Under the pieces are notes generated by a model, which saw nothing but the letters and a program-made list of their open reading frames with translations, was not told the DNA's origin and did not search any database. Positions 1 through 64,000 of a DNA stretch of 64,000 bases are shown here, one piece after another. The stretch comes from an uncultured Erythrobacter sp. (GTDB lineage Bacteria; Pseudomonadota; Alphaproteobacteria; Sphingomonadales; Sphingomonadaceae). A program made the translations under genes and the position numbers. The stretch spans positions 2,204,818 to 2,268,817 of the forward strand of contig CANNBH010000001.1 in assembly GCA_947502815.1 (NCBI GenBank), in the 5' to 3' direction. How positions within the stretch are numbered: the stretch's first letter is position 1; each line of letters begins with the position of its first letter.

Positions 1-96
1 CTCGCGGCCTTTGACTTCCCCACCTATGATGAGGACTCCATCCCCGACGCATTGGCCAGCGTAGCTGTTACAAAGCCGGGCAGCAGGAAGAATTAG
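1..96 (+). CDS. C-terminal end of an upstream CDS, probably orotate phosphoribosyltransferase (partial)
   Basis: Frame 1 reads LAAFDFPTYDEDSIPDALASVAVTKPGSRKN* up to TAG at 94-96; PyrE-like C-terminus and typical pyrE-pdxJ neighbourhood. Confidence 0.55.
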   Translation, partial: LAAFDFPTYDEDSIPDALASVAVTKPGSRKN

Positions 97-852
97 ATGC
101 ACAGCGAAAACGCTGCAACGCCTCTCAGACTGGGCGTAAACATTGATCATGTTGCGACCATCCGCAATGCGCGCGGGGGCGATCATCCCGATCCTGTGCG
201 AGCGGCTCAGATCGTTGCAAGCGTTGGCGGAGACGGCATCACAGCCCATTTGCGCGAAGATCGCCGGCACATCCGCGACGAGGATTTGGCGCGCATCCAA
301 GATGCGACCGACCTGCCGCTCAATCTGGAAATGGCTGCGACACCGGAAATGTTGGGGATTGCGCTGCGGCACAAACCCCACGCGGCCTGTATCGTCCCTG
401 AAAAACGGGAAGAACGCACCACTGAAGGCGGGCTGGACGCCGCCGGTTTGCACAACACACTGGTCCCGATTGTGGATAGACTGCGAGAGGCGGAAATTCG
501 TGTTTCGCTGTTTATTGAGGCGGATGAACGTCAATTGGACACCGCTTTGCGCCTTGGAGTTCCGGTGGTCGAATTTCATACGGGCGAATATGCGCATGCA
601 ATTCTGGACGAAGACGGCGAACGCACTGCAAAGGAGCTGCGGCGGATAACCGATATGGCGGCCTTGGCCGCTAAGAACGGGATCGAACCCCATGCTGGCC
701 ACGGCCTGACCTTTGACAATGTACAGCCGATTGCTGCTATCCCGCAACTCGCAGAGTTGAATATCGGACACTACCTTATAGCAGAGGCGGTCTTCACCGG
801 TCTTGAACCAGCGATCCGGCGGATGCGCGATTTGATGGATACCGCGCGATGA
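97..852 (+). CDS. pdxJ: Pyridoxine 5'-phosphate synthase
   Basis: LRLGVNIDHVATIRNARGG..., HLREDRRHI, NLEMAATPEM, FHTGEYA, HAGHGLTFDN motifs. Confidence 0.97.
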   Translation: MHSENAATPLRLGVNIDHVATIRNARGGDHPDPVRAAQIVASVGGDGITAHLREDRRHIRDEDLARIQDATDLPLNLEMAATPEMLGIALRHKPHAACIVPEKREERTTEGGLDAAGLHNTLVPIVDRLREAEIRVSLFIEADERQLDTALRLGVPVVEFHTGEYAHAILDEDGERTAKELRRITDMAALAAKNGIEPHAGHGLTFDNVQPIAAIPQLAELNIGHYLIAEAVFTGLEPAIRRMRDLMDTAR

Positions 853-867
853 AGGCTGCGCAATAGT

Positions 868-1152
868 ATGCCTGATCCAGACTTACCCGCACTGTCGAAG
901 GCGCAAAAACGATGGTCGTTTGGCGCGGCGGCCTTGTTTCTGGTTGCGGTCGCATTTCTGGGCTTTGCCCTAAACACCGGCATCATGCGCGGATTTGCGA
1001 TTGGCTGGGTCGGTTTGCAGATCTTAGGGTATGTCGGCGCGCTCAAATTCGCCAAGGGTGATTTTGCGCACCCCTTGTTCAAATCTCAGGTGATGCTTCA
1101 TATCATTGCACTGACGTTGCTCATCGTGAGCGTAACAAAGGCGACTCAATGA
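868..1152 (+). CDS. Small hydrophobic membrane protein of unknown function
   Basis: 94-aa ORF with hydrophobic segments, packed between pdxJ and acpS with a 4-nt overlap. Confidence 0.75.
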
Positions 1153-1553
1153 TTATCGGCCTCGGTTCTGACCTGTGCAATATTGATCGCATCGCCAATT
1201 CGCTTGAGCGATATGGGGAGCGTTTTGAGAACCGTGTCTTCACCGAAGTTGAAAGAGCCAAGGCGCGAAAGCGCCCTTACACAATCGCCGGAACATACGC
1301 GAAAAGGTTTGCCGCCAAAGAAGCCTTTTCCAAGGCCGTAGGGACCGGGTTTCGCCGCGGCGTCTTTATGAAAGATATCGGAGTGGTCAACGCGCCGTCG
1401 GGTGCACCGACGCTGGCGTTGACCGGCGGTGCAGCAAAGCGGCTTGAAGAAATGATCCCGCCGGGCCATGAGGTCCATATCCACATGACCTTGACCGACG
1501 ATCACCCGTGGGCGCAGGCCTTTGTTATAATCGAGGCGCACCCAAAACCGTGA
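1149..1553 (+). CDS. acpS: Holo-[acyl-carrier-protein] synthase
   Basis: [15 protein letters not shown]...[15 protein letters not shown] motif. Confidence 0.96.
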
Positions 1554-1578
1554 CGTTACAATCAGCGAAATCAAAAAA

Positions 1579-2619
1579 TTGAACAACAGCGACACGCCCA
1601 AAACCGAAGTCGACACCTCCACCCCTGAGGAACGAGACGCGCGAGCCAGAGAATCTTTGGACAAAATGGCCAAGTCTGCCGTAGCCAAAGGCGCCGTCGA
1701 AGCGGCTGGCGACGCCGACGGCGAAAAGGTCAATTGGTTTGCTGAATTCCGCGGATTGGCTCTCATGCTACTTGCAGTGCTTGCGTTCCACAGTCTTGTG
1801 GCCAAGCCGTTTTACATCCCGTCCACTTCGATGATGCCCGCCTTGCATGTGGGTGACCGTTTGGTGGTGAGCAAATATCCCTATGGATGGTCATGGGCCT
1901 CGGCCAGTTTCCACCTATTGCCGCGCAGCGATTGGCGAGTGATGGGATCCGTTCCCGAATATGGCGACATCGTGATACCAGTGCACCCAATTCGCAATGA
2001 AGATTACATCAAACGGGTCGTCGCCTTGCCCGGAGACACAATCGAAGTGAGCGATGGCCGCATCATTCTAAACGGCGTTCCAGTAAAGCGCGAGGTCGTG
2101 CCCCCGGTCCGCATCCCCTTTGAGCCGGAGTTGATTTGTGGGGGTCGCCATTGCCTCGACAGTTTCCTTGGCTTCAAAGTAACAATGCCCAGCGGGGAGC
2201 AGTTCTTTGAACCGCCCACCTATCGCGAAACATTGCCCAATGGTGCGACCTACTTGGTTATCGATCATGTCAATCAGAGCCGGACGCGCTTGGGCGAAGA
2301 CGATCTTGATAATTATGGCCCTTATACCGTTCCAGAAAACCATGTTTTTGTAATGGGCGACAACCGTGATGAAAGCGCCGACAGCCGGGCACCTGCAGAA
2401 AAAAGCGGCCTAGGCGGAGCGATTCCATTGGAAAACGTTGGCGGTCGGGCAGAATTCATCACCTTCTCCGTTGATGGATCGGCCAGTTGGAACCCATTGA
2501 GTTGGTATTCTGCCATGCGCGGTGACCGGGCATGGACAACACTGCGCCCCGCGATCGCGGAGCAAACTTCTATCGCACAACAACCCGCGATCGCCGCGCA
2601 AGACGACACTGCGCAATAA
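1579..2619 (+). CDS. lepB: Signal peptidase I
   Basis: IPSTSMMPALHVGDRLVVSKYPYG, YIKRVVALPGD, FVMGDNRDESADSR (S26 Ser/Lys motifs); TTG start likely. Confidence 0.95.
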   Translation: MNNSDTPKTEVDTSTPEERDARARESLDKMAKSAVAKGAVEAAGDADGEKVNWFAEFRGLALMLLAVLAFHSLVAKPFYIPSTSMMPALHVGDRLVVSKYPYGWSWASASFHLLPRSDWRVMGSVPEYGDIVIPVHPIRNEDYIKRVVALPGDTIEVSDGRIILNGVPVKREVVPPVRIPFEPELICGGRHCLDSFLGFKVTMPSGEQFFEPPTYRETLPNGATYLVIDHVNQSRTRLGEDDLDNYGPYTVPENHVFVMGDNRDESADSRAPAEKSGLGGAIPLENVGGRAEFITFSVDGSASWNPLSWYSAMRGDRAWTTLRPAIAEQTSIAQQPAIAAQDDTAQ

Positions 2620-2650
2620 GCGGCAAAGTTAGGACCAAGAGCTAAGCCCT

Positions 2651-3832
2651 ATGGCTAAGAAATTTCTCTATTTCATCGCCTTTTGCATCGTGATCTTTTT
2701 GATCGGGCGGATCGCCTATGAGATGTTTCAAGATGAGCTGGCAGAACTCGCCTTTGTGCCAAGCGCCGAGTTCACGCCGACCGCTCCGATGGAGGCGAAC
2801 GCCTACCAAGACCCGGCCTTATGGTATTCGCGACCCGGCATTGGGATCAATGATCCTGCCCGCTGGCAGCCAGCCTTTGCGCAACCGACTGCCGCCTCCG
2901 CAGATAACGCCTCGCCTGAACGGGCCACACCGCCGCAAGCTCCCGATTTTGCGGTCTTCTTCGTCCACCCAACCAGCTATCTCAGCCGGAACAATTGGAA
3001 CGCCCCCCTTGGCGATGAAGAGGCCGAACGGATCGCCCGCATTTATGTGCGCGGCATGGCCAGCCCATTTAGCGCCGCGAGCGAGATTTGGGCGCCGCGC
3101 TATCGCCAAGCAACAATGGGCGCTTTTCTGACAGACGCGCCAGAGGCTCAGCAAGCCTTGGACGCCGCCTATGCTGACGTCTCAGAGGCTTTTGGATATT
3201 TCGTCGAATCGGTTGATATTGAAACACCGATTGTCTTGGTCGGACACAGTCAGGGATCGCTCCATCTGATACGATTGCTGCGTGAGGAAGTGACCGGCAC
3301 ACCGATCGCCAATCGTTTGGTTGCGGCCTATGCGATTGGTTGGCCGATCTCGGTCGAACACGATCTGCCAGCATTGGGCGTTGATGCCTGCGCCACCGCG
3401 GCTCAAACAGGATGCCTGATTTCATGGTCCAGCTTTGCCGAGCCTGCCGATCCATCATCGGTCATTGAAACATACGCCGCATCTATCGGGTTTGATGGAG
3501 TGGCGCGCGGCGACAGCCAAATCCTTTGCACCAATCCGATCACCGGAACATTTGGCGGCGCGGCGGACGCTGGCGCCAATCTCGGCACGCTGGTGCCTGA
3601 CAACACTATGTCGAACGGTGAACTGATCCCTGCTTCCGTCCCTGCTCGCTGTGACGAACGGGGCCTGTTGTTGATCGGAGACCCGCCGGAATTGGGCTCT
3701 TATGTCCTGCCGGGCAACAACTATCACGTCTATGACATCCCGCTGTTCTGGGCGAACACGCAGACCGATGTCGTTCGCCGGGCGAATGCCATGGCGGCAT
3801 CTGGAACAGCTGATGCGAGTGCGGCAAACTGA
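2651..3832 (+). CDS. DUF3089-type alpha/beta-hydrolase-like protein
   Basis: DFAVFFVHPTSYLSRNNWNAPLGD and VLVGHSQGSLHL nucleophile-elbow motif. Confidence 0.8.
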   Translation: MAKKFLYFIAFCIVIFLIGRIAYEMFQDELAELAFVPSAEFTPTAPMEANAYQDPALWYSRPGIGINDPARWQPAFAQPTAASADNASPERATPPQAPDFAVFFVHPTSYLSRNNWNAPLGDEEAERIARIYVRGMASPFSAASEIWAPRYRQATMGAFLTDAPEAQQALDAAYADVSEAFGYFVESVDIETPIVLVGHSQGSLHLIRLLREEVTGTPIANRLVAAYAIGWPISVEHDLPALGVDACATAAQTGCLISWSSFAEPADPSSVIETYAASIGFDGVARGDSQILCTNPITGTFGGAADAGANLGTLVPDNTMSNGELIPASVPARCDERGLLLIGDPPELGSYVLPGNNYHVYDIPLFWANTQTDVVRRANAMAASGTADASAAN

Positions 3833-3864
3833 TTACTGAGTTTGCTCCCGACTTTTCAGACACT

Positions 3865-4299
3865 TTGCCTGACGGCGGGGTGCTGCTGGGCCTTGATCTT
3901 GGCACAAAGACTATTGGAACGGCTGTTTGCGATGCGGGATGGCGCTTTGCCACCAATGGCAAGACGATCTCTCGGGGGAAATGGGCGAAGGATAGGGCGT
4001 TGCTGCGCGAAATCATTGAGGCCCGCTCGGTAACCGGCATCATCCTTGGCCTTCCGCGCAATATGGACGGGAGCGAGGGTCCGCGCGCGCAATCCAGCCG
4101 GGCATTTGCCCGAAATCTGCAAGAAGCTTTCGCGCTGCCGCTGCTGCTATGGGATGAACGCTGGTCCACCCAAAGCGCCGAAGCCGCGATGATAGGTCAG
4201 GATATGAGCCGCGCCCGCCGCGCAGAAGCCATCGACAGCCACGCCGCTGCGGTCATCTTGCAAGGTGCAATAGATCGACTCGCTGGAGGAGTGCTCTAA
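3865..4299 (+). CDS. ruvX: Putative pre-16S rRNA nuclease / Holliday junction resolvase-like (YqgF/RuvX)
   Basis: LLGLDLGTKTIGTAVCD, GLPRNMDGSEGPRAQ, DERWST motifs. Confidence 0.92.
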   Translation: MPDGGVLLGLDLGTKTIGTAVCDAGWRFATNGKTISRGKWAKDRALLREIIEARSVTGIILGLPRNMDGSEGPRAQSSRAFARNLQEAFALPLLLWDERWSTQSAEAAMIGQDMSRARRAEAIDSHAAAVILQGAIDRLAGGVL

Positions 4300-5195
4300 G
4301 CCGCATTGAGCGTTGCACGGCGCTTTTTCGCAACCGTCGCCACCATGCGGGAGCCGCTTCGTTCCGCTTTGCGCCACAATTCGTGGCTGTGTGCATGATC
4401 GTCTGACAGTCCAGCGCGCGCTTCGAAACTGGCCAGTCTCAGCCGCTCGCTTGGATGAGATGCGCCGACCCATTCGGCAAAATCCCGTGCGTTTCCCGAT
4501 CCACTCGCCACCGCAGTGCGCAAGAAAACCTCCGTTGCATTGGGGCTAAGAACGCGGGTAACCTCGCCGCTTTCTAGATCAAACCCATATTGGTCGAACC
4601 ACGCCTGTGCCGGATCGACATGCATGACATTGAGCGAAACCGACAGACTTTCCGCTGGCAATTGAGAATGCACATCGCGGTGCGCGCGGTAGAGCATCAT
4701 TTTGCCTTCATGCAGCGCGCTGCGCTCAACAAAGCGGAGCCCAGCATTCTCACCTGCAAAACCGGTCACTGCCTCATAGTCATATTCGTAATAGTCGCTG
4801 ACATATCCCGACCCGCAATAGCCGCTGGTAAGAAAGGAGAAATTGTGGTCGTGGGGCACGCCATAAACGAATGTTTTCGCCCCGCTGTTACGAAAACATA
4901 GATCATGTTCGGCAGGCCAAATGTTGGCGCGCAAGAACATGTTTCCTCGCACCGGGCTAAGCAAAATTGCCTGCGGGCCGTAGCCGCTTTCCAAAGCGCC
5001 AGCCGTCCGTCCCGCTAATCGGTCCAGCAACACATCCGCAAGGAAAGTTCGATTGTTGGATAGTCTGCGCAGCCATAAGGCCGCCTCTTGCGCACTCTCT
5101 GCCTCTCTTGGGTCAAAATCGAGCGCGGCGAGCGCCTCAATCGCTTCTGGCAGCGAGCAGCTTTGTGCTTCGTTAGCCGAGATTCTTTGCGGCAT
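4296..5195 (-). CDS. Uncharacterised protein with His-rich cupin-like motif (putative peptide-modifying enzyme)
   Basis: ORF 4296..5366; likely start MPQRISANEAQ at 5195, overlapping the upstream stop (TGATG). Contains VPHDHNFSFLTSGYCGSGYVSDYYEYD and AHRDVHSQ. Confidence 0.75.
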   Translation of the reverse strand: MPQRISANEAQSCSLPEAIEALAALDFDPREAESAQEAALWLRRLSNNRTFLADVLLDRLAGRTAGALESGYGPQAILLSPVRGNMFLRANIWPAEHDLCFRNSGAKTFVYGVPHDHNFSFLTSGYCGSGYVSDYYEYDYEAVTGFAGENAGLRFVERSALHEGKMMLYRAHRDVHSQLPAESLSVSLNVMHVDPAQAWFDQYGFDLESGEVTRVLSPNATEVFLRTAVASGSGNARDFAEWVGASHPSERLRLASFEARAGLSDDHAHSHELWRKAERSGSRMVATVAKKRRATLNAA

Positions 5196-6166
5196 CAGGC
5201 GGCCTCCTCTTGGATCATAGAAATCGGGATCCCGTTCACGCGAAGTTGCTGCATCAGCTTGACCGCTGGCAAAGCGAGTGTGTCTGACTCGCGCACCGAT
5301 AGACGGTGGAGCAGGTCGATTCCTCGTTTCGTATCCATCGCCAAAATTTGCCGGATGGCTTCCCATCTTGCGTCGGCATCATGGTCCGTATCCAAAGCGA
5401 AGCGCCCCATCGCGCCAATTCCAGCGCGATGATCAAGGGCCCCCAGAACCGCCAAAGCCATCACCTGCTCGCTAGCGCGTTTGTCTCCGCTTGCCTGCTG
5501 AATCAGACGGTTGTCCTCTAAAAGAAACTCGCGTGATGGTTGCGGTGCCTTTGACACACGTCCCAATTGCAGCACGAGCATCGTCTGCGTCACATTGACG
5601 ATTGTCCGCGTATCGCAGCATGGCCGACGGGCAATATGATCGCCTGCCCGCCACGCACGCGCAGTGCTGCGAACGCGTTGCGTGACGTCAGCTTCGGCAT
5701 TTAGGGTGTGGAACAAGCCCACCCCTTCACCCGCGATAACCATCTCATAGGCGGCACAATCGGTGAACTGTGCGGATACCGGATCAATGGGATCGGCCAC
5801 CGGCTCATACACGCATAAAGAAAGCGTCGTGCCGCCAATCTGCATCAATTGCAGGCGGGCAAAACTTTGGCTCGACATATGGCGCAGGGGAACTTCGCCC
5901 AAGGCGTCTTCGCGCAAACTTTCGATCACCGCGTCATGAAATTGCCTGATCCAATCTCGTGCAGCGCTGTGATCATGCATCAGCAATTGCAACGCAGGCA
6001 AAGCGCCGAGGCCAGTCCCCTGATCAAACAGATACAACTCACGCGTCACCGCCGCGACCGACGGTCTTTCACGCCACTCAGACACGACTTGGTCGATCGC
6101 TGCCTGGATGCGGCGCTGCAAAGCAGGGTCACTTCGCAGCGCCGCTATGGCAGGATGCACATGCAT
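5195..6166 (-). CDS. Uncharacterised protein, putative partner of the downstream cupin-like protein; C-terminal region looks HEAT-like
   Basis: ORF 5195..6250; likely start MHVHPAIAALRSD at 6166, 16 nt after the small-peptide stop codon; overlaps next gene by TGATG. Confidence 0.72.
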   Translation of the reverse strand: MHVHPAIAALRSDPALQRRIQAAIDQVVSEWRERPSVAAVTRELYLFDQGTGLGALPALQLLMHDHSAARDWIRQFHDAVIESLREDALGEVPLRHMSSQSFARLQLMQIGGTTLSLCVYEPVADPIDPVSAQFTDCAAYEMVIAGEGVGLFHTLNAEADVTQRVRSTARAWRAGDHIARRPCCDTRTIVNVTQTMLVLQLGRVSKAPQPSREFLLEDNRLIQQASGDKRASEQVMALAVLGALDHRAGIGAMGRFALDTDHDADARWEAIRQILAMDTKRGIDLLHRLSVRESDTLALPAVKLMQQLRVNGIPISMIQEEAA

Positions 6167-6182
6167 CTGCGTCGGGCCTTGC

Positions 6183-6350
6183 TTAAAACAAGCCAGGAGG
6201 CGGTGGTGGAGGCGGAGGCGCCGTGTCATAGACATAGACCATGATCTCAACGATGGTATCGTCGAAGGACGCCGCCTTTGTCTTCACGGCTCCAAACACG
6301 GCTTGAGCGGTTTCAAGCCCTGGAATATTGGCAAGATCGATTTTTGGCAT
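6183..6350 (-). CDS. 55-aa peptide with C-terminal octaproline (candidate modified-peptide precursor)
   Basis: MPKIDLANIPGLETAQAVFGAVKTKAASFDDTIVEIMVYVYDTAPPPPPPPPGLF*; AGAGGA upstream of ATG; followed by two co-directional genes with tight spacing. Confidence 0.65.
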   Translation of the reverse strand: MPKIDLANIPGLETAQAVFGAVKTKAASFDDTIVEIMVYVYDTAPPPPPPPPGLF

Positions 6351-6481
6351 CACTGCAAGTCCTCTTGGGTTACATGCTGAGCAAAATTGCGAGCAGCACA
6401 CTCAGCAAACTGAGCCAGTAAGAGGCTGTTTTGAAATTAAATGATGGTAATGGCACATAAAACAGGCCAATGGTTTCAATT

Positions 6482-6997
6482 ATGAGCACAAATGATACTT
6501 CACCAATCCCGGGCTTCGACGCTCGAGAAGCGAGCAAGCTCTTCTTTCGCGGCGGGCATACTGGCTGGCTTGGTTTAAAATTTTCCGGCCAAGGGGACAA
6601 TTGGGTCGAACTTGAATTGCCTTGGAGAGCCGATCTGCTGGGCCAGGATGATCGCGAAGTGCTCGCCTCCGGCCCAATCGTCAGCTTAATGGACATGGCA
6701 AGCGGCATGTCGATCTGGCAAACTAGGCGGACCTTCGCACCGGTGGCAACGCTCGACCTGAGAGTGGATTATCAACGCCCTGCGCGGGAACGCAGCGCGG
6801 TCTGGGGCAGAGTGGAATGCTATCGCACGACCCGCTCCGCCGCCTTTGTGCGCGGTATTGCGCATGATGGCGATGTGGATGATCCGGTCGCGCACGTTGC
6901 CGGTGTCTTTATGACAATCGCCTTCGATCCGCGGCGCGTGAAACAGCCTATCCAATCCGGCGAAGTCCCCATCAAAGCGGGAACCGATGATGCCTGA
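6482..6997 (+). CDS. PaaI-family hotdog thioesterase
   Basis: GPIVSLMDMASGMSIWQTRRTFAPVATLDLRVDYQRPA hotdog motif. Confidence 0.85.
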   Translation: MSTNDTSPIPGFDAREASKLFFRGGHTGWLGLKFSGQGDNWVELELPWRADLLGQDDREVLASGPIVSLMDMASGMSIWQTRRTFAPVATLDLRVDYQRPARERSAVWGRVECYRTTRSAAFVRGIAHDGDVDDPVAHVAGVFMTIAFDPRRVKQPIQSGEVPIKAGTDDA

Positions 6998-7406
6998 CAG
7001 CAGCAAAGATTTGGAAGAACAACAATTGGACCTCCCTCCCTATGCCCGTGCGTTGGGTATTGCGATCACCGAACTTGAAGACGGAGTTCCCGTTTTATCG
7101 GTGGAGTTCGGCCAAAGCGTCGAAGGTCGGCCGCAGCATTATCATGGCGGCGCAACTGCCGGATTGCTTGAGAATGCTGGCTATGCAGCTCTGCGTGCAC
7201 GTCTGATTGCAGATGGGCGCGAAGCGCGGCTAAAACCGGTGAATATCACGGTGCAATATCTGTCAGCTGGCAAAGCCTGCCCGAGCTTCGCCAAAGGTCG
7301 CATCACCCGGCTTGGCCGGCGAAACGCCAACATTACAGTGGAAGCGTGGCAAGATGATAGAGACCGCCCAATTGCGACTGCCATAATGAACATACTGATG
7401 GCTTAG
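6987..7406 (+). CDS. PaaI-family hotdog thioesterase
   Basis: YHGGATAGLLENAGYAALRA...PVNITVQYLSAGKA; overlaps preceding gene. Confidence 0.85.
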   Translation: MMPDSSKDLEEQQLDLPPYARALGIAITELEDGVPVLSVEFGQSVEGRPQHYHGGATAGLLENAGYAALRARLIADGREARLKPVNITVQYLSAGKACPSFAKGRITRLGRRNANITVEAWQDDRDRPIATAIMNILMA

Positions 7407-7412
7407 AGCCGC

Positions 7413-9557
7413 CTAGCGTTCGGCCTCTTCCACCCGCAATCCATTTTCATCAAGGCGCAGTTCAACTGGAACGCCTTCTTGAGACAGGACTATCCCTTCC
7501 TCTTCAAACCTAAGGGAAGTGCCATCCTCTCCCAAAGGTATCTCCTCTCCCTCTTCAATATCGAGCGGTTGAACTGGCCCTTCGGGATCGGGAGCCGCGC
7601 TAGGCCGCGGTGCAGGCAATGATAGCGCGCTGCGCATAAAGTCTTTCCAAATGCGCGCTGGCAAACCGCCACCCGTAATCCCGTCTAGGGGCGAATTGTC
7701 ATCATTGCCGACCCATACGCCGACCACCAGATCCCCTGCATAACCAACGAACAATGCGTCGCGGTAATTCTGAGTCGTCCCGGTCTTGCCGAAATTCGCA
7801 ATCGGCAGTTCGGCTGCCTCGCCCGTGCCGCGATTGATAGCCGCCCGCAGCATTTGCTCCATATCTTCATGCGTGCCGCCAGATGCGCTGTCTGAAGGCG
7901 TGGTGAGCCATTCCCACCAGCTTTCTTCCTCTTGGGCAAAGGCATAGGGGCGCACAGGAAACTGGTTCGCAGCGATCCCGGCATAGGCCGAGGTAAGCTC
8001 CAGCAAGGTCATGGTGGACGTACCCAGAGCCAAACTCGGATCACCCTCGGGCATATCCGATTTAACCCCCAAAGAGCGCGCGGTTCGGATCACGCGTTCG
8101 CTACCAATTTCGTTGAAGAGACGCACGGCGGCCACATTGCTGGATGAAGCAAAGGCGCCCTCAAGCGTAATGAGATCAGAATAACGTTCTCGCGAATTCT
8201 TGGGCCGATAGGAGCCCGCTTCTATCGCCGTGTTGGGTATCGTGTCTTCGGGCTCCCACCCGGCCTCCAGCGCGGCGAGATAAACGAACAATTTGAAGGT
8301 TGACCCCGGTTGCCTGCGCGCTTGTGTCGCGCGGTTAAAGGGGCTTGTCGCGTAATCCTTGCCGCCGACCATTGCGACAACCTCACCGCTGGGCCGCATT
8401 GCCACCAAGGCAACTTGAGCATCGCCTACACCTGCGCGATTGGTCACCCGGCTGGCCAGCGCCTGAAGCTGAGAATCGAGTGTCGTTGTCAACACTTGGC
8501 GGGCATATCCGGTTTCCATACCCTCCCGCGCTATGGGCAAAGCCCAATCGGCGAAGTAGGTCCCTGTGGGCACATCATTGCGGGTGCGCACGTCAATCAC
8601 CGGGTCAGGCATGGAATCGGCCTCTGCCTGAGTGATATATCCGGCCGCCACCATCGACCCGATGACAAGGTCCATGCGCGTCTTTGCCCGGTCATAATGC
8701 TTTGACGGCGCATACCGCGAAGGTGCTTGCAACAGACCCGCCAACATAGCCGCCTGTTGAGGCAGGAGGTTTTCAGGCTGGCGGTAGAAATAATGGAGGC
8801 TGGCCGCGCGCAAGCCGTATTGATTGTCGCCAAAATAGGCGTTGGAGAGATAACGACTGAGTATCTCATCCTTGGTCAGCCACCCTTCCAGCCAAAACGC
8901 GATGAGTGCTTCACGCGCCTTTCGCGACAGACTTTGTTCGGGCGTCAAAAATGTGAATTTTGCCAGCTGCTGTGTGATCGTGCTGCCACCGCCGCGGCCC
9001 GTCCACGCGGCGCGCGCGATGCCGCGTGGGTCTACACCCCAGTGCGAATAAAACCGCCTATCCTCAATCGCTAGAAACGCTTCGATCACATGCGGCGGCA
9101 GGTCCGCCACTTCGACCGGCGCATCAACCATCGCGCCGCTGCGCGCAATCGGCGTCCCATCACTGGCGAGCAAGGTCACTTGTGGTGCCGCGATCGGCTC
9201 CAAACTCTTGGAAAGCGGGGCCGTAATAGCCAGCCAACCAACCAGAATTATAAAGAGCGCCAGGATCGCTGCAATGATCCTGACCGCCCACCACCGTTTA
9301 CGGCGTCCGCGCCAGAACAATCGGCTCCAAACTGAGGACCGTTGGCGCTCTTCGCGCACGACCTTGCTGTCCAACTCAGAAAGACGCGTGTCCCACGCAT
9401 CGTAGTCGGGTGAACCCGCCGGGCGATAAGCCGACATATCTTCATCCGGTTCAACCGGCTGCTGGGATTCGTATAAAGCGTAATATCCGCTCGCCGGATC
9501 ATCCGCGCGCGCGCCATTCGCTTTCGAGCGTTTCCAGAATCGTTCAAACAGCGCCAT
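7413..9557 (-). CDS. Class A penicillin-binding protein (transglycosylase/transpeptidase)
   Basis: IEDRRFYSHWGVDPRGIARA, GGSTITQQLAKF, PGSTFKLFVYL, SSNVAAVRL, GKTGTTQNYRDALFVGYAGD motifs; N-terminal TM segment. Confidence 0.95.
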   Translation of the reverse strand: MALFERFWKRSKANGARADDPASGYYALYESQQPVEPDEDMSAYRPAGSPDYDAWDTRLSELDSKVVREERQRSSVWSRLFWRGRRKRWWAVRIIAAILALFIILVGWLAITAPLSKSLEPIAAPQVTLLASDGTPIARSGAMVDAPVEVADLPPHVIEAFLAIEDRRFYSHWGVDPRGIARAAWTGRGGGSTITQQLAKFTFLTPEQSLSRKAREALIAFWLEGWLTKDEILSRYLSNAYFGDNQYGLRAASLHYFYRQPENLLPQQAAMLAGLLQAPSRYAPSKHYDRAKTRMDLVIGSMVAAGYITQAEADSMPDPVIDVRTRNDVPTGTYFADWALPIAREGMETGYARQVLTTTLDSQLQALASRVTNRAGVGDAQVALVAMRPSGEVVAMVGGKDYATSPFNRATQARRQPGSTFKLFVYLAALEAGWEPEDTIPNTAIEAGSYRPKNSRERYSDLITLEGAFASSSNVAAVRLFNEIGSERVIRTARSLGVKSDMPEGDPSLALGTSTMTLLELTSAYAGIAANQFPVRPYAFAQEEESWWEWLTTPSDSASGGTHEDMEQMLRAAINRGTGEAAELPIANFGKTGTTQNYRDALFVGYAGDLVVGVWVGNDDNSPLDGITGGGLPARIWKDFMRSALSLPAPRPSAAPDPEGPVQPLDIEEGEEIPLGEDGTSLRFEEEGIVLSQEGVPVELRLDENGLRVEEAER

Positions 9558-9615
9558 TGCCCACTGTGTTAGCAGGATAGGACACCTTGATGCAAGTCAA
9601 CTGTCGCGCCGTGCA

Positions 9616-10605
9616 TCAGCCCGCTTTAACCGCGCCCTCTGGCAGATCTTCATTGAAGACCCGTTGGTAGTATTCGCTCACCAAGGTGCGCTCTGCCTCG
9701 TCGCATTTGTTGAGGAATGACAGGCGGAATGCAAAACCAACTGAGCCGAAGATCGCCGCGTTTTGCGCCCAAGTAATGACCGTGCGCGGGCTCATAACGG
9801 TGGAGATATCGCCGTTGATAAAGCCCTGTCGCGTTAAGTCCGCAACCTTCACCATGTCCGCGATCATCGCGTCATCGGTATATGGCGTCTTGGATTTTAC
9901 GATCTGCTGTTCGGTTTCAGCAGACAGATAATTGAGCGCGACGACGACATTCCAACGGTCCATCTGCGCCTGATTGATAGCCTGCGTTCCGTGATACAAT
10001 CCGCTCGTATCGCCCAGACCAACTGTGTTGGTGGTCGCAAACAAGCGGAAATACGGATTGGGCGTGATCACACGGTTTTGATCGAGCAGTGTGAGCCGGC
10101 CATCAAATTCCAAAATTCGCTGAATCACGAACATGACATCGGGACGGCCCGCATCATATTCGTCAAATGTCAGCGCAACAGGATGCTGCAGCGCCCATGG
10201 CAAGATGCCCTCTTTAAACTCGGTGACTTGCAAACCGTCTTTCAAAACAATCGCATCGCGCCCGATAAGGTCGATCCGGCTGATATGCGCATCGAGGTTC
10301 ACCCGGATGCTCGGCCAATTGAGGCGCGCAGCGACCTGTTCAATGTGGGTTGATTTACCAGTGCCATGATAGCCCTGAATCATCACCCGGCGATTGTGAG
10401 CGAAACCGGCCAGGATCGCCAACGTCGTTTCGGAGTCGAAAACATAGCTATCATCGCGCTCGGGCACATGTTCGCTCGGCTCGCTAAAGGCAGGGACATC
10501 CCAATCCACGTCAATGCCAAATGTGTCACGCACATTGATCGTCGTGTCCGGTTGCGATGGGATGGCGCTTTCGCCGGCGAAGTCTGCTGTAGATGAAGAG
10601 GTCAT
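9616..10605 (-). CDS. cobS: Cobaltochelatase subunit CobS-like (MoxR-type AAA+ ATPase)
   Basis: [35 protein letters not shown]...[36 protein letters not shown]. Confidence 0.92.
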
Positions 10606-10712
10606 TTCGCGTTCGGCGTTAATGCGCGAAACGCCGACGGGCAAGAGGCGCTTTCGCCCCTCCCCCTGACATTTTTGCGGACGTTAGGGCGCAGATCGGC
10701 GTTGGACGTCCA

Positions 10713-11242
10713 TCAACCCTGCGCCGGAACGCGAATTTCATTGAAATGGCCACGCTTTCTCCAGAGGTGCGCGCCTGATGGCCCAGCTTTCACAATCAGC
10801 GATTCTCCAGCCGGCCAGCGCAGCCAATCGTGTTGGCCATAAACATCACCCGAATGCTCAAGCTCGCCATCTAGGATGAGGATTTCAATTCCCCCTTCAT
10901 CGCCTAGCTCGTTCTCAGTGCCACCATCCCATTGCTCCAAAGCAACCTGTTCATAATCGCGGATCGCCAGATCGGTGCGCTGAACGCCGGGTCGGCCGGG
11001 GTCGGGAACCATCGGTGCAGCGGTCAAATCGACGTCCATTTGTTCCTGATCGTCAGGATCGAATTGCCACAATTTTACAAAGATGGTGCAGCCGGGATCG
11101 GATCGGGGGATGTGGCCCGCGCGACCTCTGCGCCAACCCGGTCCAGCATCCGCCGATCGACGCCCGCCATCGGCGATGGCTGCCATTCAAGATCGCCTGT
11201 GTGCACTTTTACAGGTGCGTCAAAATTTGCGTTGAGTTCCAT
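10713..11242 (-). pseudogene. ChrR-like cupin protein, disrupted by internal deletion and frameshift
   Basis: N-terminal frame [45 protein letters not shown] then stops; C-terminal frame resumes at [22 protein letters not shown]...; the central metal-binding cupin segment is absent. Confidence 0.75.
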
Positions 11243-11324
11243 ACATGCTGAATTGCGCACTTTGCGCGGGATGAGAAGGCCGAATTCTTTCAATATTCTC
11301 GATCACTGTGATATTCGGCGTTCC

Positions 11325-12164
11325 ATGCCCGATCCGATCGAAACTCTGCGCCTTAAGGTCGTTGACCAAGTGCGCGGCGTGTTCAACGACCGGGCGGGCG
11401 GTCAGGAACCGATCCCTCCGTCCGACGATGCTCTGTTTGCAAAGAACACCCCAATCCGCATGGTCCATGCCGATTTGGTCGGCATGATGACCGGCGGTGT
11501 TCGCGGCCTTATGCTGCAAATGCTGCATCCGGCGGCGCTGCAAGGCGTCCTAGATCACTCCAATTTTCGCGAAGATATGCACGGGCGGCTGCGGCGCACA
11601 GCGCGCTTTATTGCGGTGACAACGTTTGGCCACCGGGATGCAGCGATGGCGGAGATTGAACGAGTGAACCGCATCCATGGCCGCGTTGGCGGCACTCTGC
11701 CGGATGGGACGCCCTATCAGGCCAGCAATCCGCGCACGCTGGCATGGGTTCATGTGGTCGAGGCGCAGAGCTTTCTCGCGGGTTATATGCGCCATGTCCG
11801 CCCCGAAATGTCCGGCGCAGACCAAGACGAATATTACCGCCAATTTGCGGTCATAGCCCGCGCGCTGGGCGCCGACCCCGTCCCAGAAACCCGGCGCGAA
11901 GCAGAAGCAATCTTTCGAGAGCTACGTGCCGATCTGCGCCCCTCTCCCGCGGCACGCGAGGTTGCTCAGCTGGTTCTAAGCCAGCGGCCCAAAGGCACCC
12001 CGCCTGCGGTGCAGACTATGATCGGCGCGGATGCTGTTTCGATGCTGCCGGATTGGGCCCGTCAAATGCTCCGCTTGCGCCGTCCAACTCTTACAGCCCT
12101 GCCCGCCCGCGCCGCAACGTGGGGCATGGGGCGGACACTGCGGTGGGCGTTCAAACAGAATTGA
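11325..12164 (+). CDS. Oxygenase MpaB family / DUF2236 protein
   Basis: MLQMLHPAALQGVLDHSNFREDMHGRLRRTARFIAVTTFG...VNRIHGRVGG; true start MPDPIETLRLK. Confidence 0.88.
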   Translation: MPDPIETLRLKVVDQVRGVFNDRAGGQEPIPPSDDALFAKNTPIRMVHADLVGMMTGGVRGLMLQMLHPAALQGVLDHSNFREDMHGRLRRTARFIAVTTFGHRDAAMAEIERVNRIHGRVGGTLPDGTPYQASNPRTLAWVHVVEAQSFLAGYMRHVRPEMSGADQDEYYRQFAVIARALGADPVPETRREAEAIFRELRADLRPSPAAREVAQLVLSQRPKGTPPAVQTMIGADAVSMLPDWARQMLRLRRPTLTALPARAATWGMGRTLRWAFKQN

Positions 12165-12211
12165 CGACCGCGCCGCAATTGGTCAGTTTCGCAGAACAAG
12201 GGAGAGGCCAA

Positions 12212-12571
12212 ATGTATGTAGCTGTTGCAGCGCTATCCGTGCCGGAAGCCAACAAGGATGCCTATATCGAAGCCGCCGAGTTCATGGCCAATTGGTCCAT
12301 GGATCACGGCGCGATAGAAGTGATGGAGGCATGGGAGCTGGACGTTCCCACAGGCAAAAACACCGACTACCGCAAAGCCGTGAATGCGCCAGAGGGCGAA
12401 AAGATCGTGACCGGTTGGGTCATCTGGCCCGATAAAGCGACATTCGACAAAGCCAATGCAGCCATGATGGCAGGCGAAGGGTTTGAGGGGCATCCCGGCG
12501 GCGACATGCCGTTTGACGGATCACGGCTGATTTTTGGCGGGTTTGAACCATTGCTAACCAAAGGACGTTAA
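12212..12571 (+). CDS. DUF1428 family protein
   Basis: MYVAVAALSVPEANKDAYIEAAEFMANWSMDHGAIEVMEAWELDVPTGK...DMPFDGSRLIFGGFEPLL. Confidence 0.88.
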   Translation: MYVAVAALSVPEANKDAYIEAAEFMANWSMDHGAIEVMEAWELDVPTGKNTDYRKAVNAPEGEKIVTGWVIWPDKATFDKANAAMMAGEGFEGHPGGDMPFDGSRLIFGGFEPLLTKGR

Positions 12572-12575
12572 ACCC

Positions 12576-13205
12576 ATGGCCGAATTTACATTCTACACCG
12601 TCGCGATGAGCCGAGGGCAGATTGCGCGCTGGGCCTTGCACGAGGCGGGCGCAGACTATGATCAGGTGGTGTTCGATTGGACCACGCGGCCAGACTCATT
12701 CCAATCGATCAACCCGATGAACAAAGTGCCCGCCTTGGTGCACCGCCACGGCGATCACGATCACGTCATCACAGAAGCAGCTGCGATCAACCACTATCTT
12801 GCCGAAACACACCCGCAATCGGGTCTGCTGCCAGATGCACATGAACGCGCGGCCTATTTCCGCTGGATGTTTTTTGCCGCCGGACCGATCGAGCAAGCCG
12901 TAATCGCCGCCGCCATGGGTTGGGAAGTACCCGAAGAGCGCAGCGCAATGGCCGGGTTCGGCAGCCTTGATCTCGCATTATCGGCAATGGAGGATTGGCT
13001 TTCCAACAACGATTTCGCTGCCGGAAACCGCTTCACTATGGCCGATACCTATGTCGGCAGCCAATTTGTGTGGGGCCTGCGCTTTGGTTCAATCCCTGAG
13101 ACACCTGCGTTCAAGACTTATGTCGAACGTTGCACCAACAGGCCCGCCTATGCAGAGGCCAATGCGATTGACGCCGCGCTAATCGAAGCGGCGGCGGCGG
13201 GCTAG
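12576..13205 (+). CDS. Glutathione S-transferase family protein
   Basis: FTFYTVAMSRGQIARWALHEAGADYDQV...NPMNKVPALVH...ITEAAAINHYLAE. Confidence 0.9.
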   Translation: MAEFTFYTVAMSRGQIARWALHEAGADYDQVVFDWTTRPDSFQSINPMNKVPALVHRHGDHDHVITEAAAINHYLAETHPQSGLLPDAHERAAYFRWMFFAAGPIEQAVIAAAMGWEVPEERSAMAGFGSLDLALSAMEDWLSNNDFAAGNRFTMADTYVGSQFVWGLRFGSIPETPAFKTYVERCTNRPAYAEANAIDAALIEAAAAG

Positions 13206-13807
13206 GCGATTCCCGCATTTTTTCGCAGCAATTGATAGGCTTCGACGACTTTGTTCAATCGCGCCTCGTGTGATCGGTCCCCGCCATTGCGGTCAGGGTG
13301 ATACCGGCGGACAAGCTCAGAATACCGGCGGCGCAAACGCCGCCGGTCAGTTTCGGTGCCCAGACCCATAATATCCAACGCCTGCGCTTCCTCTTTGGAA
13401 AAACGCCCATGCCCATTGATGCCTTGGGCCATTTTCGCTTCGCGTTCGGCGCGACTGCGAATTCCCCCTGCGCGGGCAGAGATCGCATCAAGCGGATCGT
13501 GAAAGTCGGCCCAGCGCGGCATGCCGTCCACTTCGGCGCGCGGGCTGAACGCGGCGCTTTCTGTGCGCCAGCCGCTCGCCGGGGATTGAGCGGCGATAAT
13601 TTCTTCGGCGTTCATCCCTTCAAACCAGTCATACCCGGCGTTGAATTGGCGCACATGTTCCAGGCAGAACCAGCGCCATTGCCCCGGCCCATCAAATCCA
13701 TTGGGCCTGTGACCGGGCGCACGAAACTCACCCGCCTCGCGGCAACCGGGGGCTTCACAGCCTCGGCTTTCGGTCTCAAACCGTCCATGAAATCGGGATT
13801 GGGCCAT
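13202..13807 (-). CDS. J-domain (DnaJ-like) protein
   Basis: LDIMGLGTETDRRRLRRRYSELVRRYHPDRNGGDRSHEARLNKVVEAYQLL with HPD motif. Confidence 0.93.
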   Translation of the reverse strand: MAQSRFHGRFETESRGCEAPGCREAGEFRAPGHRPNGFDGPGQWRWFCLEHVRQFNAGYDWFEGMNAEEIIAAQSPASGWRTESAAFSPRAEVDGMPRWADFHDPLDAISARAGGIRSRAEREAKMAQGINGHGRFSKEEAQALDIMGLGTETDRRRLRRRYSELVRRYHPDRNGGDRSHEARLNKVVEAYQLLRKNAGIA

Positions 13808-13878
13808 TAGCCCTTGAGAATGGCGTGTGAGTCGCCAAATTCCAAGATGTTAGAACTTAGAAATAGGGAAACTTTTAG

Positions 13879-14151
13879 ATGAGCGGCACAGTAGCAGAAG
13901 AAATGCGGGGCCTGCTTGTCGAGGCATTTGCGCCAACATCCCTCGAAATTATCAATGATAGCGCGCAGCATTCAGGCCATTCCGGCGATGATGGGTCGGG
14001 AGAATCGCATTTCACGATTGTGATCGAAGCACCCGCCTTTGGCGAAATGAACCGACTGGCGCGCCAGCGCGCGGTGATCGCAGCATTGGGCGATATTGTC
14101 GGTCAGCGAGTGCATGCCGTGGCGATCAAAGCGAGCGCTCCCGCTGCATGA
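13879..14151 (+). CDS. BolA family protein
   Basis: LEIINDSAQHSGHSGDDGSGESHFTIVIEAPAFGEMNRLARQRAVIAALGDI. Confidence 0.93.
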   Translation: MSGTVAEEMRGLLVEAFAPTSLEIINDSAQHSGHSGDDGSGESHFTIVIEAPAFGEMNRLARQRAVIAALGDIVGQRVHAVAIKASAPAA

Positions 14152-14600
14152 ACGAATTCGGCAATTCCAAACGCATTCGCCGGTCTGCTCGGATCATTGT
14201 TGTTGCGCCAGATGACCGGGTATTGATGTTCCGCTTTGATGTCGCAGGTCGCCCGCCTTTTTGGGTGACCGCTGGCGGTGAATGTGAGCCGGATGAGACA
14301 TTCGAAGACGCCGCGCGACGCGAGCTGGCAGAAGAAACCGGCATTGCCGCCAATCCGGGTCCGCAGATTGCCCGCACCACGCCCGAGTTCATCACGGTCG
14401 AAGGGGAGCCAGTGCAGGCCGATGAACGCTATTTCATCATAAACGTGCCCGAAGCGCGAATCGACACATCGGGCCACACCGAACTGGAACAAAAGGTCAT
14501 GACACAGCATCGCTGGTTCACGCTCACCGAGCTTTCGAATTGGCACGAGGCGGTGTTTCCCGAAAATCTGGTAGAGCTGATTGCGGCTCAGACCAGCTGA
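14148..14600 (+). CDS. NUDIX hydrolase
   Basis: Nudix box GGECEPDETFEDAARRELAEETGI. Confidence 0.92.
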   Translation: MNEFGNSKRIRRSARIIVVAPDDRVLMFRFDVAGRPPFWVTAGGECEPDETFEDAARRELAEETGIAANPGPQIARTTPEFITVEGEPVQADERYFIINVPEARIDTSGHTELEQKVMTQHRWFTLTELSNWHEAVFPENLVELIAAQTS

Positions 14601-14631
14601 GTCTATCCCGGCATACAAACGGGAGAGAGAC

Positions 14632-15444
14632 ATGGACTACACTGGCAAAATCGCTTGGATTACAGGCGCATCATCAGGGATTGGTGCGGCGCTCGCCCGG
14701 GACCTTTCATCGCGCGGTGCGCATTTGGTACTTTCGGGACGCGATGAAGAGCGGCTTGCCAAAGTGGCAGCAGATTGCGGTGAAACAATAATCCTCCCAT
14801 TTGATGTGCGCGACGACGACGCTCTTGCCGATGCCATCCAAAAGGCAATTGCTTGGAAAGGCGGAGTGGACATTGCCTTTGCCAATGCCGGCGTCTCGCA
14901 GCGCAGCCGTGCGCTAAAAACTGATATGCAGGTTTATCGCGACATAATCGATATCGACCTCACATCGCAGATCGCGTTTTCGCAAGGGCTCATCGGCCAT
15001 ATGGCAGATCGGGGCAGCGGCAACATCGCTTTCATCTCCTCTATCGCGGGAAAAGTCGGCGTGCCCATGCGCACAGCCTACAGCGCGGTGAAATTCGGCC
15101 TCGCCGGATATGGCGACGCCTTGCGCGGGGAGCTGTCGCAAACAGGTGTTCAAGTGCATGTGATCTATCCCGGCTCAGTCGCCACCGATGTCGCGCGGAA
15201 CGCTCTGGTCGCGGACGGCGCCAAACGCGGGATCAGCGACAAGGTCATCGATGAAGGCATTCCCGCGGTCGAAGCTGCAAAAATGATGCTGGACGGCATG
15301 GCGGCAGGAGAGCGCGAAATCATCGTCGCGCAAGGCGGAGAGGCCGCGATGGGCGAAATGCGCCGCACACCGGAGGCGCTGCTTGATCAAGTCGCAGCCA
15401 TGGTCGCCAGCGGTTATATGGAACGTATGGAAGAAGGCGAATAA
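14632..15444 (+). CDS. Short-chain dehydrogenase/reductase
   Basis: ITGASSGIGAALARDL, NAGVSQ, YSAVKFGL motifs. Confidence 0.93.
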   Translation: MDYTGKIAWITGASSGIGAALARDLSSRGAHLVLSGRDEERLAKVAADCGETIILPFDVRDDDALADAIQKAIAWKGGVDIAFANAGVSQRSRALKTDMQVYRDIIDIDLTSQIAFSQGLIGHMADRGSGNIAFISSIAGKVGVPMRTAYSAVKFGLAGYGDALRGELSQTGVQVHVIYPGSVATDVARNALVADGAKRGISDKVIDEGIPAVEAAKMMLDGMAAGEREIIVAQGGEAAMGEMRRTPEALLDQVAAMVASGYMERMEEGE

Positions 15445-15449
15445 TTGCG

Positions 15450-16337
15450 GTGGAACAAAAACGCATAAAGCTCGCCAATGGCATTCACCTAGACGTTGTG
15501 GACGAAGGGCCAGCCGATGCGCCTGCTCTAATCTTCCTTCACGGCTTTCCGGAAAATCACCGCACATGGCGGCATCAGATTTCTCATTTCTCCGATAGAT
15601 TTCGCTGTGTCGCGCCCGATCAACGCGGCTATCGCGGTTCCTCAAAGCCGCAAGACGTGGAATCCTATACACCCGACAAGCTGATCGGTGATGTCTTTCT
15701 GCTGGCTGATGCACTGGGCATCGATAAATTCACCATCGTCGGACACGATTGGGGCGGCGCGATTGCGTGGGGCGTGGCCCTGGGCGGGCAACATGCGCGG
15801 GTGGAGCGCGCCGTGATCGCCAATGCGCCGCACCCGGCAATCTTTCAAAAGCTCCTTTACACCCACCCCGGTCAGCGCGCGTCGAGCCAATACATCAACG
15901 CCTTTCGTGACCCAGAAAATGATCCGCTCATCCGCGAACACGGCATCACGGGTATTTTAAAACAAGAGGTCAATTGGGACCGCCCCGACACAATGCCTGC
16001 CGAAGAACGCGCGCAATTGCTTAAGGATTGGCAAGACCGCGACGCCTGTTTCGGGATGATCAATTATTATCGCGGCAGTACAATGATAGTGCCTGACATG
16101 GACGAACCTTTTGCGCTCCCGGCAAATTACAGTCCGCCAAACTTGCCCAATCTGACGATCCCCACCTTGGTGATTTGGGCGCTGGATGATCTGGCTCTGC
16201 CTCCTGAAAATATCGAAGGGTTGGACGCGATCATTGATCCTCTAACCATTGTTAAAGTGCCCGATTGCGGCCATTTTGTCCCTTGGGAAGCAGCCGGTGC
16301 GGTCAATGCGGCGATGGACAATTTCTTAAAGGGCTAA
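15450..16337 (+). CDS. Alpha/beta hydrolase (epoxide-hydrolase-like)
   Basis: LIFLHGFPENHRTWRHQI, APDQRGYRGSSKP, VGHDWGGAIAW motifs. Confidence 0.93.
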   Translation: MEQKRIKLANGIHLDVVDEGPADAPALIFLHGFPENHRTWRHQISHFSDRFRCVAPDQRGYRGSSKPQDVESYTPDKLIGDVFLLADALGIDKFTIVGHDWGGAIAWGVALGGQHARVERAVIANAPHPAIFQKLLYTHPGQRASSQYINAFRDPENDPLIREHGITGILKQEVNWDRPDTMPAEERAQLLKDWQDRDACFGMINYYRGSTMIVPDMDEPFALPANYSPPNLPNLTIPTLVIWALDDLALPPENIEGLDAIIDPLTIVKVPDCGHFVPWEAAGAVNAAMDNFLKG

Positions 16338-16358
16338 GGTTCTTAAAGGCCTAGGGCT

Positions 16359-17441
16359 TCAGGCCCCTGTCCATTCAATCCAGGCACCGTGCGGGTGAGC
16401 ATGGCTTAGCAATATCGATTGCCCATCGCCCGCTTCGCCGGTCCAACGCCGCACACGCAATTCATGCCGGAACGTCGCCGGATCTGTTTCAAGCGAGACC
16501 CAAGCCAACGGACGTTCTGGCGTTGCGCCCGCTCCCGCCTTTTCAAAGGCATCGGTGATCGCGTCTTGGGCCGACGCGGGCATATATTGCCACATTATCG
16601 AATGAAACATCGCCCGAGTTGTCCCTGCATCCTGAGGCAGCCTCAGCAAATCGGCTACGAATTGCTCGGCGTCTTGCTTGACGAGTTTGGGCGGATTTTC
16701 ACTCGCCAGATGTATTGCCGCGTCGATACGGGCCATGCGAGCAGGCGCGTCCGGCCAGACATAGCTCTTCAGGCGCAGCGCACTCGCGCGATCGGACAGG
16801 TCAATCGGAGCGACATCGCATCCGCACACGCTTGCAATTGTGAAGTCAGATGGCGGCGCGGGCGGCGAACCGCCTTCCCCCAACCAGTCCGGTTCGATCT
16901 GCATCGGCGAATCGACCGGTCCGACCAGCGTTGAGCCCAGCCGATAATGATACAGGTCAAGCATCGTGTTGACCCCTGCGCTCGCGCCCAGTTCAAACAG
17001 TTCAAATCTCGGCGCCACATGCTGCGCCAACCACAACAGCCCGGCCATTATGCTGGCCGACCGGCCCGCCTCATTGGTCTGAGGCGGACCATCAAGCCAC
17101 GGGAGCAGCTGTGCATCGAACCGTTCGACCAAATCGCACACCATCTGGTCGATCTGCGACTGATCGCTGATCTCGCCGCTGTACACCCGTGCCAGTCTGT
17201 CATCCTGACCAGACAGCAAAAGGTGGTGCAAGCCGCCAGTCATTCTTAACGGCATTGCATCTTTCAGCGTCAGCCCCTGCCAGTTGGCGATGCGCCTGCC
17301 AGTTGCGGTGCCCCCGTCGCGGACCTTTGCCAAAGCCCGCACCACACGAGCGGTGCACGGCGCCCCATTTTGTTCGGCATGCGTGGCTTGCCAATCCAAG
17401 GCGGCTTGGAATTCTTCGATTGCCATGATGTCATCTGCCAT
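16359..17441 (-). CDS. DUF2332 family protein
   Basis: [24 protein letters not shown]...[27 protein letters not shown]. Confidence 0.85.
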
Positions 17442-17529
17442 TTTTCACGCCTTTCTGTGCGCATGGCGCAATTCTGATACGCTCAAGTCATTGCCCTTTG
17501 ATCGCCCAATCCCTAAGTCCCGGCGCGCG

Positions 17530-18216
17530 ATGACTAGCGAAACTTCACCAGAACAAGCCGGCGCATTCGGCCATCAATTGACCTTTGCCGTGCCCAAAGG
17601 TCGCATTCTTGATGAGGCGCTGCCCGTGATGGCGCGCGCTGGCGTGGTGCCAGAGGACGGCTTTCACAACAAGGCCAACCGCTCCCTATCATTCGGCACA
17701 ACCCGCGGCGATATGCGCCTAATCCGGGTGCGGGCCTTTGATGTGGCGACATTTGTCGCGCATGGAGCAGCGCAAATCGGGATTGTTGGATCGGACGTGG
17801 TCGAAGAATTTGATTACGCCGATCTGTATGCACCGGTTGATCTGGATATCGGCCATTGCCGCCTATCAGTCGCGTGTTTGGCCAGCGATCCAGAAGAAAC
17901 CTGCAGCGCCAGCCACCTGCGGGTAGCGACGAAATATCCGAACCTAACAGCTCGCCATTTTGAACGCCAAGGCATTCAGGCCGAATGCGTCAAATTGAAC
18001 GGAGCGATGGAACTGGCACCTTCATTGGGTCTGGCGCGGCAAATTGTCGATTTGGTATCGACTGGAACCACGCTTAAACAAAATGGTCTGGTCGAAAAAC
18101 AACGTATCATCGACATCTCTGCGCGCCTGATCGTGAACCGAGCGGCGCTGAAAACGGATCCGCGCGTTGCCGAGCTGGTATCCGCTTTTCGCGACAATAT
18201 GGCCGCGTCATCATGA
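17530..18216 (+). CDS. hisG: ATP phosphoribosyltransferase (short form)
   Basis: [23 protein letters not shown]...[12 protein letters not shown]...[19 protein letters not shown] start trimmed from 17284. Confidence 0.96.
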
Positions 18217-19505
18217 AAATGCTGTCTACTCTCGATCCCGATTTTGAGCAGCAATTCACCCGCATTGTAAACGCTCGCCGCGAGGCTGACGGGGATGTGG
18301 CAGGCCAAGTGCAGGATATCTTGCGAGACGTCCGTACCGGCGGCGATGGCTCATTGGTCAAATACACTCAGCGGTTCGATGGCTATTCGTTGATTGACGA
18401 TGCGGATTGGAAAATAACGCCAGAACGCTGCGCAGAAGCATACGAGGAAATCAGCGCCGAATTGCGCGATGCGCTGAACCTCGCTGCGGCTCGCATACGC
18501 GCCTATCATGAGGAACAATTGCCGCAAAACCGAGATTTCACCGACGATGCAGGTGTGCGGTTGGGCGCGATTTGGCGGCCGGTTGATGCCGCCGGACTGT
18601 ATGTGCCGGGCGGCCGGGCGGCTTACCCCTCTTCTTTGTTGATGAACGCCATTCCAGCGCGCGTTGCAGGAGTGGAACGGGTTGTGGTGGTCACCCCAAC
18701 ACCCAAAGGCAATTCCAATCCTCTGGTCCTAGCAGCCGCGCATGTTGCAGGGATTGATGAGATTTGGCGTGTCGGCGGGGCTCAGGCTGTGGGCGCATTG
18801 GCATATGGCACAGACCGTATTGCGCCAGTCGATGTCATCACTGGCCCCGGCAACGCCTATGTCGCGGAGGCCAAGCGTCAATTGTTCGGTGTGGTCGGCA
18901 TCGACATGGTCGCCGGACCCAGCGAAATTCTGGTGGTTGCCGATGGCAAGAACGATCCCGATTGGATCGCCGCAGACTTGCTCAGTCAGGCTGAACATGA
19001 TCCAACATCGCAGTCGATCCTGATTACCGATGATGCAGGCTTTGCAGCGCTCGTCGAAGACAGCGTCACCTTACAGCTCAGCCAGCTTTCGACCGGCAAA
19101 ACCGCCAAGGCAAGTTGGGACGATCATGGCGCAATCATCGTCGTCAATGACATTGACGAAGAGGCGCCTGCGCTTATCAACCGGCTCGCCGCCGAGCACG
19201 TAGAGCTGGCGATTGATGATCCAGAGGCAATGCTCACCAAAATCCGGCATGCCGGCAGCGTGTTCCTTGGCCGGATGACGCCTGAGGCCGTAGGCGATTA
19301 TGTCGCTGGACCCAACCATGTCCTGCCCACAGGCCGGCGCGCGCGTTTTTCCAGCGGGCTTTCGGTGCTCGATTTTATGAAGCGGACCAGTTTCATCGCT
19401 CTAGATGATGACGCTTTCAACGCCATAGGCCCGGCGGCGGCAACCCTTGCCCATGCCGAAGGGCTGCCTGCTCACGCCAAATCCGTGGAACTCCGCATCA
19501 AATGA
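18213..19505 (+). CDS. hisD: Histidinol dehydrogenase
   Basis: [27 protein letters not shown]...[26 protein letters not shown]...[10 protein letters not shown]. Confidence 0.97.
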
Positions 19506-19969
19506 ACACTTCTGCACGATCCACCGCCCGCTCTGCGGCCCGCCTTGCAGCGGTTCAGGCGCTTTATCAGCTCCATATGGAGGGCACCGCGCTCAACAAA
19601 TTGCTCGATGAATTTCATCAGCACCGTTTGGGCCGCGAGGTCGATGATGAAGACCACGAAGGCGAAGTTTTTGCCGACGCAGAGGTCGAATTTTTCGATG
19701 ACATCGTGCGCGGTGTTGATGCACGGCGGGCAGAGATTGACGAGGTTTTGACAGCGAAGCTGTCTGACGGATGGACGCTTGCACGGCTGGACAAGACCAT
19801 GCTGCAAATCTTGCGCGCAGGCACATATGAACTGATGGCGCGCGCCGATGTGCCCTTGGCCAGCGCAATCAACGAATATGTCGATGTCGCCAAAGCGTTC
19901 TTTGATGATCGCGAGGCCAAATTTGTAAACGGCATTTTGGACGCCGCGTCCAAGGGCCTGCGCGATTGA
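19502..19969 (+). CDS. nusB: Transcription antitermination factor NusB
   Basis: RSAARLAAVQALYQL...LRAGTYELMARADVPLASAINEYVDVAKAFFDDREAKFVNGILD. Confidence 0.95.
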   Translation: MNTSARSTARSAARLAAVQALYQLHMEGTALNKLLDEFHQHRLGREVDDEDHEGEVFADAEVEFFDDIVRGVDARRAEIDEVLTAKLSDGWTLARLDKTMLQILRAGTYELMARADVPLASAINEYVDVAKAFFDDREAKFVNGILDAASKGLRD

Positions 19970-19990
19970 CCAGAAACGCCGCCCCTAACG

Positions 19991-20848
19991 ATGACTGAGG
20001 GCGAATTTCTCTCCGCGCTGCGCAGTTTGCCGCTGCACGCTGGTGCGCGCGGACTTCAAGATGATTGCGGGCTGATCGAAATTGGCGATGAAACGCTCAT
20101 CTTCAATCACGATGTTATGGCCGAAGGGGTTCATTTCCGTCCCGACGCGGACTTGGGCGATGTCGCATGGAAATTGGTTGCGATCAATTTGTCTGATCTC
20201 GCTTCGAAAGGCGCAGAACCGGTCGGCGTGCTGCTGGGATATTCGCTCGACACAGATGACCAGCAGTTTATAGACGGCTTGCGCGAGGCGCTTAGCGAAT
20301 TTGGTGTGTCCTTATTGGGCGGCGATACGGTTGCGAGCACCGGTGCCCGCACGTTCAGCATGACCGCCATTGGCCGCGCGACATGCAGGCCGGTCCCTTC
20401 TCGCACCGGCGCGCGGGAAGGAGATGCCCTGTATGTCACTGGCACATTGGGCCGCGCGATGTTGGGCTTTGAGGGCGATGACGCTTACAGAGAGGCGTTC
20501 AATCGACCTCGACCGCTGTTGAACGAAGGGCGCATTCTTGCCCCTCATGTCACCGCCATGATGGATGTGTCCGATGGCTTGCTGCTCGATGCATTTCGTT
20601 TGGCACAGGCAAGCGGGGTGTCAATCACGGTGGAGACCGCAAAGGTTCCTGTGGCAAGCCGCGCCGACGCCGATCGGTGCATGCGGTGGGGCGATGACTA
20701 CGAGCTGCTGTTCACCCTTCCCAACGGCAAAAAACCCCCTGTCCCAGCAAGTCAAATTGGCGAAGTCGGCATGGTTGGGCCCGCGCCGCTGATCGTGGAC
20801 GGCGACCCAATCGTTCAGGCCAATGGGCTCGGTTACCAACACAGTTAA
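19991..20848 (+). CDS. thiL: Thiamine-phosphate kinase
   Basis: DDCGLIEIGDETLIFNHDVMAEGVHF, NLSDLASKGAEPVGVL, GGDTVAST, MDVSDGLLLD. Confidence 0.95.
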   Translation: MTEGEFLSALRSLPLHAGARGLQDDCGLIEIGDETLIFNHDVMAEGVHFRPDADLGDVAWKLVAINLSDLASKGAEPVGVLLGYSLDTDDQQFIDGLREALSEFGVSLLGGDTVASTGARTFSMTAIGRATCRPVPSRTGAREGDALYVTGTLGRAMLGFEGDDAYREAFNRPRPLLNEGRILAPHVTAMMDVSDGLLLDAFRLAQASGVSITVETAKVPVASRADADRCMRWGDDYELLFTLPNGKKPPVPASQIGEVGMVGPAPLIVDGDPIVQANGLGYQHS

Positions 20849-21004
20849 CTTCCATCCGGCTTGCCTGCCTTAGCAAAACTGGTGACTTGCCCGGTTTTGG
20901 CCCGTTTCCGGCTTGCCAGTCTGCCCTTAGTGCGTATTGTCTCGCCCACCGCGTCAATGGGAGAACCCAGGCGTATATTCCACATTGGAAGAGGGGATCA
21001 TTCA

Positions 21005-23119
21005 GTGGATTTAACTTTAGTATCAATTGGACTGGCTGTCCTTGCCATCATTTATGGCATCGTCACCAGCCAGCAAGTGCTCAGCTCGAGCGCTGGCAAT
21101 CAACGCATGCAGGAAATCGCAGGCGCCGTTCAAGAAGGCGCTCAAGCCTATCTTAAGCGCCAATACACCGCCATCGGGGTCGTTGGTGTTGTGGTTGCGA
21201 TTATCGTGTTCTTCCTTCTTGGCCCAATCTTGACCGCTGGTTTTGTGATCGGTGCTGTTCTTTCGGGCGTTGCCGGCTTTATCGGGATGAACATCTCGGT
21301 TCGCGCCAATGTTCGCACAGCGGCCGCAGCCGAAGTCGGGCTTCAGCAAGGTCTTACCGTGGCGTTCCGCGCAGGTGCCGTAACCGGCATGCTCGTGGCT
21401 GGCCTCGCATTGCTCGCCATTGCAGGCTTTTTCTACGTGCTGACGACAAGCATGGGCTTGGACCTCACGGTATTGGCTGAAAAACGCGTTGTGATTGACG
21501 CGCTTGTTGGTCTCGCATTTGGTGCCTCGCTGATTTCGATCTTCGCGCGCTTGGGCGGCGGTATCTTTACCAAAGCAGCTGACGTTGGCGCCGATCTGGT
21601 CGGTAAAGTCGAAGCGGGCATCCCAGAGGATGATCCTCGCAACCCAGCAACAATCGCCGACAATGTAGGCGACAATGTTGGTGACTGCGCCGGTATGGCG
21701 GCCGATTTGTTCGAAACCTATGTCGTTACCGTTGGTGCGACGATGGTTTTGACCGCTCTACTGTTCACCGGCCTCGCGGCTGCTGACCTTTACGATCTGA
21801 TGAGCCTGCCGCTGATTATTGGTGGTGTCTGCATCGTTACGTCTATCATCGGAACGTATTTCGTACGTCTCGGCAAATCGAACAACATCATGGGCGCCTT
21901 GTACAAGGGCTTCATTGTCACAACCGTTTTATCGGCTGTCGCAATTTACTTTGCCACGGATTACGCCGTTGGCATGGGCACTCAATACACGCTGGGCGAT
22001 CAAACGTTCACCGGCATGTCGTTGTTCTATGCGATGATGGTTGGTCTGGTCATCACTGGCCTGATCATTTGGATCACGGAATATTACACTGGCACGGAAT
22101 ATCGTCCGGTTCGCTCAATCGCGAAATCGTCCGAAACCGGCCACGGCACCAACGTTATTCAAGGTCTGGCGATCAGCCTTGAATCGACTGCACTGCCAAC
22201 GGTTGTAATCGTGATCGGTATCATTGTGACGTATCAGCTTGCTGGTCTTATGGGCATTGCCTTTGCGGCAACGTCGATGCTGGCTTTGGCCGGTATGGTC
22301 GTGGCGCTCGATGCGTATGGTCCTGTGACTGATAACGCTGGCGGCATCGCTGAAATGGCAGAAATGGAAGAGAGCGTCCGGGAAAAAACCGATGCACTGG
22401 ACGCTGTTGGCAACACAACGAAAGCTGTGACTAAGGGGTATGCAATCGGTTCTGCCGGTCTTGCTGCGTTGGTCCTGTTCTCTGCCTACACCGCTGACCT
22501 CAAAGAGTTCTTCCCAGATCTCGACGTCAGCTTCAGCCTTGAAAACCCCTATGTCATCGTTGGCTTGCTGCTTGGCGCGCTGCTTCCGTACCTGTTCGGT
22601 GCGATGGGCATGACCGCCGTTGGCCGCGCTGCGGGCGATGTTGTGGTTGATGTGCGTGCACAGTTTGCTGCGGACCCGGGCATTATGGATGGCACCAGCC
22701 GTCCTGATTATGCTCGCACGGTGGACCTTGTGACGAAGGCTGCGATCAAGGAAATGATCGTTCCTTCTATGCTTCCGGTTCTCGCACCGATTGTCGTGTA
22801 TTTTGCCGTAACATGGGCCACTGGCAGCCAGGCTGAGGGCTTTGCTGCTCTTGGCGCTTTGCTGCTCGGTGTCATCATCTCCGGTATTTTCGTCGCGCTG
22901 TCTATGACCGCCGGCGGCGGCGCATGGGACAATGCGAAGAAATACATCGAAGACGGCAATCACGGCGGCAAAGGCTCCGAAGCTCACAAAGCTGCGGTGA
23001 CCGGCGACACGGTTGGCGATCCTTACAAGGATACCGCTGGCCCGGCTGTGAACCCGATGATCAAGATCACCAATATCGTCGCGCTGCTTCTGCTCGCGGC
23101 ATTGGCCGGGGCTCACTAA
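21005..23119 (+). CDS. hppA: Membrane-bound proton-translocating pyrophosphatase
   Basis: [64 protein letters not shown]; likely GTG start VDLTLVSIG at 21005. Confidence 0.97.
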
Positions 23120-23147
23120 GTTCACCCGCCTGATATTGGCATTTTCG

Positions 23148-23185
23148 AAGCCCCGCCTGGAGCGATCCGGGCGGGGTTTGTTTTG
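23148..23185 (+). terminator. Rho-independent-like terminator after hppA
   Basis: CCCCGCC(23151-23157)...GGCGGGG(23170-23176) followed by TTTGTTTT. Confidence 0.75.
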
Positions 23186-23262
23186 AACCTTCGCTCGGGG
23201 ATGCTAGGTAAAAGGCCCCCAAGCGCTTGACGAGGCGCAGCGCGCCTCGCAATGGATGGCTC

Positions 23263-24189
23263 ATGATAGCGACACCCACCAACCAGCAACTTGTTGAAGG
23301 TTTAGCCCAGCTCCTAACTATCGAGAAACGCGCATCTGACGTGCATGTTGGCATGCCCCAAAAGGGCGGAGTTGGACGCGTCTTTGGCGGTCAGGTGCTG
23401 GCCCAGGCGCTGCAGGCAGCGCAAGCAAGCGTGCCGGCAACTAAGACCGCCCATTCACTCCACGCATACTTCCTGCGCGGTGGGCGCGAAGGTCTGCCGA
23501 TTGAATATCGAATTGAGCGTGATTTTGACGGGCGCAGTTTCGCCAACCGCCGTGTTGTCGCCTCGCAAGAGAATGAGGATGGCACCTCAACGCCTATTCT
23601 GAACCTCACCGCCAGCTTTCAAGTGCCAGAGGACGGGCTGGAACACGAAGACGCGCCAATGCCAGACGTCGCAGGCCCCGACACGCTTAAACCCGATATT
23701 GAGATGCGGCGGGAGATGGCAGATCGCATGGGCGACAAGCTGACCGACGCACACAGGGCCCTAATGTTGCGCCCGCGGCCAATCGAAATGCGCACAATTG
23801 ACCGATTGCATTGGATGAACAGCGAACCACGCGAACCGCGCGCACACAGCTGGTTTCGCACAGCCGCCCCTGTTCCTGCCGATGCCGATACACCCGCCTT
23901 GCACCGCGCAATCATCACCTATGCCAGCGATTACACATTGCTGGGCACCAGCGCGCTCCCCCACGGCCTTTCGTGGATGCGCGGCGAACTGGTTGGCGCC
24001 AGCCTTGACCATGCAATCTGGTTCCACCGCGACGCGCGGGCTGATGAGTGGCTGCTCTACGTCACTGACGCTCCGTGGAGCGGCGGGGGACGCGGGTTCA
24101 ACCGCGGGCGCATCTTCAACCAGTCAGGTGATCTCGTCGCCAGCGTGGCGCAAGAAGGGATGATGCGCCGGCGCAATGCCAAGAGCTGA
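23263..24189 (+). CDS. Acyl-CoA thioesterase II (TesB family)
   Basis: GRVFGGQVLAQALQAAQASV...AHSLHAYFLRGG...DGRSFANRRVVASQ...HGLSWMRGELVGASLDHAIWFHR. Confidence 0.93.
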   Translation: MIATPTNQQLVEGLAQLLTIEKRASDVHVGMPQKGGVGRVFGGQVLAQALQAAQASVPATKTAHSLHAYFLRGGREGLPIEYRIERDFDGRSFANRRVVASQENEDGTSTPILNLTASFQVPEDGLEHEDAPMPDVAGPDTLKPDIEMRREMADRMGDKLTDAHRALMLRPRPIEMRTIDRLHWMNSEPREPRAHSWFRTAAPVPADADTPALHRAIITYASDYTLLGTSALPHGLSWMRGELVGASLDHAIWFHRDARADEWLLYVTDAPWSGGGRGFNRGRIFNQSGDLVASVAQEGMMRRRNAKS

Positions 24190-24233
24190 GCGGCCTCTGC
24201 AAGGAGCAAGGCTATCCCCCGCAAAGCACTCGA

Positions 24234-25052
24234 TCAATGGCTCAAGAATATCGGCAATTTGGGATCGGTCAGGCACCGCCGAGTAACCCCGCCCAGCAGC
24301 ATTTCTGACAACCGGGAATGGCCGTAAGCGCCCATTACAAGCATCGAACAACCGCGCATCAAGGCCGCCGATTCCAATGTATCGGATACTTTCGCTCCGC
24401 CGCCGGGCAGGTCGACCACTTCAACAGAAATCCCATGGCGGCTGAGGTATTTGGCGGCCTCGCTGGCGGGAAAATCATAACGGTTCTTCTCATCTTGCTC
24501 GGCCACACTGGCAAGAAAGACCTTGCCCGCCAGCTTTAGCAGCGGGATCGCGGCGCGCATGGCGACGGATGCCTCAGACGATCCATTCCATGCGACCAAA
24601 GCAGGCGCTTCCGTCTCGAACCTATCCCAATCACCTGGCACGACCAGAACCGGCGACGGCGCCCTTAATGCCAATTCCCCCGCCATTGCAGACGGCCTGC
24701 GCGAGCCCTCCCCTCCGATGTCATGCGGCCCCACGATGATGATATCGTGCAACGCCGATTGTTCGAGCAACCGATGCTCTGCCATTCCATCTAGAAAGCG
24801 CCATTCCCAAGAGACATCCTCATTGGCCAAATCTGCCTCTATCTTTGCGCGCAAATGTTCGGCGGCCTCTTTGATACGGGGCATCGCGGCGGCCATCGCC
24901 GAACCGTAAAAATCTCCCGGCGCAAACACCTCATAACTGACCGCCTGTAGGCAGGTCATGTACCCATCACAGGCGCGGGCGATATCCATCGCCACTTGCA
25001 ATCTTGCATCCATGCAAGTGTCGTTGTCGATGTGCAGCAAAGTGGTTTTCAT
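24234..25052 (-). CDS. Universal stress protein (tandem USP domains)
   Basis: MKTTLLHIDNDTCMDARLQVAMDIARACDG...C-terminal LVMGAYGHSRLSEMLLGGVTRRCL motif. Confidence 0.92.
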   Translation of the reverse strand: MKTTLLHIDNDTCMDARLQVAMDIARACDGYMTCLQAVSYEVFAPGDFYGSAMAAAMPRIKEAAEHLRAKIEADLANEDVSWEWRFLDGMAEHRLLEQSALHDIIIVGPHDIGGEGSRRPSAMAGELALRAPSPVLVVPGDWDRFETEAPALVAWNGSSEASVAMRAAIPLLKLAGKVFLASVAEQDEKNRYDFPASEAAKYLSRHGISVEVVDLPGGGAKVSDTLESAALMRGCSMLVMGAYGHSRLSEMLLGGVTRRCLTDPKLPIFLSH

Positions 25053-25106
25053 GGGGCTTCTCCTTTGTGTGTGATTCAAATTTGGCTGCGCACTGGCCCC
25101 GCGTCA

Positions 25107-25120
25107 TTGATCGAGATCAA
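25107..25120. promoter_or_regulatory. Perfect FNR/FixK-type palindrome TTGATCGAGATCAA
   Basis: TTGAT-N4-ATCAA exact match to FNR/FixK consensus in the divergent intergenic region, about 52-55 nt from both start codons. Confidence 0.7.
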
Positions 25121-25171
25121 GATTGCACAAAATTTCGCATGGGGTAGTCTGTCTGACCACGGGAGAAGATC

Positions 25172-26665
25172 ATGCAGGTCACACGACAGCCGCCGATTAA
25201 GACCAGCCTTGAGCCATCAAACCACCCTTATATGTCTGGTCCATGGACTCCGGTTCATGAGGAAATGGATGTCGATGAGCTTGAGGTCATTGAAGGCGAA
25301 ATCCCCGCAGACATTGATGGCGTTTACCTACGCAACACCGAAAATCCGGTGCACCAACCGCTTGGCCGTCATCACCCGTTTGATGGCGATGCGATGATCC
25401 ATCAGGTCAGCATTTCGGGCGGTAAAGCCAGCTATCGCAACCGCTTTGTGCGCACCCATTGCTTTGATGCAGAACAAATTGCTGGTGAGGCGCTTTGGGG
25501 CGGATTGATGGACCCTGCGGGCACGTCAAAACGGCCCGGTTTCGGCGCTCACGAAGGCCTAAAGGACACCGGTTCAACCGACATCATTGTCCATGCCGGT
25601 GTGGCGCTTGCGACCCTTTATCAATGCGGTGAAGCGTGGCAGATTGACCCGGTGACATTGGAGAATTTGGGCAAGGCGTCATGGGGCCCGCTCGACGGAA
25701 TTTCCGCCCATCCAAAGGTCGATGAAGCGACCGGCGAAATGATGTTTTTCAACTATTCCAAATACGCGCCCTATATGCATTACGGTGTGGTCAATCGCGA
25801 AGGGAAGCTTGCGCATTACGTGCCGATCCCATTGCCCGGACCGCGGCTGCCGCATGATATGGCCATCACGCGCAATTGGTCGATCCTCAACGACATGCCG
25901 CTGTATTGGGATGCCGACCTGCTAAAGCGCGACATCCACGCGGCACGCATTCATGATGGGGTTCCCACCCGGTTTGCCCTGATCCCGCGGCACGGACAGC
26001 CTGAAGACATCCGTTGGTTTGAGGCATCGCCGACTTACGTGCTGCACTGGACCAATGCCTATGAGGATGGCGATGAGGTCATTCTGGAGGGCTATTATCA
26101 AGACAAGCCTATGCCCGACCCAATCGAGGAAGCCGGTCAATACAGTCACATGATGGCCTATGTTGACGAACATTCGTTCCAAAGCCGCCTCCACCGCTGG
26201 CGTTTCAACCTCAAGACCGGTGAAACGGTGGAGGAGCGGTTGTGCGACAGGATCGTTGAATTTGGGATGATCAACCCTGCCTACCTTATGGAAAAGAGCC
26301 GCTACGTCTGGTCCACCACCACACGCCCTGGTTGGTTCTTGTTCAACGGCTATGTCCGTCACGACACGCAAACGGGTGATGAGCAGGTGTTCGAATTGCC
26401 CGAAGGCGTTTACGCCAGCGAGAGCCCGATGATACCCCGCAAGGGGGCGATATCAGAAGATGACGGCTATCTCATAACTTTCCTGATCGATGAGAACAGT
26501 GGATCATCACAACTCGCCATTCTGGACGCCAGCGACATCGCCAAGGGGCCAATCTGCCGCGCCAAATTGCCGCATAAGATCAGCAGCGGAGTGCATTCAA
26601 CGTGGGTGGAACATGCGCAGCTTAAGTCTGATGCAGACTTTAAACGCCGGGCGCTGGCCGCTTAA
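25172..26665 (+). CDS. Carotenoid oxygenase family protein (RPE65-like)
   Basis: DIDGVYLRNTENPVHQPLGRHHPFDGDAMIHQVSI...HDMAITRNWSILNDMPLYWD...spaced His residues; HSTWVEHAQ. Confidence 0.93.
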   Translation: MQVTRQPPIKTSLEPSNHPYMSGPWTPVHEEMDVDELEVIEGEIPADIDGVYLRNTENPVHQPLGRHHPFDGDAMIHQVSISGGKASYRNRFVRTHCFDAEQIAGEALWGGLMDPAGTSKRPGFGAHEGLKDTGSTDIIVHAGVALATLYQCGEAWQIDPVTLENLGKASWGPLDGISAHPKVDEATGEMMFFNYSKYAPYMHYGVVNREGKLAHYVPIPLPGPRLPHDMAITRNWSILNDMPLYWDADLLKRDIHAARIHDGVPTRFALIPRHGQPEDIRWFEASPTYVLHWTNAYEDGDEVILEGYYQDKPMPDPIEEAGQYSHMMAYVDEHSFQSRLHRWRFNLKTGETVEERLCDRIVEFGMINPAYLMEKSRYVWSTTTRPGWFLFNGYVRHDTQTGDEQVFELPEGVYASESPMIPRKGAISEDDGYLITFLIDENSGSSQLAILDASDIAKGPICRAKLPHKISSGVHSTWVEHAQLKSDADFKRRALAA

Positions 26666-26725
26666 CCAGTGGGGTCGCCGATCCGTTAGCTCCGGTTGGT
26701 TGCCAGACCAGCGTCTTGCTTTGCC

Positions 26726-27034
26726 TCAAGCAGGAAGCGGCCTGCCCTTAATCAACCGGAACAGCAATTTGCCGCGAATATGTGACCCTTCAACCGCGCC
26801 AAGCCGCTCTTCACTGTCAGAATTCGGATGAGCACCGCGCAGCGAATACCTACCATTCACCGTCACCGCCGCCACAATTTTGACCATCCGCCCATATTCA
26901 GGGTGGTCGACCAAGACGATATCGCCTTTGGAAACCTTACGTTTGCGCCAGAACAGCGCAAGCGTGCGATGGGACAGCACGCGGCCCATCCTCATCCCAT
27001 CAACCAAGACCAATGTAACACCGAACAAGCCCAA
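26726..27034 (-). CDS. S26-peptidase-like small protein (SOD-maturation-protease-like) lacking the canonical catalytic Ser
   Basis: VDGMRMGRVLSHRT...VSKGDIVLVDHPEYGRMVKIVAAV.NGRYSLRGAHPNSDSEERLGAVEGSHIRGKLLFRL. Confidence 0.6.
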   Translation of the reverse strand: MGLFGVTLVLVDGMRMGRVLSHRTLALFWRKRKVSKGDIVLVDHPEYGRMVKIVAAVTVNGRYSLRGAHPNSDSEERLGAVEGSHIRGKLLFRLIKGRPLPA

Positions 27035-27314
27035 CGTCCGAATCTCCCAATAACCAGCCGATTCCCCGTCAGCCTGTTTTAGTTTCGCGTTGTATTACAA
27101 ATTTGAGACCAGCTCGCAATTCAGGATTTGCAGATTAACCATCATCTTTTTGGTCCAGCCGTGGTAAATCGGCAGATCGGAGCAGAAAGGATCGCCGTAG
27201 ATGCTTGGCAACGCCGCAGTATTGGCGCGCGAAAACGCGGCGGATTTTGCAACTTTTGTTGACCCCGCGCATTGTACCTTTCAAGAGCAAAATTCTAACG
27301 AAAGAGGCACAGCA

Positions 27315-27926
27315 ATGGCATACACAGTAATTGACCTTCCTTATCCCGACACCGCGCTTGAACCGGCCGTTTCGGCCGAAACGCTGTCCTATCATCATGG
27401 CAAACATCACCAGGCCTATATCGACAAGATGAACGCCGCGATTGACGGCACCGACCACGCCAATGCGCCAATGGAAGCCATCGTTTCCGCTGCGCGCGAA
27501 AGCAACCAAGGGCTGTTCAACAACGCCGCGCAAAGCTGGAACCATGGGTTCTATTGGCATTCGATGGCAGCCAGCGAAACGGCCCCTTCGGCTGATCTCA
27601 AGGCAAAGATTGACGCAGCGTTCGGCTCTGTTGATGAACTGAAAGAGCAATTGAAAGCACGCGGCGCAGGCCACTTCGCCAGCGGCTGGGTCTGGCTCGC
27701 AGAAAAGGGCGGCACGCTCTCGATCGAAGAAACGCATGACGGCGACACACTCGCTGACAGCGACTTCAACCCGCTGCTGGTCGTCGATGTGTGGGAGCAC
27801 GCCTACTACCTCGACCACCAAAACAAGCGTCCTGCTTACCTCGATGCTGTTGTCGGCTCGAAGCTCAACTGGGCCTTCGCATCCGAAAACCTCGCTCGCG
27901 GATCGGCTTGGACCTACCCAGCCTAA
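27315..27926 (+). CDS. sodB: Superoxide dismutase (Fe)
   Basis: LSYHHGKHHQAYIDKMN, NNAAQSWNHGFYWHSM, VVDVWEHAYYLDHQNKR; start trimmed to MAYTVIDLPYP. Confidence 0.96.
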   Translation: MAYTVIDLPYPDTALEPAVSAETLSYHHGKHHQAYIDKMNAAIDGTDHANAPMEAIVSAARESNQGLFNNAAQSWNHGFYWHSMAASETAPSADLKAKIDAAFGSVDELKEQLKARGAGHFASGWVWLAEKGGTLSIEETHDGDTLADSDFNPLLVVDVWEHAYYLDHQNKRPAYLDAVVGSKLNWAFASENLARGSAWTYPA

Positions 27927-27947
27927 GCCCATTGGCGATAGCAAAGC

Positions 27948-27990
27948 AAAGCCCCGCGCTGCCCTGTGCAGCGCGGGGCTTTTGCGTTTT
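27948..27990 (+). terminator. Rho-independent terminator after sodB
   Basis: AGCCCCGCGCTG (27950-27961) / CAGCGCGGGGCT (27969-27980), perfect 12-bp stem, 7-nt loop, then TTTGCGTTTT. Confidence 0.9.
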
Positions 27991-28078
27991 GGGGAGCAAC
28001 TGCGCGCCGCCAGAATTGGTCCCAATCTTAGGCCAAGACTTGGACCGCTTTGCCATGTTTTAGCGACAGCGACCGCCA

Positions 28079-28558
28079 TCATGCGACCCGCCCCATATCC
28101 CAATCCGCCTGAGACTTTCCCAACCGAGAAATCAGCGTCAAAAGCGCGCAATTGTCAGCTTTTCGCCGCACTCCGGCATAGCGGCCGCGCTGCAATTGCA
28201 CGATCCAAATGCCCGTTTCATACCGCCATTCCAGCGCTCCAACTGTAACTTTACGATTGGGCCGTATCGCCGCCCGCGCCGCGTCGCAGGCATCGACCCA
28301 GCGTTGCACTTGGTCGCCTTTGCCGGTGCCTTTCTTGCACAGCGCCGCATCCCAAGCCGCCCGAAAACTCTCCGCCCCGTCCCGATTGCGCAGCCGATGC
28401 GCGGTTTGCCGCGTCATACCGACCGCCCGCGCTGCCGTGGTCACACAGCGTGCTTCGGCCAAATGCCCAATAAACTCCGCCTGCCGCAAAGGCGTCCAAC
28501 CACCGCGCCGAGCGCGGACCGGGACGGCATGAAATGGCGGGATGCGGGTTGCAGGCAT
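28079..28558 (-). CDS. Uncharacterised protein with N-terminal helix-turn-helix-like segment
   Basis: WTPLRQAEFIGHLAEARCVTTAARAVGMTRQTAHRLRNR resembles an HTH; downstream part unassigned. Confidence 0.65.
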   Translation of the reverse strand: MPATRIPPFHAVPVRARRGGWTPLRQAEFIGHLAEARCVTTAARAVGMTRQTAHRLRNRDGAESFRAAWDAALCKKGTGKGDQVQRWVDACDAARAAIRPNRKVTVGALEWRYETGIWIVQLQRGRYAGVRRKADNCALLTLISRLGKSQADWDMGRVA

Positions 28559-28709
28559 AGGGAGAGCCTATGCGCGGGAAGGGTGTGTAGGAAAGTTCGA
28601 CGCATCCAGACCTAGGATTGTAATGTCTGGGAATGGGGTGGAAAGCGGACTTTCCCTACCCTGTGTCCATGAGCGCTTAGTTTTTGAAGCGTCGCCCATC
28701 AGATTAAAC

Positions 28710-29363
28710 CTAATCTATGATGCCAAGGTCGAGTGCGACGGCTTTAGCTATGTCACGGTCTTTGTTCGCGTTCCTAAATGCAGATAGCTGATCGCCATTC
28801 AGAAGCATGGACATCGCGCCGTCGTCCGAATTGGCGAGACGACACAAGACATCGACTTTGTCCTCACCATCTTTTGCACGTGCCGAGCTCATTTCTTTGA
28901 TTACAGCGCTGCGCACCTGTTCGATGACCTCCGGTTCCAGCATTTCAAGGTAATCCGGCAGCAAAGCTGCATGGTCGCTTCTAGCCATGAATGCTACAAC
29001 CTCGCTGGCTTCAATATCTTCTTCGTCCATCTTCCATTGCAAACTCCCGAAGCCATACAATCGGGCTTGAGCACGATGAAAGCTTGCGGCCTCAATGTAG
29101 GCTTCGCGCCCTTCCGGGTTTTCCTCCAGTCCTTTCAGAATGTCATCGTCGAGCGCGTGCACGATCTTCAGGGCCGCCTCGCGCTCTTCAATTGGTGTCA
29201 CCTTCTCGAAGTAGGCGAGTTCGGACAGCCGCTGTGAAACAAGGATTAATTCTTTGACTTTGCGCTCGCCCTTCTTCGATTTAAGAAACGCAGCCACCTC
29301 CATCAGGCTCATTTCATCGATGGGAGGCTGTGGTTTTCCGAATAGGTTCGCTAGAAATTTCAT
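28710..29363 (-). CDS. Hypothetical protein
   Basis: 217-aa ORF, acidic/helical; no family recognised. Confidence 0.6.
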   Translation of the reverse strand: MKFLANLFGKPQPPIDEMSLMEVAAFLKSKKGERKVKELILVSQRLSELAYFEKVTPIEEREAALKIVHALDDDILKGLEENPEGREAYIEAASFHRAQARLYGFGSLQWKMDEEDIEASEVVAFMARSDHAALLPDYLEMLEPEVIEQVRSAVIKEMSSARAKDGEDKVDVLCRLANSDDGAMSMLLNGDQLSAFRNANKDRDIAKAVALDLGIID

Positions 29364-29542
29364 AAGGTCAGATTACACGAGCCGATGTGAGGGTAAAGGT
29401 TCGATCGACTTATGGGATTCGAATCAAATAGCGCCCGATACAAAACTCTCAGCTTCGAAAAGCGCTGGCAGTAGCGATTCTATTAAATCCCAAGGCTTTC
29501 CATCCAATTTCTGCATTTGTGTCGTTAGCGGACGTTCGCACA

Positions 29543-31486
29543 TCACCCGCCCGCATGGTAAAAATCGTAAATCTGCCGCGCCACTGTGCCGCTCACTCCG
29601 GGGGCACGTTGGAGGTCTTCTAGGGATGCTGCGCGCACTTTGCTGGCGGTGCCGAAATGCAGCAGCAACGCGCGTTTGCGCGCCGGGCCGATGCCGGGGA
29701 TTTCGTCCAGCGGGCTTGCCGTGATCGCTTTGCTGCGTTTTGCCCGGTGCGCGCCGATGGCATAGCGGTGGACTTCATCGCGCAGTCGCTGAGCGTAAAA
29801 GAGCACCGGCGAATTGGTCGGTAGGGTTTTCTCGCGCCCGTCGGGGAAATGGAACACTTCGCGCCCTTCGCGTCCGTGATGCGGGCCCTTGGCGATGCCG
29901 ACCACGGGCAGGTCTTCGATGCCCAATTCGCCCAGCACCTCCATCACGCTCGACAATTGTCCCTTGCCGCCATCGACCAGCACGAGATCGGGCCAGATAC
30001 CTTCTCGCTCCCGGTCGGGGTCGTCCTTCATCGCGCGGGTAAAACGCCGCCCCATCACTTCGCGCATCATGGCGTAATCGTCATTGGTTTGCGCGGTCTT
30101 GATGTTGAATTTGCGATATTGCGCTTTTTCAAAACCTTCGGGGCTGGCCACGACCATCGCGCCCAATGCTTGCGCGCCCTGGATATGGCTGTTGTCATAG
30201 ACTTCGATGCGCTGAGGCGGCTCCCCCAGTTCGAGGAATTCGGCAAGCTCCCGGTGGGTTTTCGCCTTGGTGCCCGTTTCCGCCAGACGCCGCTCCAGCG
30301 CTTCGACCGCGTTGCGGCTGGCCTGCGCCAGCAATTTGCGCCTGTCCCCGCGTTGCGGAACAGTCAAAGTGACTTTCTTGTCGGCCACTTCGGAAAGCGC
30401 CGCCTCGATCAGCTCCCTTTCCGACATCTCCCGATCAACAAGCACAAGCGGCGGCGGCGGCACTTCTTCGTAAAATTGCAGCATGACGCTTGAGAGGACC
30501 TGATCCTCCTCCACGTCTTTCGTGTGGCTGGGGAAGAACGCGCGGTGCCCCCAATTTTGGCCGCCCCGGATAAAGAACGCCTGCACCCCGATTTGCCCGC
30601 CTTTGGAGGCAAGCGCGAAGACATCGGCATCGCCAACCCCGCTGGCGTTGATCGCTTGGCTGCCCTGAATAAAGGTCGCCGCGCGCAATCGGTCGCGCAA
30701 AATGGCGGCGGTTTCAAAGTCCAATTCTTCCGCCGCCTTGGCCATCTGCTTTTCCAGATCGGCCTGAACCTTGCCCGATTTACCGGCGAGGAAATCCTTC
30801 GCTTGTTTGACCAACGCGTCGTAATCTTCCGTGCTGATCCGTCCAACACACGGGGCCGAACACCGCTTTATCTGATAGAGCAAACATGGCCGGTCGCGAT
30901 TGTTAAAAAAGCTATCCGTACAAGACCTTAGGAGGAACAGTTTCTGCAGGGCGTTAAGCGTGGTGTTGACACTGCCCGCGCTGGCAAACGGGCCGTAATA
31001 ATTGCCCTTTGCCCGGCGCGCGCCGCGATGTTTGTGAATGCGCGGAAAGGCGTGGTCACCTCGCAAAAGAATGAAAGGAAAACTCTTATCATCACGCAGC
31101 AAGACGTTGAAAGCAGGTCGAAACCGCTTGATCAATTGCGCCTCGAGCAGCAGTGCTTCGGCTTCGGAATTGGTGGTGATAATCTCCATGCTGCGGCATT
31201 GGCTGACCATCCGCATAAGGCGTTGGGTTAGCCCTGAGACTTGCGCGTAATTGGCCACCCGCGCTTTGAGACTGCGCGCTTTGCCAACGTACAAAACATC
31301 GCCGCGCGTATCGAGCATGCGGTACACACCGGGGACCGGTTTCAGGGTCTTTACGACCTCACGGATGGCAGCGACGCCCGCTTCAAGGTTCGGCTGCGCG
31401 CTGGACACAGTGTAAGCCGCCCGGCTTTCGTTAAAGCGGTCGGCCCCATTGGGCGAATTCGGTGTTCCAGCCGGCGTTTTGGACAT
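29543..31486 (-). CDS. uvrC: Excinuclease ABC subunit C
   Basis: PGVYRMLDTRGDVLYVGKARSLKARVANY; RPCLLYQIKRCSAPCVG; RIEVYDNSHIQGAQALGAMVV; LVDGGKGQLSS; IPGIGPARKRALL. Confidence 0.97.
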   Translation of the reverse strand: MSKTPAGTPNSPNGADRFNESRAAYTVSSAQPNLEAGVAAIREVVKTLKPVPGVYRMLDTRGDVLYVGKARSLKARVANYAQVSGLTQRLMRMVSQCRSMEIITTNSEAEALLLEAQLIKRFRPAFNVLLRDDKSFPFILLRGDHAFPRIHKHRGARRAKGNYYGPFASAGSVNTTLNALQKLFLLRSCTDSFFNNRDRPCLLYQIKRCSAPCVGRISTEDYDALVKQAKDFLAGKSGKVQADLEKQMAKAAEELDFETAAILRDRLRAATFIQGSQAINASGVGDADVFALASKGGQIGVQAFFIRGGQNWGHRAFFPSHTKDVEEDQVLSSVMLQFYEEVPPPPLVLVDREMSERELIEAALSEVADKKVTLTVPQRGDRRKLLAQASRNAVEALERRLAETGTKAKTHRELAEFLELGEPPQRIEVYDNSHIQGAQALGAMVVASPEGFEKAQYRKFNIKTAQTNDDYAMMREVMGRRFTRAMKDDPDREREGIWPDLVLVDGGKGQLSSVMEVLGELGIEDLPVVGIAKGPHHGREGREVFHFPDGREKTLPTNSPVLFYAQRLRDEVHRYAIGAHRAKRSKAITASPLDEIPGIGPARKRALLLHFGTASKVRAASLEDLQRAPGVSGTVARQIYDFYHAGG

Positions 31487-31551
31487 GCACTGCAAATAGG
31501 GATGCACAGACGCAATTGGCAATGGACGCCATCACGACTATCGCCGCCTTC

Positions 31552-32754
31552 ATGCAAAAATATGACGTTATCATTCTGGGTGCTGGGGCCGCCGGGCTCA
31601 TGTGCGCCGCTCGTGCCGGTCAGCGGGGCCTGCGCGTTGCGGTGCTCGAAAAGGCGGAGAAGCCGGGAAAGAAGATCCTGATTTCGGGCGGTGGCCGGTG
31701 CAATTTCACCAATGTGGATGCCGGGCCCGGAAACTTCCTGTCCGCCAACCCCCATTTCGCCAAATCCGCGCTGGCCCGGTATCGACCGCGCGATTTTGTG
31801 GCATTGGTCGAAAAACACGGGATCGAATGGCATGAAAAGACATTGGGCCAGTTGTTTTGCGATGGTTCCGCCAAGCAAATCGTCGAAATGCTTTTGGACG
31901 AATGCGCGCAGGGATCAGGCCAAGTCGATGTGATCTGCGAAGCGGATGTCACCGCTGTGGCAAAGGACGGCGAGATGTTCGGCGTGTCGGCCAGCGGGGA
32001 GCACTACGCGGCACCATCACTGGTTATTGCCACAGGCGGGCCGTCTATTCCGAAAATGGGCGCGAGTGACTTTGCCTATAATCTGGCCCGCCAATTTGGG
32101 CTGAAAGTGGTCGAACCGCGTCCAGCGCTCGTCCCGCTGACTTTGGGAGAGGACGATGTCCTGTTCCGCGAATTGTCCGGCGTCTCCGCCCCGGTTCAGG
32201 CGCGAGCAGGCAGCGGAAAGATCAAGGCCAGCTTTGATGAGGCCGCATTGTTCACGCACAAGGGCCTGTCCGGCCCGGTGATCCTGCAAATCTCATCCTA
32301 TTGGCGCCATGGGGAGGACGTCGCGATCAATTTCCTGCCACACTCTGACGCCGAATGGTTGGTCCAGATGAAACGCAACCATCCGCGCGCGGGCATTCGC
32401 AAAGCGCTTTCAGAGCATCTCCCCGATCGGCTTGCCGATGCTTTGTCGATGAAACTTAGCTCAGGCTTGGGCATCACCACCGAATTGGGGAACGTGCCCG
32501 ACAAAGTCCTGCGTTCGGCAGCGGAGCAGCTTTGCGATTGGCGTTTCTGCCCCAATGGGACCGAAGGGTTCGCCAAAGCCGAAGTCACCATTGGCGGTAT
32601 TTCCACCGCAGACCTGTCCAGCCAGACGATGGAGGCCAAATCCGTCCCCGGACTGTACGCCATTGGCGAAGCGGTGGATGTGACAGGATGGCTGGGCGGT
32701 TACAATTTCCAATGGGCCTGGGCCAGCGGCGCGGCCTGCGGGGAAAATCTCTAA
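31552..32754 (+). CDS. NAD(P)/FAD-dependent oxidoreductase, HI0933/YhiN family
   Basis: YDVIILGAGAAGLMCAARAGQRG...GKKILISGGGRCNFTN...GGISTADLSSQTMEAKSVPGLYAIGEAVDVTGWLGGYNFQWAWASG. Confidence 0.93.
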   Translation: MQKYDVIILGAGAAGLMCAARAGQRGLRVAVLEKAEKPGKKILISGGGRCNFTNVDAGPGNFLSANPHFAKSALARYRPRDFVALVEKHGIEWHEKTLGQLFCDGSAKQIVEMLLDECAQGSGQVDVICEADVTAVAKDGEMFGVSASGEHYAAPSLVIATGGPSIPKMGASDFAYNLARQFGLKVVEPRPALVPLTLGEDDVLFRELSGVSAPVQARAGSGKIKASFDEAALFTHKGLSGPVILQISSYWRHGEDVAINFLPHSDAEWLVQMKRNHPRAGIRKALSEHLPDRLADALSMKLSSGLGITTELGNVPDKVLRSAAEQLCDWRFCPNGTEGFAKAEVTIGGISTADLSSQTMEAKSVPGLYAIGEAVDVTGWLGGYNFQWAWASGAACGENL

Positions 32755-32902
32755 CACTCCAACCCGTCGATCCCTCCTGCCATCTGCCCCCATTACGCGG
32801 GCGTAATCTTGTCATCAGAGGTAAACAACCTTACCCCTTTGGCAATTGGCCCAAACAACGGGCCGAAACCGCCAGACTCCGGCGGTGCCACGGGAGAGAC
32901 CT

Positions 32903-34534
32903 TTGCGCCAATTGCAGGGCATGGATTCATCGTTTGTTGCGATGGAATCGCCAAATTCGCCGATGCATATCGGCAGCGTTTTGATTTATAATCCTGCGAC
33001 GGCGCCGGGCGGCTTTGTCCGGTTTAAAGACATTCTGAAGTTCATTGAATCGCGGATGCAATTGTCCAAAACCATGCGGCAAAGACTGGTCCGCGTCCCC
33101 TTTGACCTCGATTATCCCTATTGGATCGAAGACCCCAATTTCGACCTCGAATACCATGTTCGCCATGTTGCTTTGCCGAAGCCCGGCGATTGGCGGCAAT
33201 TGTGCATTCAGGCCGCCCGCGTTCACGCTCGCCCGCTCGATCTCAATCGCCCGCCGTGGGAATTCACCGTGGTCGAAGGGCTCGACAATGTCCGCGATTA
33301 TCCGCCCGGCTGTTTCGCCTTTGTGACGAAAGTCCATCACGCAGCGATTGATGGGATGAGCGGGATTGACCTGATGGAGGCGCTGCACACCGTCACACCC
33401 AGCACCGCCCCGCCCAACACGCCAGACACTTGGAAACCCGAAAAGGTGCCCGGCCCGGTGGAGCTGCTGGGCAAGTCCTATTTCAACGCGATCCTGAACC
33501 CTCTGAAACAGGCGCAAGTGGCTGCACAGGCCGTGCCCGGTGTTGCCAGCGCGATTAAGGGGCTGGTCGCGCGCGAGTTTAAGCTCAGCACGGATATGGT
33601 GCCGCCGCGAACCCGCTTTAACCGCACAATCTCCCCGCACCGCGTGGTCGAAGGGGTTAGCTTCCCTCTGGCCGATATGAAATCGATCCGCGCGCTGTTG
33701 CCACAGGCGAAAGTGAACGATGTCGCCATCGCCATTATAGGCGGCGCGTTGAACAAATATCTGACCAGTAAGGGCGATTTACCCAAATCAACAATGACCG
33801 CAATGGCGCCGATTTCCGTACGCTCAGACGGTGAAAAGGGCGATATGGGCAACCAAGTCGCCGCCATGGTCGCCCCGCTTGGCACCCATTTGGCCGATCC
33901 TGCCGAACGGTTGGAATATGTTTACAGCCAAACCAGCAATTCCAAGGCGATGACCAACGCATTGGGCGCGCGCACCATGACAGAAGTCAGCAAGGTGAAC
34001 CCGCTGTTCTACATGGCGTTGGGCGCGCAATTGTTCAGCCGCATTAGCCTCGCACATAAGGTCGCAATGCCGTTTAACACGGTGGTGACAAATGTTCCCG
34101 GCCCGCCGATCCATATCTATTCATCGGGCGCGCGGATGGAGAGCATGGCGCTGTCTCTGATCTGTTTGACCGACGGATTAGGCCTTGCGCATGTGGTGCA
34201 ATCCTATGTCGATGAAGCCTATATCAGCTTCACCGCGTGCCGCGATATCATGCCCGATCCGGAATTTTACTCGCAGTGTTTGCAGGACAGTTTTGACGAA
34301 TTGCTGTCAGCAGCGAAGGCTGCGGATGAACCGGCGAATAAAGCTCCCGCGAAGAAACCTGCTGCGAAGAAGCTTGCCGCGAAGAAACCGGCGGCCCGAA
34401 AAACCGCAGCACGCAAGGCTCCTGCGAAAGCAAGAGCCCCAGCCAAGCGCAAGCCGCGTTCAGCGACAAAGAAAACAATGACCAGCAAGCCAAAGAGCAA
34501 AACCGCTGGCGCGAGCCCCAAGGAGAGCAAATAA
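32903..34534 (+). CDS. Wax ester synthase/diacylglycerol acyltransferase (WS/DGAT) family protein with Lys/Ala-rich C-terminal tail
   Basis: RQLQGMDSSFVAMESPNSPMHIGSVLIYN, HHAAIDG active-site motif, NVPGPPIHIYSSGARM; tail KAPAKKPAAKKLAAKKPAARKTAARKAPAKARAPAKRK; start uncertain (TTG 32903 or ATG 32921). Confidence 0.93.
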   Translation: MRQLQGMDSSFVAMESPNSPMHIGSVLIYNPATAPGGFVRFKDILKFIESRMQLSKTMRQRLVRVPFDLDYPYWIEDPNFDLEYHVRHVALPKPGDWRQLCIQAARVHARPLDLNRPPWEFTVVEGLDNVRDYPPGCFAFVTKVHHAAIDGMSGIDLMEALHTVTPSTAPPNTPDTWKPEKVPGPVELLGKSYFNAILNPLKQAQVAAQAVPGVASAIKGLVAREFKLSTDMVPPRTRFNRTISPHRVVEGVSFPLADMKSIRALLPQAKVNDVAIAIIGGALNKYLTSKGDLPKSTMTAMAPISVRSDGEKGDMGNQVAAMVAPLGTHLADPAERLEYVYSQTSNSKAMTNALGARTMTEVSKVNPLFYMALGAQLFSRISLAHKVAMPFNTVVTNVPGPPIHIYSSGARMESMALSLICLTDGLGLAHVVQSYVDEAYISFTACRDIMPDPEFYSQCLQDSFDELLSAAKAADEPANKAPAKKPAAKKLAAKKPAARKTAARKAPAKARAPAKRKPRSATKKTMTSKPKSKTAGASPKESK

Positions 34535-35391
34535 TGGCCAGCATCGCACCCCTATCAGGCCGTCCCCCTTCGGGCAGTATTGTCGTTGATGATGGCACCG
34601 GCGGACGGCAAAAGCCGACCCGCGCCGCGACGCCGCCCAATCGGTTTTGGACCTTGTCCGAAGGTCGAGCGATGTTCGAATTTGCGTCCTTCTATGCTAT
34701 GCGCCCGCTGCTTTCGACATTGCCAAAGGGTGATGGCCATTCGGTGCTCACGCTTCCCGGCTTTATGGCCACCAACATTTCGACCCGCCCAATGCGCGGA
34801 TTGCTGAAAGAACTTGGCTATGATTCGCATGGCTGGGATTCGGACCGTAATGTTCGCGTAAATGAAGAATTGCTGGGCAAATTGGAGCTGCAAGTCGAAC
34901 GGCTTGCCAATGACAGCGGGCGCAAAGTCTCGCTGGTCGGTTGGAGCCTAGGCGGCGTGCTCGCGCGGGAATTAACAAAGCTCAAACCTGACTGCGTGCG
35001 TCAGGTCGTAACGTTGGGCAGCCCAATCAGCGATGATCGCGGCCACACCAATGCGGCGCGCCTGTTCAAATTTTTCAACGGGGATGAGCCGGAAAATCTG
35101 CGCGGGGGCCAATTCGAAGGGCTCGACATGGCACCGCCTGTCCCGACAACCTCAATCCTGACCAAGACGGACGGCGTGGTCCATTGGCGCGGCAGCGTGC
35201 AAGACCCGCACAAAACCAACGGCCACCCAAGCGAGAACATCGTGGTTTATGCCAGCCATTGCGGCCTAGGCGTAAACCCCAGCGTGATGATCGCCCTGGC
35301 CGACCGATTGGCCCAAAAAGAGGGCGAATGGGCACCGTTTGAAGCGAAGCCAAGTCAGTCTTTATTGTTCCCAAAGCTGTCTTTGTCCTAA
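34534..35391 (+). CDS. Alpha/beta hydrolase (lipase/esterase-like)
   Basis: VLTLPGFMATNISTRPMRGLLKELGYDSHGW...VSLVGWSLGGVLARELTKL...VTLGSPI; start overlaps preceding stop (TAATG). Confidence 0.88.
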   Translation: MASIAPLSGRPPSGSIVVDDGTGGRQKPTRAATPPNRFWTLSEGRAMFEFASFYAMRPLLSTLPKGDGHSVLTLPGFMATNISTRPMRGLLKELGYDSHGWDSDRNVRVNEELLGKLELQVERLANDSGRKVSLVGWSLGGVLARELTKLKPDCVRQVVTLGSPISDDRGHTNAARLFKFFNGDEPENLRGGQFEGLDMAPPVPTTSILTKTDGVVHWRGSVQDPHKTNGHPSENIVVYASHCGLGVNPSVMIALADRLAQKEGEWAPFEAKPSQSLLFPKLSLS

Positions 35392-35457
35392 GCGAAAAAC
35401 CCTCTGTCATGTTTAGGTTAGGCATTCAGTTGGGGACGATCGCCGTTGGCCGCGAGG

Positions 35458-38400
35458 TTAGAACAGTTTTCGAATATCCACGCCAATAAACCGGCCAACC
35501 GGATCAATCAGGAACGGTTGGTAATTGAGCGGCGTATCGCCGTTGGCGTCCACCACCCGCCGCTGGGCATCAAAAACATTATCTGCACGCAGAGCTATGC
35601 GGAAATTCTTCAAAAGCCCATCGTTGCGTCCGACCAATTGGCCTACCTCTGCGAACACGCGCAGGTCAAAGGTCGCAAGATCGCCGAAGAAAATATCGCC
35701 CTCTGCTGTGCCACCATCCAAGCGCGTTTCGCCGGTGTAACGCGCTGACATTCGCATGCCGACGCCTTGACCAAAGATGCCAGCCTCCAAGCGAGAGGAA
35801 TGGCGCGGCAGACCGAATGCGCTGGTAGACTGCCCATCCAATTGATCCAGCCGGTCTAGCCCGGGCGCGATCAGAATATCGTTGGTCAGTTCAATCGTGT
35901 GATTGGCGGATACGAAATAGCGAAAACCAGGGAAACTGCGCCGGGCCAGCGGGTTAAATCCGGCTGGCGGTCCGCCAGAGGCTTGTCCCTGAGCCTGGCC
36001 GCTGCCTTGATCGCCGCCTTGGCTTTGCCCATCGGCGCAAAAGCGCGAGCGCAACCGGGCAATGCGTTCATCAGACACATTGCCATCTGGATCGCGCAGC
36101 CGGTCTATCATCCTGCCGCCCATTTGCGGGTCAAATCCGGGCAGCTCATCAGACACATCCTCGCCCGCCTCAATCCGCGCGATCAGAGCCCTAATCTGCT
36201 CTGCTCCATCATCGGCGCAAACAAGTGCGCGGAACGCCGCAAAGCCCTCACCGCCGGGCCCGCCGCGCGACCTGCCGGGCGAGCCCGGTTCGCTGGGTTC
36301 GCCGGTTCCGCTGGGGCCACTGCCGCGTCTGGGCCCTTCACCCGGATCAAAACTGCAAATTCGCTCCCGGACACGGGCCAATCGTTCAGGACTGATCTCG
36401 CCATTTTCATCGCGGACCCGCGCCAGCAAACGTTCGAACCGCTGCGCATCAAAACCGGGAATGGCGGCAGAGAGGTCTTCGCCATTGGCGTTGGCTTCGA
36501 TCAGACGTTTGAGCACCTCCAGCCCATCATCGGCGCAAATGCGTGTGCGGAATTCAGCAAATGCGGCGCGTTGTTCTGCGGTGGGTGGTCCGTCACCCCG
36601 CCGGTCTGCCTGTGTTCCCTGAGGTGCAGCCTGTGCTCCCGCTTGGGCTCCGCCTGCCGCCGCTCCGCGTTGTGGCGGGCCAGACTGCGCAGGGGATGCG
36701 CCTTGCGGTCTTCCACCAGGTCTGCCGCCTCCAGGGCGCCCGCCGGTTTGCTGCCCTGCCCCAATAGAGCCTCGAAAGAACAGCCCCAGATTAAGCCGAT
36801 CCGCGCGCGTTTCGGAAAAAGTCACAAACCGCCGGTCCACAGCCGTTAAGGTGCCGTCTGCATCGCGGGTGATGCGATCGGGAAAGGCCCCCTCAATCTC
36901 TTCGGTGATGGTCGGAAAACCGCTTGTCACATCGCTGGAACGATTGCGCACATATTCGACAGTAAAGCGCGCACCCTCCCAGAACGGCAACTGCCAATTT
37001 GCCGCAAATTTCCAATCGCGCTGCGTTTCGGCAAGCAAATCGGCATTGCCGCCCGTTGTCACCGTCGCCAACACCGTTTCACCGTTGACGAAATCGAACA
37101 CCGATACATTCTCAGTTTCGATCCTAGGATTGCCGAGAGACGTCAAATCCGGCGCAACATCACGCGTGATATAATTCGCGGACAGATCAAGGTTGTCGAA
37201 CGGCTTCCAATTCAACCCCAGCGTATAATCGCCCAACGTCCCAAAGTCGGAAAGATGTTCAAGCCCGATTTGCGCGTTGAACGTAAAACTGCCCAACGCA
37301 TCGGCAAACCCTGTGCGGCGACTGGTGATCGGCACAACAAGGTTCATGCCCGTGGAAATCGCGCCCCGTGTTAGATCAATCGATGTGTTGCCGCGCGTGT
37401 CAGAGCTTTCCAGATTGGTCCAATTGTAACCCAGATCAAAGGTCGCCAAGACCTCTCCGCCCGGCAGATCGGCAACAGGACCGCGCAGGGTCGTCAATGA
37501 GCTTGCCGCGATGTTTTGAGTGAGGGCCGTATCAAATCCGGCATCGAATTCGCTGGGCAGATCGGCATCCAATGCAATCGCACCAGACAAAGCATCCGCT
37601 TGCAATCCGGCGGTATCAAAACGGCGATCAAATTCCTGCGTCGTCTCTGCCAAACTGGCGTTGAATGTGCTTGTCAGGCGAAAGGCGTTCACCGGCTTTG
37701 TCAAAGAGCCCGAAGTCGAAAATGTATCGGTCGAGGTGCGCTGTTCCAACGGCGTTTCTTCGCCAAATGTGCGCAGCACGCTGTCACCCGCCGCATCGGT
37801 GAGGATGACGCTGTTCAGCCCTTGCAAGCTTCGGGAATCGCTGCGCGCATAATTGGCATTGGCGGAAACGGATGTGCCGCTTTCGATGAACGCTTTGGCC
37901 CAGCTGATATTGCCTTCTAAAGAACGGCTGTCGGTCACTAGGCTGCGAAACGGCGCCTGATCTGGGTCGCCTGCAACATCAGAAACCGATCCTGTCGTTT
38001 GGATAATGTCGCGCTCGTCCTCTGTCAGGAACGATGTATCGCTCGCCTCCAGATTGACGTTGATCCGCGCGCCATTGGCGATTTGCAAATAGCCCAGTTC
38101 CTGCTCACGCTGGTGATAGCCACCGCGAGAAGGTCCTTCGAATTCAAACTCAACTTCTGCGTTGCGGTAATTCTCTTTCAGGATCAGGTTGATAACCCGG
38201 CGATCAGGGGCAAAGCCAAATCGCTGCGCCACTTCCTCAGGAAACACCTCCAGTCGCTCTAGAGCCTCTGGCGGGTAATTCTGAATTTCCCGAAAGGACC
38301 CGATACGAATACCGTTGATCAAGATAATCGGCCGCCCGCTGCCCCGCCCGCGGTTAGAACCGGATTGATCGGTGATTTGAGTGATAAGGTCGGCGATGGA

Positions 38401-38697
38401 TGTCACGCCCTCAGCGGCGATATCCGCCTCATCCAATTCAAGGATGGGGTCCTGTTCAACGTCCAACTGCCCACGCAGCCGTTGCCCCTGCACGACTATG
38501 CCACCAGACGTGGCCCCATTTGCGCCATCAAGCGTTTCGGGATCGGGCGCTGGCGTCGGTGCAGGTGCCGCAGAATCTTGCTCTGTGTTTTCAGCAGGTC
38601 GCGGCGCTTGTTCTTGCGCGAAAGCCGGTCCTGCGGCCAATGCAGCGGTGGAGGCACACGCCAGCAAGGCGGTGCGAAAGAGAGGGGAGAGGTTCAT
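35458..38697 (-). CDS. TonB-dependent receptor-like outer membrane protein with large Gly/Pro/Arg-rich, Cys-repeat insertion
   Basis: Signal peptide; plug domain IVVQGQRLRG...ADLITQITDQSGSNRGRGSGRPIILINGIRIGSFREIQNYPPEALERLEVFPEEVAQRFGF; beta-barrel-like C-terminus ending in F. Confidence 0.85.
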   Translation of the reverse strand: MNLSPLFRTALLACASTAALAAGPAFAQEQAPRPAENTEQDSAAPAPTPAPDPETLDGANGATSGGIVVQGQRLRGQLDVEQDPILELDEADIAAEGVTSIADLITQITDQSGSNRGRGSGRPIILINGIRIGSFREIQNYPPEALERLEVFPEEVAQRFGFAPDRRVINLILKENYRNAEVEFEFEGPSRGGYHQREQELGYLQIANGARINVNLEASDTSFLTEDERDIIQTTGSVSDVAGDPDQAPFRSLVTDSRSLEGNISWAKAFIESGTSVSANANYARSDSRSLQGLNSVILTDAAGDSVLRTFGEETPLEQRTSTDTFSTSGSLTKPVNAFRLTSTFNASLAETTQEFDRRFDTAGLQADALSGAIALDADLPSEFDAGFDTALTQNIAASSLTTLRGPVADLPGGEVLATFDLGYNWTNLESSDTRGNTSIDLTRGAISTGMNLVVPITSRRTGFADALGSFTFNAQIGLEHLSDFGTLGDYTLGLNWKPFDNLDLSANYITRDVAPDLTSLGNPRIETENVSVFDFVNGETVLATVTTGGNADLLAETQRDWKFAANWQLPFWEGARFTVEYVRNRSSDVTSGFPTITEEIEGAFPDRITRDADGTLTAVDRRFVTFSETRADRLNLGLFFRGSIGAGQQTGGRPGGGRPGGRPQGASPAQSGPPQRGAAAGGAQAGAQAAPQGTQADRRGDGPPTAEQRAAFAEFRTRICADDGLEVLKRLIEANANGEDLSAAIPGFDAQRFERLLARVRDENGEISPERLARVRERICSFDPGEGPRRGSGPSGTGEPSEPGSPGRSRGGPGGEGFAAFRALVCADDGAEQIRALIARIEAGEDVSDELPGFDPQMGGRMIDRLRDPDGNVSDERIARLRSRFCADGQSQGGDQGSGQAQGQASGGPPAGFNPLARRSFPGFRYFVSANHTIELTNDILIAPGLDRLDQLDGQSTSAFGLPRHSSRLEAGIFGQGVGMRMSARYTGETRLDGGTAEGDIFFGDLATFDLRVFAEVGQLVGRNDGLLKNFRIALRADNVFDAQRRVVDANGDTPLNYQPFLIDPVGRFIGVDIRKLF
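36028..36237 (-). repeat. Intra-protein repeat module 2 (C-x59-C) in the TonB-dependent receptor
   Basis: AFRALVCADDGAEQIRALIARIEAGEDVSDELPGFDPQMGGRMIDRLRDPDGNVSDERIARLRSRFCADG. Confidence 0.85.
36346..36555 (-). repeat. Intra-protein repeat module 1 (C-x59-C) in the TonB-dependent receptor
   Basis: EFRTRICADDGLEVLKRLIEANANGEDLSAAIPGFDAQRFERLLARVRDENGEISPERLARVRERICSFD. Confidence 0.85.
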
Positions 38698-38945
38698 GCA
38701 GCGCCCTTTTTGAGCCTTGTGATTGGATGCGCAAGCCTCTGAATTGTATCAGCTTGCACCAAATTAAAATCGGATTGCGCCGGGTCGCCCCGTTGATCGG
38801 ATATTGGCTGACCAACGCGGGCGCTGTCACCCTACTCTATACGCACGGGCTTCCCTTTTGTTCTCACCATCGCTAAATGCCCCGCGAAGCACGGATATTT
38901 GTCCGCCAAAATAGGCGGAGAAACCAACATATTTAAAGGAATACC

Positions 38946-39203
38946 ATGGCCAAAGAAGAACTCCTCGAAATGCGTGGGCGCGTCGTTGAACTGCTGCCCA
39001 ATGCGATGTTTCGGGTGGAGCTTGAAAACGGCCACGAAGTTCTCGGCCACACTGCGGGCAAAATGCGCAAGAACCGCATCCGCGTTTTGGTGGGTGACGA
39101 GGTGCTTTGCGAATTGACGCCCTATGATCTGACCAAGGCTCGCATCACTTATCGCTTTATGCCGGGTCGTGGTGGCCCCGGACAGGGCCTTGGCCCCGCT
39201 TAA
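38946..39203 (+). CDS. infA: Translation initiation factor IF-1
   Basis: [53 protein letters not shown]. Confidence 0.97.
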
Positions 39204-39224
39204 AAACCAAGAAGGGCAGCGACT

Positions 39225-39797
39225 TTGGGCGCGCTTCATCTGACATTGGCATCAGCATCACCCCGGCGGCGCGATTTGATCGCACGGCTGGGTATCACGC
39301 CTGATGCAGTGACCCCCGCTGATATTGACGAAAGCCCGCTGCGCGATGAGCGGCCGCGTGATTATGCTTTGCGCATGGGCCGGGAAAAGGCAGCGGCGAT
39401 TGCCGCCCCCGGCTTTGTGCTGGCTGGCGATACGGTGGTTGCGGCGGGGCGGCGGATTTTGCCCAAGACGGAAGAAGAAGGCGAGGCGCTCGCATGCCTC
39501 AAACTGCTTTCTGGACGTCGCCACACCGTTCTTTCCAGCATAGTATTGCGCGGGCCCGATGGAACTGTGCGCGAACGGCTCAATGAAACCACTGTGCGTT
39601 TCAAGAGCCTCTCTCACGAAGAGATCGCTGCTTATCTCGACAGCGGTGAATGGCGGGGCAAAGCGGGCGGTTATGCCATCCAAGGCGCCGCTGAAGGGTT
39701 GATCCAGTGGATCCGCGGCAGCCATTCGGGCGTGATGGGTCTGCCGCTTTACGAAACGCGCGCGCTGCTAAAATCGGCTGGGTTTGCCATTGGCTGA
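39225..39797 (+). CDS. Maf-like nucleotide pyrophosphatase
   Basis: LTLASASPRRRDLIARLGI...VLAGDTVVAAGRRILPK...AGGYAIQGAAEGLIQWIRGSHSGVMGLPLYET. Confidence 0.94.
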   Translation: MGALHLTLASASPRRRDLIARLGITPDAVTPADIDESPLRDERPRDYALRMGREKAAAIAAPGFVLAGDTVVAAGRRILPKTEEEGEALACLKLLSGRRHTVLSSIVLRGPDGTVRERLNETTVRFKSLSHEEIAAYLDSGEWRGKAGGYAIQGAAEGLIQWIRGSHSGVMGLPLYETRALLKSAGFAIG

Positions 39798-40794
39798 TAA
39801 CCCGCAATGGATCATCGAAAACGGCATTGGTGAGGCGCGCGCCTTGCTGATGCGCGGTGATGAAGTGTTGGCGGCAAAAATTCACTGGCCCGGCGAAATT
39901 GTTGCAGGCGATGTGTTCGGCGCGACCCTTTCAGAAAAGCGGCGCGGCGCGCGGCGCGGCTTGGTAACCTTGCATCGTGGCGGGCCGAACGGCGGCATGG
40001 GCGATGCTGACACAATGGCGTTGGTGGATCACCTACCGCAGAGCGCTGCAGAAGGAATTAAGGGCCAAGTTCGCATCACTCGAGCACCGATTGCCGAACG
40101 CGGGCGGCTAAAGCGCGCGCAGGCGCGGTGGATTGAGGGTGATGCGCACAATAATGAGGCAGGCGGCAAAGCCATCTTCGAAACCGGCAAAGTCGTGCCC
40201 AAATTTGCAGCAGCAGATTGGGAAGAGGTGTGGCACGCGGCATCCTCTGGGTCTCTCTCCTTCGCCGGTGGATCGATTTTATGCAGCGTAACCCCGGCCA
40301 TGACGGTGATCGACATCGATGGCGACATGGCGCCGCGCGAATTGGCTTTGGCCGCGATTCCGGCGATTACCCGCGCGCTGAGCTGGTTTGATTTGGGCGG
40401 CAATATTGGGATCGACTTTCCGACCTTGCAAACAAAGGCCGATCGCCGCGCGGTTGATACGGCATTGGCAGAGGCGCTGAACCATTATCCGCATGAATGC
40501 ACTGCAATGAACGGTTTTGGCTTTGTGCAATTGGTCGCGCGGTTGGAGGGGCCATCACTGCTCCACCGCTTTGCAACTTCGCGCACGGCATTGTGCGCCC
40601 GCGCCGCGATGCGGATTGCGCAAATGGTCGAAGGAGCCGGAGCGACATTGGTCACTGTCCACCCGGCGATCAAATCCAAGATTAAGACCGAATGGATTGA
40701 TGAATTGCGCCGCCGGACGGGACGAGAAGTGCGGATAGAGACCGATCCCGGCCTTGCACTCGAAACGCCGCACGCGCAAATTGTGAGCCTATGA
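39784..40794 (+). CDS. Ribonuclease E/G family protein
   Basis: GIGEARALLMRGDEVLAAKIHWPGE...WFDLGGNIGIDFPTLQTKADRRAVDTALAEAL...MNGFGFVQLVARLEGPSLLHR. Confidence 0.88.
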   Translation: MPLADNPQWIIENGIGEARALLMRGDEVLAAKIHWPGEIVAGDVFGATLSEKRRGARRGLVTLHRGGPNGGMGDADTMALVDHLPQSAAEGIKGQVRITRAPIAERGRLKRAQARWIEGDAHNNEAGGKAIFETGKVVPKFAAADWEEVWHAASSGSLSFAGGSILCSVTPAMTVIDIDGDMAPRELALAAIPAITRALSWFDLGGNIGIDFPTLQTKADRRAVDTALAEALNHYPHECTAMNGFGFVQLVARLEGPSLLHRFATSRTALCARAAMRIAQMVEGAGATLVTVHPAIKSKIKTEWIDELRRRTGREVRIETDPGLALETPHAQIVSL

Positions 40795-40976
40795 GCAAGA
40801 CCAATCGCCCCTGCCCGATGTGCAAAAAACCGCGCAGCGAAAGCCACACGCCGTTCTGTTCTGAGCGGTGCCGTGACCGCGATCTGGCAAAGTGGTTTGG
40901 CGATAGCTACGCCGTCCCTGCAGAGCCGGTGAACCCCGAAGAAATCGCCAACCGCGATTGGGATAATCAGGAATAG
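40791..40976 (+). CDS. yacG: DNA gyrase inhibitor YacG (zinc-ribbon)
   Basis: CPMCKKPRSESHTPFCSERCRDRDLAKWFGDSYAVP with CxxC...CxxxC. Confidence 0.95.
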   Translation: MSKTNRPCPMCKKPRSESHTPFCSERCRDRDLAKWFGDSYAVPAEPVNPEEIANRDWDNQE

Positions 40977-41096
40977 GCGCAAAAGCGGTATCATGGCGCC
41001 AATTACCACTTGCCAACACCCTTCAGCTTCGCCATAGCGCCGCTCTCATTTGCTCGCCCGGATCGGCAACCAAGCCGGTCCGACGCCGCAGCGAAT

Positions 41097-41171
41097 GCCC
41101 GGGTAGCTCAGGGGTAGAGCAGCGGATTGAAAATCCGCGTGTCGGTGGTTCGATTCCGCCCCCGGGCACCA
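41097..41171 (+). tRNA. tRNA-Phe (GAA)
   Basis: GCCCGGG acceptor pairs with CCCGGGC, D-arm GCTCAGGGGTAGAGC, anticodon arm GCGGATTGAAAATCCGC (GAA), T-arm GGTGGTTCGATTCCGCC, encoded CCA. Confidence 0.97.
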
Positions 41172-41213
41172 TTCGTGGACGCGGCGTCTGGAGCGATATA
41201 GGGGTTTCAAGCC

Positions 41214-42017
41214 ATGTCCCGTCGCCGCCAAATTTACGAAGGCAAGGCCAAGGTCCTTTACGAAGGTCCCGAACCGGGCACGATCATCCAATATTTCAAA
41301 GATGATGCCACCGCATTCAACGCGGAAAAAAAGGGCACCATCAACGGCAAAGGCGTGATCAACAATCGCATCAGCGAACACGTCTTCACCCGGCTAGCCC
41401 ATATTGGCATCCCGACGCATTTTATCCGCCGCTTGAACATGCGCGAACAATTGGTGCGTCAGGTCGAAATCATTCCGATCGAAGTGGTCTTGCGCAATGT
41501 CGCTGCCGGCTCGATCTGCAAACGGCTCGGCCTCGAAGAAGGCGATCCGCTGCCCCACACATTGATCGAATATTATTATAAGGATGACGCATTGGGCGAT
41601 CCGCTCATTGCCGAAGAACACATCGCGTGTTTCAATTGGGCCAGCAACGAAGAGATGCACGACATTTCATCGATGGCGATCCGCATCAATGATTTCCTTT
41701 GCGGCATGTTTGCAGGGATCGACATTCGTCTGGTTGATTTCAAACTCGAATTTGGCCGCTTGTTCGATGGCGATTACAGCCGCGTTATTCTGGCCGATGA
41801 AATCAGCCCGGATGGTTGCCGCCTGTGGGACATGAAATCGGGTGAAAAACTCGACAAGGACCGGTTCCGCCGTGATTTGGGCGGTGAGGAAGAAGCGTAT
41901 CGCGAAGTGGCCCGCCGCCTCGGCTTGCTCCAATCAGAAGACAACGAGCCGGGCGAAGTGTTCGACCTGTCCAGCCATCGCACACGGCTGCGCGGGACGC
42001 CTCCGGTAAAGAAGTAA
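41214..42017 (+). CDS. purC: Phosphoribosylaminoimidazole-succinocarboxamide synthase
   Basis: [34 protein letters not shown]...[27 protein letters not shown]...[10 protein letters not shown]. Confidence 0.97.
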
Positions 42018-42029
42018 CCGCCTTGCACA

Positions 42030-43595
42030 TTGGCGGGCAGGTTTAGTTCTGGACGAACCGCCCCTTTGATCTATTCTACCCCCTTAAATCGCAGAAGGGG
42101 CGCGGTATTGTTGGCAAAACTGACTCTTTCGGCGCTGGCGCCAATGGTGACAGTAGCGGCGATCTTGCTCATGTTTTCTGCCCCTGTTGCCGCGCAAAAT
42201 GTCGCGCTGGTGATTGCCAATTCCGAATATGAGAACACATCACAGCTTGCCAATCCCGGCCGCGATGCGCGTTTGATATCTGGCGCGCTGGAACAGGCCG
42301 GTTTCGAAACAGTCCAGCTGGCTGAAAACCTCGATCAGGCAGAGTTTATGAGCCGCCTTCGGGATTTTCGAGAATTGGCCGATGGCGCTGATGCAGCCTT
42401 GGTCTATTTCGCTGGACACGGCATTGAAAGCTCTGGGCGCAATTGGCTGTTACCGGTCGATGCGACGCTGGATGCGGAACGCGATATGCCTTTCGAAGCG
42501 GTAGATCTGGAACGGATTTTGGACACGCTTGAAGGTGCAAAGCTAAGGATTGCGATCCTTGATGCTTGCCGAAACAATCCCTTTGCCAATCGCTGGCAGG
42601 GGGGAAACCGCTCCCTCTCTCGCGGGCTCGCACCGCTTGAAGTGGACGATATGCTTGTCATTTACGCCGCTGCTCCGGGGGCATTTGCCTATGATGGAGC
42701 GGACGGCAATTCGCCTTTTGCTCTGGCATTGGCACGCCGGATTGTTCAGCCCGGCTTGCCAGTGCAGATGCTTGGCGGAATGGTGCGTGACGATGTATTG
42801 CTGGCCACCGAGGGCGATCAGCGGCCGTTTATCTCTGCTTCCATGACCGGGCGCCCACTCTTCCTTGTGGATGGGCCTGATAACGCCATGTCATGGCTAA
42901 CCGATCTGTATGCAGACGGTGCGTCCGACGCGCAGACAAATGCCGCGGCCCAGCCGGTTGATTTCGCAAGGGCCGTCGAAACGCTCGATTCCGCGCGCGG
43001 CGCCGCGATCGAAGCCGACGAAGGGCTGGATGATCACACTTGGTTGGAGGCAGTTAAATCCGATAATGTCGCTGCCTATCGGGCCTATCTCGATGCGTTT
43101 CCCGCGGGCTCATACGTGCGGTTCGCCCAAGCCAATATTGCGCAATTGCTGGATCCCAATGCCATGGGCGGTGACATTGACAGCGAAAAACCCTGGATCA
43201 TTTCGCTCGGCGCCGCCTTGCCAAATCGGTATGCAATAGACCTTGGAGCACCACTAGCTATTGATGGCATTTGGCGCATTTCGACCAACAACAAACGTCT
43301 GAGAATTGAGCGCGGCCGGGCCTTCGCCGTTGATGGCTGGAACCATCTGCTGCTTGTGCGGGTGGAACCTGATCAGGTGACCATGGTCAATATCCGCCCC
43401 AGCGAACAAGGATCAGACAGAGCCGGAGTGTACCTCGGGCGCGATATTCTGTTGAACGGCGACGCTGAAATGCGTCTGCGCCCTGACGGCAATCTCGACG
43501 TGACCGTCGGCACCTTTCCCTTTCCAGCAAAGTTCGTTTTGATCCGTGAGGGGTTGGACAATCCCGACGCGGCGCTTGTCGAGCCAACGCCTTAG
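42030..43595 (+). CDS. Secreted caspase-family (peptidase C14-like) protein
   Basis: Signal-like hydrophobic N-terminus; VALVIANSEYENTSQLANPGRDARLISGALEQAGF; ALVYFAGHGIE (His) and IAILDACRNNPF (Cys) dyad; true start may be downstream (TTG about 42111). Confidence 0.9.
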   Translation: MAGRFSSGRTAPLIYSTPLNRRRGAVLLAKLTLSALAPMVTVAAILLMFSAPVAAQNVALVIANSEYENTSQLANPGRDARLISGALEQAGFETVQLAENLDQAEFMSRLRDFRELADGADAALVYFAGHGIESSGRNWLLPVDATLDAERDMPFEAVDLERILDTLEGAKLRIAILDACRNNPFANRWQGGNRSLSRGLAPLEVDDMLVIYAAAPGAFAYDGADGNSPFALALARRIVQPGLPVQMLGGMVRDDVLLATEGDQRPFISASMTGRPLFLVDGPDNAMSWLTDLYADGASDAQTNAAAQPVDFARAVETLDSARGAAIEADEGLDDHTWLEAVKSDNVAAYRAYLDAFPAGSYVRFAQANIAQLLDPNAMGGDIDSEKPWIISLGAALPNRYAIDLGAPLAIDGIWRISTNNKRLRIERGRAFAVDGWNHLLLVRVEPDQVTMVNIRPSEQGSDRAGVYLGRDILLNGDAEMRLRPDGNLDVTVGTFPFPAKFVLIREGLDNPDAALVEPTP

Positions 43596-43608
43596 ACTGT
43601 TCACGCCC

Positions 43609-43649
43609 AGTATTCTCGCAGCCAGTATTCTCTCGTTCCGTATTCTCAC
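43609..43649. repeat. Three direct repeats of (A/C)GTATTCTC at exact 15-bp period
   Basis: TATTCTC begins at 43611, 43626 and 43641, in the intergenic region just upstream of the M16 peptidase start. Confidence 0.8.
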
Positions 43650-43669
43650 GCTCTATAAAGACTTGATGC

Positions 43670-46630
43670 ATGTCAAACTCAAAAGCACCTAAAGCCGTTT
43701 CTGTTCTGTCCAGCGCTCTAAGCAGGGGGATCGTCTTTGTTCTTCCCAATGTTGCGCTGATCAGCGCCCTTGCGGCGCAAGAGCGTGAGCCGGTGGCGGA
43801 CGAAATCCCGACATTGGAAGCGCCAAGCCCGGATGCGGTATCAGCGCAGCCAATATGGTATTTTGAGCAAAGCGATGTCCCGGTCGATCCCGGCTTTACC
43901 TTTGGCGTGCTGGACAACGGCATGCGCTATATTCTGCGCGAAAACGCCACACCAGAAGGAGCCGCGTTGGTTCGGATGCGGATCAATTCCGGTTCGTTGG
44001 ACGAAACAGAGGATGAGCGCGGCCTTTCCCATTTCCTGGAACACATGGCGTTCAACGGTTCCGAAGGGATTCCCGAAGGGGAAATGATCGCATTGTTGGA
44101 GCGTGAGGGGCTCGCATTTGGGGCCGACACCAACGCAACGACCGGCCTTAATGCAATCACCTATATGCTCAACCTGCCGCGTAACGACGAAGAATTACTG
44201 GGCACTGCCCTTATGCTCATGCGCGAAACCGCGAGCGAGCTGACAATCGCAGAGGATGCGGTGGAACGCGAACGCGGCGTTGTATTGGCAGAACGACGCG
44301 ACCGCCGCGGCTTTACTCAGCGCGCGAGCGAGGATGGGATGGAATTCATCGCCCCCGGAGCCAGGTTTATCGATAGGCTACCGATTGGGACGCTGGAAAG
44401 TCTGGAAACGGCCACTGCCGCCCAATTGCGGGCTTTGTATGAACGGACTTACACCCCAACCAACACGGTGCTGGTGATTGTCGGGGACTTTCCGGTTGAA
44501 GTGATGGAAGCGGCCATCCGTGAGCGGTTCTCTGACTGGGAAGGCGGCCCTGAACCAAGAGACCCTGAAACCGGACCGATTGACCCTACCCGTGCTGGGC
44601 TGACGGACATCTATCTGGACGACGCTCTGTCAGAAAGCGTGTCGATCACTGCATTGGGTGAATGGATCGATGAACCCGACACAATGGCCAACCGGTCACG
44701 CCGATTAGTTCGCGGAATTGGGTATGGAATTATCGCAAGGCGTATGGCCCGACTAGCGCTTGAAGCCGATGCTCCCTTTCGTGGCGCCCGCTTTAGCAGC
44801 ACATCTGTTTTTGAAGATGCCCGTTCAACGTCGATCACCGTTTCCAGCGAAGACGGCAAGTGGCGCGAAGGTGTGTTGGCGGCGGTGCGCGAAGTGAACC
44901 AAGCCCTCACCTATGGCTTCACTCAGGCCGAATTGGACGAACAGATCGCCAATGTTCGCACGTCGCTAGAAAACGGCGTCGCCGGGGCCGAAACCCGCGC
45001 CAACAGCAGCTATATTGGCGGCGCTCTCGGCTTGGTGGCGAACGATTCTGTACCAACCACGCCTGAATTCCGGTTAGAACTGTTTACCACGTTGCTGCCT
45101 GACATCACGCCCGATGCGGTTCACGCAGCCGTGCTTGAAGATGCATTGCCCATCACAAACCCAATGATCCGATTTCAGGGACGCACGGCACCTGAAGGCG
45201 GAGAGGATGCATTGCGCGCCGCATTTGCAGAAGGAATGGCGCTCCCCATCGCCGCGCCGCAAGACACCGGCGCAGCAGAGTTTGCCTACACTGACTTTGG
45301 GCCTCCCGGCGAAGTCGTTTCTGACACGCGAGAAGACAGGCTCGGTTTTCGTTACATCACCTTTGCCAATGGTGTTCGGCTAACACTGAAACAAACCGAC
45401 ATTCGCGAAGACCGCGTTAGTTTTCGCATGTCAGTCGACGGCGGTTCACTGCTGAACACGCGCGAAGACCCTTTGCGAACCTATCTGATCGGCTCGATCC
45501 CTTCCGGCGGCCTCGGACTGCACAGCGCGGATGAATTGCGCACCGTCTTGGCCGGGCGCAGCGTCGGATTGCGGCTTTCCAACGCTAGCGATGCATTCAG
45601 TTTTGCCGGAGGTACAACCCGGCGTGATTTGGAATTGCAGATGCAAGTGCTGGCAGCTGGCCTGACCGATCCCGGTTATCGCCGTGAGGGCATCGAACGG
45701 TTCCGACAGGGGATCGACAACTTCTTTGAAACTCTGCGATCAACTCCGGGTCGGAGTTACTCCACTCAGGCAGGTGCAATACTATCAGGGGGCGACCCGC
45801 GCTTTACGCTTCAATCGCGTGAAGAGTTTCTCTCATTGGATTTTGAGCAGTTGCAAGCCGCTGTTGGCGACCGGTTTGATCGCGGCGCAATTGAGCTAGC
45901 CTTAGTCGGCGACTTTGATGAAGACGCAGCGATCGCTGCTGTCGCCCAGTCCTTGGGCGCGTTGCCGGTGCGCGAGGCCGAGTTCTTGCCGCGCACGGAA
46001 GCCCGCGAGCGTCAGTTCACGGCCGAACGCAGCGATCATACACTTTATCATGAAGGCGAAGCGGATCAGGCTCTGGTACGAATCGTTTGGCCCACCACCG
46101 ATGACCGCGATCTTGGCAAAGCCATGCGGATTTCGCTGCTTGCCCGAGTGTTTCAGATTGAGCTGACCGAACGGCTGCGAGAGGAACTGGGTCAGGCCTA
46201 TTCACCCCGCGCCTCCAGCTCAATGAGCCGAACCTATCCCGGTTATGGCACTTTGACTGTCTCCGCTTCCGTCGATGTGGCCGAAGTGGATGCTACCCGC
46301 GCTGCAATTGCCGCTTTGGTCGAAGAAATTCGCCTAGAACCCATTGATCCAGATGTGATCGACCGTGCCCGTGCACCTCTGCTTGAGGCGTATGACAACG
46401 CGCTCAAATCCCTTGGTGGCTGGATGTCACTTGCCGATCGCGCGCAAAGCGAAGGCAACCGGTTGGAACGATGGTTCCTTGGCCCTGCTCTGCTCCGTGA
46501 AATCACTGCGGAAGATATTCAAGCCGAAGCACAACTCTATCTTGGCGCCAGTGATGCTGTGAAATTTGTCGTTTTGCCGCAGGAGACAAGCGATCCAGAG
46601 GAAGAAACGGAAACCGAGCCAACAACCTGA
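43670..46630 (+). CDS. M16 family metallopeptidase (full-length, two-domain)
   Basis: GLSHFLEHMAFNGSEG (HxxEH), FGADTNATTGLNAITYMLNLP; C-terminal RLREELGQAYSPRASSSMS. Confidence 0.95.
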   Translation: MSNSKAPKAVSVLSSALSRGIVFVLPNVALISALAAQEREPVADEIPTLEAPSPDAVSAQPIWYFEQSDVPVDPGFTFGVLDNGMRYILRENATPEGAALVRMRINSGSLDETEDERGLSHFLEHMAFNGSEGIPEGEMIALLEREGLAFGADTNATTGLNAITYMLNLPRNDEELLGTALMLMRETASELTIAEDAVERERGVVLAERRDRRGFTQRASEDGMEFIAPGARFIDRLPIGTLESLETATAAQLRALYERTYTPTNTVLVIVGDFPVEVMEAAIRERFSDWEGGPEPRDPETGPIDPTRAGLTDIYLDDALSESVSITALGEWIDEPDTMANRSRRLVRGIGYGIIARRMARLALEADAPFRGARFSSTSVFEDARSTSITVSSEDGKWREGVLAAVREVNQALTYGFTQAELDEQIANVRTSLENGVAGAETRANSSYIGGALGLVANDSVPTTPEFRLELFTTLLPDITPDAVHAAVLEDALPITNPMIRFQGRTAPEGGEDALRAAFAEGMALPIAAPQDTGAAEFAYTDFGPPGEVVSDTREDRLGFRYITFANGVRLTLKQTDIREDRVSFRMSVDGGSLLNTREDPLRTYLIGSIPSGGLGLHSADELRTVLAGRSVGLRLSNASDAFSFAGGTTRRDLELQMQVLAAGLTDPGYRREGIERFRQGIDNFFETLRSTPGRSYSTQAGAILSGGDPRFTLQSREEFLSLDFEQLQAAVGDRFDRGAIELALVGDFDEDAAIAAVAQSLGALPVREAEFLPRTEARERQFTAERSDHTLYHEGEADQALVRIVWPTTDDRDLGKAMRISLLARVFQIELTERLREELGQAYSPRASSSMSRTYPGYGTLTVSASVDVAEVDATRAAIAALVEEIRLEPIDPDVIDRARAPLLEAYDNALKSLGGWMSLADRAQSEGNRLERWFLGPALLREITAEDIQAEAQLYLGASDAVKFVVLPQETSDPEEETETEPTT

Positions 46631-46780
46631 TCAATCGCTAGTTTCGTTAGATCAAATTGCGTCATTTGCATGTTTTGTGAAAAGCAGCCGTTGAATACGC
46701 ACCCTGCGCCAATTGCGCGCAGTCCGCCATTCGCTATAGGCAATCTCAGAACGCCAGAATCAAGCCACAGGACCTGCCCC

Positions 46781-47032
46781 ATGAAAGTTCGCATTCTCGT
46801 CCGCCTCAAACCCGGCGTACTCGATCCTCAAGGGCGCGCGGTGCACCATTCTTTGGACAGCCTTGGCTTTGATGGGGTCGACGATGTGCGCATTGGCCGC
46901 ATGATCGAAATGGACGTGGCCGATGGGACCAGCGACGAAGCGCTCAACCAAATGTGCGAAAAACTGCTCGCCAACATGGTGATCGAAGATTTCGCGATTG
47001 AGAAGTTGAGCAACCAAGCGGAGCACGCTTGA
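46781..47032 (+). CDS. purS: Phosphoribosylformylglycinamidine synthase subunit PurS
   Basis: [46 protein letters not shown]. Confidence 0.95.
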
Positions 47033-47721
47033 TGGCATTTCGCGCCGCTGTCATCACCTTTCCCGGTTCCAATTGCGACCGCGATATGGCGGTCGCTCTG
47101 GAGGCTGTTTCCGGCAAAAGCGCCTTGCGCGCGTGGCATGGCGATGCTGATTTACCGGACAATCTAGATTTTATCGCGCTGCCCGGCGGCTTTTCCTACG
47201 GCGATTATCTGCGTTCTGGCGCGATGGCCGCAAAAAGCCCGATCCTACGCGCCGTCGTGGCGGCGGCTGAACGCGGCGTCCCAGTTTTGGGTGTCTGCAA
47301 CGGGTTTCAAGTGCTCACTGAAAGCGGTTTGCTGCCCGGTGCGTTGATGCGCAACGCGGGGCAGACCTTTGTTTGCCGCACGGTCGATTTGGCCGCCGTG
47401 AACTCGCAGTCGCTGTTCACATCTGGGTTTGAACCGGGTGAACATCTGCGCGTGCCCGTGGCCCATCATGATGGCAATTACTTCGCCGACGAAGCGACCC
47501 TCGACGCCCTTGAAGGGGACGGCCGGATTGCCTTCCGCTATGTCGACAATCCCAATGGATCGCAGCGCGATATTGCCGGTGTTTTGAGCGAGAATGGCCG
47601 CGTATTGGGCATGATGCCCCATCCTGAACGTGCGATTGAGCCTGCCGCTCACGCCTCGCTGGGCGGCAGCGACGGTCGGCGTCTGTTTGAGAACGTAATC
47701 GCGGGTCTGGTCGCGGCCTAA
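47032..47721 (+). CDS. purQ: Phosphoribosylformylglycinamidine synthase subunit PurQ
   Basis: [19 protein letters not shown]...[17 protein letters not shown]...[22 protein letters not shown]...GMMPHPER. Confidence 0.97.
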
Positions 47722-47742
47722 AATGGGGCCAAACGCTCAGTT

Positions 47743-50106
47743 CTAGGCGCTCTTGCGCATCGCCCTTCTCTCTTTTGAAAACAGGCGCAGCGCTTCTTGG
47801 TTGGACATAGGCCGGCCAAAATAGAAGCCTTGGATCTTGTCACAACCAAGGTTGCGGATCAGCTCAGCTTCGTCGGCATTCTCCACCCCTTCGGCGGTGG
47901 TTGTCATGTTCATGCTTTTGGCCATAGCCACCACTGCATTCACAATCGCCAGACTTTCATTGCTTCCCTGCCCTGCCCCTTGGACAAAACTGCGATCCAC
48001 TTTGATCGTTGAGAAACGCAATTTGCGCAAATAACCGAGCGAGGAATAGCCGGTGCCGAAATCGTCCAACGCGATGGAGCAGCCCAGAGCCATCGCCTGC
48101 TCCAATGCATTGCGGGCAATGCTGGCATCGCGCAGGAAGATGCTCTCAGTCACCTCGATCTCAAGCCGTTCAGGGCGAAGCCCGCTGGAGGCGAGAGCGT
48201 CCACGACATCCTGATGGAAGTCAGGTTCCAGCAATTGTTCTGGCGAGACGTTGACGTTCACTTTAACATGATCAGGCCAATTTCGCGCCTCAAGGCACGC
48301 CTGCCGCAGAACCCATTTGCCAATCGGTACGATCAGGCGGGTGTCTTCTGCAACGGGAATGAACTTGCCTGGGCTGACAAAGCCGTGATCAGCACTGTTC
48401 CAGCGCACCAAGGCTTCAAAACTGACGATCTCTTCGCTGCGCGCATCAACGACCGGCTGATAATGGAGTATGAATTCATCACGACCCAAGGCTTTGCGCA
48501 AAGACGCTTCGAGCTGACGGCGTTCTTCCGCTGAAGCATGCAGCACAGGTTCGAACCGGCAATGTTCGCCGCCGCCCACATCCTTTGATCGGTAAAGCGC
48601 AAGGTCGGCATTCCGCATCAATTCTTCAACGCTTCTGCCGTCGCGCGGCCCAATCGCAGAACCAATGCTGGCTCCGACATAAAGCGTTTGGTTGTCGATA
48701 ACATAGGGTTCTGACAGCGTTTGAATGACTCTTGCGGCCAAGGTGTGCATCACACTCAGGTTGCTCGCGTCCCGAATGACGATCGCGAATTCATCGCCGC
48801 CTAAGCGCCCGACCATGGCGTTGTCATCCATCAGCGACTCCAGCCGCGCCGCCACCTGCGCCAGCATCTTATCACCCGTCATATGGCCAAGCGAATCGTT
48901 CACGGCCTTAAACCGATCCAGATCCACCATCAGCAAGGCGCAGCGCGTGCGCCAGTGCTTAGAATATTCCAACGCTTCGCCCAGCGCCTCTGTCAACATC
49001 AACCTGTTGGGCAGCGAAGTGAGGGTGTCGTACCGCGCAAGATAGGCAATCTTCTCGCTGGATGCCCGCTGTTCGGTCACATCGGAGCCAACCCCGCGAA
49101 AGCCGACGAATTTACCGCGTTCATCGCGAATGGGCGTGCCAGACAGTTCCCACCAACGCTCCACACCTTGGATCGAAACCTGCACAATAAGGTTTGAGAA
49201 ATTCTCACGATTGCGCAGCCGTTCCGCTAGGTCATGTAGGCTTGCCGGGAAATTGCCGCTTTGCCAATGCGAACCGGCAATAAGCTCAAGCAAAGGCTGC
49301 CCTTCGACTTCCTTTTCAGTTGCGTTGAGAGCAAAAGCAAAACGCGGACTGACGGAACGAAGGCGCCGCTGCGGGTCAATTTCCCAAAGCCAGTCAGCTT
49401 CGTTCTCTTCAAATTCGCGCAGCAATAGCGAGACAACTTCTTCTTTTTCGGCGATGCCATCTTCGGCAATACGCGCCACAAGATATGTCCGCGCAACCTG
49501 CACAGTGCCCAGCGCAGTGGCCACCATGAACAGCACAACCGCTGCAACGACAAACCACTGCTCTGTCATTGCAGCCGATGCAATTCCGGCCGCTCCAAGG
49601 ATCGCAGTGAAGATCAGAATACTGATCGGGGATGTGGTGTAAAAATAGACCGATGCCGCCACCAAGAGCAGCATCACAATAATCAAAGCGACCGATTCGC
49701 TGCCCGTGCCCAATGGGGCGAACAGAAAAAGCGGCGCCGACCATAATATTCCAGAGAATATTGACGTGCCAGCGTGCTGAAAAAATTCACTGCTCGACAA
49801 TTGCCGTTGATCGGAATTGGCCAATCGCCGATCCGCCTGCGCACCGCGAACATGCACAAACGCGAGCGCCACCATCCATCCGCCAACCCAAATGGGACCA
49901 GCTGATGGAAGATACATCTGCGCTACAAACAGGCTCAAGAGAGCGTGAACATATGCTCTTTGGAAGGTGAGCTTTCCAAGGGCTGCATATTGCAATCCGC
50001 GCAAACGCGCCCAGTCAAAGTCGCCCTTATCCGATAGGCCAAGAACAGCCATCAGGGGCAGAGCCTCCTCGAAAGGCTGTTCAGAGTCGGATTTCGGGTT
50101 GTTCAC
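47743..50106 (-). CDS. Membrane-anchored PAS-GGDEF-EAL cyclic-di-GMP signalling protein
   Basis: N-terminal TM segments; PAS region VGFRGVGSDVTEQ; intact GRLGGDEFAIVI; intact FEALVRWNS, DDFGTGYSSLGYLRKL. Confidence 0.95.
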   Translation of the reverse strand: MNNPKSDSEQPFEEALPLMAVLGLSDKGDFDWARLRGLQYAALGKLTFQRAYVHALLSLFVAQMYLPSAGPIWVGGWMVALAFVHVRGAQADRRLANSDQRQLSSSEFFQHAGTSIFSGILWSAPLFLFAPLGTGSESVALIIVMLLLVAASVYFYTTSPISILIFTAILGAAGIASAAMTEQWFVVAAVVLFMVATALGTVQVARTYLVARIAEDGIAEKEEVVSLLLREFEENEADWLWEIDPQRRLRSVSPRFAFALNATEKEVEGQPLLELIAGSHWQSGNFPASLHDLAERLRNRENFSNLIVQVSIQGVERWWELSGTPIRDERGKFVGFRGVGSDVTEQRASSEKIAYLARYDTLTSLPNRLMLTEALGEALEYSKHWRTRCALLMVDLDRFKAVNDSLGHMTGDKMLAQVAARLESLMDDNAMVGRLGGDEFAIVIRDASNLSVMHTLAARVIQTLSEPYVIDNQTLYVGASIGSAIGPRDGRSVEELMRNADLALYRSKDVGGGEHCRFEPVLHASAEERRQLEASLRKALGRDEFILHYQPVVDARSEEIVSFEALVRWNSADHGFVSPGKFIPVAEDTRLIVPIGKWVLRQACLEARNWPDHVKVNVNVSPEQLLEPDFHQDVVDALASSGLRPERLEIEVTESIFLRDASIARNALEQAMALGCSIALDDFGTGYSSLGYLRKLRFSTIKVDRSFVQGAGQGSNESLAIVNAVVAMAKSMNMTTTAEGVENADEAELIRNLGCDKIQGFYFGRPMSNQEALRLFSKERRAMRKSA

Positions 50107-50235
50107 CCCGTGGCGTTTAACGATGAAAGGTTAAGGGGGGAGTAAAATGTTGGAGGCCTTTTTGAGGCCACATAGTTAACATATTCCGCCCTCGACAAAT
50201 CGGGGTCGCGGAGTGGAAGAATTAACGAAAAATGC

Positions 50236-52071
50236 TCACTCCACCGTGACCGATTTTGCCAGATTACGCGGTTGATCCACGTCAGTCCCCTTAACCACAG
50301 CGACATGATAAGCCAAAAGCTGCACAGGAATTGCATAAACGAGCGGCGCAATAAGTGGATGAACAACCGGCATTTCGATCGTCGCAAGACAGCCCTCGCC
50401 GGCTTCCTCGACCCCTTTCGCATCCGAAATCAGCACCACTTTTCCGCCGCGAGCACGAACCTCTTCCATGTTGGAAACAGTCTTTTCAAACAGCGGCCCT
50501 GATGGCGCAATCACCACCACGGGCACTTCGTCATCGATCAATGCGATCGGGCCGTGCTTCATTTCTCCGCTGGCGTAACCTTCGGCGTGTATGTAACTGA
50601 TTTCTTTAAGTTTCAACGCACCTTCGAGCGCCAATGGATAGTCCTGTCCCCGGCCCAAATAGAGCACATCGCGAGCCGGGGCGATAAGGGGCGCGATGGC
50701 GGCAATGTCATCGTCATGGGCGAGCGCGGCGTTGAGCGCGCCGGGAGCCTCAAGCAAATGGCCCACCACGTCTTTCTCCTGCTCTCGGCTCAGTTTGCCT
50801 TTTACCACCGCCATGTTTGCGGCCAACGCCGCCAGCACGGCCAATTGGCAGGTGAACGCCTTGGTCGAAGCAACGCCGATTTCAGGGCCAGCATGCGTGG
50901 GCAAAAGCAAGTCTGCCTCGCGCGCCATGGAGCTCGTTGGAACATTGACGACGACGCCGATGGTTTGCCCTTCCGCCTTGCAATGGCGCAGCGCGGCTAG
51001 GGTATCTGCGGTCTCTCCGCTTTGCGAGATAAACAGCGCCAGGCCGCCCTCTTCGAGTACGGGTTCGCGATATCGAAATTCCGATGCGACATCGATATCA
51101 ACCGGCACGCGGGCGAATTGTTCAAACCAATATTTGGCCACGAGACCGGCGTAAAAAGACGTCCCGCAGGCCACAATTGTCAGACGTTTCACGCCAGACA
51201 AATCAAAATCAAATTGCGGTAGGGCCACGGAATTGTCTTCGCGCCGCAGATAGGATGAAAGTGTCTGCGCAACCACAGTTGGCTGCTCAAAAATCTCTTT
51301 CTGCATAAAGTGGCGATAATTGCCCTTTTCCACGGCAGCCGCCGACGCACCCGATGCCTGAACAGGCCGGATCGTTTCGCGCCCTTCAGAATCGAAAATC
51401 TGGGCCCGGTTCTGGCGCACTATCGCCCAGTCACCTTCTTCCAAATAGGTGATCCGCTGTGTGAGCGGGGCCAGCGCCAAAGCGTCAGAGCCCAGAAACA
51501 TCTCAGGATTGTCGGGATCGGTTCCATGGCCAATGACCAACGGCGACCCAAGCCGCGCGCCGATAAGCAAATCGGGATGCTGGCGGAATGTGATGGCAAG
51601 CGCAAAGGCACCGCGCAAACGCGGCAAGACGGTGCGCACAGCACTTTCCGGAGAAGCGCCATTTTCGATCTCACGCGAGATGAGATGCGCGACCACTTCG
51701 CTGTCGGTTTCACTTTCGAATGTGCGGCCATCTACGGCCAGCTCGGCGCGCAATTCCTTGAAATTTTCGATGATACCATTGTGCACAATCGCGACTTCGC
51801 CGGTCGCGTGCGGATGCGCGTTGGCCGATGTGGGCGCTCCATGCGTAGCCCAGCGAGTGTGGGCGATCCCAATCGTGCCCGGCGCAGGTTCATTGCTTAG
51901 CACCCCGACAAGGTTCATCAGCTTGCCTTCGGCCCGGCGGCGCACCAATTTGCCATCATGCAAAGTGCAGACACCAGCGCTGTCATAGCCGCGATATTCC
52001 ATCCGGCGCAGGCCATCGACCAAACGGTCCGCCACCGCTTCCGAACTCACGATCCCGATAATGCCGCACAT
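50236..52071 (-). CDS. glmS: Glutamine--fructose-6-phosphate aminotransferase (isomerizing)
   Basis: MCGIIGIVSSEAVADRLVDGLRRMEYRGYDSAG...AHTRWATHG...HNGIIENF...SQSGETADTLAAL...LPRNLAKSVTVE-type C-terminus. Confidence 0.97.
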   Translation of the reverse strand: MCGIIGIVSSEAVADRLVDGLRRMEYRGYDSAGVCTLHDGKLVRRRAEGKLMNLVGVLSNEPAPGTIGIAHTRWATHGAPTSANAHPHATGEVAIVHNGIIENFKELRAELAVDGRTFESETDSEVVAHLISREIENGASPESAVRTVLPRLRGAFALAITFRQHPDLLIGARLGSPLVIGHGTDPDNPEMFLGSDALALAPLTQRITYLEEGDWAIVRQNRAQIFDSEGRETIRPVQASGASAAAVEKGNYRHFMQKEIFEQPTVVAQTLSSYLRREDNSVALPQFDFDLSGVKRLTIVACGTSFYAGLVAKYWFEQFARVPVDIDVASEFRYREPVLEEGGLALFISQSGETADTLAALRHCKAEGQTIGVVVNVPTSSMAREADLLLPTHAGPEIGVASTKAFTCQLAVLAALAANMAVVKGKLSREQEKDVVGHLLEAPGALNAALAHDDDIAAIAPLIAPARDVLYLGRGQDYPLALEGALKLKEISYIHAEGYASGEMKHGPIALIDDEVPVVVIAPSGPLFEKTVSNMEEVRARGGKVVLISDAKGVEEAGEGCLATIEMPVVHPLIAPLVYAIPVQLLAYHVAVVKGTDVDQPRNLAKSVTVE

Positions 52072-52201
52072 AGACTTTGATATTCCCTGTTTTGGAGAGC
52101 GCGCCTGCGCACCCTAAATCCCGCTTAGTGTAGGCCCGTTAACCCTCATAAAGTTGAATATTGCTTGAAGAAAGGCGCGCCTGCGCAGTTTATTTGTATT
52201 T

Positions 52202-53122
52202 CTATGTCCGTATTGGCGGTGTTTGCGGGCTGGAAATCGATATGGGCTTTAACCCATCACGCCAAAGGTAAAGCCCCGCCGCGATAATCAGCCCCGCACC
52301 CAAAAGGGTCAGCAGATCGGGCACATCCCCGAAAAACAACCAGCCCAGCGCCACCGCAACCACCATTTGCACATAGATTGCCGGTGCCACCTGCGCCGCG
52401 CCTGCCCGGCTTGTGCCGATATAGGCAAGCCAATGGGCGGTGCTGGCGGTGAGCGCGACAAAGGCGCAGCGCGCGGCCACATCCCAGCTTGGCCAGCCGA
52501 AATCGAGCGCCGGTTCGCCTGACAGTTTTGCGCCGAGCGACACTGCGATCAGGATCGGAACCGCGAATCCAGCAACAAAAACCTGCATCGACAGCGCGCT
52601 TCCCTGACCCGCGCTGGCCCGGTTGGACACCATCAACAATGCGAACAACACCGCCGACACCAACGGCAACAGCGCACCCCAACCCAACAATGCCAAATTG
52701 GGGCGAAGAATGATGACCACGCCAATCAGAGCAACAACGGAGATCGCGTAAACTTTGGGCTTTACCGTTTCACCCAGCAGCAGACCGGCAAACAATTGGG
52801 TCAGGATCGGCGATAGAAAGGCAATCGCCATAGCCTCAGCCAAGGGCATGATGTAAATCGCCGAAAAGAAACACACTGATGCCAGCGCAAGGCATGTCGC
52901 CCGCGCCAATTGCAGCGGCAAGCTTTGCGGAACGAACGCTTTTGGCCCTTCGCTGCGCCACAACAGCGCCGATAAAACCAGCGCGCCAATAGAGAACCGC
53001 AATGCCGCAACCGCATAGGGGGGCCAGGCATCGGCCATGCTTTTCACCACAGCGTCGCCGCAGGAAAGCAATGCAAAGCCGGTCGCCGCATAGGCTAATC
53101 CGCTGCGCTCTGTTGGCGTCAT
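52202..53122 (-). CDS. DMT/EamA-family transporter
   Basis: Repeated hydrophobic segments typical of EamA duplicates; LAEAMAIAFLSPILTQLFAGLLLGE. Confidence 0.88.
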   Translation of the reverse strand: MTPTERSGLAYAATGFALLSCGDAVVKSMADAWPPYAVAALRFSIGALVLSALLWRSEGPKAFVPQSLPLQLARATCLALASVCFFSAIYIMPLAEAMAIAFLSPILTQLFAGLLLGETVKPKVYAISVVALIGVVIILRPNLALLGWGALLPLVSAVLFALLMVSNRASAGQGSALSMQVFVAGFAVPILIAVSLGAKLSGEPALDFGWPSWDVAARCAFVALTASTAHWLAYIGTSRAGAAQVAPAIYVQMVVAVALGWLFFGDVPDLLTLLGAGLIIAAGLYLWRDGLKPISISSPQTPPIRT

Positions 53123-53277
53123 GTCAGCGGCCCTGCCCCAAGTATTCTCTTACCAATTCCCATGACTCGCACTGCGCCAGAGCCATGCAAAACGCAACCC
53201 GGCGCGGCCCCAACGAGACGGCGGCAGGTGGGTCTATGGCTTGCGTTTGAGCAGGACCCTGTTGGAGAATTTTCAGA

Positions 53278-54711
53278 CTAAGATTGGCGGCTGCGAATAG
53301 GAGCGACGAGGACAGGGGAGCGGTTTGCGCTTTGCAGAGCGGGTGCCCGCAAATGCTGCTTAAGAGTGCTCCGTGCTGCTTGGGCGATCAATTCTGCGTC
53401 TTGGCAATATGACGCATCATAAGAGCGCATGACATCGCGCCATCCCGGCGCATGATAAAACCCTTTCAGTCGCTCGTAGAGATCGTCTGTCCACCAAGGC
53501 ATATTGTAGACCAGTCTGCTTGCAACAAAACCATTGGAATCAAACAGGATCCCATCAAGGCTTGATAGGTAAGAGACAGGTCGCCCTGCGCTCAAGACGT
53601 TCAATGCAACGCCGCTATTCCCGCAGATCACTAGGTCACACGCCGCAATCTCATCTTCCAAGGGATTGCCGATGGTCAATTCGATATTTGAATCGCTGAT
53701 ATCCAGTCCTGAGAAATCAGTGCTGAGCAGCTGCACAGGGTGCTGGCGGATCAAAATTCGGCAATCGGGAAGGTCCACTCGGATGGTCGCGATCAAGCTT
53801 TGAAGGACGTCGACTTTCGTACCGGATGTCAGGAAAATGCCGACCGTCTGGACAGCGTCCCTCCATTTCATCTCGCGCGCGGTGCCTGGTTCGCCAATAT
53901 AGGCAACTTCGGCGGTGCAACTGCTGCGGCGCTCATAGGTCCTGCGGGTTTCTTCTCCGTAGAACAGGGCGCAATCGGCGAAGACTGGGGGCACGACAGG
54001 GCCGTTGGCCGGCACAGGGGCGTGGTTGGAATAGACGACGCGCCGATCAAAATGATGCGCCGCAGCAGCCATCCCGACCGCTTCTGGACTGTAATTGCTG
54101 GCCACTATAGCTGCGCGCAGGTCCGGGCGTTCGCCGAACATCTGCGCAAAACGCATGTAATAGGCGAGCGTGCTGGCGATGCGGGCAGACGGCATAAAGC
54201 TGTGCTTGCGAACAAGAATGCGCAGGAATGACCAAATGCGCGCCGCCGCACCCACCATCCGAAAAGCTGCTCTGATTTGCTCGACCGCAAACATGTGCTT
54301 GCGCGTGATCGACAGCTGCATAAGCGGCACATCAGGAATAAGCGCAGCAATCCGCGCAACCGTTTTGTGTTCATTGTCAAAATTGACGATTGATACGGCC
54401 ACGGCGCGCTCACTCTTAAACGGCCCAAGCGAAACCACGCATTTCACCATATAAATGAACAGAATGAGAGGTTGAAAGAACCGAGTCCCGGACTTTGTAT
54501 AAAGCGCATCCACCATCCGATAGATCGCATTCTTGTTCTTGATTTCCTCAAACACCGCAGCACGCCCGGCGGATGTTTCCATCTCGCGAACGATGCCCAA
54601 AGCCGTGGCCAGATCATAACGATTTTTCTTCGGATCGCTGTGCGTTTCCGGGACCGTGACGAATGGTGCCTCGGCAAAAACATCGCGCATTTGTTCAGCT
54701 TTAAGAGCCAC
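53278..54711 (-). CDS. Putative GT-B-like surface-glycan glycosyltransferase (family not assigned)
   Basis: GIFLTSGTKVDVLQSLIATIRVDLPDCRILIRQHPVQL...CDLVICGNSGVALNVLSAGRPVSYLSSLDG; divergent from the nonulosonate cluster. Confidence 0.55.
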   Translation of the reverse strand: MALKAEQMRDVFAEAPFVTVPETHSDPKKNRYDLATALGIVREMETSAGRAAVFEEIKNKNAIYRMVDALYTKSGTRFFQPLILFIYMVKCVVSLGPFKSERAVAVSIVNFDNEHKTVARIAALIPDVPLMQLSITRKHMFAVEQIRAAFRMVGAAARIWSFLRILVRKHSFMPSARIASTLAYYMRFAQMFGERPDLRAAIVASNYSPEAVGMAAAAHHFDRRVVYSNHAPVPANGPVVPPVFADCALFYGEETRRTYERRSSCTAEVAYIGEPGTAREMKWRDAVQTVGIFLTSGTKVDVLQSLIATIRVDLPDCRILIRQHPVQLLSTDFSGLDISDSNIELTIGNPLEDEIAACDLVICGNSGVALNVLSAGRPVSYLSSLDGILFDSNGFVASRLVYNMPWWTDDLYERLKGFYHAPGWRDVMRSYDASYCQDAELIAQAARSTLKQHLRAPALQSANRSPVLVAPIRSRQS

Positions 54712-54871
54712 GCTGACCTACCTCAATATCATCAATTAATCTTTGCCTGACGGGTATGGCCGATCAGGATTAATCAAATGTATCGCAGGCAATCGTTAAC
54801 AATTTAGGTTTACAGAATCTCAACCACTGGCTCCGTCGAGTGCTACAGAGATAAATGGACATACCCGTCAG

Positions 54872-56164
54872 ATGATACGCAAAGCATTCTCACTCAACGC
54901 TAAGAAATTCCTAGCGCTGCAATCCTTGTTTTATGCTTTCGCCAACAGCATTGAAGCGCTTGTCCCGCTCTTGCTGGCTCCTATCCTCACGCGCATGCTC
55001 GATCCCACAGGGTACGGCATTTGGGTTCTGTTCGTCACATACGCGACCTTTATGCGGCCGGTTGTCGGGCTAACGACCCAAGACGCGATCAGGATGCGGT
55101 TTCTGGATCTCGATCAAAAACAGCTGGACCAGTTCACGCACACGGCATTGTTCGTAATGGTGACGCTTGCTGTGTTCGTATCCTTGGTGACGTTCGTTTT
55201 CGGCGAAGTTTTGGCCAACGCGACGAAGTTTCCTGAGGCTTGGCTGCTCAGTATTGTTATCGCGGCTTTGCTCTATGAAGTGTTTTATATGGTCCTTGCG
55301 CTTCAGCAGTTCCACAATCGCCGCAAAGAATTCTTGATCACGCAAGTGATCCAGGCACTGCTCAGCATGGCCTTCATCGTCGCCTTCCTCAGCTCGGGTT
55401 GGGACTGGCGCGGAGTGGTTCTAGGGCGGATGCTGGGAATGGCGTTTGCTGCTCTTTATTCGCTGCGCTCCTTGGGCTTCACCTTGCCCAGATTGTTTAA
55501 AATCCCAAAACGCTCGTTCTATCGAAACATCGCCTCGTTCGGGGTTTTGTACTGGCCCGCCGGTGCAGTGGTTATGGTCGTCGGCACCACAGACAAAGTC
55601 GTCGCGGCGCACTTCTTGGGCGTTGAAGCAAGCGCGATGTACGGCGTTGCCGCATTGTTTGCTTCGGCATTCTGGATGGTCAACTATAGCTTCGTAATGG
55701 CTTGGACACCGTGGTTGTTCCGCAAGCTGAAGGCAGCAGAAACGGACGGGTTGCAAGAGGTCGTCTCGGTCTCACTGCTCTATCTCGTTTTGGCCTGTGT
55801 GGCCGCAGCGGCGTTCTACTTTTTTGCCCTGCTGTTTGCGCCGATCCTATTGGGTGAAGCGTTCCACACTGCCATCCCATTGCTTAAATACATCATGCTT
55901 GCGATCGTTTTGCAGGGCTTCTTCATGCACAATATGAAATTTCTTCATTTCGACAAGCGGATTGAGATGATGTCAGCATTCAGCGCGATGACCATCGCTG
56001 TAAATATCGCGCTTAGCATTCTCTGGGCCCAAACCATGGGAATTCGGGGCATTATGCTCGCGACCACGGTATCTTTCGGAACGGCGTTTATTATAAGCGG
56101 TGCGTTTGTGATAGCGCGCTATATGAACTTGCGAAAAGGAGCAAAATCGCTTGCTGAACAATAA
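54872..56164 (+). CDS. Oligosaccharide flippase (Wzx/MATE-MVF-like)
   Basis: NSIEALVPLLLAPILTRMLDPTGYGIWVLF plus multiple TM segments. Confidence 0.9.
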   Translation: MIRKAFSLNAKKFLALQSLFYAFANSIEALVPLLLAPILTRMLDPTGYGIWVLFVTYATFMRPVVGLTTQDAIRMRFLDLDQKQLDQFTHTALFVMVTLAVFVSLVTFVFGEVLANATKFPEAWLLSIVIAALLYEVFYMVLALQQFHNRRKEFLITQVIQALLSMAFIVAFLSSGWDWRGVVLGRMLGMAFAALYSLRSLGFTLPRLFKIPKRSFYRNIASFGVLYWPAGAVVMVVGTTDKVVAAHFLGVEASAMYGVAALFASAFWMVNYSFVMAWTPWLFRKLKAAETDGLQEVVSVSLLYLVLACVAAAAFYFFALLFAPILLGEAFHTAIPLLKYIMLAIVLQGFFMHNMKFLHFDKRIEMMSAFSAMTIAVNIALSILWAQTMGIRGIMLATTVSFGTAFIISGAFVIARYMNLRKGAKSLAEQ

Positions 56165-57161
56165 GAATATTCTGGTGACCGGTGGAACCGGTTCGTTCGG
56201 TCGGGCCTTTGTGCGCACTGTTCTGGAAAAGTACCCGGACGTTGGTCGTCTCGTCATCTATTCGCGTGACGAATTGAAGCAATTCGAGATGGCCCAAGAA
56301 TTCTCAACTGAAGAATATCCGCAGTTGCGCTACTTCATTGGCGACATCCGCGATCAGGATCGGTTGCGCCGCGCGTTCGAAGGCATCGATATTGTCGTTC
56401 ACGCAGCGGCACTGAAACAAGTTCCAGCAGCCGAATACAATCCGTTCGAATGTATCAAAACGAATGTCCTCGGCGCGCAAAACGTCGTCGAAGCGTGTTT
56501 GGACACAAACGTGTCAAACGTGGTTGCGCTCTCCACTGACAAAGCGGCCGCCCCTATCAATCTGTATGGCGCAACAAAACTTTGTTCGGACAAGATTTTT
56601 ACCGCAGCCAACAACATTCGCGGCGCGCGAGACCTTCGCCTTTCTGTTGTTCGATATGGCAATGTGATCGGCAGCCGTGGATCGGTGATTCCATTCTTTA
56701 TGGACCAGCGTAAAAACGGCGTAATCCCGATAACTGACCCGGCCATGACGCGGTTCAATATTTCGCTTGAAGAAGGCGTTCAAATGGTGCTTTGGGCATT
56801 AGAAAAGGCGCATGGCGGCGAAATTTTCGTGCCCAAGATCGCGAGTTATCGGATCGGCGATGTGGCCGAAGCGGTTGCGCCAGAATGCGAACAGAAAATT
56901 GTCGGAATTCGTCCCGGCGAGAAAATTCATGAAGAAATGATCACCTCAAGCGACAGCCTGAACACGATCGATATGGGCCGCTATTATGCGATCCTGCCAA
57001 GCACAGCCAATGTTCTATCCGATGAGTATTTGGAAAAACGCGGCGCCAAGAGGGTCGAACCGGGCTTCTGCTATGATAGCGGAGCCAACGACGATTTTCT
57101 GTCGGTCGATGATCTGCGTGCACTGATACGAAAGCACGTCGATCCGACGCATACAGTGTAA
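56151..57161 (+). CDS. pseB: UDP-N-acetylglucosamine 4,6-dehydratase (inverting)
   Basis: NILVTGGTGSFGRAFVRTVL...HAAALKQVPAAEYNPFECIKTNVLGAQNVVEA...STDKAAAPINLYGATKL. Confidence 0.95.
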   Translation: MLNNKNILVTGGTGSFGRAFVRTVLEKYPDVGRLVIYSRDELKQFEMAQEFSTEEYPQLRYFIGDIRDQDRLRRAFEGIDIVVHAAALKQVPAAEYNPFECIKTNVLGAQNVVEACLDTNVSNVVALSTDKAAAPINLYGATKLCSDKIFTAANNIRGARDLRLSVVRYGNVIGSRGSVIPFFMDQRKNGVIPITDPAMTRFNISLEEGVQMVLWALEKAHGGEIFVPKIASYRIGDVAEAVAPECEQKIVGIRPGEKIHEEMITSSDSLNTIDMGRYYAILPSTANVLSDEYLEKRGAKRVEPGFCYDSGANDDFLSVDDLRALIRKHVDPTHTV

Positions 57162-58318
57162 TGGCAAGCTTCATACCCTACGGACGCCAGTCGGTAACAG
57201 AGGATGACATTAACGCTGTTGTTGAGGTTCTCAAATCCGATTTCTTGACGCAGGGGCCGGTTGTCCCCGCCTTTGAACAAGCGGTCGCGCAGAGAAGCGC
57301 CGCAAGGCACGCGGTGGCGGCAAACAGCGCCACCGGCGCGCTCCATATTGCATGCATGGCTTTGGGTGTGGGGCCAGGCGACAGGGTCTGGACCAGCCCT
57401 CTTACATTCGTCGCGAGCTCAAATGCCGCGCTCTATTGCGCGGCCAGTGTCGACTTCGTTGATGTCGATGCGAAAACCTACAACATGTGCCCCCTTCGGC
57501 TTGCCGAAAAGCTCGATCAAGCCGCACTCGATAATACGCTGCCCAAGGTCATCATACCGGTGCATTTGACCGGGCAATCGTGCGACATGGCCGCAATACA
57601 TGCTGCTGCTGACAAGCATGGTGTGCGGATCATCGAGGACGCGTCACACGCGATTGGCGGTTCGTACGGCTCTGAACCCGTTGGCAATTGCAAATACAGC
57701 GACATCGCCGTCTTCAGCTTCCATCCAGTCAAGATTGTGACGACGGGCGAAGGCGGAATGGCGTTGACCAACGAGCCCGATCTCGCCGAACGGATGCGGC
57801 TAGACCGCAGTCACGGCATTACACGCGATCCGGCCGTGCTTGAGCAGCCCGAGGAGGGCGCTTGGTATTACGAGCAGCAACGGCTCGGCTTCAATTATCG
57901 AATGGCCGATATCAATGCGGCGTTGGGATTGAGCCAGTTGGACCGCTTGACCGATTTCATCAAACGCCGCGTTGAAATTGCCGCAGCGTATGATGCAGCT
58001 TTTACCAATATGCCGGTTACGACCCCGTGGCAGCACCCTGAAGCAGCCTCTTCTTGGCACCTCTATGTCATTCAGGTCGATCCCAATAAGCATCGCGCGG
58101 TTTTTGAACATTTGCGCGCCGCTGAGATCGGAGTGAACTTGCACTACATGCCGGTCTATCTTCAGCCATATTACCGCAAAATGGGTTTTCGGCCCGGACT
58201 GTGCCCCAATGCCGAAGCGTATTATTCGAGGGCCATTAGCTTGCCCATGTTCCCGAATTTAACTCAGGAACAGCAACAGGTCGTCATTGGCGAGGTCGCT
58301 AAGGCCATCGCGCAATGA
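57161..58318 (+). CDS. pseC: UDP-4-amino-4,6-dideoxy-N-acetyl-beta-L-altrosamine transaminase
   Basis: IPYGRQSVTEDDINAVVEVLKSDFLTQGPVVPAFEQAVA...EDASHAIGGSYGSEPVGNCKYSDIAVFSFHPVKIVTTGEGGMALTN. Confidence 0.95.
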   Translation: MASFIPYGRQSVTEDDINAVVEVLKSDFLTQGPVVPAFEQAVAQRSAARHAVAANSATGALHIACMALGVGPGDRVWTSPLTFVASSNAALYCAASVDFVDVDAKTYNMCPLRLAEKLDQAALDNTLPKVIIPVHLTGQSCDMAAIHAAADKHGVRIIEDASHAIGGSYGSEPVGNCKYSDIAVFSFHPVKIVTTGEGGMALTNEPDLAERMRLDRSHGITRDPAVLEQPEEGAWYYEQQRLGFNYRMADINAALGLSQLDRLTDFIKRRVEIAAAYDAAFTNMPVTTPWQHPEAASSWHLYVIQVDPNKHRAVFEHLRAAEIGVNLHYMPVYLQPYYRKMGFRPGLCPNAEAYYSRAISLPMFPNLTQEQQQVVIGEVAKAIAQ

Positions 58319-59007
58319 ATATCGCCATCATCCCAGCGCGCGGCGGCAGCAAACGCATTCCGCGAAAAAACATACGCAAATTCTATGACCAGCCGATGAT
58401 CTCTTGGCCGATTGCGGCGGCTCAGGCGTCGGGATTGTTCGACCACATTATCGTCTCAACCGATGATGACGAAATTGCTGCAATCGCGCGTGAAGCGGGG
58501 GCTGAAACGCCCTTCATGCGGCCCGCCGAACTGGCTGATGACCATAGCGGCACGACTGATGTTATTGTGCATGCATTGTCCTGGGCCATTGATGCCGGAA
58601 TGCACGTCGACGCCGCCTGCTGCATCTATGCCACTGCGGCGTTTATTGAACCTGACGATCTGATCGCTGGCCGAAATCTGCTTTCCACACGATGTGATTT
58701 CGCATTTCCTGCTGTTCGATATGCCCACCCCCCTCAACGTGGTTTCATCGACAGCGGCAAGGGTAGCCCGCAATTCACTCAGCCAGAGCATCGCAGCACA
58801 CGAACCCAAGACCTGCCTCCGGTGTTTCACGATTCTGGCCAGTTTTATTGGGGAATGCGCGATGCATGGCTTGAACGGCGCCCCTTCTTTTCTGACCGAA
58901 CGCGCTTTTTGGAACTGCCAGAATGGCGCGCGGTCGACATCGACCGACCAGAGGACTGGGAGAGGGCCGAGCATCTATTTTCTGCGACGCGGGAGAATGC
59001 CGAGTGA
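58315..59007 (+). CDS. pseF: Pseudaminic acid cytidylyltransferase
   Basis: IAIIPARGGSKRIPRKNIRKFYDQPMISWPIAAAQASGLFDHIIVSTDDDEIAAIA...RRPFFSDRTRFLELPEWRAVDIDRPEDWERAE. Confidence 0.95.
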   Translation: MNIAIIPARGGSKRIPRKNIRKFYDQPMISWPIAAAQASGLFDHIIVSTDDDEIAAIAREAGAETPFMRPAELADDHSGTTDVIVHALSWAIDAGMHVDAACCIYATAAFIEPDDLIAGRNLLSTRCDFAFPAVRYAHPPQRGFIDSGKGSPQFTQPEHRSTRTQDLPPVFHDSGQFYWGMRDAWLERRPFFSDRTRFLELPEWRAVDIDRPEDWERAEHLFSATRENAE

Positions 59008-60011
59008 GAGCGGTGTTCCGCTGCGACGCGACGGTTTCGATTGGCTTTGGCCATCTAAGCCGCTGTATTGCGCTCGCCGAAGCGTTGCGATTGTCGGGCG
59101 TAAGAAGCACCTTCGCGGGCCTGTATGACACCGCTGCAAAAGAGCAAATTGTGGCCGCCGACTTTGACGTAGTCGACTGTGCAAAGCCGGTGAACACCGA
59201 AGCGGCAGAACGTGAATTGGCCGGCATCGAAGCCAGTTTTGTCGTGATTGACAGCTACCGCATTGATGAAATCTATCTGTCCGGCCTCAAATCGATGGGT
59301 TTGGCGGTCGTGGTAATAGACGATTTCTGCAAATTGGCTGACTATCCGTGCGACGTGGTTCTGAATTTCACTTGGGAGGCCCCGGAACTGGGTTATCCTC
59401 AAGGGCCCAGTTTCATCTTGGGCCACAAAAATTTGCTGGCGAGACGCAAATTGGTCGAGCGCCGCCAGAAAAGTAATGAACGGGACAGAGATGGCAAAGT
59501 CCGCAATCTACTGGTTGCGATTGGCGGCTCTGACCCAAAGGGCCTGACGCTCCGGATTGTGCGTTTGCTGAACAGGCATGACCTCGACTTATGCGTTCAT
59601 GCGATCACGAACGAGAATCCGGAATTGGAATCTGAACTGAAGCGGTTCGGGGCGGGAAGCTGCATCGTGCTGAGACAGCCGGACCTATCCCAACAGCTGG
59701 TCTGGGCAGATGCTGCGATAACCGGCGGCGGTCTGATCAAGTATGAAAGCGCCTTTATGGGAGTGCCGGCCGCCGCGATTGCACAGAATGAAGGACAAGA
59801 CGGCGAGACGAAAGTGTTCTCCCGTGCGGGGCTTGTTTTTGATCTGGGCCTCGCCGATAGCGTCACCGATGACGAATTGGCAGAAGCGTTGCACACATTT
59901 TGTTCTGACGCCGATCTGCGCGCCAACATGACCAAGCAAATGCACGGGAGCTTTCCCGCTGACCCTTCCGCAAACGCTGCAACTTCAATTCTGGAGGCCC
60001 TGAGGCGCTAG
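59004..60011 (+). CDS. pseG: UDP-2,4-diacetamido-2,4,6-trideoxy-beta-L-altropyranose hydrolase
   Basis: GTG start VRAVFRCDATVSIGFGHLSRCIALAEALR...VVIDSYRID...LVAIGGSDPKGLT...ITGGGLIKYESAFMGVPAAAIAQNEGQ. Confidence 0.92.
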   Translation: MRAVFRCDATVSIGFGHLSRCIALAEALRLSGVRSTFAGLYDTAAKEQIVAADFDVVDCAKPVNTEAAERELAGIEASFVVIDSYRIDEIYLSGLKSMGLAVVVIDDFCKLADYPCDVVLNFTWEAPELGYPQGPSFILGHKNLLARRKLVERRQKSNERDRDGKVRNLLVAIGGSDPKGLTLRIVRLLNRHDLDLCVHAITNENPELESELKRFGAGSCIVLRQPDLSQQLVWADAAITGGGLIKYESAFMGVPAAAIAQNEGQDGETKVFSRAGLVFDLGLADSVTDDELAEALHTFCSDADLRANMTKQMHGSFPADPSANAATSILEALRR

Positions 60012-60671
60012 ATGAACACCTTTAAGAACGATATCGACGCTCTCGCAAAACACTATAGCGAACTCGTTAAGCAGCACGGGGATGCAGCCGAAAGCGCGCA
60101 GTATGCTGATCGCGCAACACAAGAGCGCCGCATGGAGATCCTCTGCGAGATCGGTGTCCAGAAAGACAGCAAAGTGCTCGATTTTGGCTGCGGTACGGGA
60201 CAAATGCTAAGCCTGCTTCAACGCACGATCGGATTCGAAGGCGAATATGTCGGCTATGACATCTCGCCCGAAGCCATTGAATTTGCCAACAAAGCCCATC
60301 CCGAAGGACGATTTGAGGTTCGCGACATCCTTAGCGACCCTCCTGAAGAACAGTTTGACTTCGTGCTTGTCAGCGGGGTGTTCAACAATGCGATGAGCGA
60401 CAATCGCGGCTTCTTCGAAGCAACTTCGCAGCGCCTGATGGAGCATGCGAAGGTCGGCTATGCGTTCAACATGCTGAGCCGCTTCGTCGATTATTTCGAT
60501 GAGGGATTGTATTACGAAGACCCGCTGAGCGCTTTTGCGTTTTGTAAGGAAAATCTGTCTCCGCTTGTGTCCCTACGCCACGACTATGCGGTGCGGCCCG
60601 GTTCGATCCCGTTCGAGTTCACCATCTATGTACGCAAGTCAGACATTGAGCCCCGCGCATTGAAGGGCTGA
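60012..60671 (+). CDS. Class I SAM-dependent methyltransferase
   Basis: VLDFGCGTGQMLSLLQRT...YVGYDISPEAIEFANKAHPEGRFEVRDI. Confidence 0.93.
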   Translation: MNTFKNDIDALAKHYSELVKQHGDAAESAQYADRATQERRMEILCEIGVQKDSKVLDFGCGTGQMLSLLQRTIGFEGEYVGYDISPEAIEFANKAHPEGRFEVRDILSDPPEEQFDFVLVSGVFNNAMSDNRGFFEATSQRLMEHAKVGYAFNMLSRFVDYFDEGLYYEDPLSAFAFCKENLSPLVSLRHDYAVRPGSIPFEFTIYVRKSDIEPRALKG

Positions 60672-60807
60672 GACCGCTCGCGAAAGGCAAATCGTAGTTA
60701 ACGAATTGTTTAAGCCATCCGCTTAGCGGACTAGGTATGCGTTACGAAATTTCTAATTGCTGCACCGTCTGCCCGATACGATTTGGGCCAACCGATTTGA
60801 CGCCCTC

Positions 60808-62052
60808 ATGAGGCGTATTCGGATTGTCGGAGGGGGACTTACGGGTATCCTCGCAGCACTCCAGGCCTATCGTCTGGGTGCCCGCGACATTGAGCTTTAC
60901 GAACGGTTGGACTGCCTTGGCGGCGTTGCCTTACCTCAGGTCTGTGACGGACGCGAAATGCGCGAAGGCTGCGTCTACTTCGGGCCAAAGGGCGATGCCT
61001 TGCGATCCCTTCTCGAAGAGCACGGGGCAGTGTTCGAGGATTTCGACAACCGCTTTGGTTCGGTCAGCCCAGGCAAAGATGGTCTCGTCTACAGCCAAGA
61101 TTTTGGCGGCCCCGCATTGGATGCAACAGGCGCGCAATTGAGCACGCTCGACAATGAAAACCTGCTCGGCCGGATTGATTGTTATGAAGACGCGCTGACG
61201 GGGCCTCTCGCCCGGTATGTCCGTTGGCATGTCGGATGCGCACCGGCGCAATTGCACGCCAGCGCTGCAATTCCACTCGCGATCAACCGCGTGTTCCCAA
61301 CCGGCATTTCTATAGACACAATCACCCAAGCCAAACAGTCCGATGCTTTGGCAGACGAGTTGTTCGGTATTCCTCGTGCGATGTGGGGCTATGCCAGCAA
61401 TGTTCAGGCCAGCTTGCCAGTGGACGGTTTTACAGGCTTGTTCCGTCAATGCCGCAGGGCTCTCAATGACATCGGCGTGCGTGTTTATGACCGCAAGCTT
61501 GCCACGCCGCGCGCTATGTTAGGCGAAGACAAAGCCGAAGACATCGTAATCTGGGCGGCAAGCCCGATGCCTTTGTTCAAAGCCGTCGGCGTCGAAACGC
61601 CAAAGGCACCTGCCCGAAAATTCGTCACCCACACTTTCGAAATTGACTGGACTGGGCCGGTTCCATTCTACGTTCAAAACTTCACCGCACGCGGCAGCTG
61701 CTTTCGGACCTACATTTACGAAAGCAATGGCAGCACGCTGCTTACAGCTGAATGTGTCGCCGAAACCGATGACGCAGCCTTGATCAAAGAAATCGGCCAT
61801 ATGGTAGAAGGTTTTGAAGGCGAGTTAGCGGTCGGCAAAAAGCTCTTTAAGACAGCAAAGCCTCGCTGGCTGTATCATTCGGTTGATACAATTGATAAGC
61901 TTGGTCAGTTGCGCAAGGCATTGGCGGCAGCGCGCGGCGACCGCTTTATTCCCGGTGCGTGGGAAGCATATTCCAAGGGCGAAAAATTCGCGGAAGTTGA
62001 AGCTAATTTGCAAAGAACCCTTAACGTTCAAATGCTGGCGCAAGCGTCATGA
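60808..62052 (+). CDS. FAD/NAD(P)-binding amine-oxidase/UDP-galactopyranose-mutase-like oxidoreductase
   Basis: IRIVGGGLTGILAALQAYRLGARDIELYERLDCLGGVA; Rossmann GxGxxG and the family's C-terminal region. Confidence 0.8.
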   Translation: MRRIRIVGGGLTGILAALQAYRLGARDIELYERLDCLGGVALPQVCDGREMREGCVYFGPKGDALRSLLEEHGAVFEDFDNRFGSVSPGKDGLVYSQDFGGPALDATGAQLSTLDNENLLGRIDCYEDALTGPLARYVRWHVGCAPAQLHASAAIPLAINRVFPTGISIDTITQAKQSDALADELFGIPRAMWGYASNVQASLPVDGFTGLFRQCRRALNDIGVRVYDRKLATPRAMLGEDKAEDIVIWAASPMPLFKAVGVETPKAPARKFVTHTFEIDWTGPVPFYVQNFTARGSCFRTYIYESNGSTLLTAECVAETDDAALIKEIGHMVEGFEGELAVGKKLFKTAKPRWLYHSVDTIDKLGQLRKALAAARGDRFIPGAWEAYSKGEKFAEVEANLQRTLNVQMLAQAS

Positions 62053-62795
62053 TCGCAGCGATAATGCAACCCACCTATCTGCCGTGGATCGGTTATTTCG
62101 ACCTAATCGACCGCTGCGACCATTTCGTCTTCCTTGACGATGCGCAGGTTCTCAAACGCAGCTGGGGGGTGCGCAACCGCGTGCTTGGCCAGAATGGCGA
62201 AACCTTCCTCACCGTCCCTTTGACAGGTCACAGCCAAAGCGCGGATTGCACCTTCATCAACACTGCGATCGATGCCAATCCCAAATGGCGCAAGACGCAC
62301 CTTTCAACGATCCAGCATGCCTATTCAAAAGCACCTCATTTTGCAGAAGTGTTCGAAAGCCTTGAGGATTTGATGGCTGCGGGTCACGAGACCATTGGTG
62401 CCCTCAACAAACACTTTATCAAGGCAACCGCTGAGCGCATGGGGATCACCACCCCCTTCACAGAATCGTCCCAGCTTTCAGATGTAAACGGCGCCAAGGA
62501 TGAATGGCTGTTGTCGATCTGTCGAGCAATCGATGCGGCCACATACCTCTCTGCTCCGGGCAGCGCCGCCTACATCGAGCACAATCAAGAAGCGGGCGCT
62601 TTCGCAGGATCAGGCGTGGAACTGCGCTATCAGCACTTCGTACATCCTGATTACCCACAACCCGGTGATGCGTTCGTGGGCTTTATGAGCGTTGTCGATC
62701 TGCTGATGAATTGTGGATACGGTTCAGCGCTTGAAATTATTCGATCGGGCCGCCGCCCGATGCTAACCAGCGCTGCACTTAAGGAAGTGACATGA
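62049..62795 (+). CDS. WbqC family protein
   Basis: AAIMQPTYLPWIGYFDLIDRCDHFVFLDDAQVLKRSWGVRNRVLGQNGETFLTVPL. Confidence 0.95.
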   Translation: MIAAIMQPTYLPWIGYFDLIDRCDHFVFLDDAQVLKRSWGVRNRVLGQNGETFLTVPLTGHSQSADCTFINTAIDANPKWRKTHLSTIQHAYSKAPHFAEVFESLEDLMAAGHETIGALNKHFIKATAERMGITTPFTESSQLSDVNGAKDEWLLSICRAIDAATYLSAPGSAAYIEHNQEAGAFAGSGVELRYQHFVHPDYPQPGDAFVGFMSVVDLLMNCGYGSALEIIRSGRRPMLTSAALKEVT

Positions 62796-63847
62796 CCGAT
62801 ACACCAGAAATCAATATCGCTGGTCGGCAGATCGGCTCAGGCCATGAACCTTATGTCATTTGCGAACTGTCCGGAAACCACAACGGCAGCCTAGAGCGCG
62901 CGATCACCTTGCTAGAAGCGGCTGCAGCGACCGGCGCAGATGCGATCAAAATTCAAAGCTATACCGCCGATACGATCACCATCGATCATGACGGGCCCAA
63001 TTTCACTGTCGAAGGGGGTCTGTGGGATGGGCGGACGCTTTACGACCTTTACGGCGAAGCCCAGACCCCGTTCGAGTGGCACGCGCCCTTATTCCGCCGA
63101 GCCAGCGAGCTCGGCGTCACTCTTTTTTCCTCGCCGTTTGACGAAACTGCGGTCGACCTTCTCGAAGAGCTCGGCACGCCGGCCTATAAGATTGCTTCGT
63201 TCGAAGCGGTCGATCTCCCACTGGTTGCTTATTGCGCATCAAAGGGAAAGCCGATGATTATTTCGACCGGCATGGCCAATCTCGATGAGATTGGTGAGGT
63301 GGTTGAAACAGCGCGCAGCAATGGCTGCAATCAACTGGTTCTGCTTCATTGCGTCAGCTCTTATCCAGCACCAGACGAACAATCGAATATCCGCACGGTC
63401 CCTGATCTTGCTGACCGTTTTGGGGTTGTGTCCGGTTTGTCGGATCACACCCCGGGTTCCGCCGTCGCCGTATCTTCGATCGCTCTTGGAGGTTGCGTGG
63501 TTGAAAAACACTTCACATTGCGCCGCGCCGATGGCGGGCCAGATTCTGCGTTCAGCCTTGAGCCTGAGGAATTTTCTGGTTTGGTGGCAGACTGCAAACG
63601 CGCTTGGCGATCACTCGGAAAGGCGACCTATGATTTGCAAGGCAGCGAAAGCGCCTCGGTCCAATTCCGCCGTTCACTCTACGTCGTACGCGATGTCGCC
63701 GCTGGTGATATTCTGACGCCGGAAAACATCCGCTCAATCCGTCCCGGACAGGGCCTTGCTCCAAAACACAAACCTGACGTCCTGGGCAAAATCGCTACGC
63801 GTGACCTTAAGCGCGGAGAGCCGCTCGATTGGACTGCAATCGGCTGA
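62792..63847 (+). CDS. pseI: Pseudaminic acid synthase
   Basis: PYVICELSGNHNGSLERAITLLEAAAATGADAIKIQSYTADTITID...C-terminal SAF-like domain RSLYVVRDVAAGDILTPENIRSIRPGQGLAPKH. Confidence 0.96.
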   Translation: MTDTPEINIAGRQIGSGHEPYVICELSGNHNGSLERAITLLEAAAATGADAIKIQSYTADTITIDHDGPNFTVEGGLWDGRTLYDLYGEAQTPFEWHAPLFRRASELGVTLFSSPFDETAVDLLEELGTPAYKIASFEAVDLPLVAYCASKGKPMIISTGMANLDEIGEVVETARSNGCNQLVLLHCVSSYPAPDEQSNIRTVPDLADRFGVVSGLSDHTPGSAVAVSSIALGGCVVEKHFTLRRADGGPDSAFSLEPEEFSGLVADCKRAWRSLGKATYDLQGSESASVQFRRSLYVVRDVAAGDILTPENIRSIRPGQGLAPKHKPDVLGKIATRDLKRGEPLDWTAIG

Positions 63848-63858
63848 GCAAAACCGCG

Positions 63859-64000
63859 TTATTCGCTGCGGGCGTAGACGGTAAAGTCGAGCCACTCGCC
63901 TTCATGGCTGAACACCGGTTCGAAACCGTCCAAGATTGCGCCAAATCGCTCATCCTCTGCGAAAACCTGCGTCCATTTCACATCGATAAACTGCAAAGGC
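63859..64000 (-). CDS. C-terminal part of an unidentified CDS running off the window edge
   Basis: Minus-strand frame reads PLQFIDVKWTQVFAEDERFGAILDGFEPVFSHEGEWLDFTVYARSE*. Confidence 0.55.
   Translation of the reverse strand, partial: PLQFIDVKWTQVFAEDERFGAILDGFEPVFSHEGEWLDFTVYARSE

Follow-up and report, generated by a model that had tools for sequence, protein, structure and literature searches.

Does a 55-residue reading frame that lies directly upstream of two genes of no named family in an Erythrobacter genome encode a peptide precursor, and are the products of its two neighbors the proteins that would modify it? The locus (Table 1) is part of a 64,000 nt stretch of DNA from an uncultured Erythrobacter sp. 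(the window). An initial annotation had tied the precursor-like peptide to two non-housekeeping proteins, but recognized no named class of ribosomally made, enzymatically modified peptides (RiPPs). We consider it probable, at roughly two chances in three, that the locus is an undescribed minimal biosynthetic operon for such a RiPP-like peptide.

Table 1. Features of the peptide-cupin locus and its flanks, in window coordinates.
Feature	Position	Strand	Description
55-aa precursor-like peptide gene	6183..6350	-	Leader MPKIDLANIPGLETAQAVFGA, linker, conserved DDTIVEIMVYVYD, variable proline tail
323-aa partner protein gene	5195..6166	-	Predicted N-terminal helices, cupin fold, C-terminal HEAT-like helices
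299-aa cupin protein gene	4296..5195	-	Candidate modifying enzyme; predicted C-terminal HEAT-like helices
Intergenic region, 119 nt	6351..6469	.	Separates operon from divergent thioesterase gene
ruvX flank	3865-4299	+	Name by eye and from the initial annotation
Two thioesterase-like genes, flank	6470-7406	+	Names by eye and from the initial annotation

Organization, distribution and genomic site of the unit

The three minus-strand reading frames lie where the initial annotation had placed them, with 16 nt between the end of the peptide gene and the ATG of the 323-aa frame and a TGATG by which that frame (TGA) overlaps the 299-aa frame (ATG). The overlap recurs in 84 of 91 loci and suggests translational coupling of the two genes, which we count as support for the RiPP-like reading. 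The encoded peptide is MPKIDLANIPGLETAQAVFGAVKTKAASFDDTIVEIMVYVYDTAPPPPPPPPGLF. There is an alternative, longer GTG start at 6401; the alignment with homologues begins at the 6350 ATG, and a GAGG is located ~10 nt upstream of this ATG, within the intergenic region. A scan for promoters and terminators gave nothing above expectation, and no sigma-70-like match was identified in the intergenic region. The window genome carries one copy each of the peptide and the 299-aa protein, a predicted cupin (see below).

With the 55-mer as the sole tblastn query, 88 of the 103 loci with the 299-aa gene showed a peptide homologue next to it, so the peptide gene is not a chance reading frame. The 323-aa protein is present in 91/103 loci that hold the 299-aa gene (tblastn). 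A peptide profile matched at the proper site upstream in 133 of 155 loci, and no other frame in a set of 27,424 gave a match (contig ends account for five of the loci that it missed). Because the profile was built partly from those loci, the single-query count is the non-circular figure. For 12 loci that are among the most distant, beyond the reach of peptide sequence search, we used a rule requiring a ribosome-binding site, a length of 30-65 aa, a Val/Ile-rich hydrophobic stretch in the last 20 residues, and a position <=600 nt upstream of the partner gene. A small gene of this kind occupies the expected slot in 11/12 loci versus 1/462 control windows. This contrast should be taken as an indication and not as a clean test, since the rule was set after the candidates had been seen. 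By all three counts, homologues of the two larger genes do not consistently lack an adjacent small reading frame, and the proposed link between the peptide and both proteins stands.

At one genome per species, 80 loci encode the 299-aa protein, at identities from 80% down to ~41%, in Erythrobacter, Qipengyuania, Altererythrobacter, Croceibacterium, Novosphingobium, Sphingosinicella, Parasphingopyxis and Ferrimonas. The protein occurs in 22 of 61 relatives. Profile searches identified it in 105/301 genomes and 46/96 genera of a sample of the taxonomic family, and, more widely, in 5/387 genomes of the class, 15/399 of the phylum and 5/395 of the order of genome G553. The three-gene peptide-cupin unit is real, widespread and without a family name; it occurs in many sphingomonad-type bacteria and also in some marine gamma-proteobacteria. 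The peptide and both proteins have nothing significant in NCBIfam, PADLOC or PHROGs, and the sole Pfam match of the window proteins is a sub-cutoff HEAT match to the 323-aa protein, in keeping with the initial annotation, which recognized no named RiPP class. A literature search that covered few subscription papers found no description of the unit.

The unit adjoins ruvX and/or the thioesterase genes in 64 of 72 long loci. The gap between ruvX and the thioesterases is only 65-250 nt in nine congeners that lack the whole unit, versus ~2.2 kb in the window, and these empty sites point to loss, or gain, of the unit as a block. Judged by this synteny, the unit is an old resident of the site, coming and going as a block. 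The locus had been described as an accessory insertion; its absence from the nine congeners agrees with the first word, and the shared site rules out a recent arrival. Clean presence or absence at one site, together with a small hydrophobic peptide, is also what a toxin-antitoxin or defence cassette might display. We find this very improbable given the vertical residence at that site, the lack of any PADLOC match, and the enzyme-like invariant residues of the larger protein.

The precursor-like peptide

The common pattern of the peptides is MxLPKIDLxxLPxLDxxxGLFGS, a variable linker, DDxIVxIMVYVY(D/E) and a variable tail. As in RiPP precursors with leader and core, an N-terminal part (IDxxxLPxLDxxxGxxGS) is common across lineages and the C-termini differ. 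The core is DDxIVxIMVYVY in Erythrobacteraceae, where it is conserved, VGGPxC(I/V) plus hydrophobic residues in Sphingosinicella, Parasphingopyxis and Ferrimonas, and VFVIPIIIV or similar in other lineages. Where tblastn gave no hit, inspection of the locus by eye revealed peptides (e.g., MKKIDISRIPELKTSVGMQGSVKHKEVGGPVCIAALLAVAYMLS at L098). Ferrimonas encodes four tandem precursor copies of the MKLNNTAELNSQFGVAGASQLQVVGGPICIGIMVVLIK type, also read by eye (tandem sequence VVGGPICIGIMVVLIK), and the Alteromonas locus has two precursors per unit.

The dN/dS of the peptide gene is 0.18 overall across 34 independent close pairs, which supersede a first estimate discarded for its saturated, non-independent pairs. 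By segment, the values are 0.16 for the leader, 0.27 for the linker, 0.06 for DDxIVxIMVYVY(D/E) and 0.33 for the tail. These ratios indicate that the peptide gene is under purifying selection, and the pattern argues that it is translated and that its sequence matters, with the tail mattering least. The polyproline tail had been singled out as a distinctive motif and likely modification site, and we reject it as a functional motif: only 13 of 84 distinct Erythrobacteraceae peptides have a run of at least four prolines, and the tail is the least constrained segment.

Within Erythrobacteraceae, the presumed core is the most conserved part of the peptide, which counts against the RiPP-like reading; in many antimicrobial RiPPs, by contrast, the core is not the most conserved part. 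The high conservation of DDxIVxIMVYVY(D/E) would suit an unmodified small protein with a structural or regulatory role as a subunit in a complex of the two cupins. The substrate of the cupin would then be a small molecule, and the peptide would tether or gate the cupin or anchor it to the membrane. The evidence for a RiPP-like product is also compatible with such a subunit, as is the absence of export genes from the Erythrobacteraceae site. We nevertheless regard the subunit as unlikely, though a serious candidate: lineages differ in the entire core sequence but not in the cupin active site, several loci have two to four tandem precursors, and ABC exporters are linked to the unit in gamma-proteobacteria.

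Predicted folds of the two larger proteins

HMM and structure searches of both proteins, a route raised in the initial annotation, led to no named family and gave models that combine a cupin with helical domains. The 299-aa window protein matches nothing in Pfam or NCBIfam at E<=1, does not fall into the CDO, ADO or MDO families by sequence, and has no sequence relative among solved structures in a PDB search. Its AlphaFold2 model (mean pLDDT 91, pTM 0.85) comprises N-terminal helices, a cupin beta-sandwich and a helical, HEAT-like C-terminus. The best Foldseek match to a solved structure is mercaptosuccinate dioxygenase (8vni, E 1e-7), with 3-mercaptopropionate and cysteine dioxygenases next, and then NO66-type JmjC proteins, ergothioneine dioxygenase, ADO and a plant cysteine oxidase (PCO4). 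The best matches also include 4tlf (9e-7) and 5efu (8e-6). That the nearest folds are small-molecule thiol dioxygenases would also fit a cupin with a peptide subunit, as outlined above.

Residues R89, W93, Y111, H115, H117, N118 and G128 are identical in every member examined, including the most distant, as are Y131, H176, Q178, S185, N189 and Q202 in all members examined. Together with the model, they predict a cupin fold with a three-histidine metal site (H115/H117/H176). The HxD/E...H iron motif of JmjC and 2-oxoglutarate enzymes is absent: the 299-aa protein has HDHN, in which HxH is invariant, and a third His at 176. Thiol dioxygenases have the three-histidine pattern HxH...H, and 2-oxoglutarate enzymes have HxD/E...H. 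The invariant R89 lies 26 residues before the first His, like Arg60 and His86 in CDO. The protein is thus, like the thiol dioxygenases (for cysteine, 3-mercaptopropionate and mercaptosuccinate, the cysteamine dioxygenase ADO and the plant cysteine oxidases), a predicted cupin with HxH...H. Unlike them, it has extra N-terminal and HEAT-like domains and no sequence match to solved structures, and its partner peptides in Erythrobacteraceae almost never contain Cys. Cys is the natural substrate of thiol dioxygenases, and its absence from nearly all Erythrobacteraceae peptides (it occurs in 3/84; the VGGPxC branch has Cys) is another point against the RiPP-like reading.

The model of the 323-aa protein (pLDDT 93) has the same architecture of N-terminal helices, cupin core and HEAT-like helices, and the core resembles many cupins in a structure search. 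Pfam HEAT_2 is found in 23 of 36 members of this family (best 2e-10), and both models have helical C-termini of the HEAT-repeat kind. The family is far less conserved than that of the 299-aa protein. Its invariant positions (M1, G146, L241, R267, W268 and A301) include no metal ligands, and we read the protein as a metal-less partner. Kinship of the two families is suggested by their common predicted architecture, since a profile comparison is weak and ambiguous (E=0.005, but a probability of 7%).

An RRE (PqqD-like) leader-binding domain is common, though not obligatory, in RiPP systems; Pfam searches gave no match to it in members of either protein family. There is no Pfam match to DUF692, and weak DUF693 matches (best E 0.061) concern a different family. 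In MNIO (DUF692) RiPP systems, a catalytic metalloenzyme and a partner protein are encoded next to a short precursor (PMC12257519). The unit shares this two-protein layout and differs in its predicted cupin and HEAT folds. Cupin-fold proteins in peptide operons have a precedent in PbsQ and BpmG, JmjC-related cupin-like peptide hydroxylases of RiPP loci, of which PbsQ hydroxylates a precursor residue (PMC12257519). Unlike these enzymes, the 299-aa protein has HxH...H in place of HxD/E...H, and its locus lacks an MNIO, arginase or radical SAM partner.

Proposed modification and linked exporters

A short gene-encoded precursor-like peptide lies beside putative modifying genes and is conserved with them as a unit. 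In the RiPP-like scheme that we favor, the precursor would consist of an N-terminal recognition part (xxIDLxxLPxLDxxxGLFGS) and a hydrophobic core, rich in Val, Ile and Tyr, that differs between lineages. The leader most likely docks on partner or HEAT surfaces and may later be cleaved. The 323-aa cupin-HEAT protein, a putative metal-less relative, would present or scaffold the precursor. The 299-aa cupin-HEAT protein, with its thiol-dioxygenase-like fold and three-histidine site, would be the catalyst, probably of a reaction on the core that depends on O2 and iron. On the Val/Ile/Tyr segment, this could be a hydroxylation, a desaturation or chemistry at the backbone, and the Cys may be used in the VGGPxC branch. 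Plain thiol oxidation is presumably not the general reaction because the Erythrobacteraceae cores lack Cys.

To our knowledge, cupins with three histidines have no established role in modifying RiPPs, a further point against the RiPP-like reading. The unit could represent a new RiPP class, in which a three-histidine, 2-oxoglutarate-independent cupin of thiol-dioxygenase fold acts with a metal-less cupin-HEAT paralogue on hydrophobic, mostly Cys-free cores; we hold this more specific reading tentatively, at odds slightly short of even. If true, it would imply a chemistry previously assigned neither to the thiol-dioxygenase fold nor to RiPPs. Should the cupin modify the peptide at all, it would add another enzyme fold to the RiPP toolbox, and the question would become what a thiol-dioxygenase-like site does to a Cys-free peptide. 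The breadth of the unit in the family and the lack of a named domain in cupin and peptide add to its interest.

Export genes were identified near the unit in relatives. In Ferrimonas (L103), the unit is followed by genes for Yip1, HlyD, an ABC ATPase and a MacB permease. On the Alteromonas stellipolaris plasmid pASTE61-200 (CP013927.1, L179), two precursors, the partner and the cupin come after genes of the Yip1, HlyD, ABC ATPase and MacB types and are followed by an ABC ATPase with an ABC-2 permease. The higher sub-cutoff NCBIfam matches of the Alteromonas ATPase include bacteriocin export and lantibiotic protection families. An ABC ATPase gene is also found downstream of the unit in L186. 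All three gamma-proteobacterial loci (L103, L179 and L184) encode a Yip1-domain membrane protein close to the unit. The Ferrimonas and Alteromonas precursors thus resemble those of bacteriocin or MacAB-exported peptide loci, unlike the Erythrobacteraceae locus, which lacks HlyD, ABC ATPase and MacB genes. No protease, transporter or RRE-type leader-binding domain was seen next to the unit in Erythrobacteraceae, which likewise counts against the RiPP-like reading.

Secretion of the product, possibly as an antimicrobial peptide, is hinted at most strongly by these exporters, which do not show that the Erythrobacteraceae product is secreted. The exporters would also suit a bacteriocin-like hydrophobic peptide without covalent modification, with the two proteins as chaperones, immunity or export-coupling factors and a cupin metal site that is structural or senses O2 or iron; the short, very hydrophobic C-termini and the ATPase matches fit as well. 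Such a peptide seems improbable to us because the invariance of a full catalytic-type residue set exceeds what is expected of a chaperone, and the Erythrobacteraceae have no export or immunity pair. Under the RiPP-like reading, the gamma-proteobacterial product is probably exported by the adjacent MacAB-type ABC systems and may have bacteriocin activity. In Erythrobacteraceae, export could involve genes elsewhere, or the product could be kept inside the cell.

Several loci depart from the usual arrangement. The exception among the 12 far relatives (L146, genome G380) has a cupin and a HEAT-type partner-like gene upstream but lacks a clear Val/Ile-rich peptide; a frame further upstream that starts MKTEKSVIADLDVELSAIGGYDPISGMPCGSLYGP may be a precursor of another kind. 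In some Erythrobacteraceae (L034, L057, L087 and L090; G009 and G028), the partner or cupin gene is interrupted by a frame break or an in-frame stop, which suggests either that the unit is decaying or that the assembly contains errors. Two loci (L187 and L188, in genomes G1267 and G553) encode cupins of ~234 aa, apparently without the HEAT tail, an upstream protein of 239-242 aa with no match to the partner profile, and precursors ending in DPVFVIPIII; this looks like a distinct sub-type of the unit. Finally, L153 (G1073:C30:4000-16000) contains two complete partner and cupin pairs in tandem with three different precursor-like peptides, and one of the pairs appears to be a duplicated, diverged unit.
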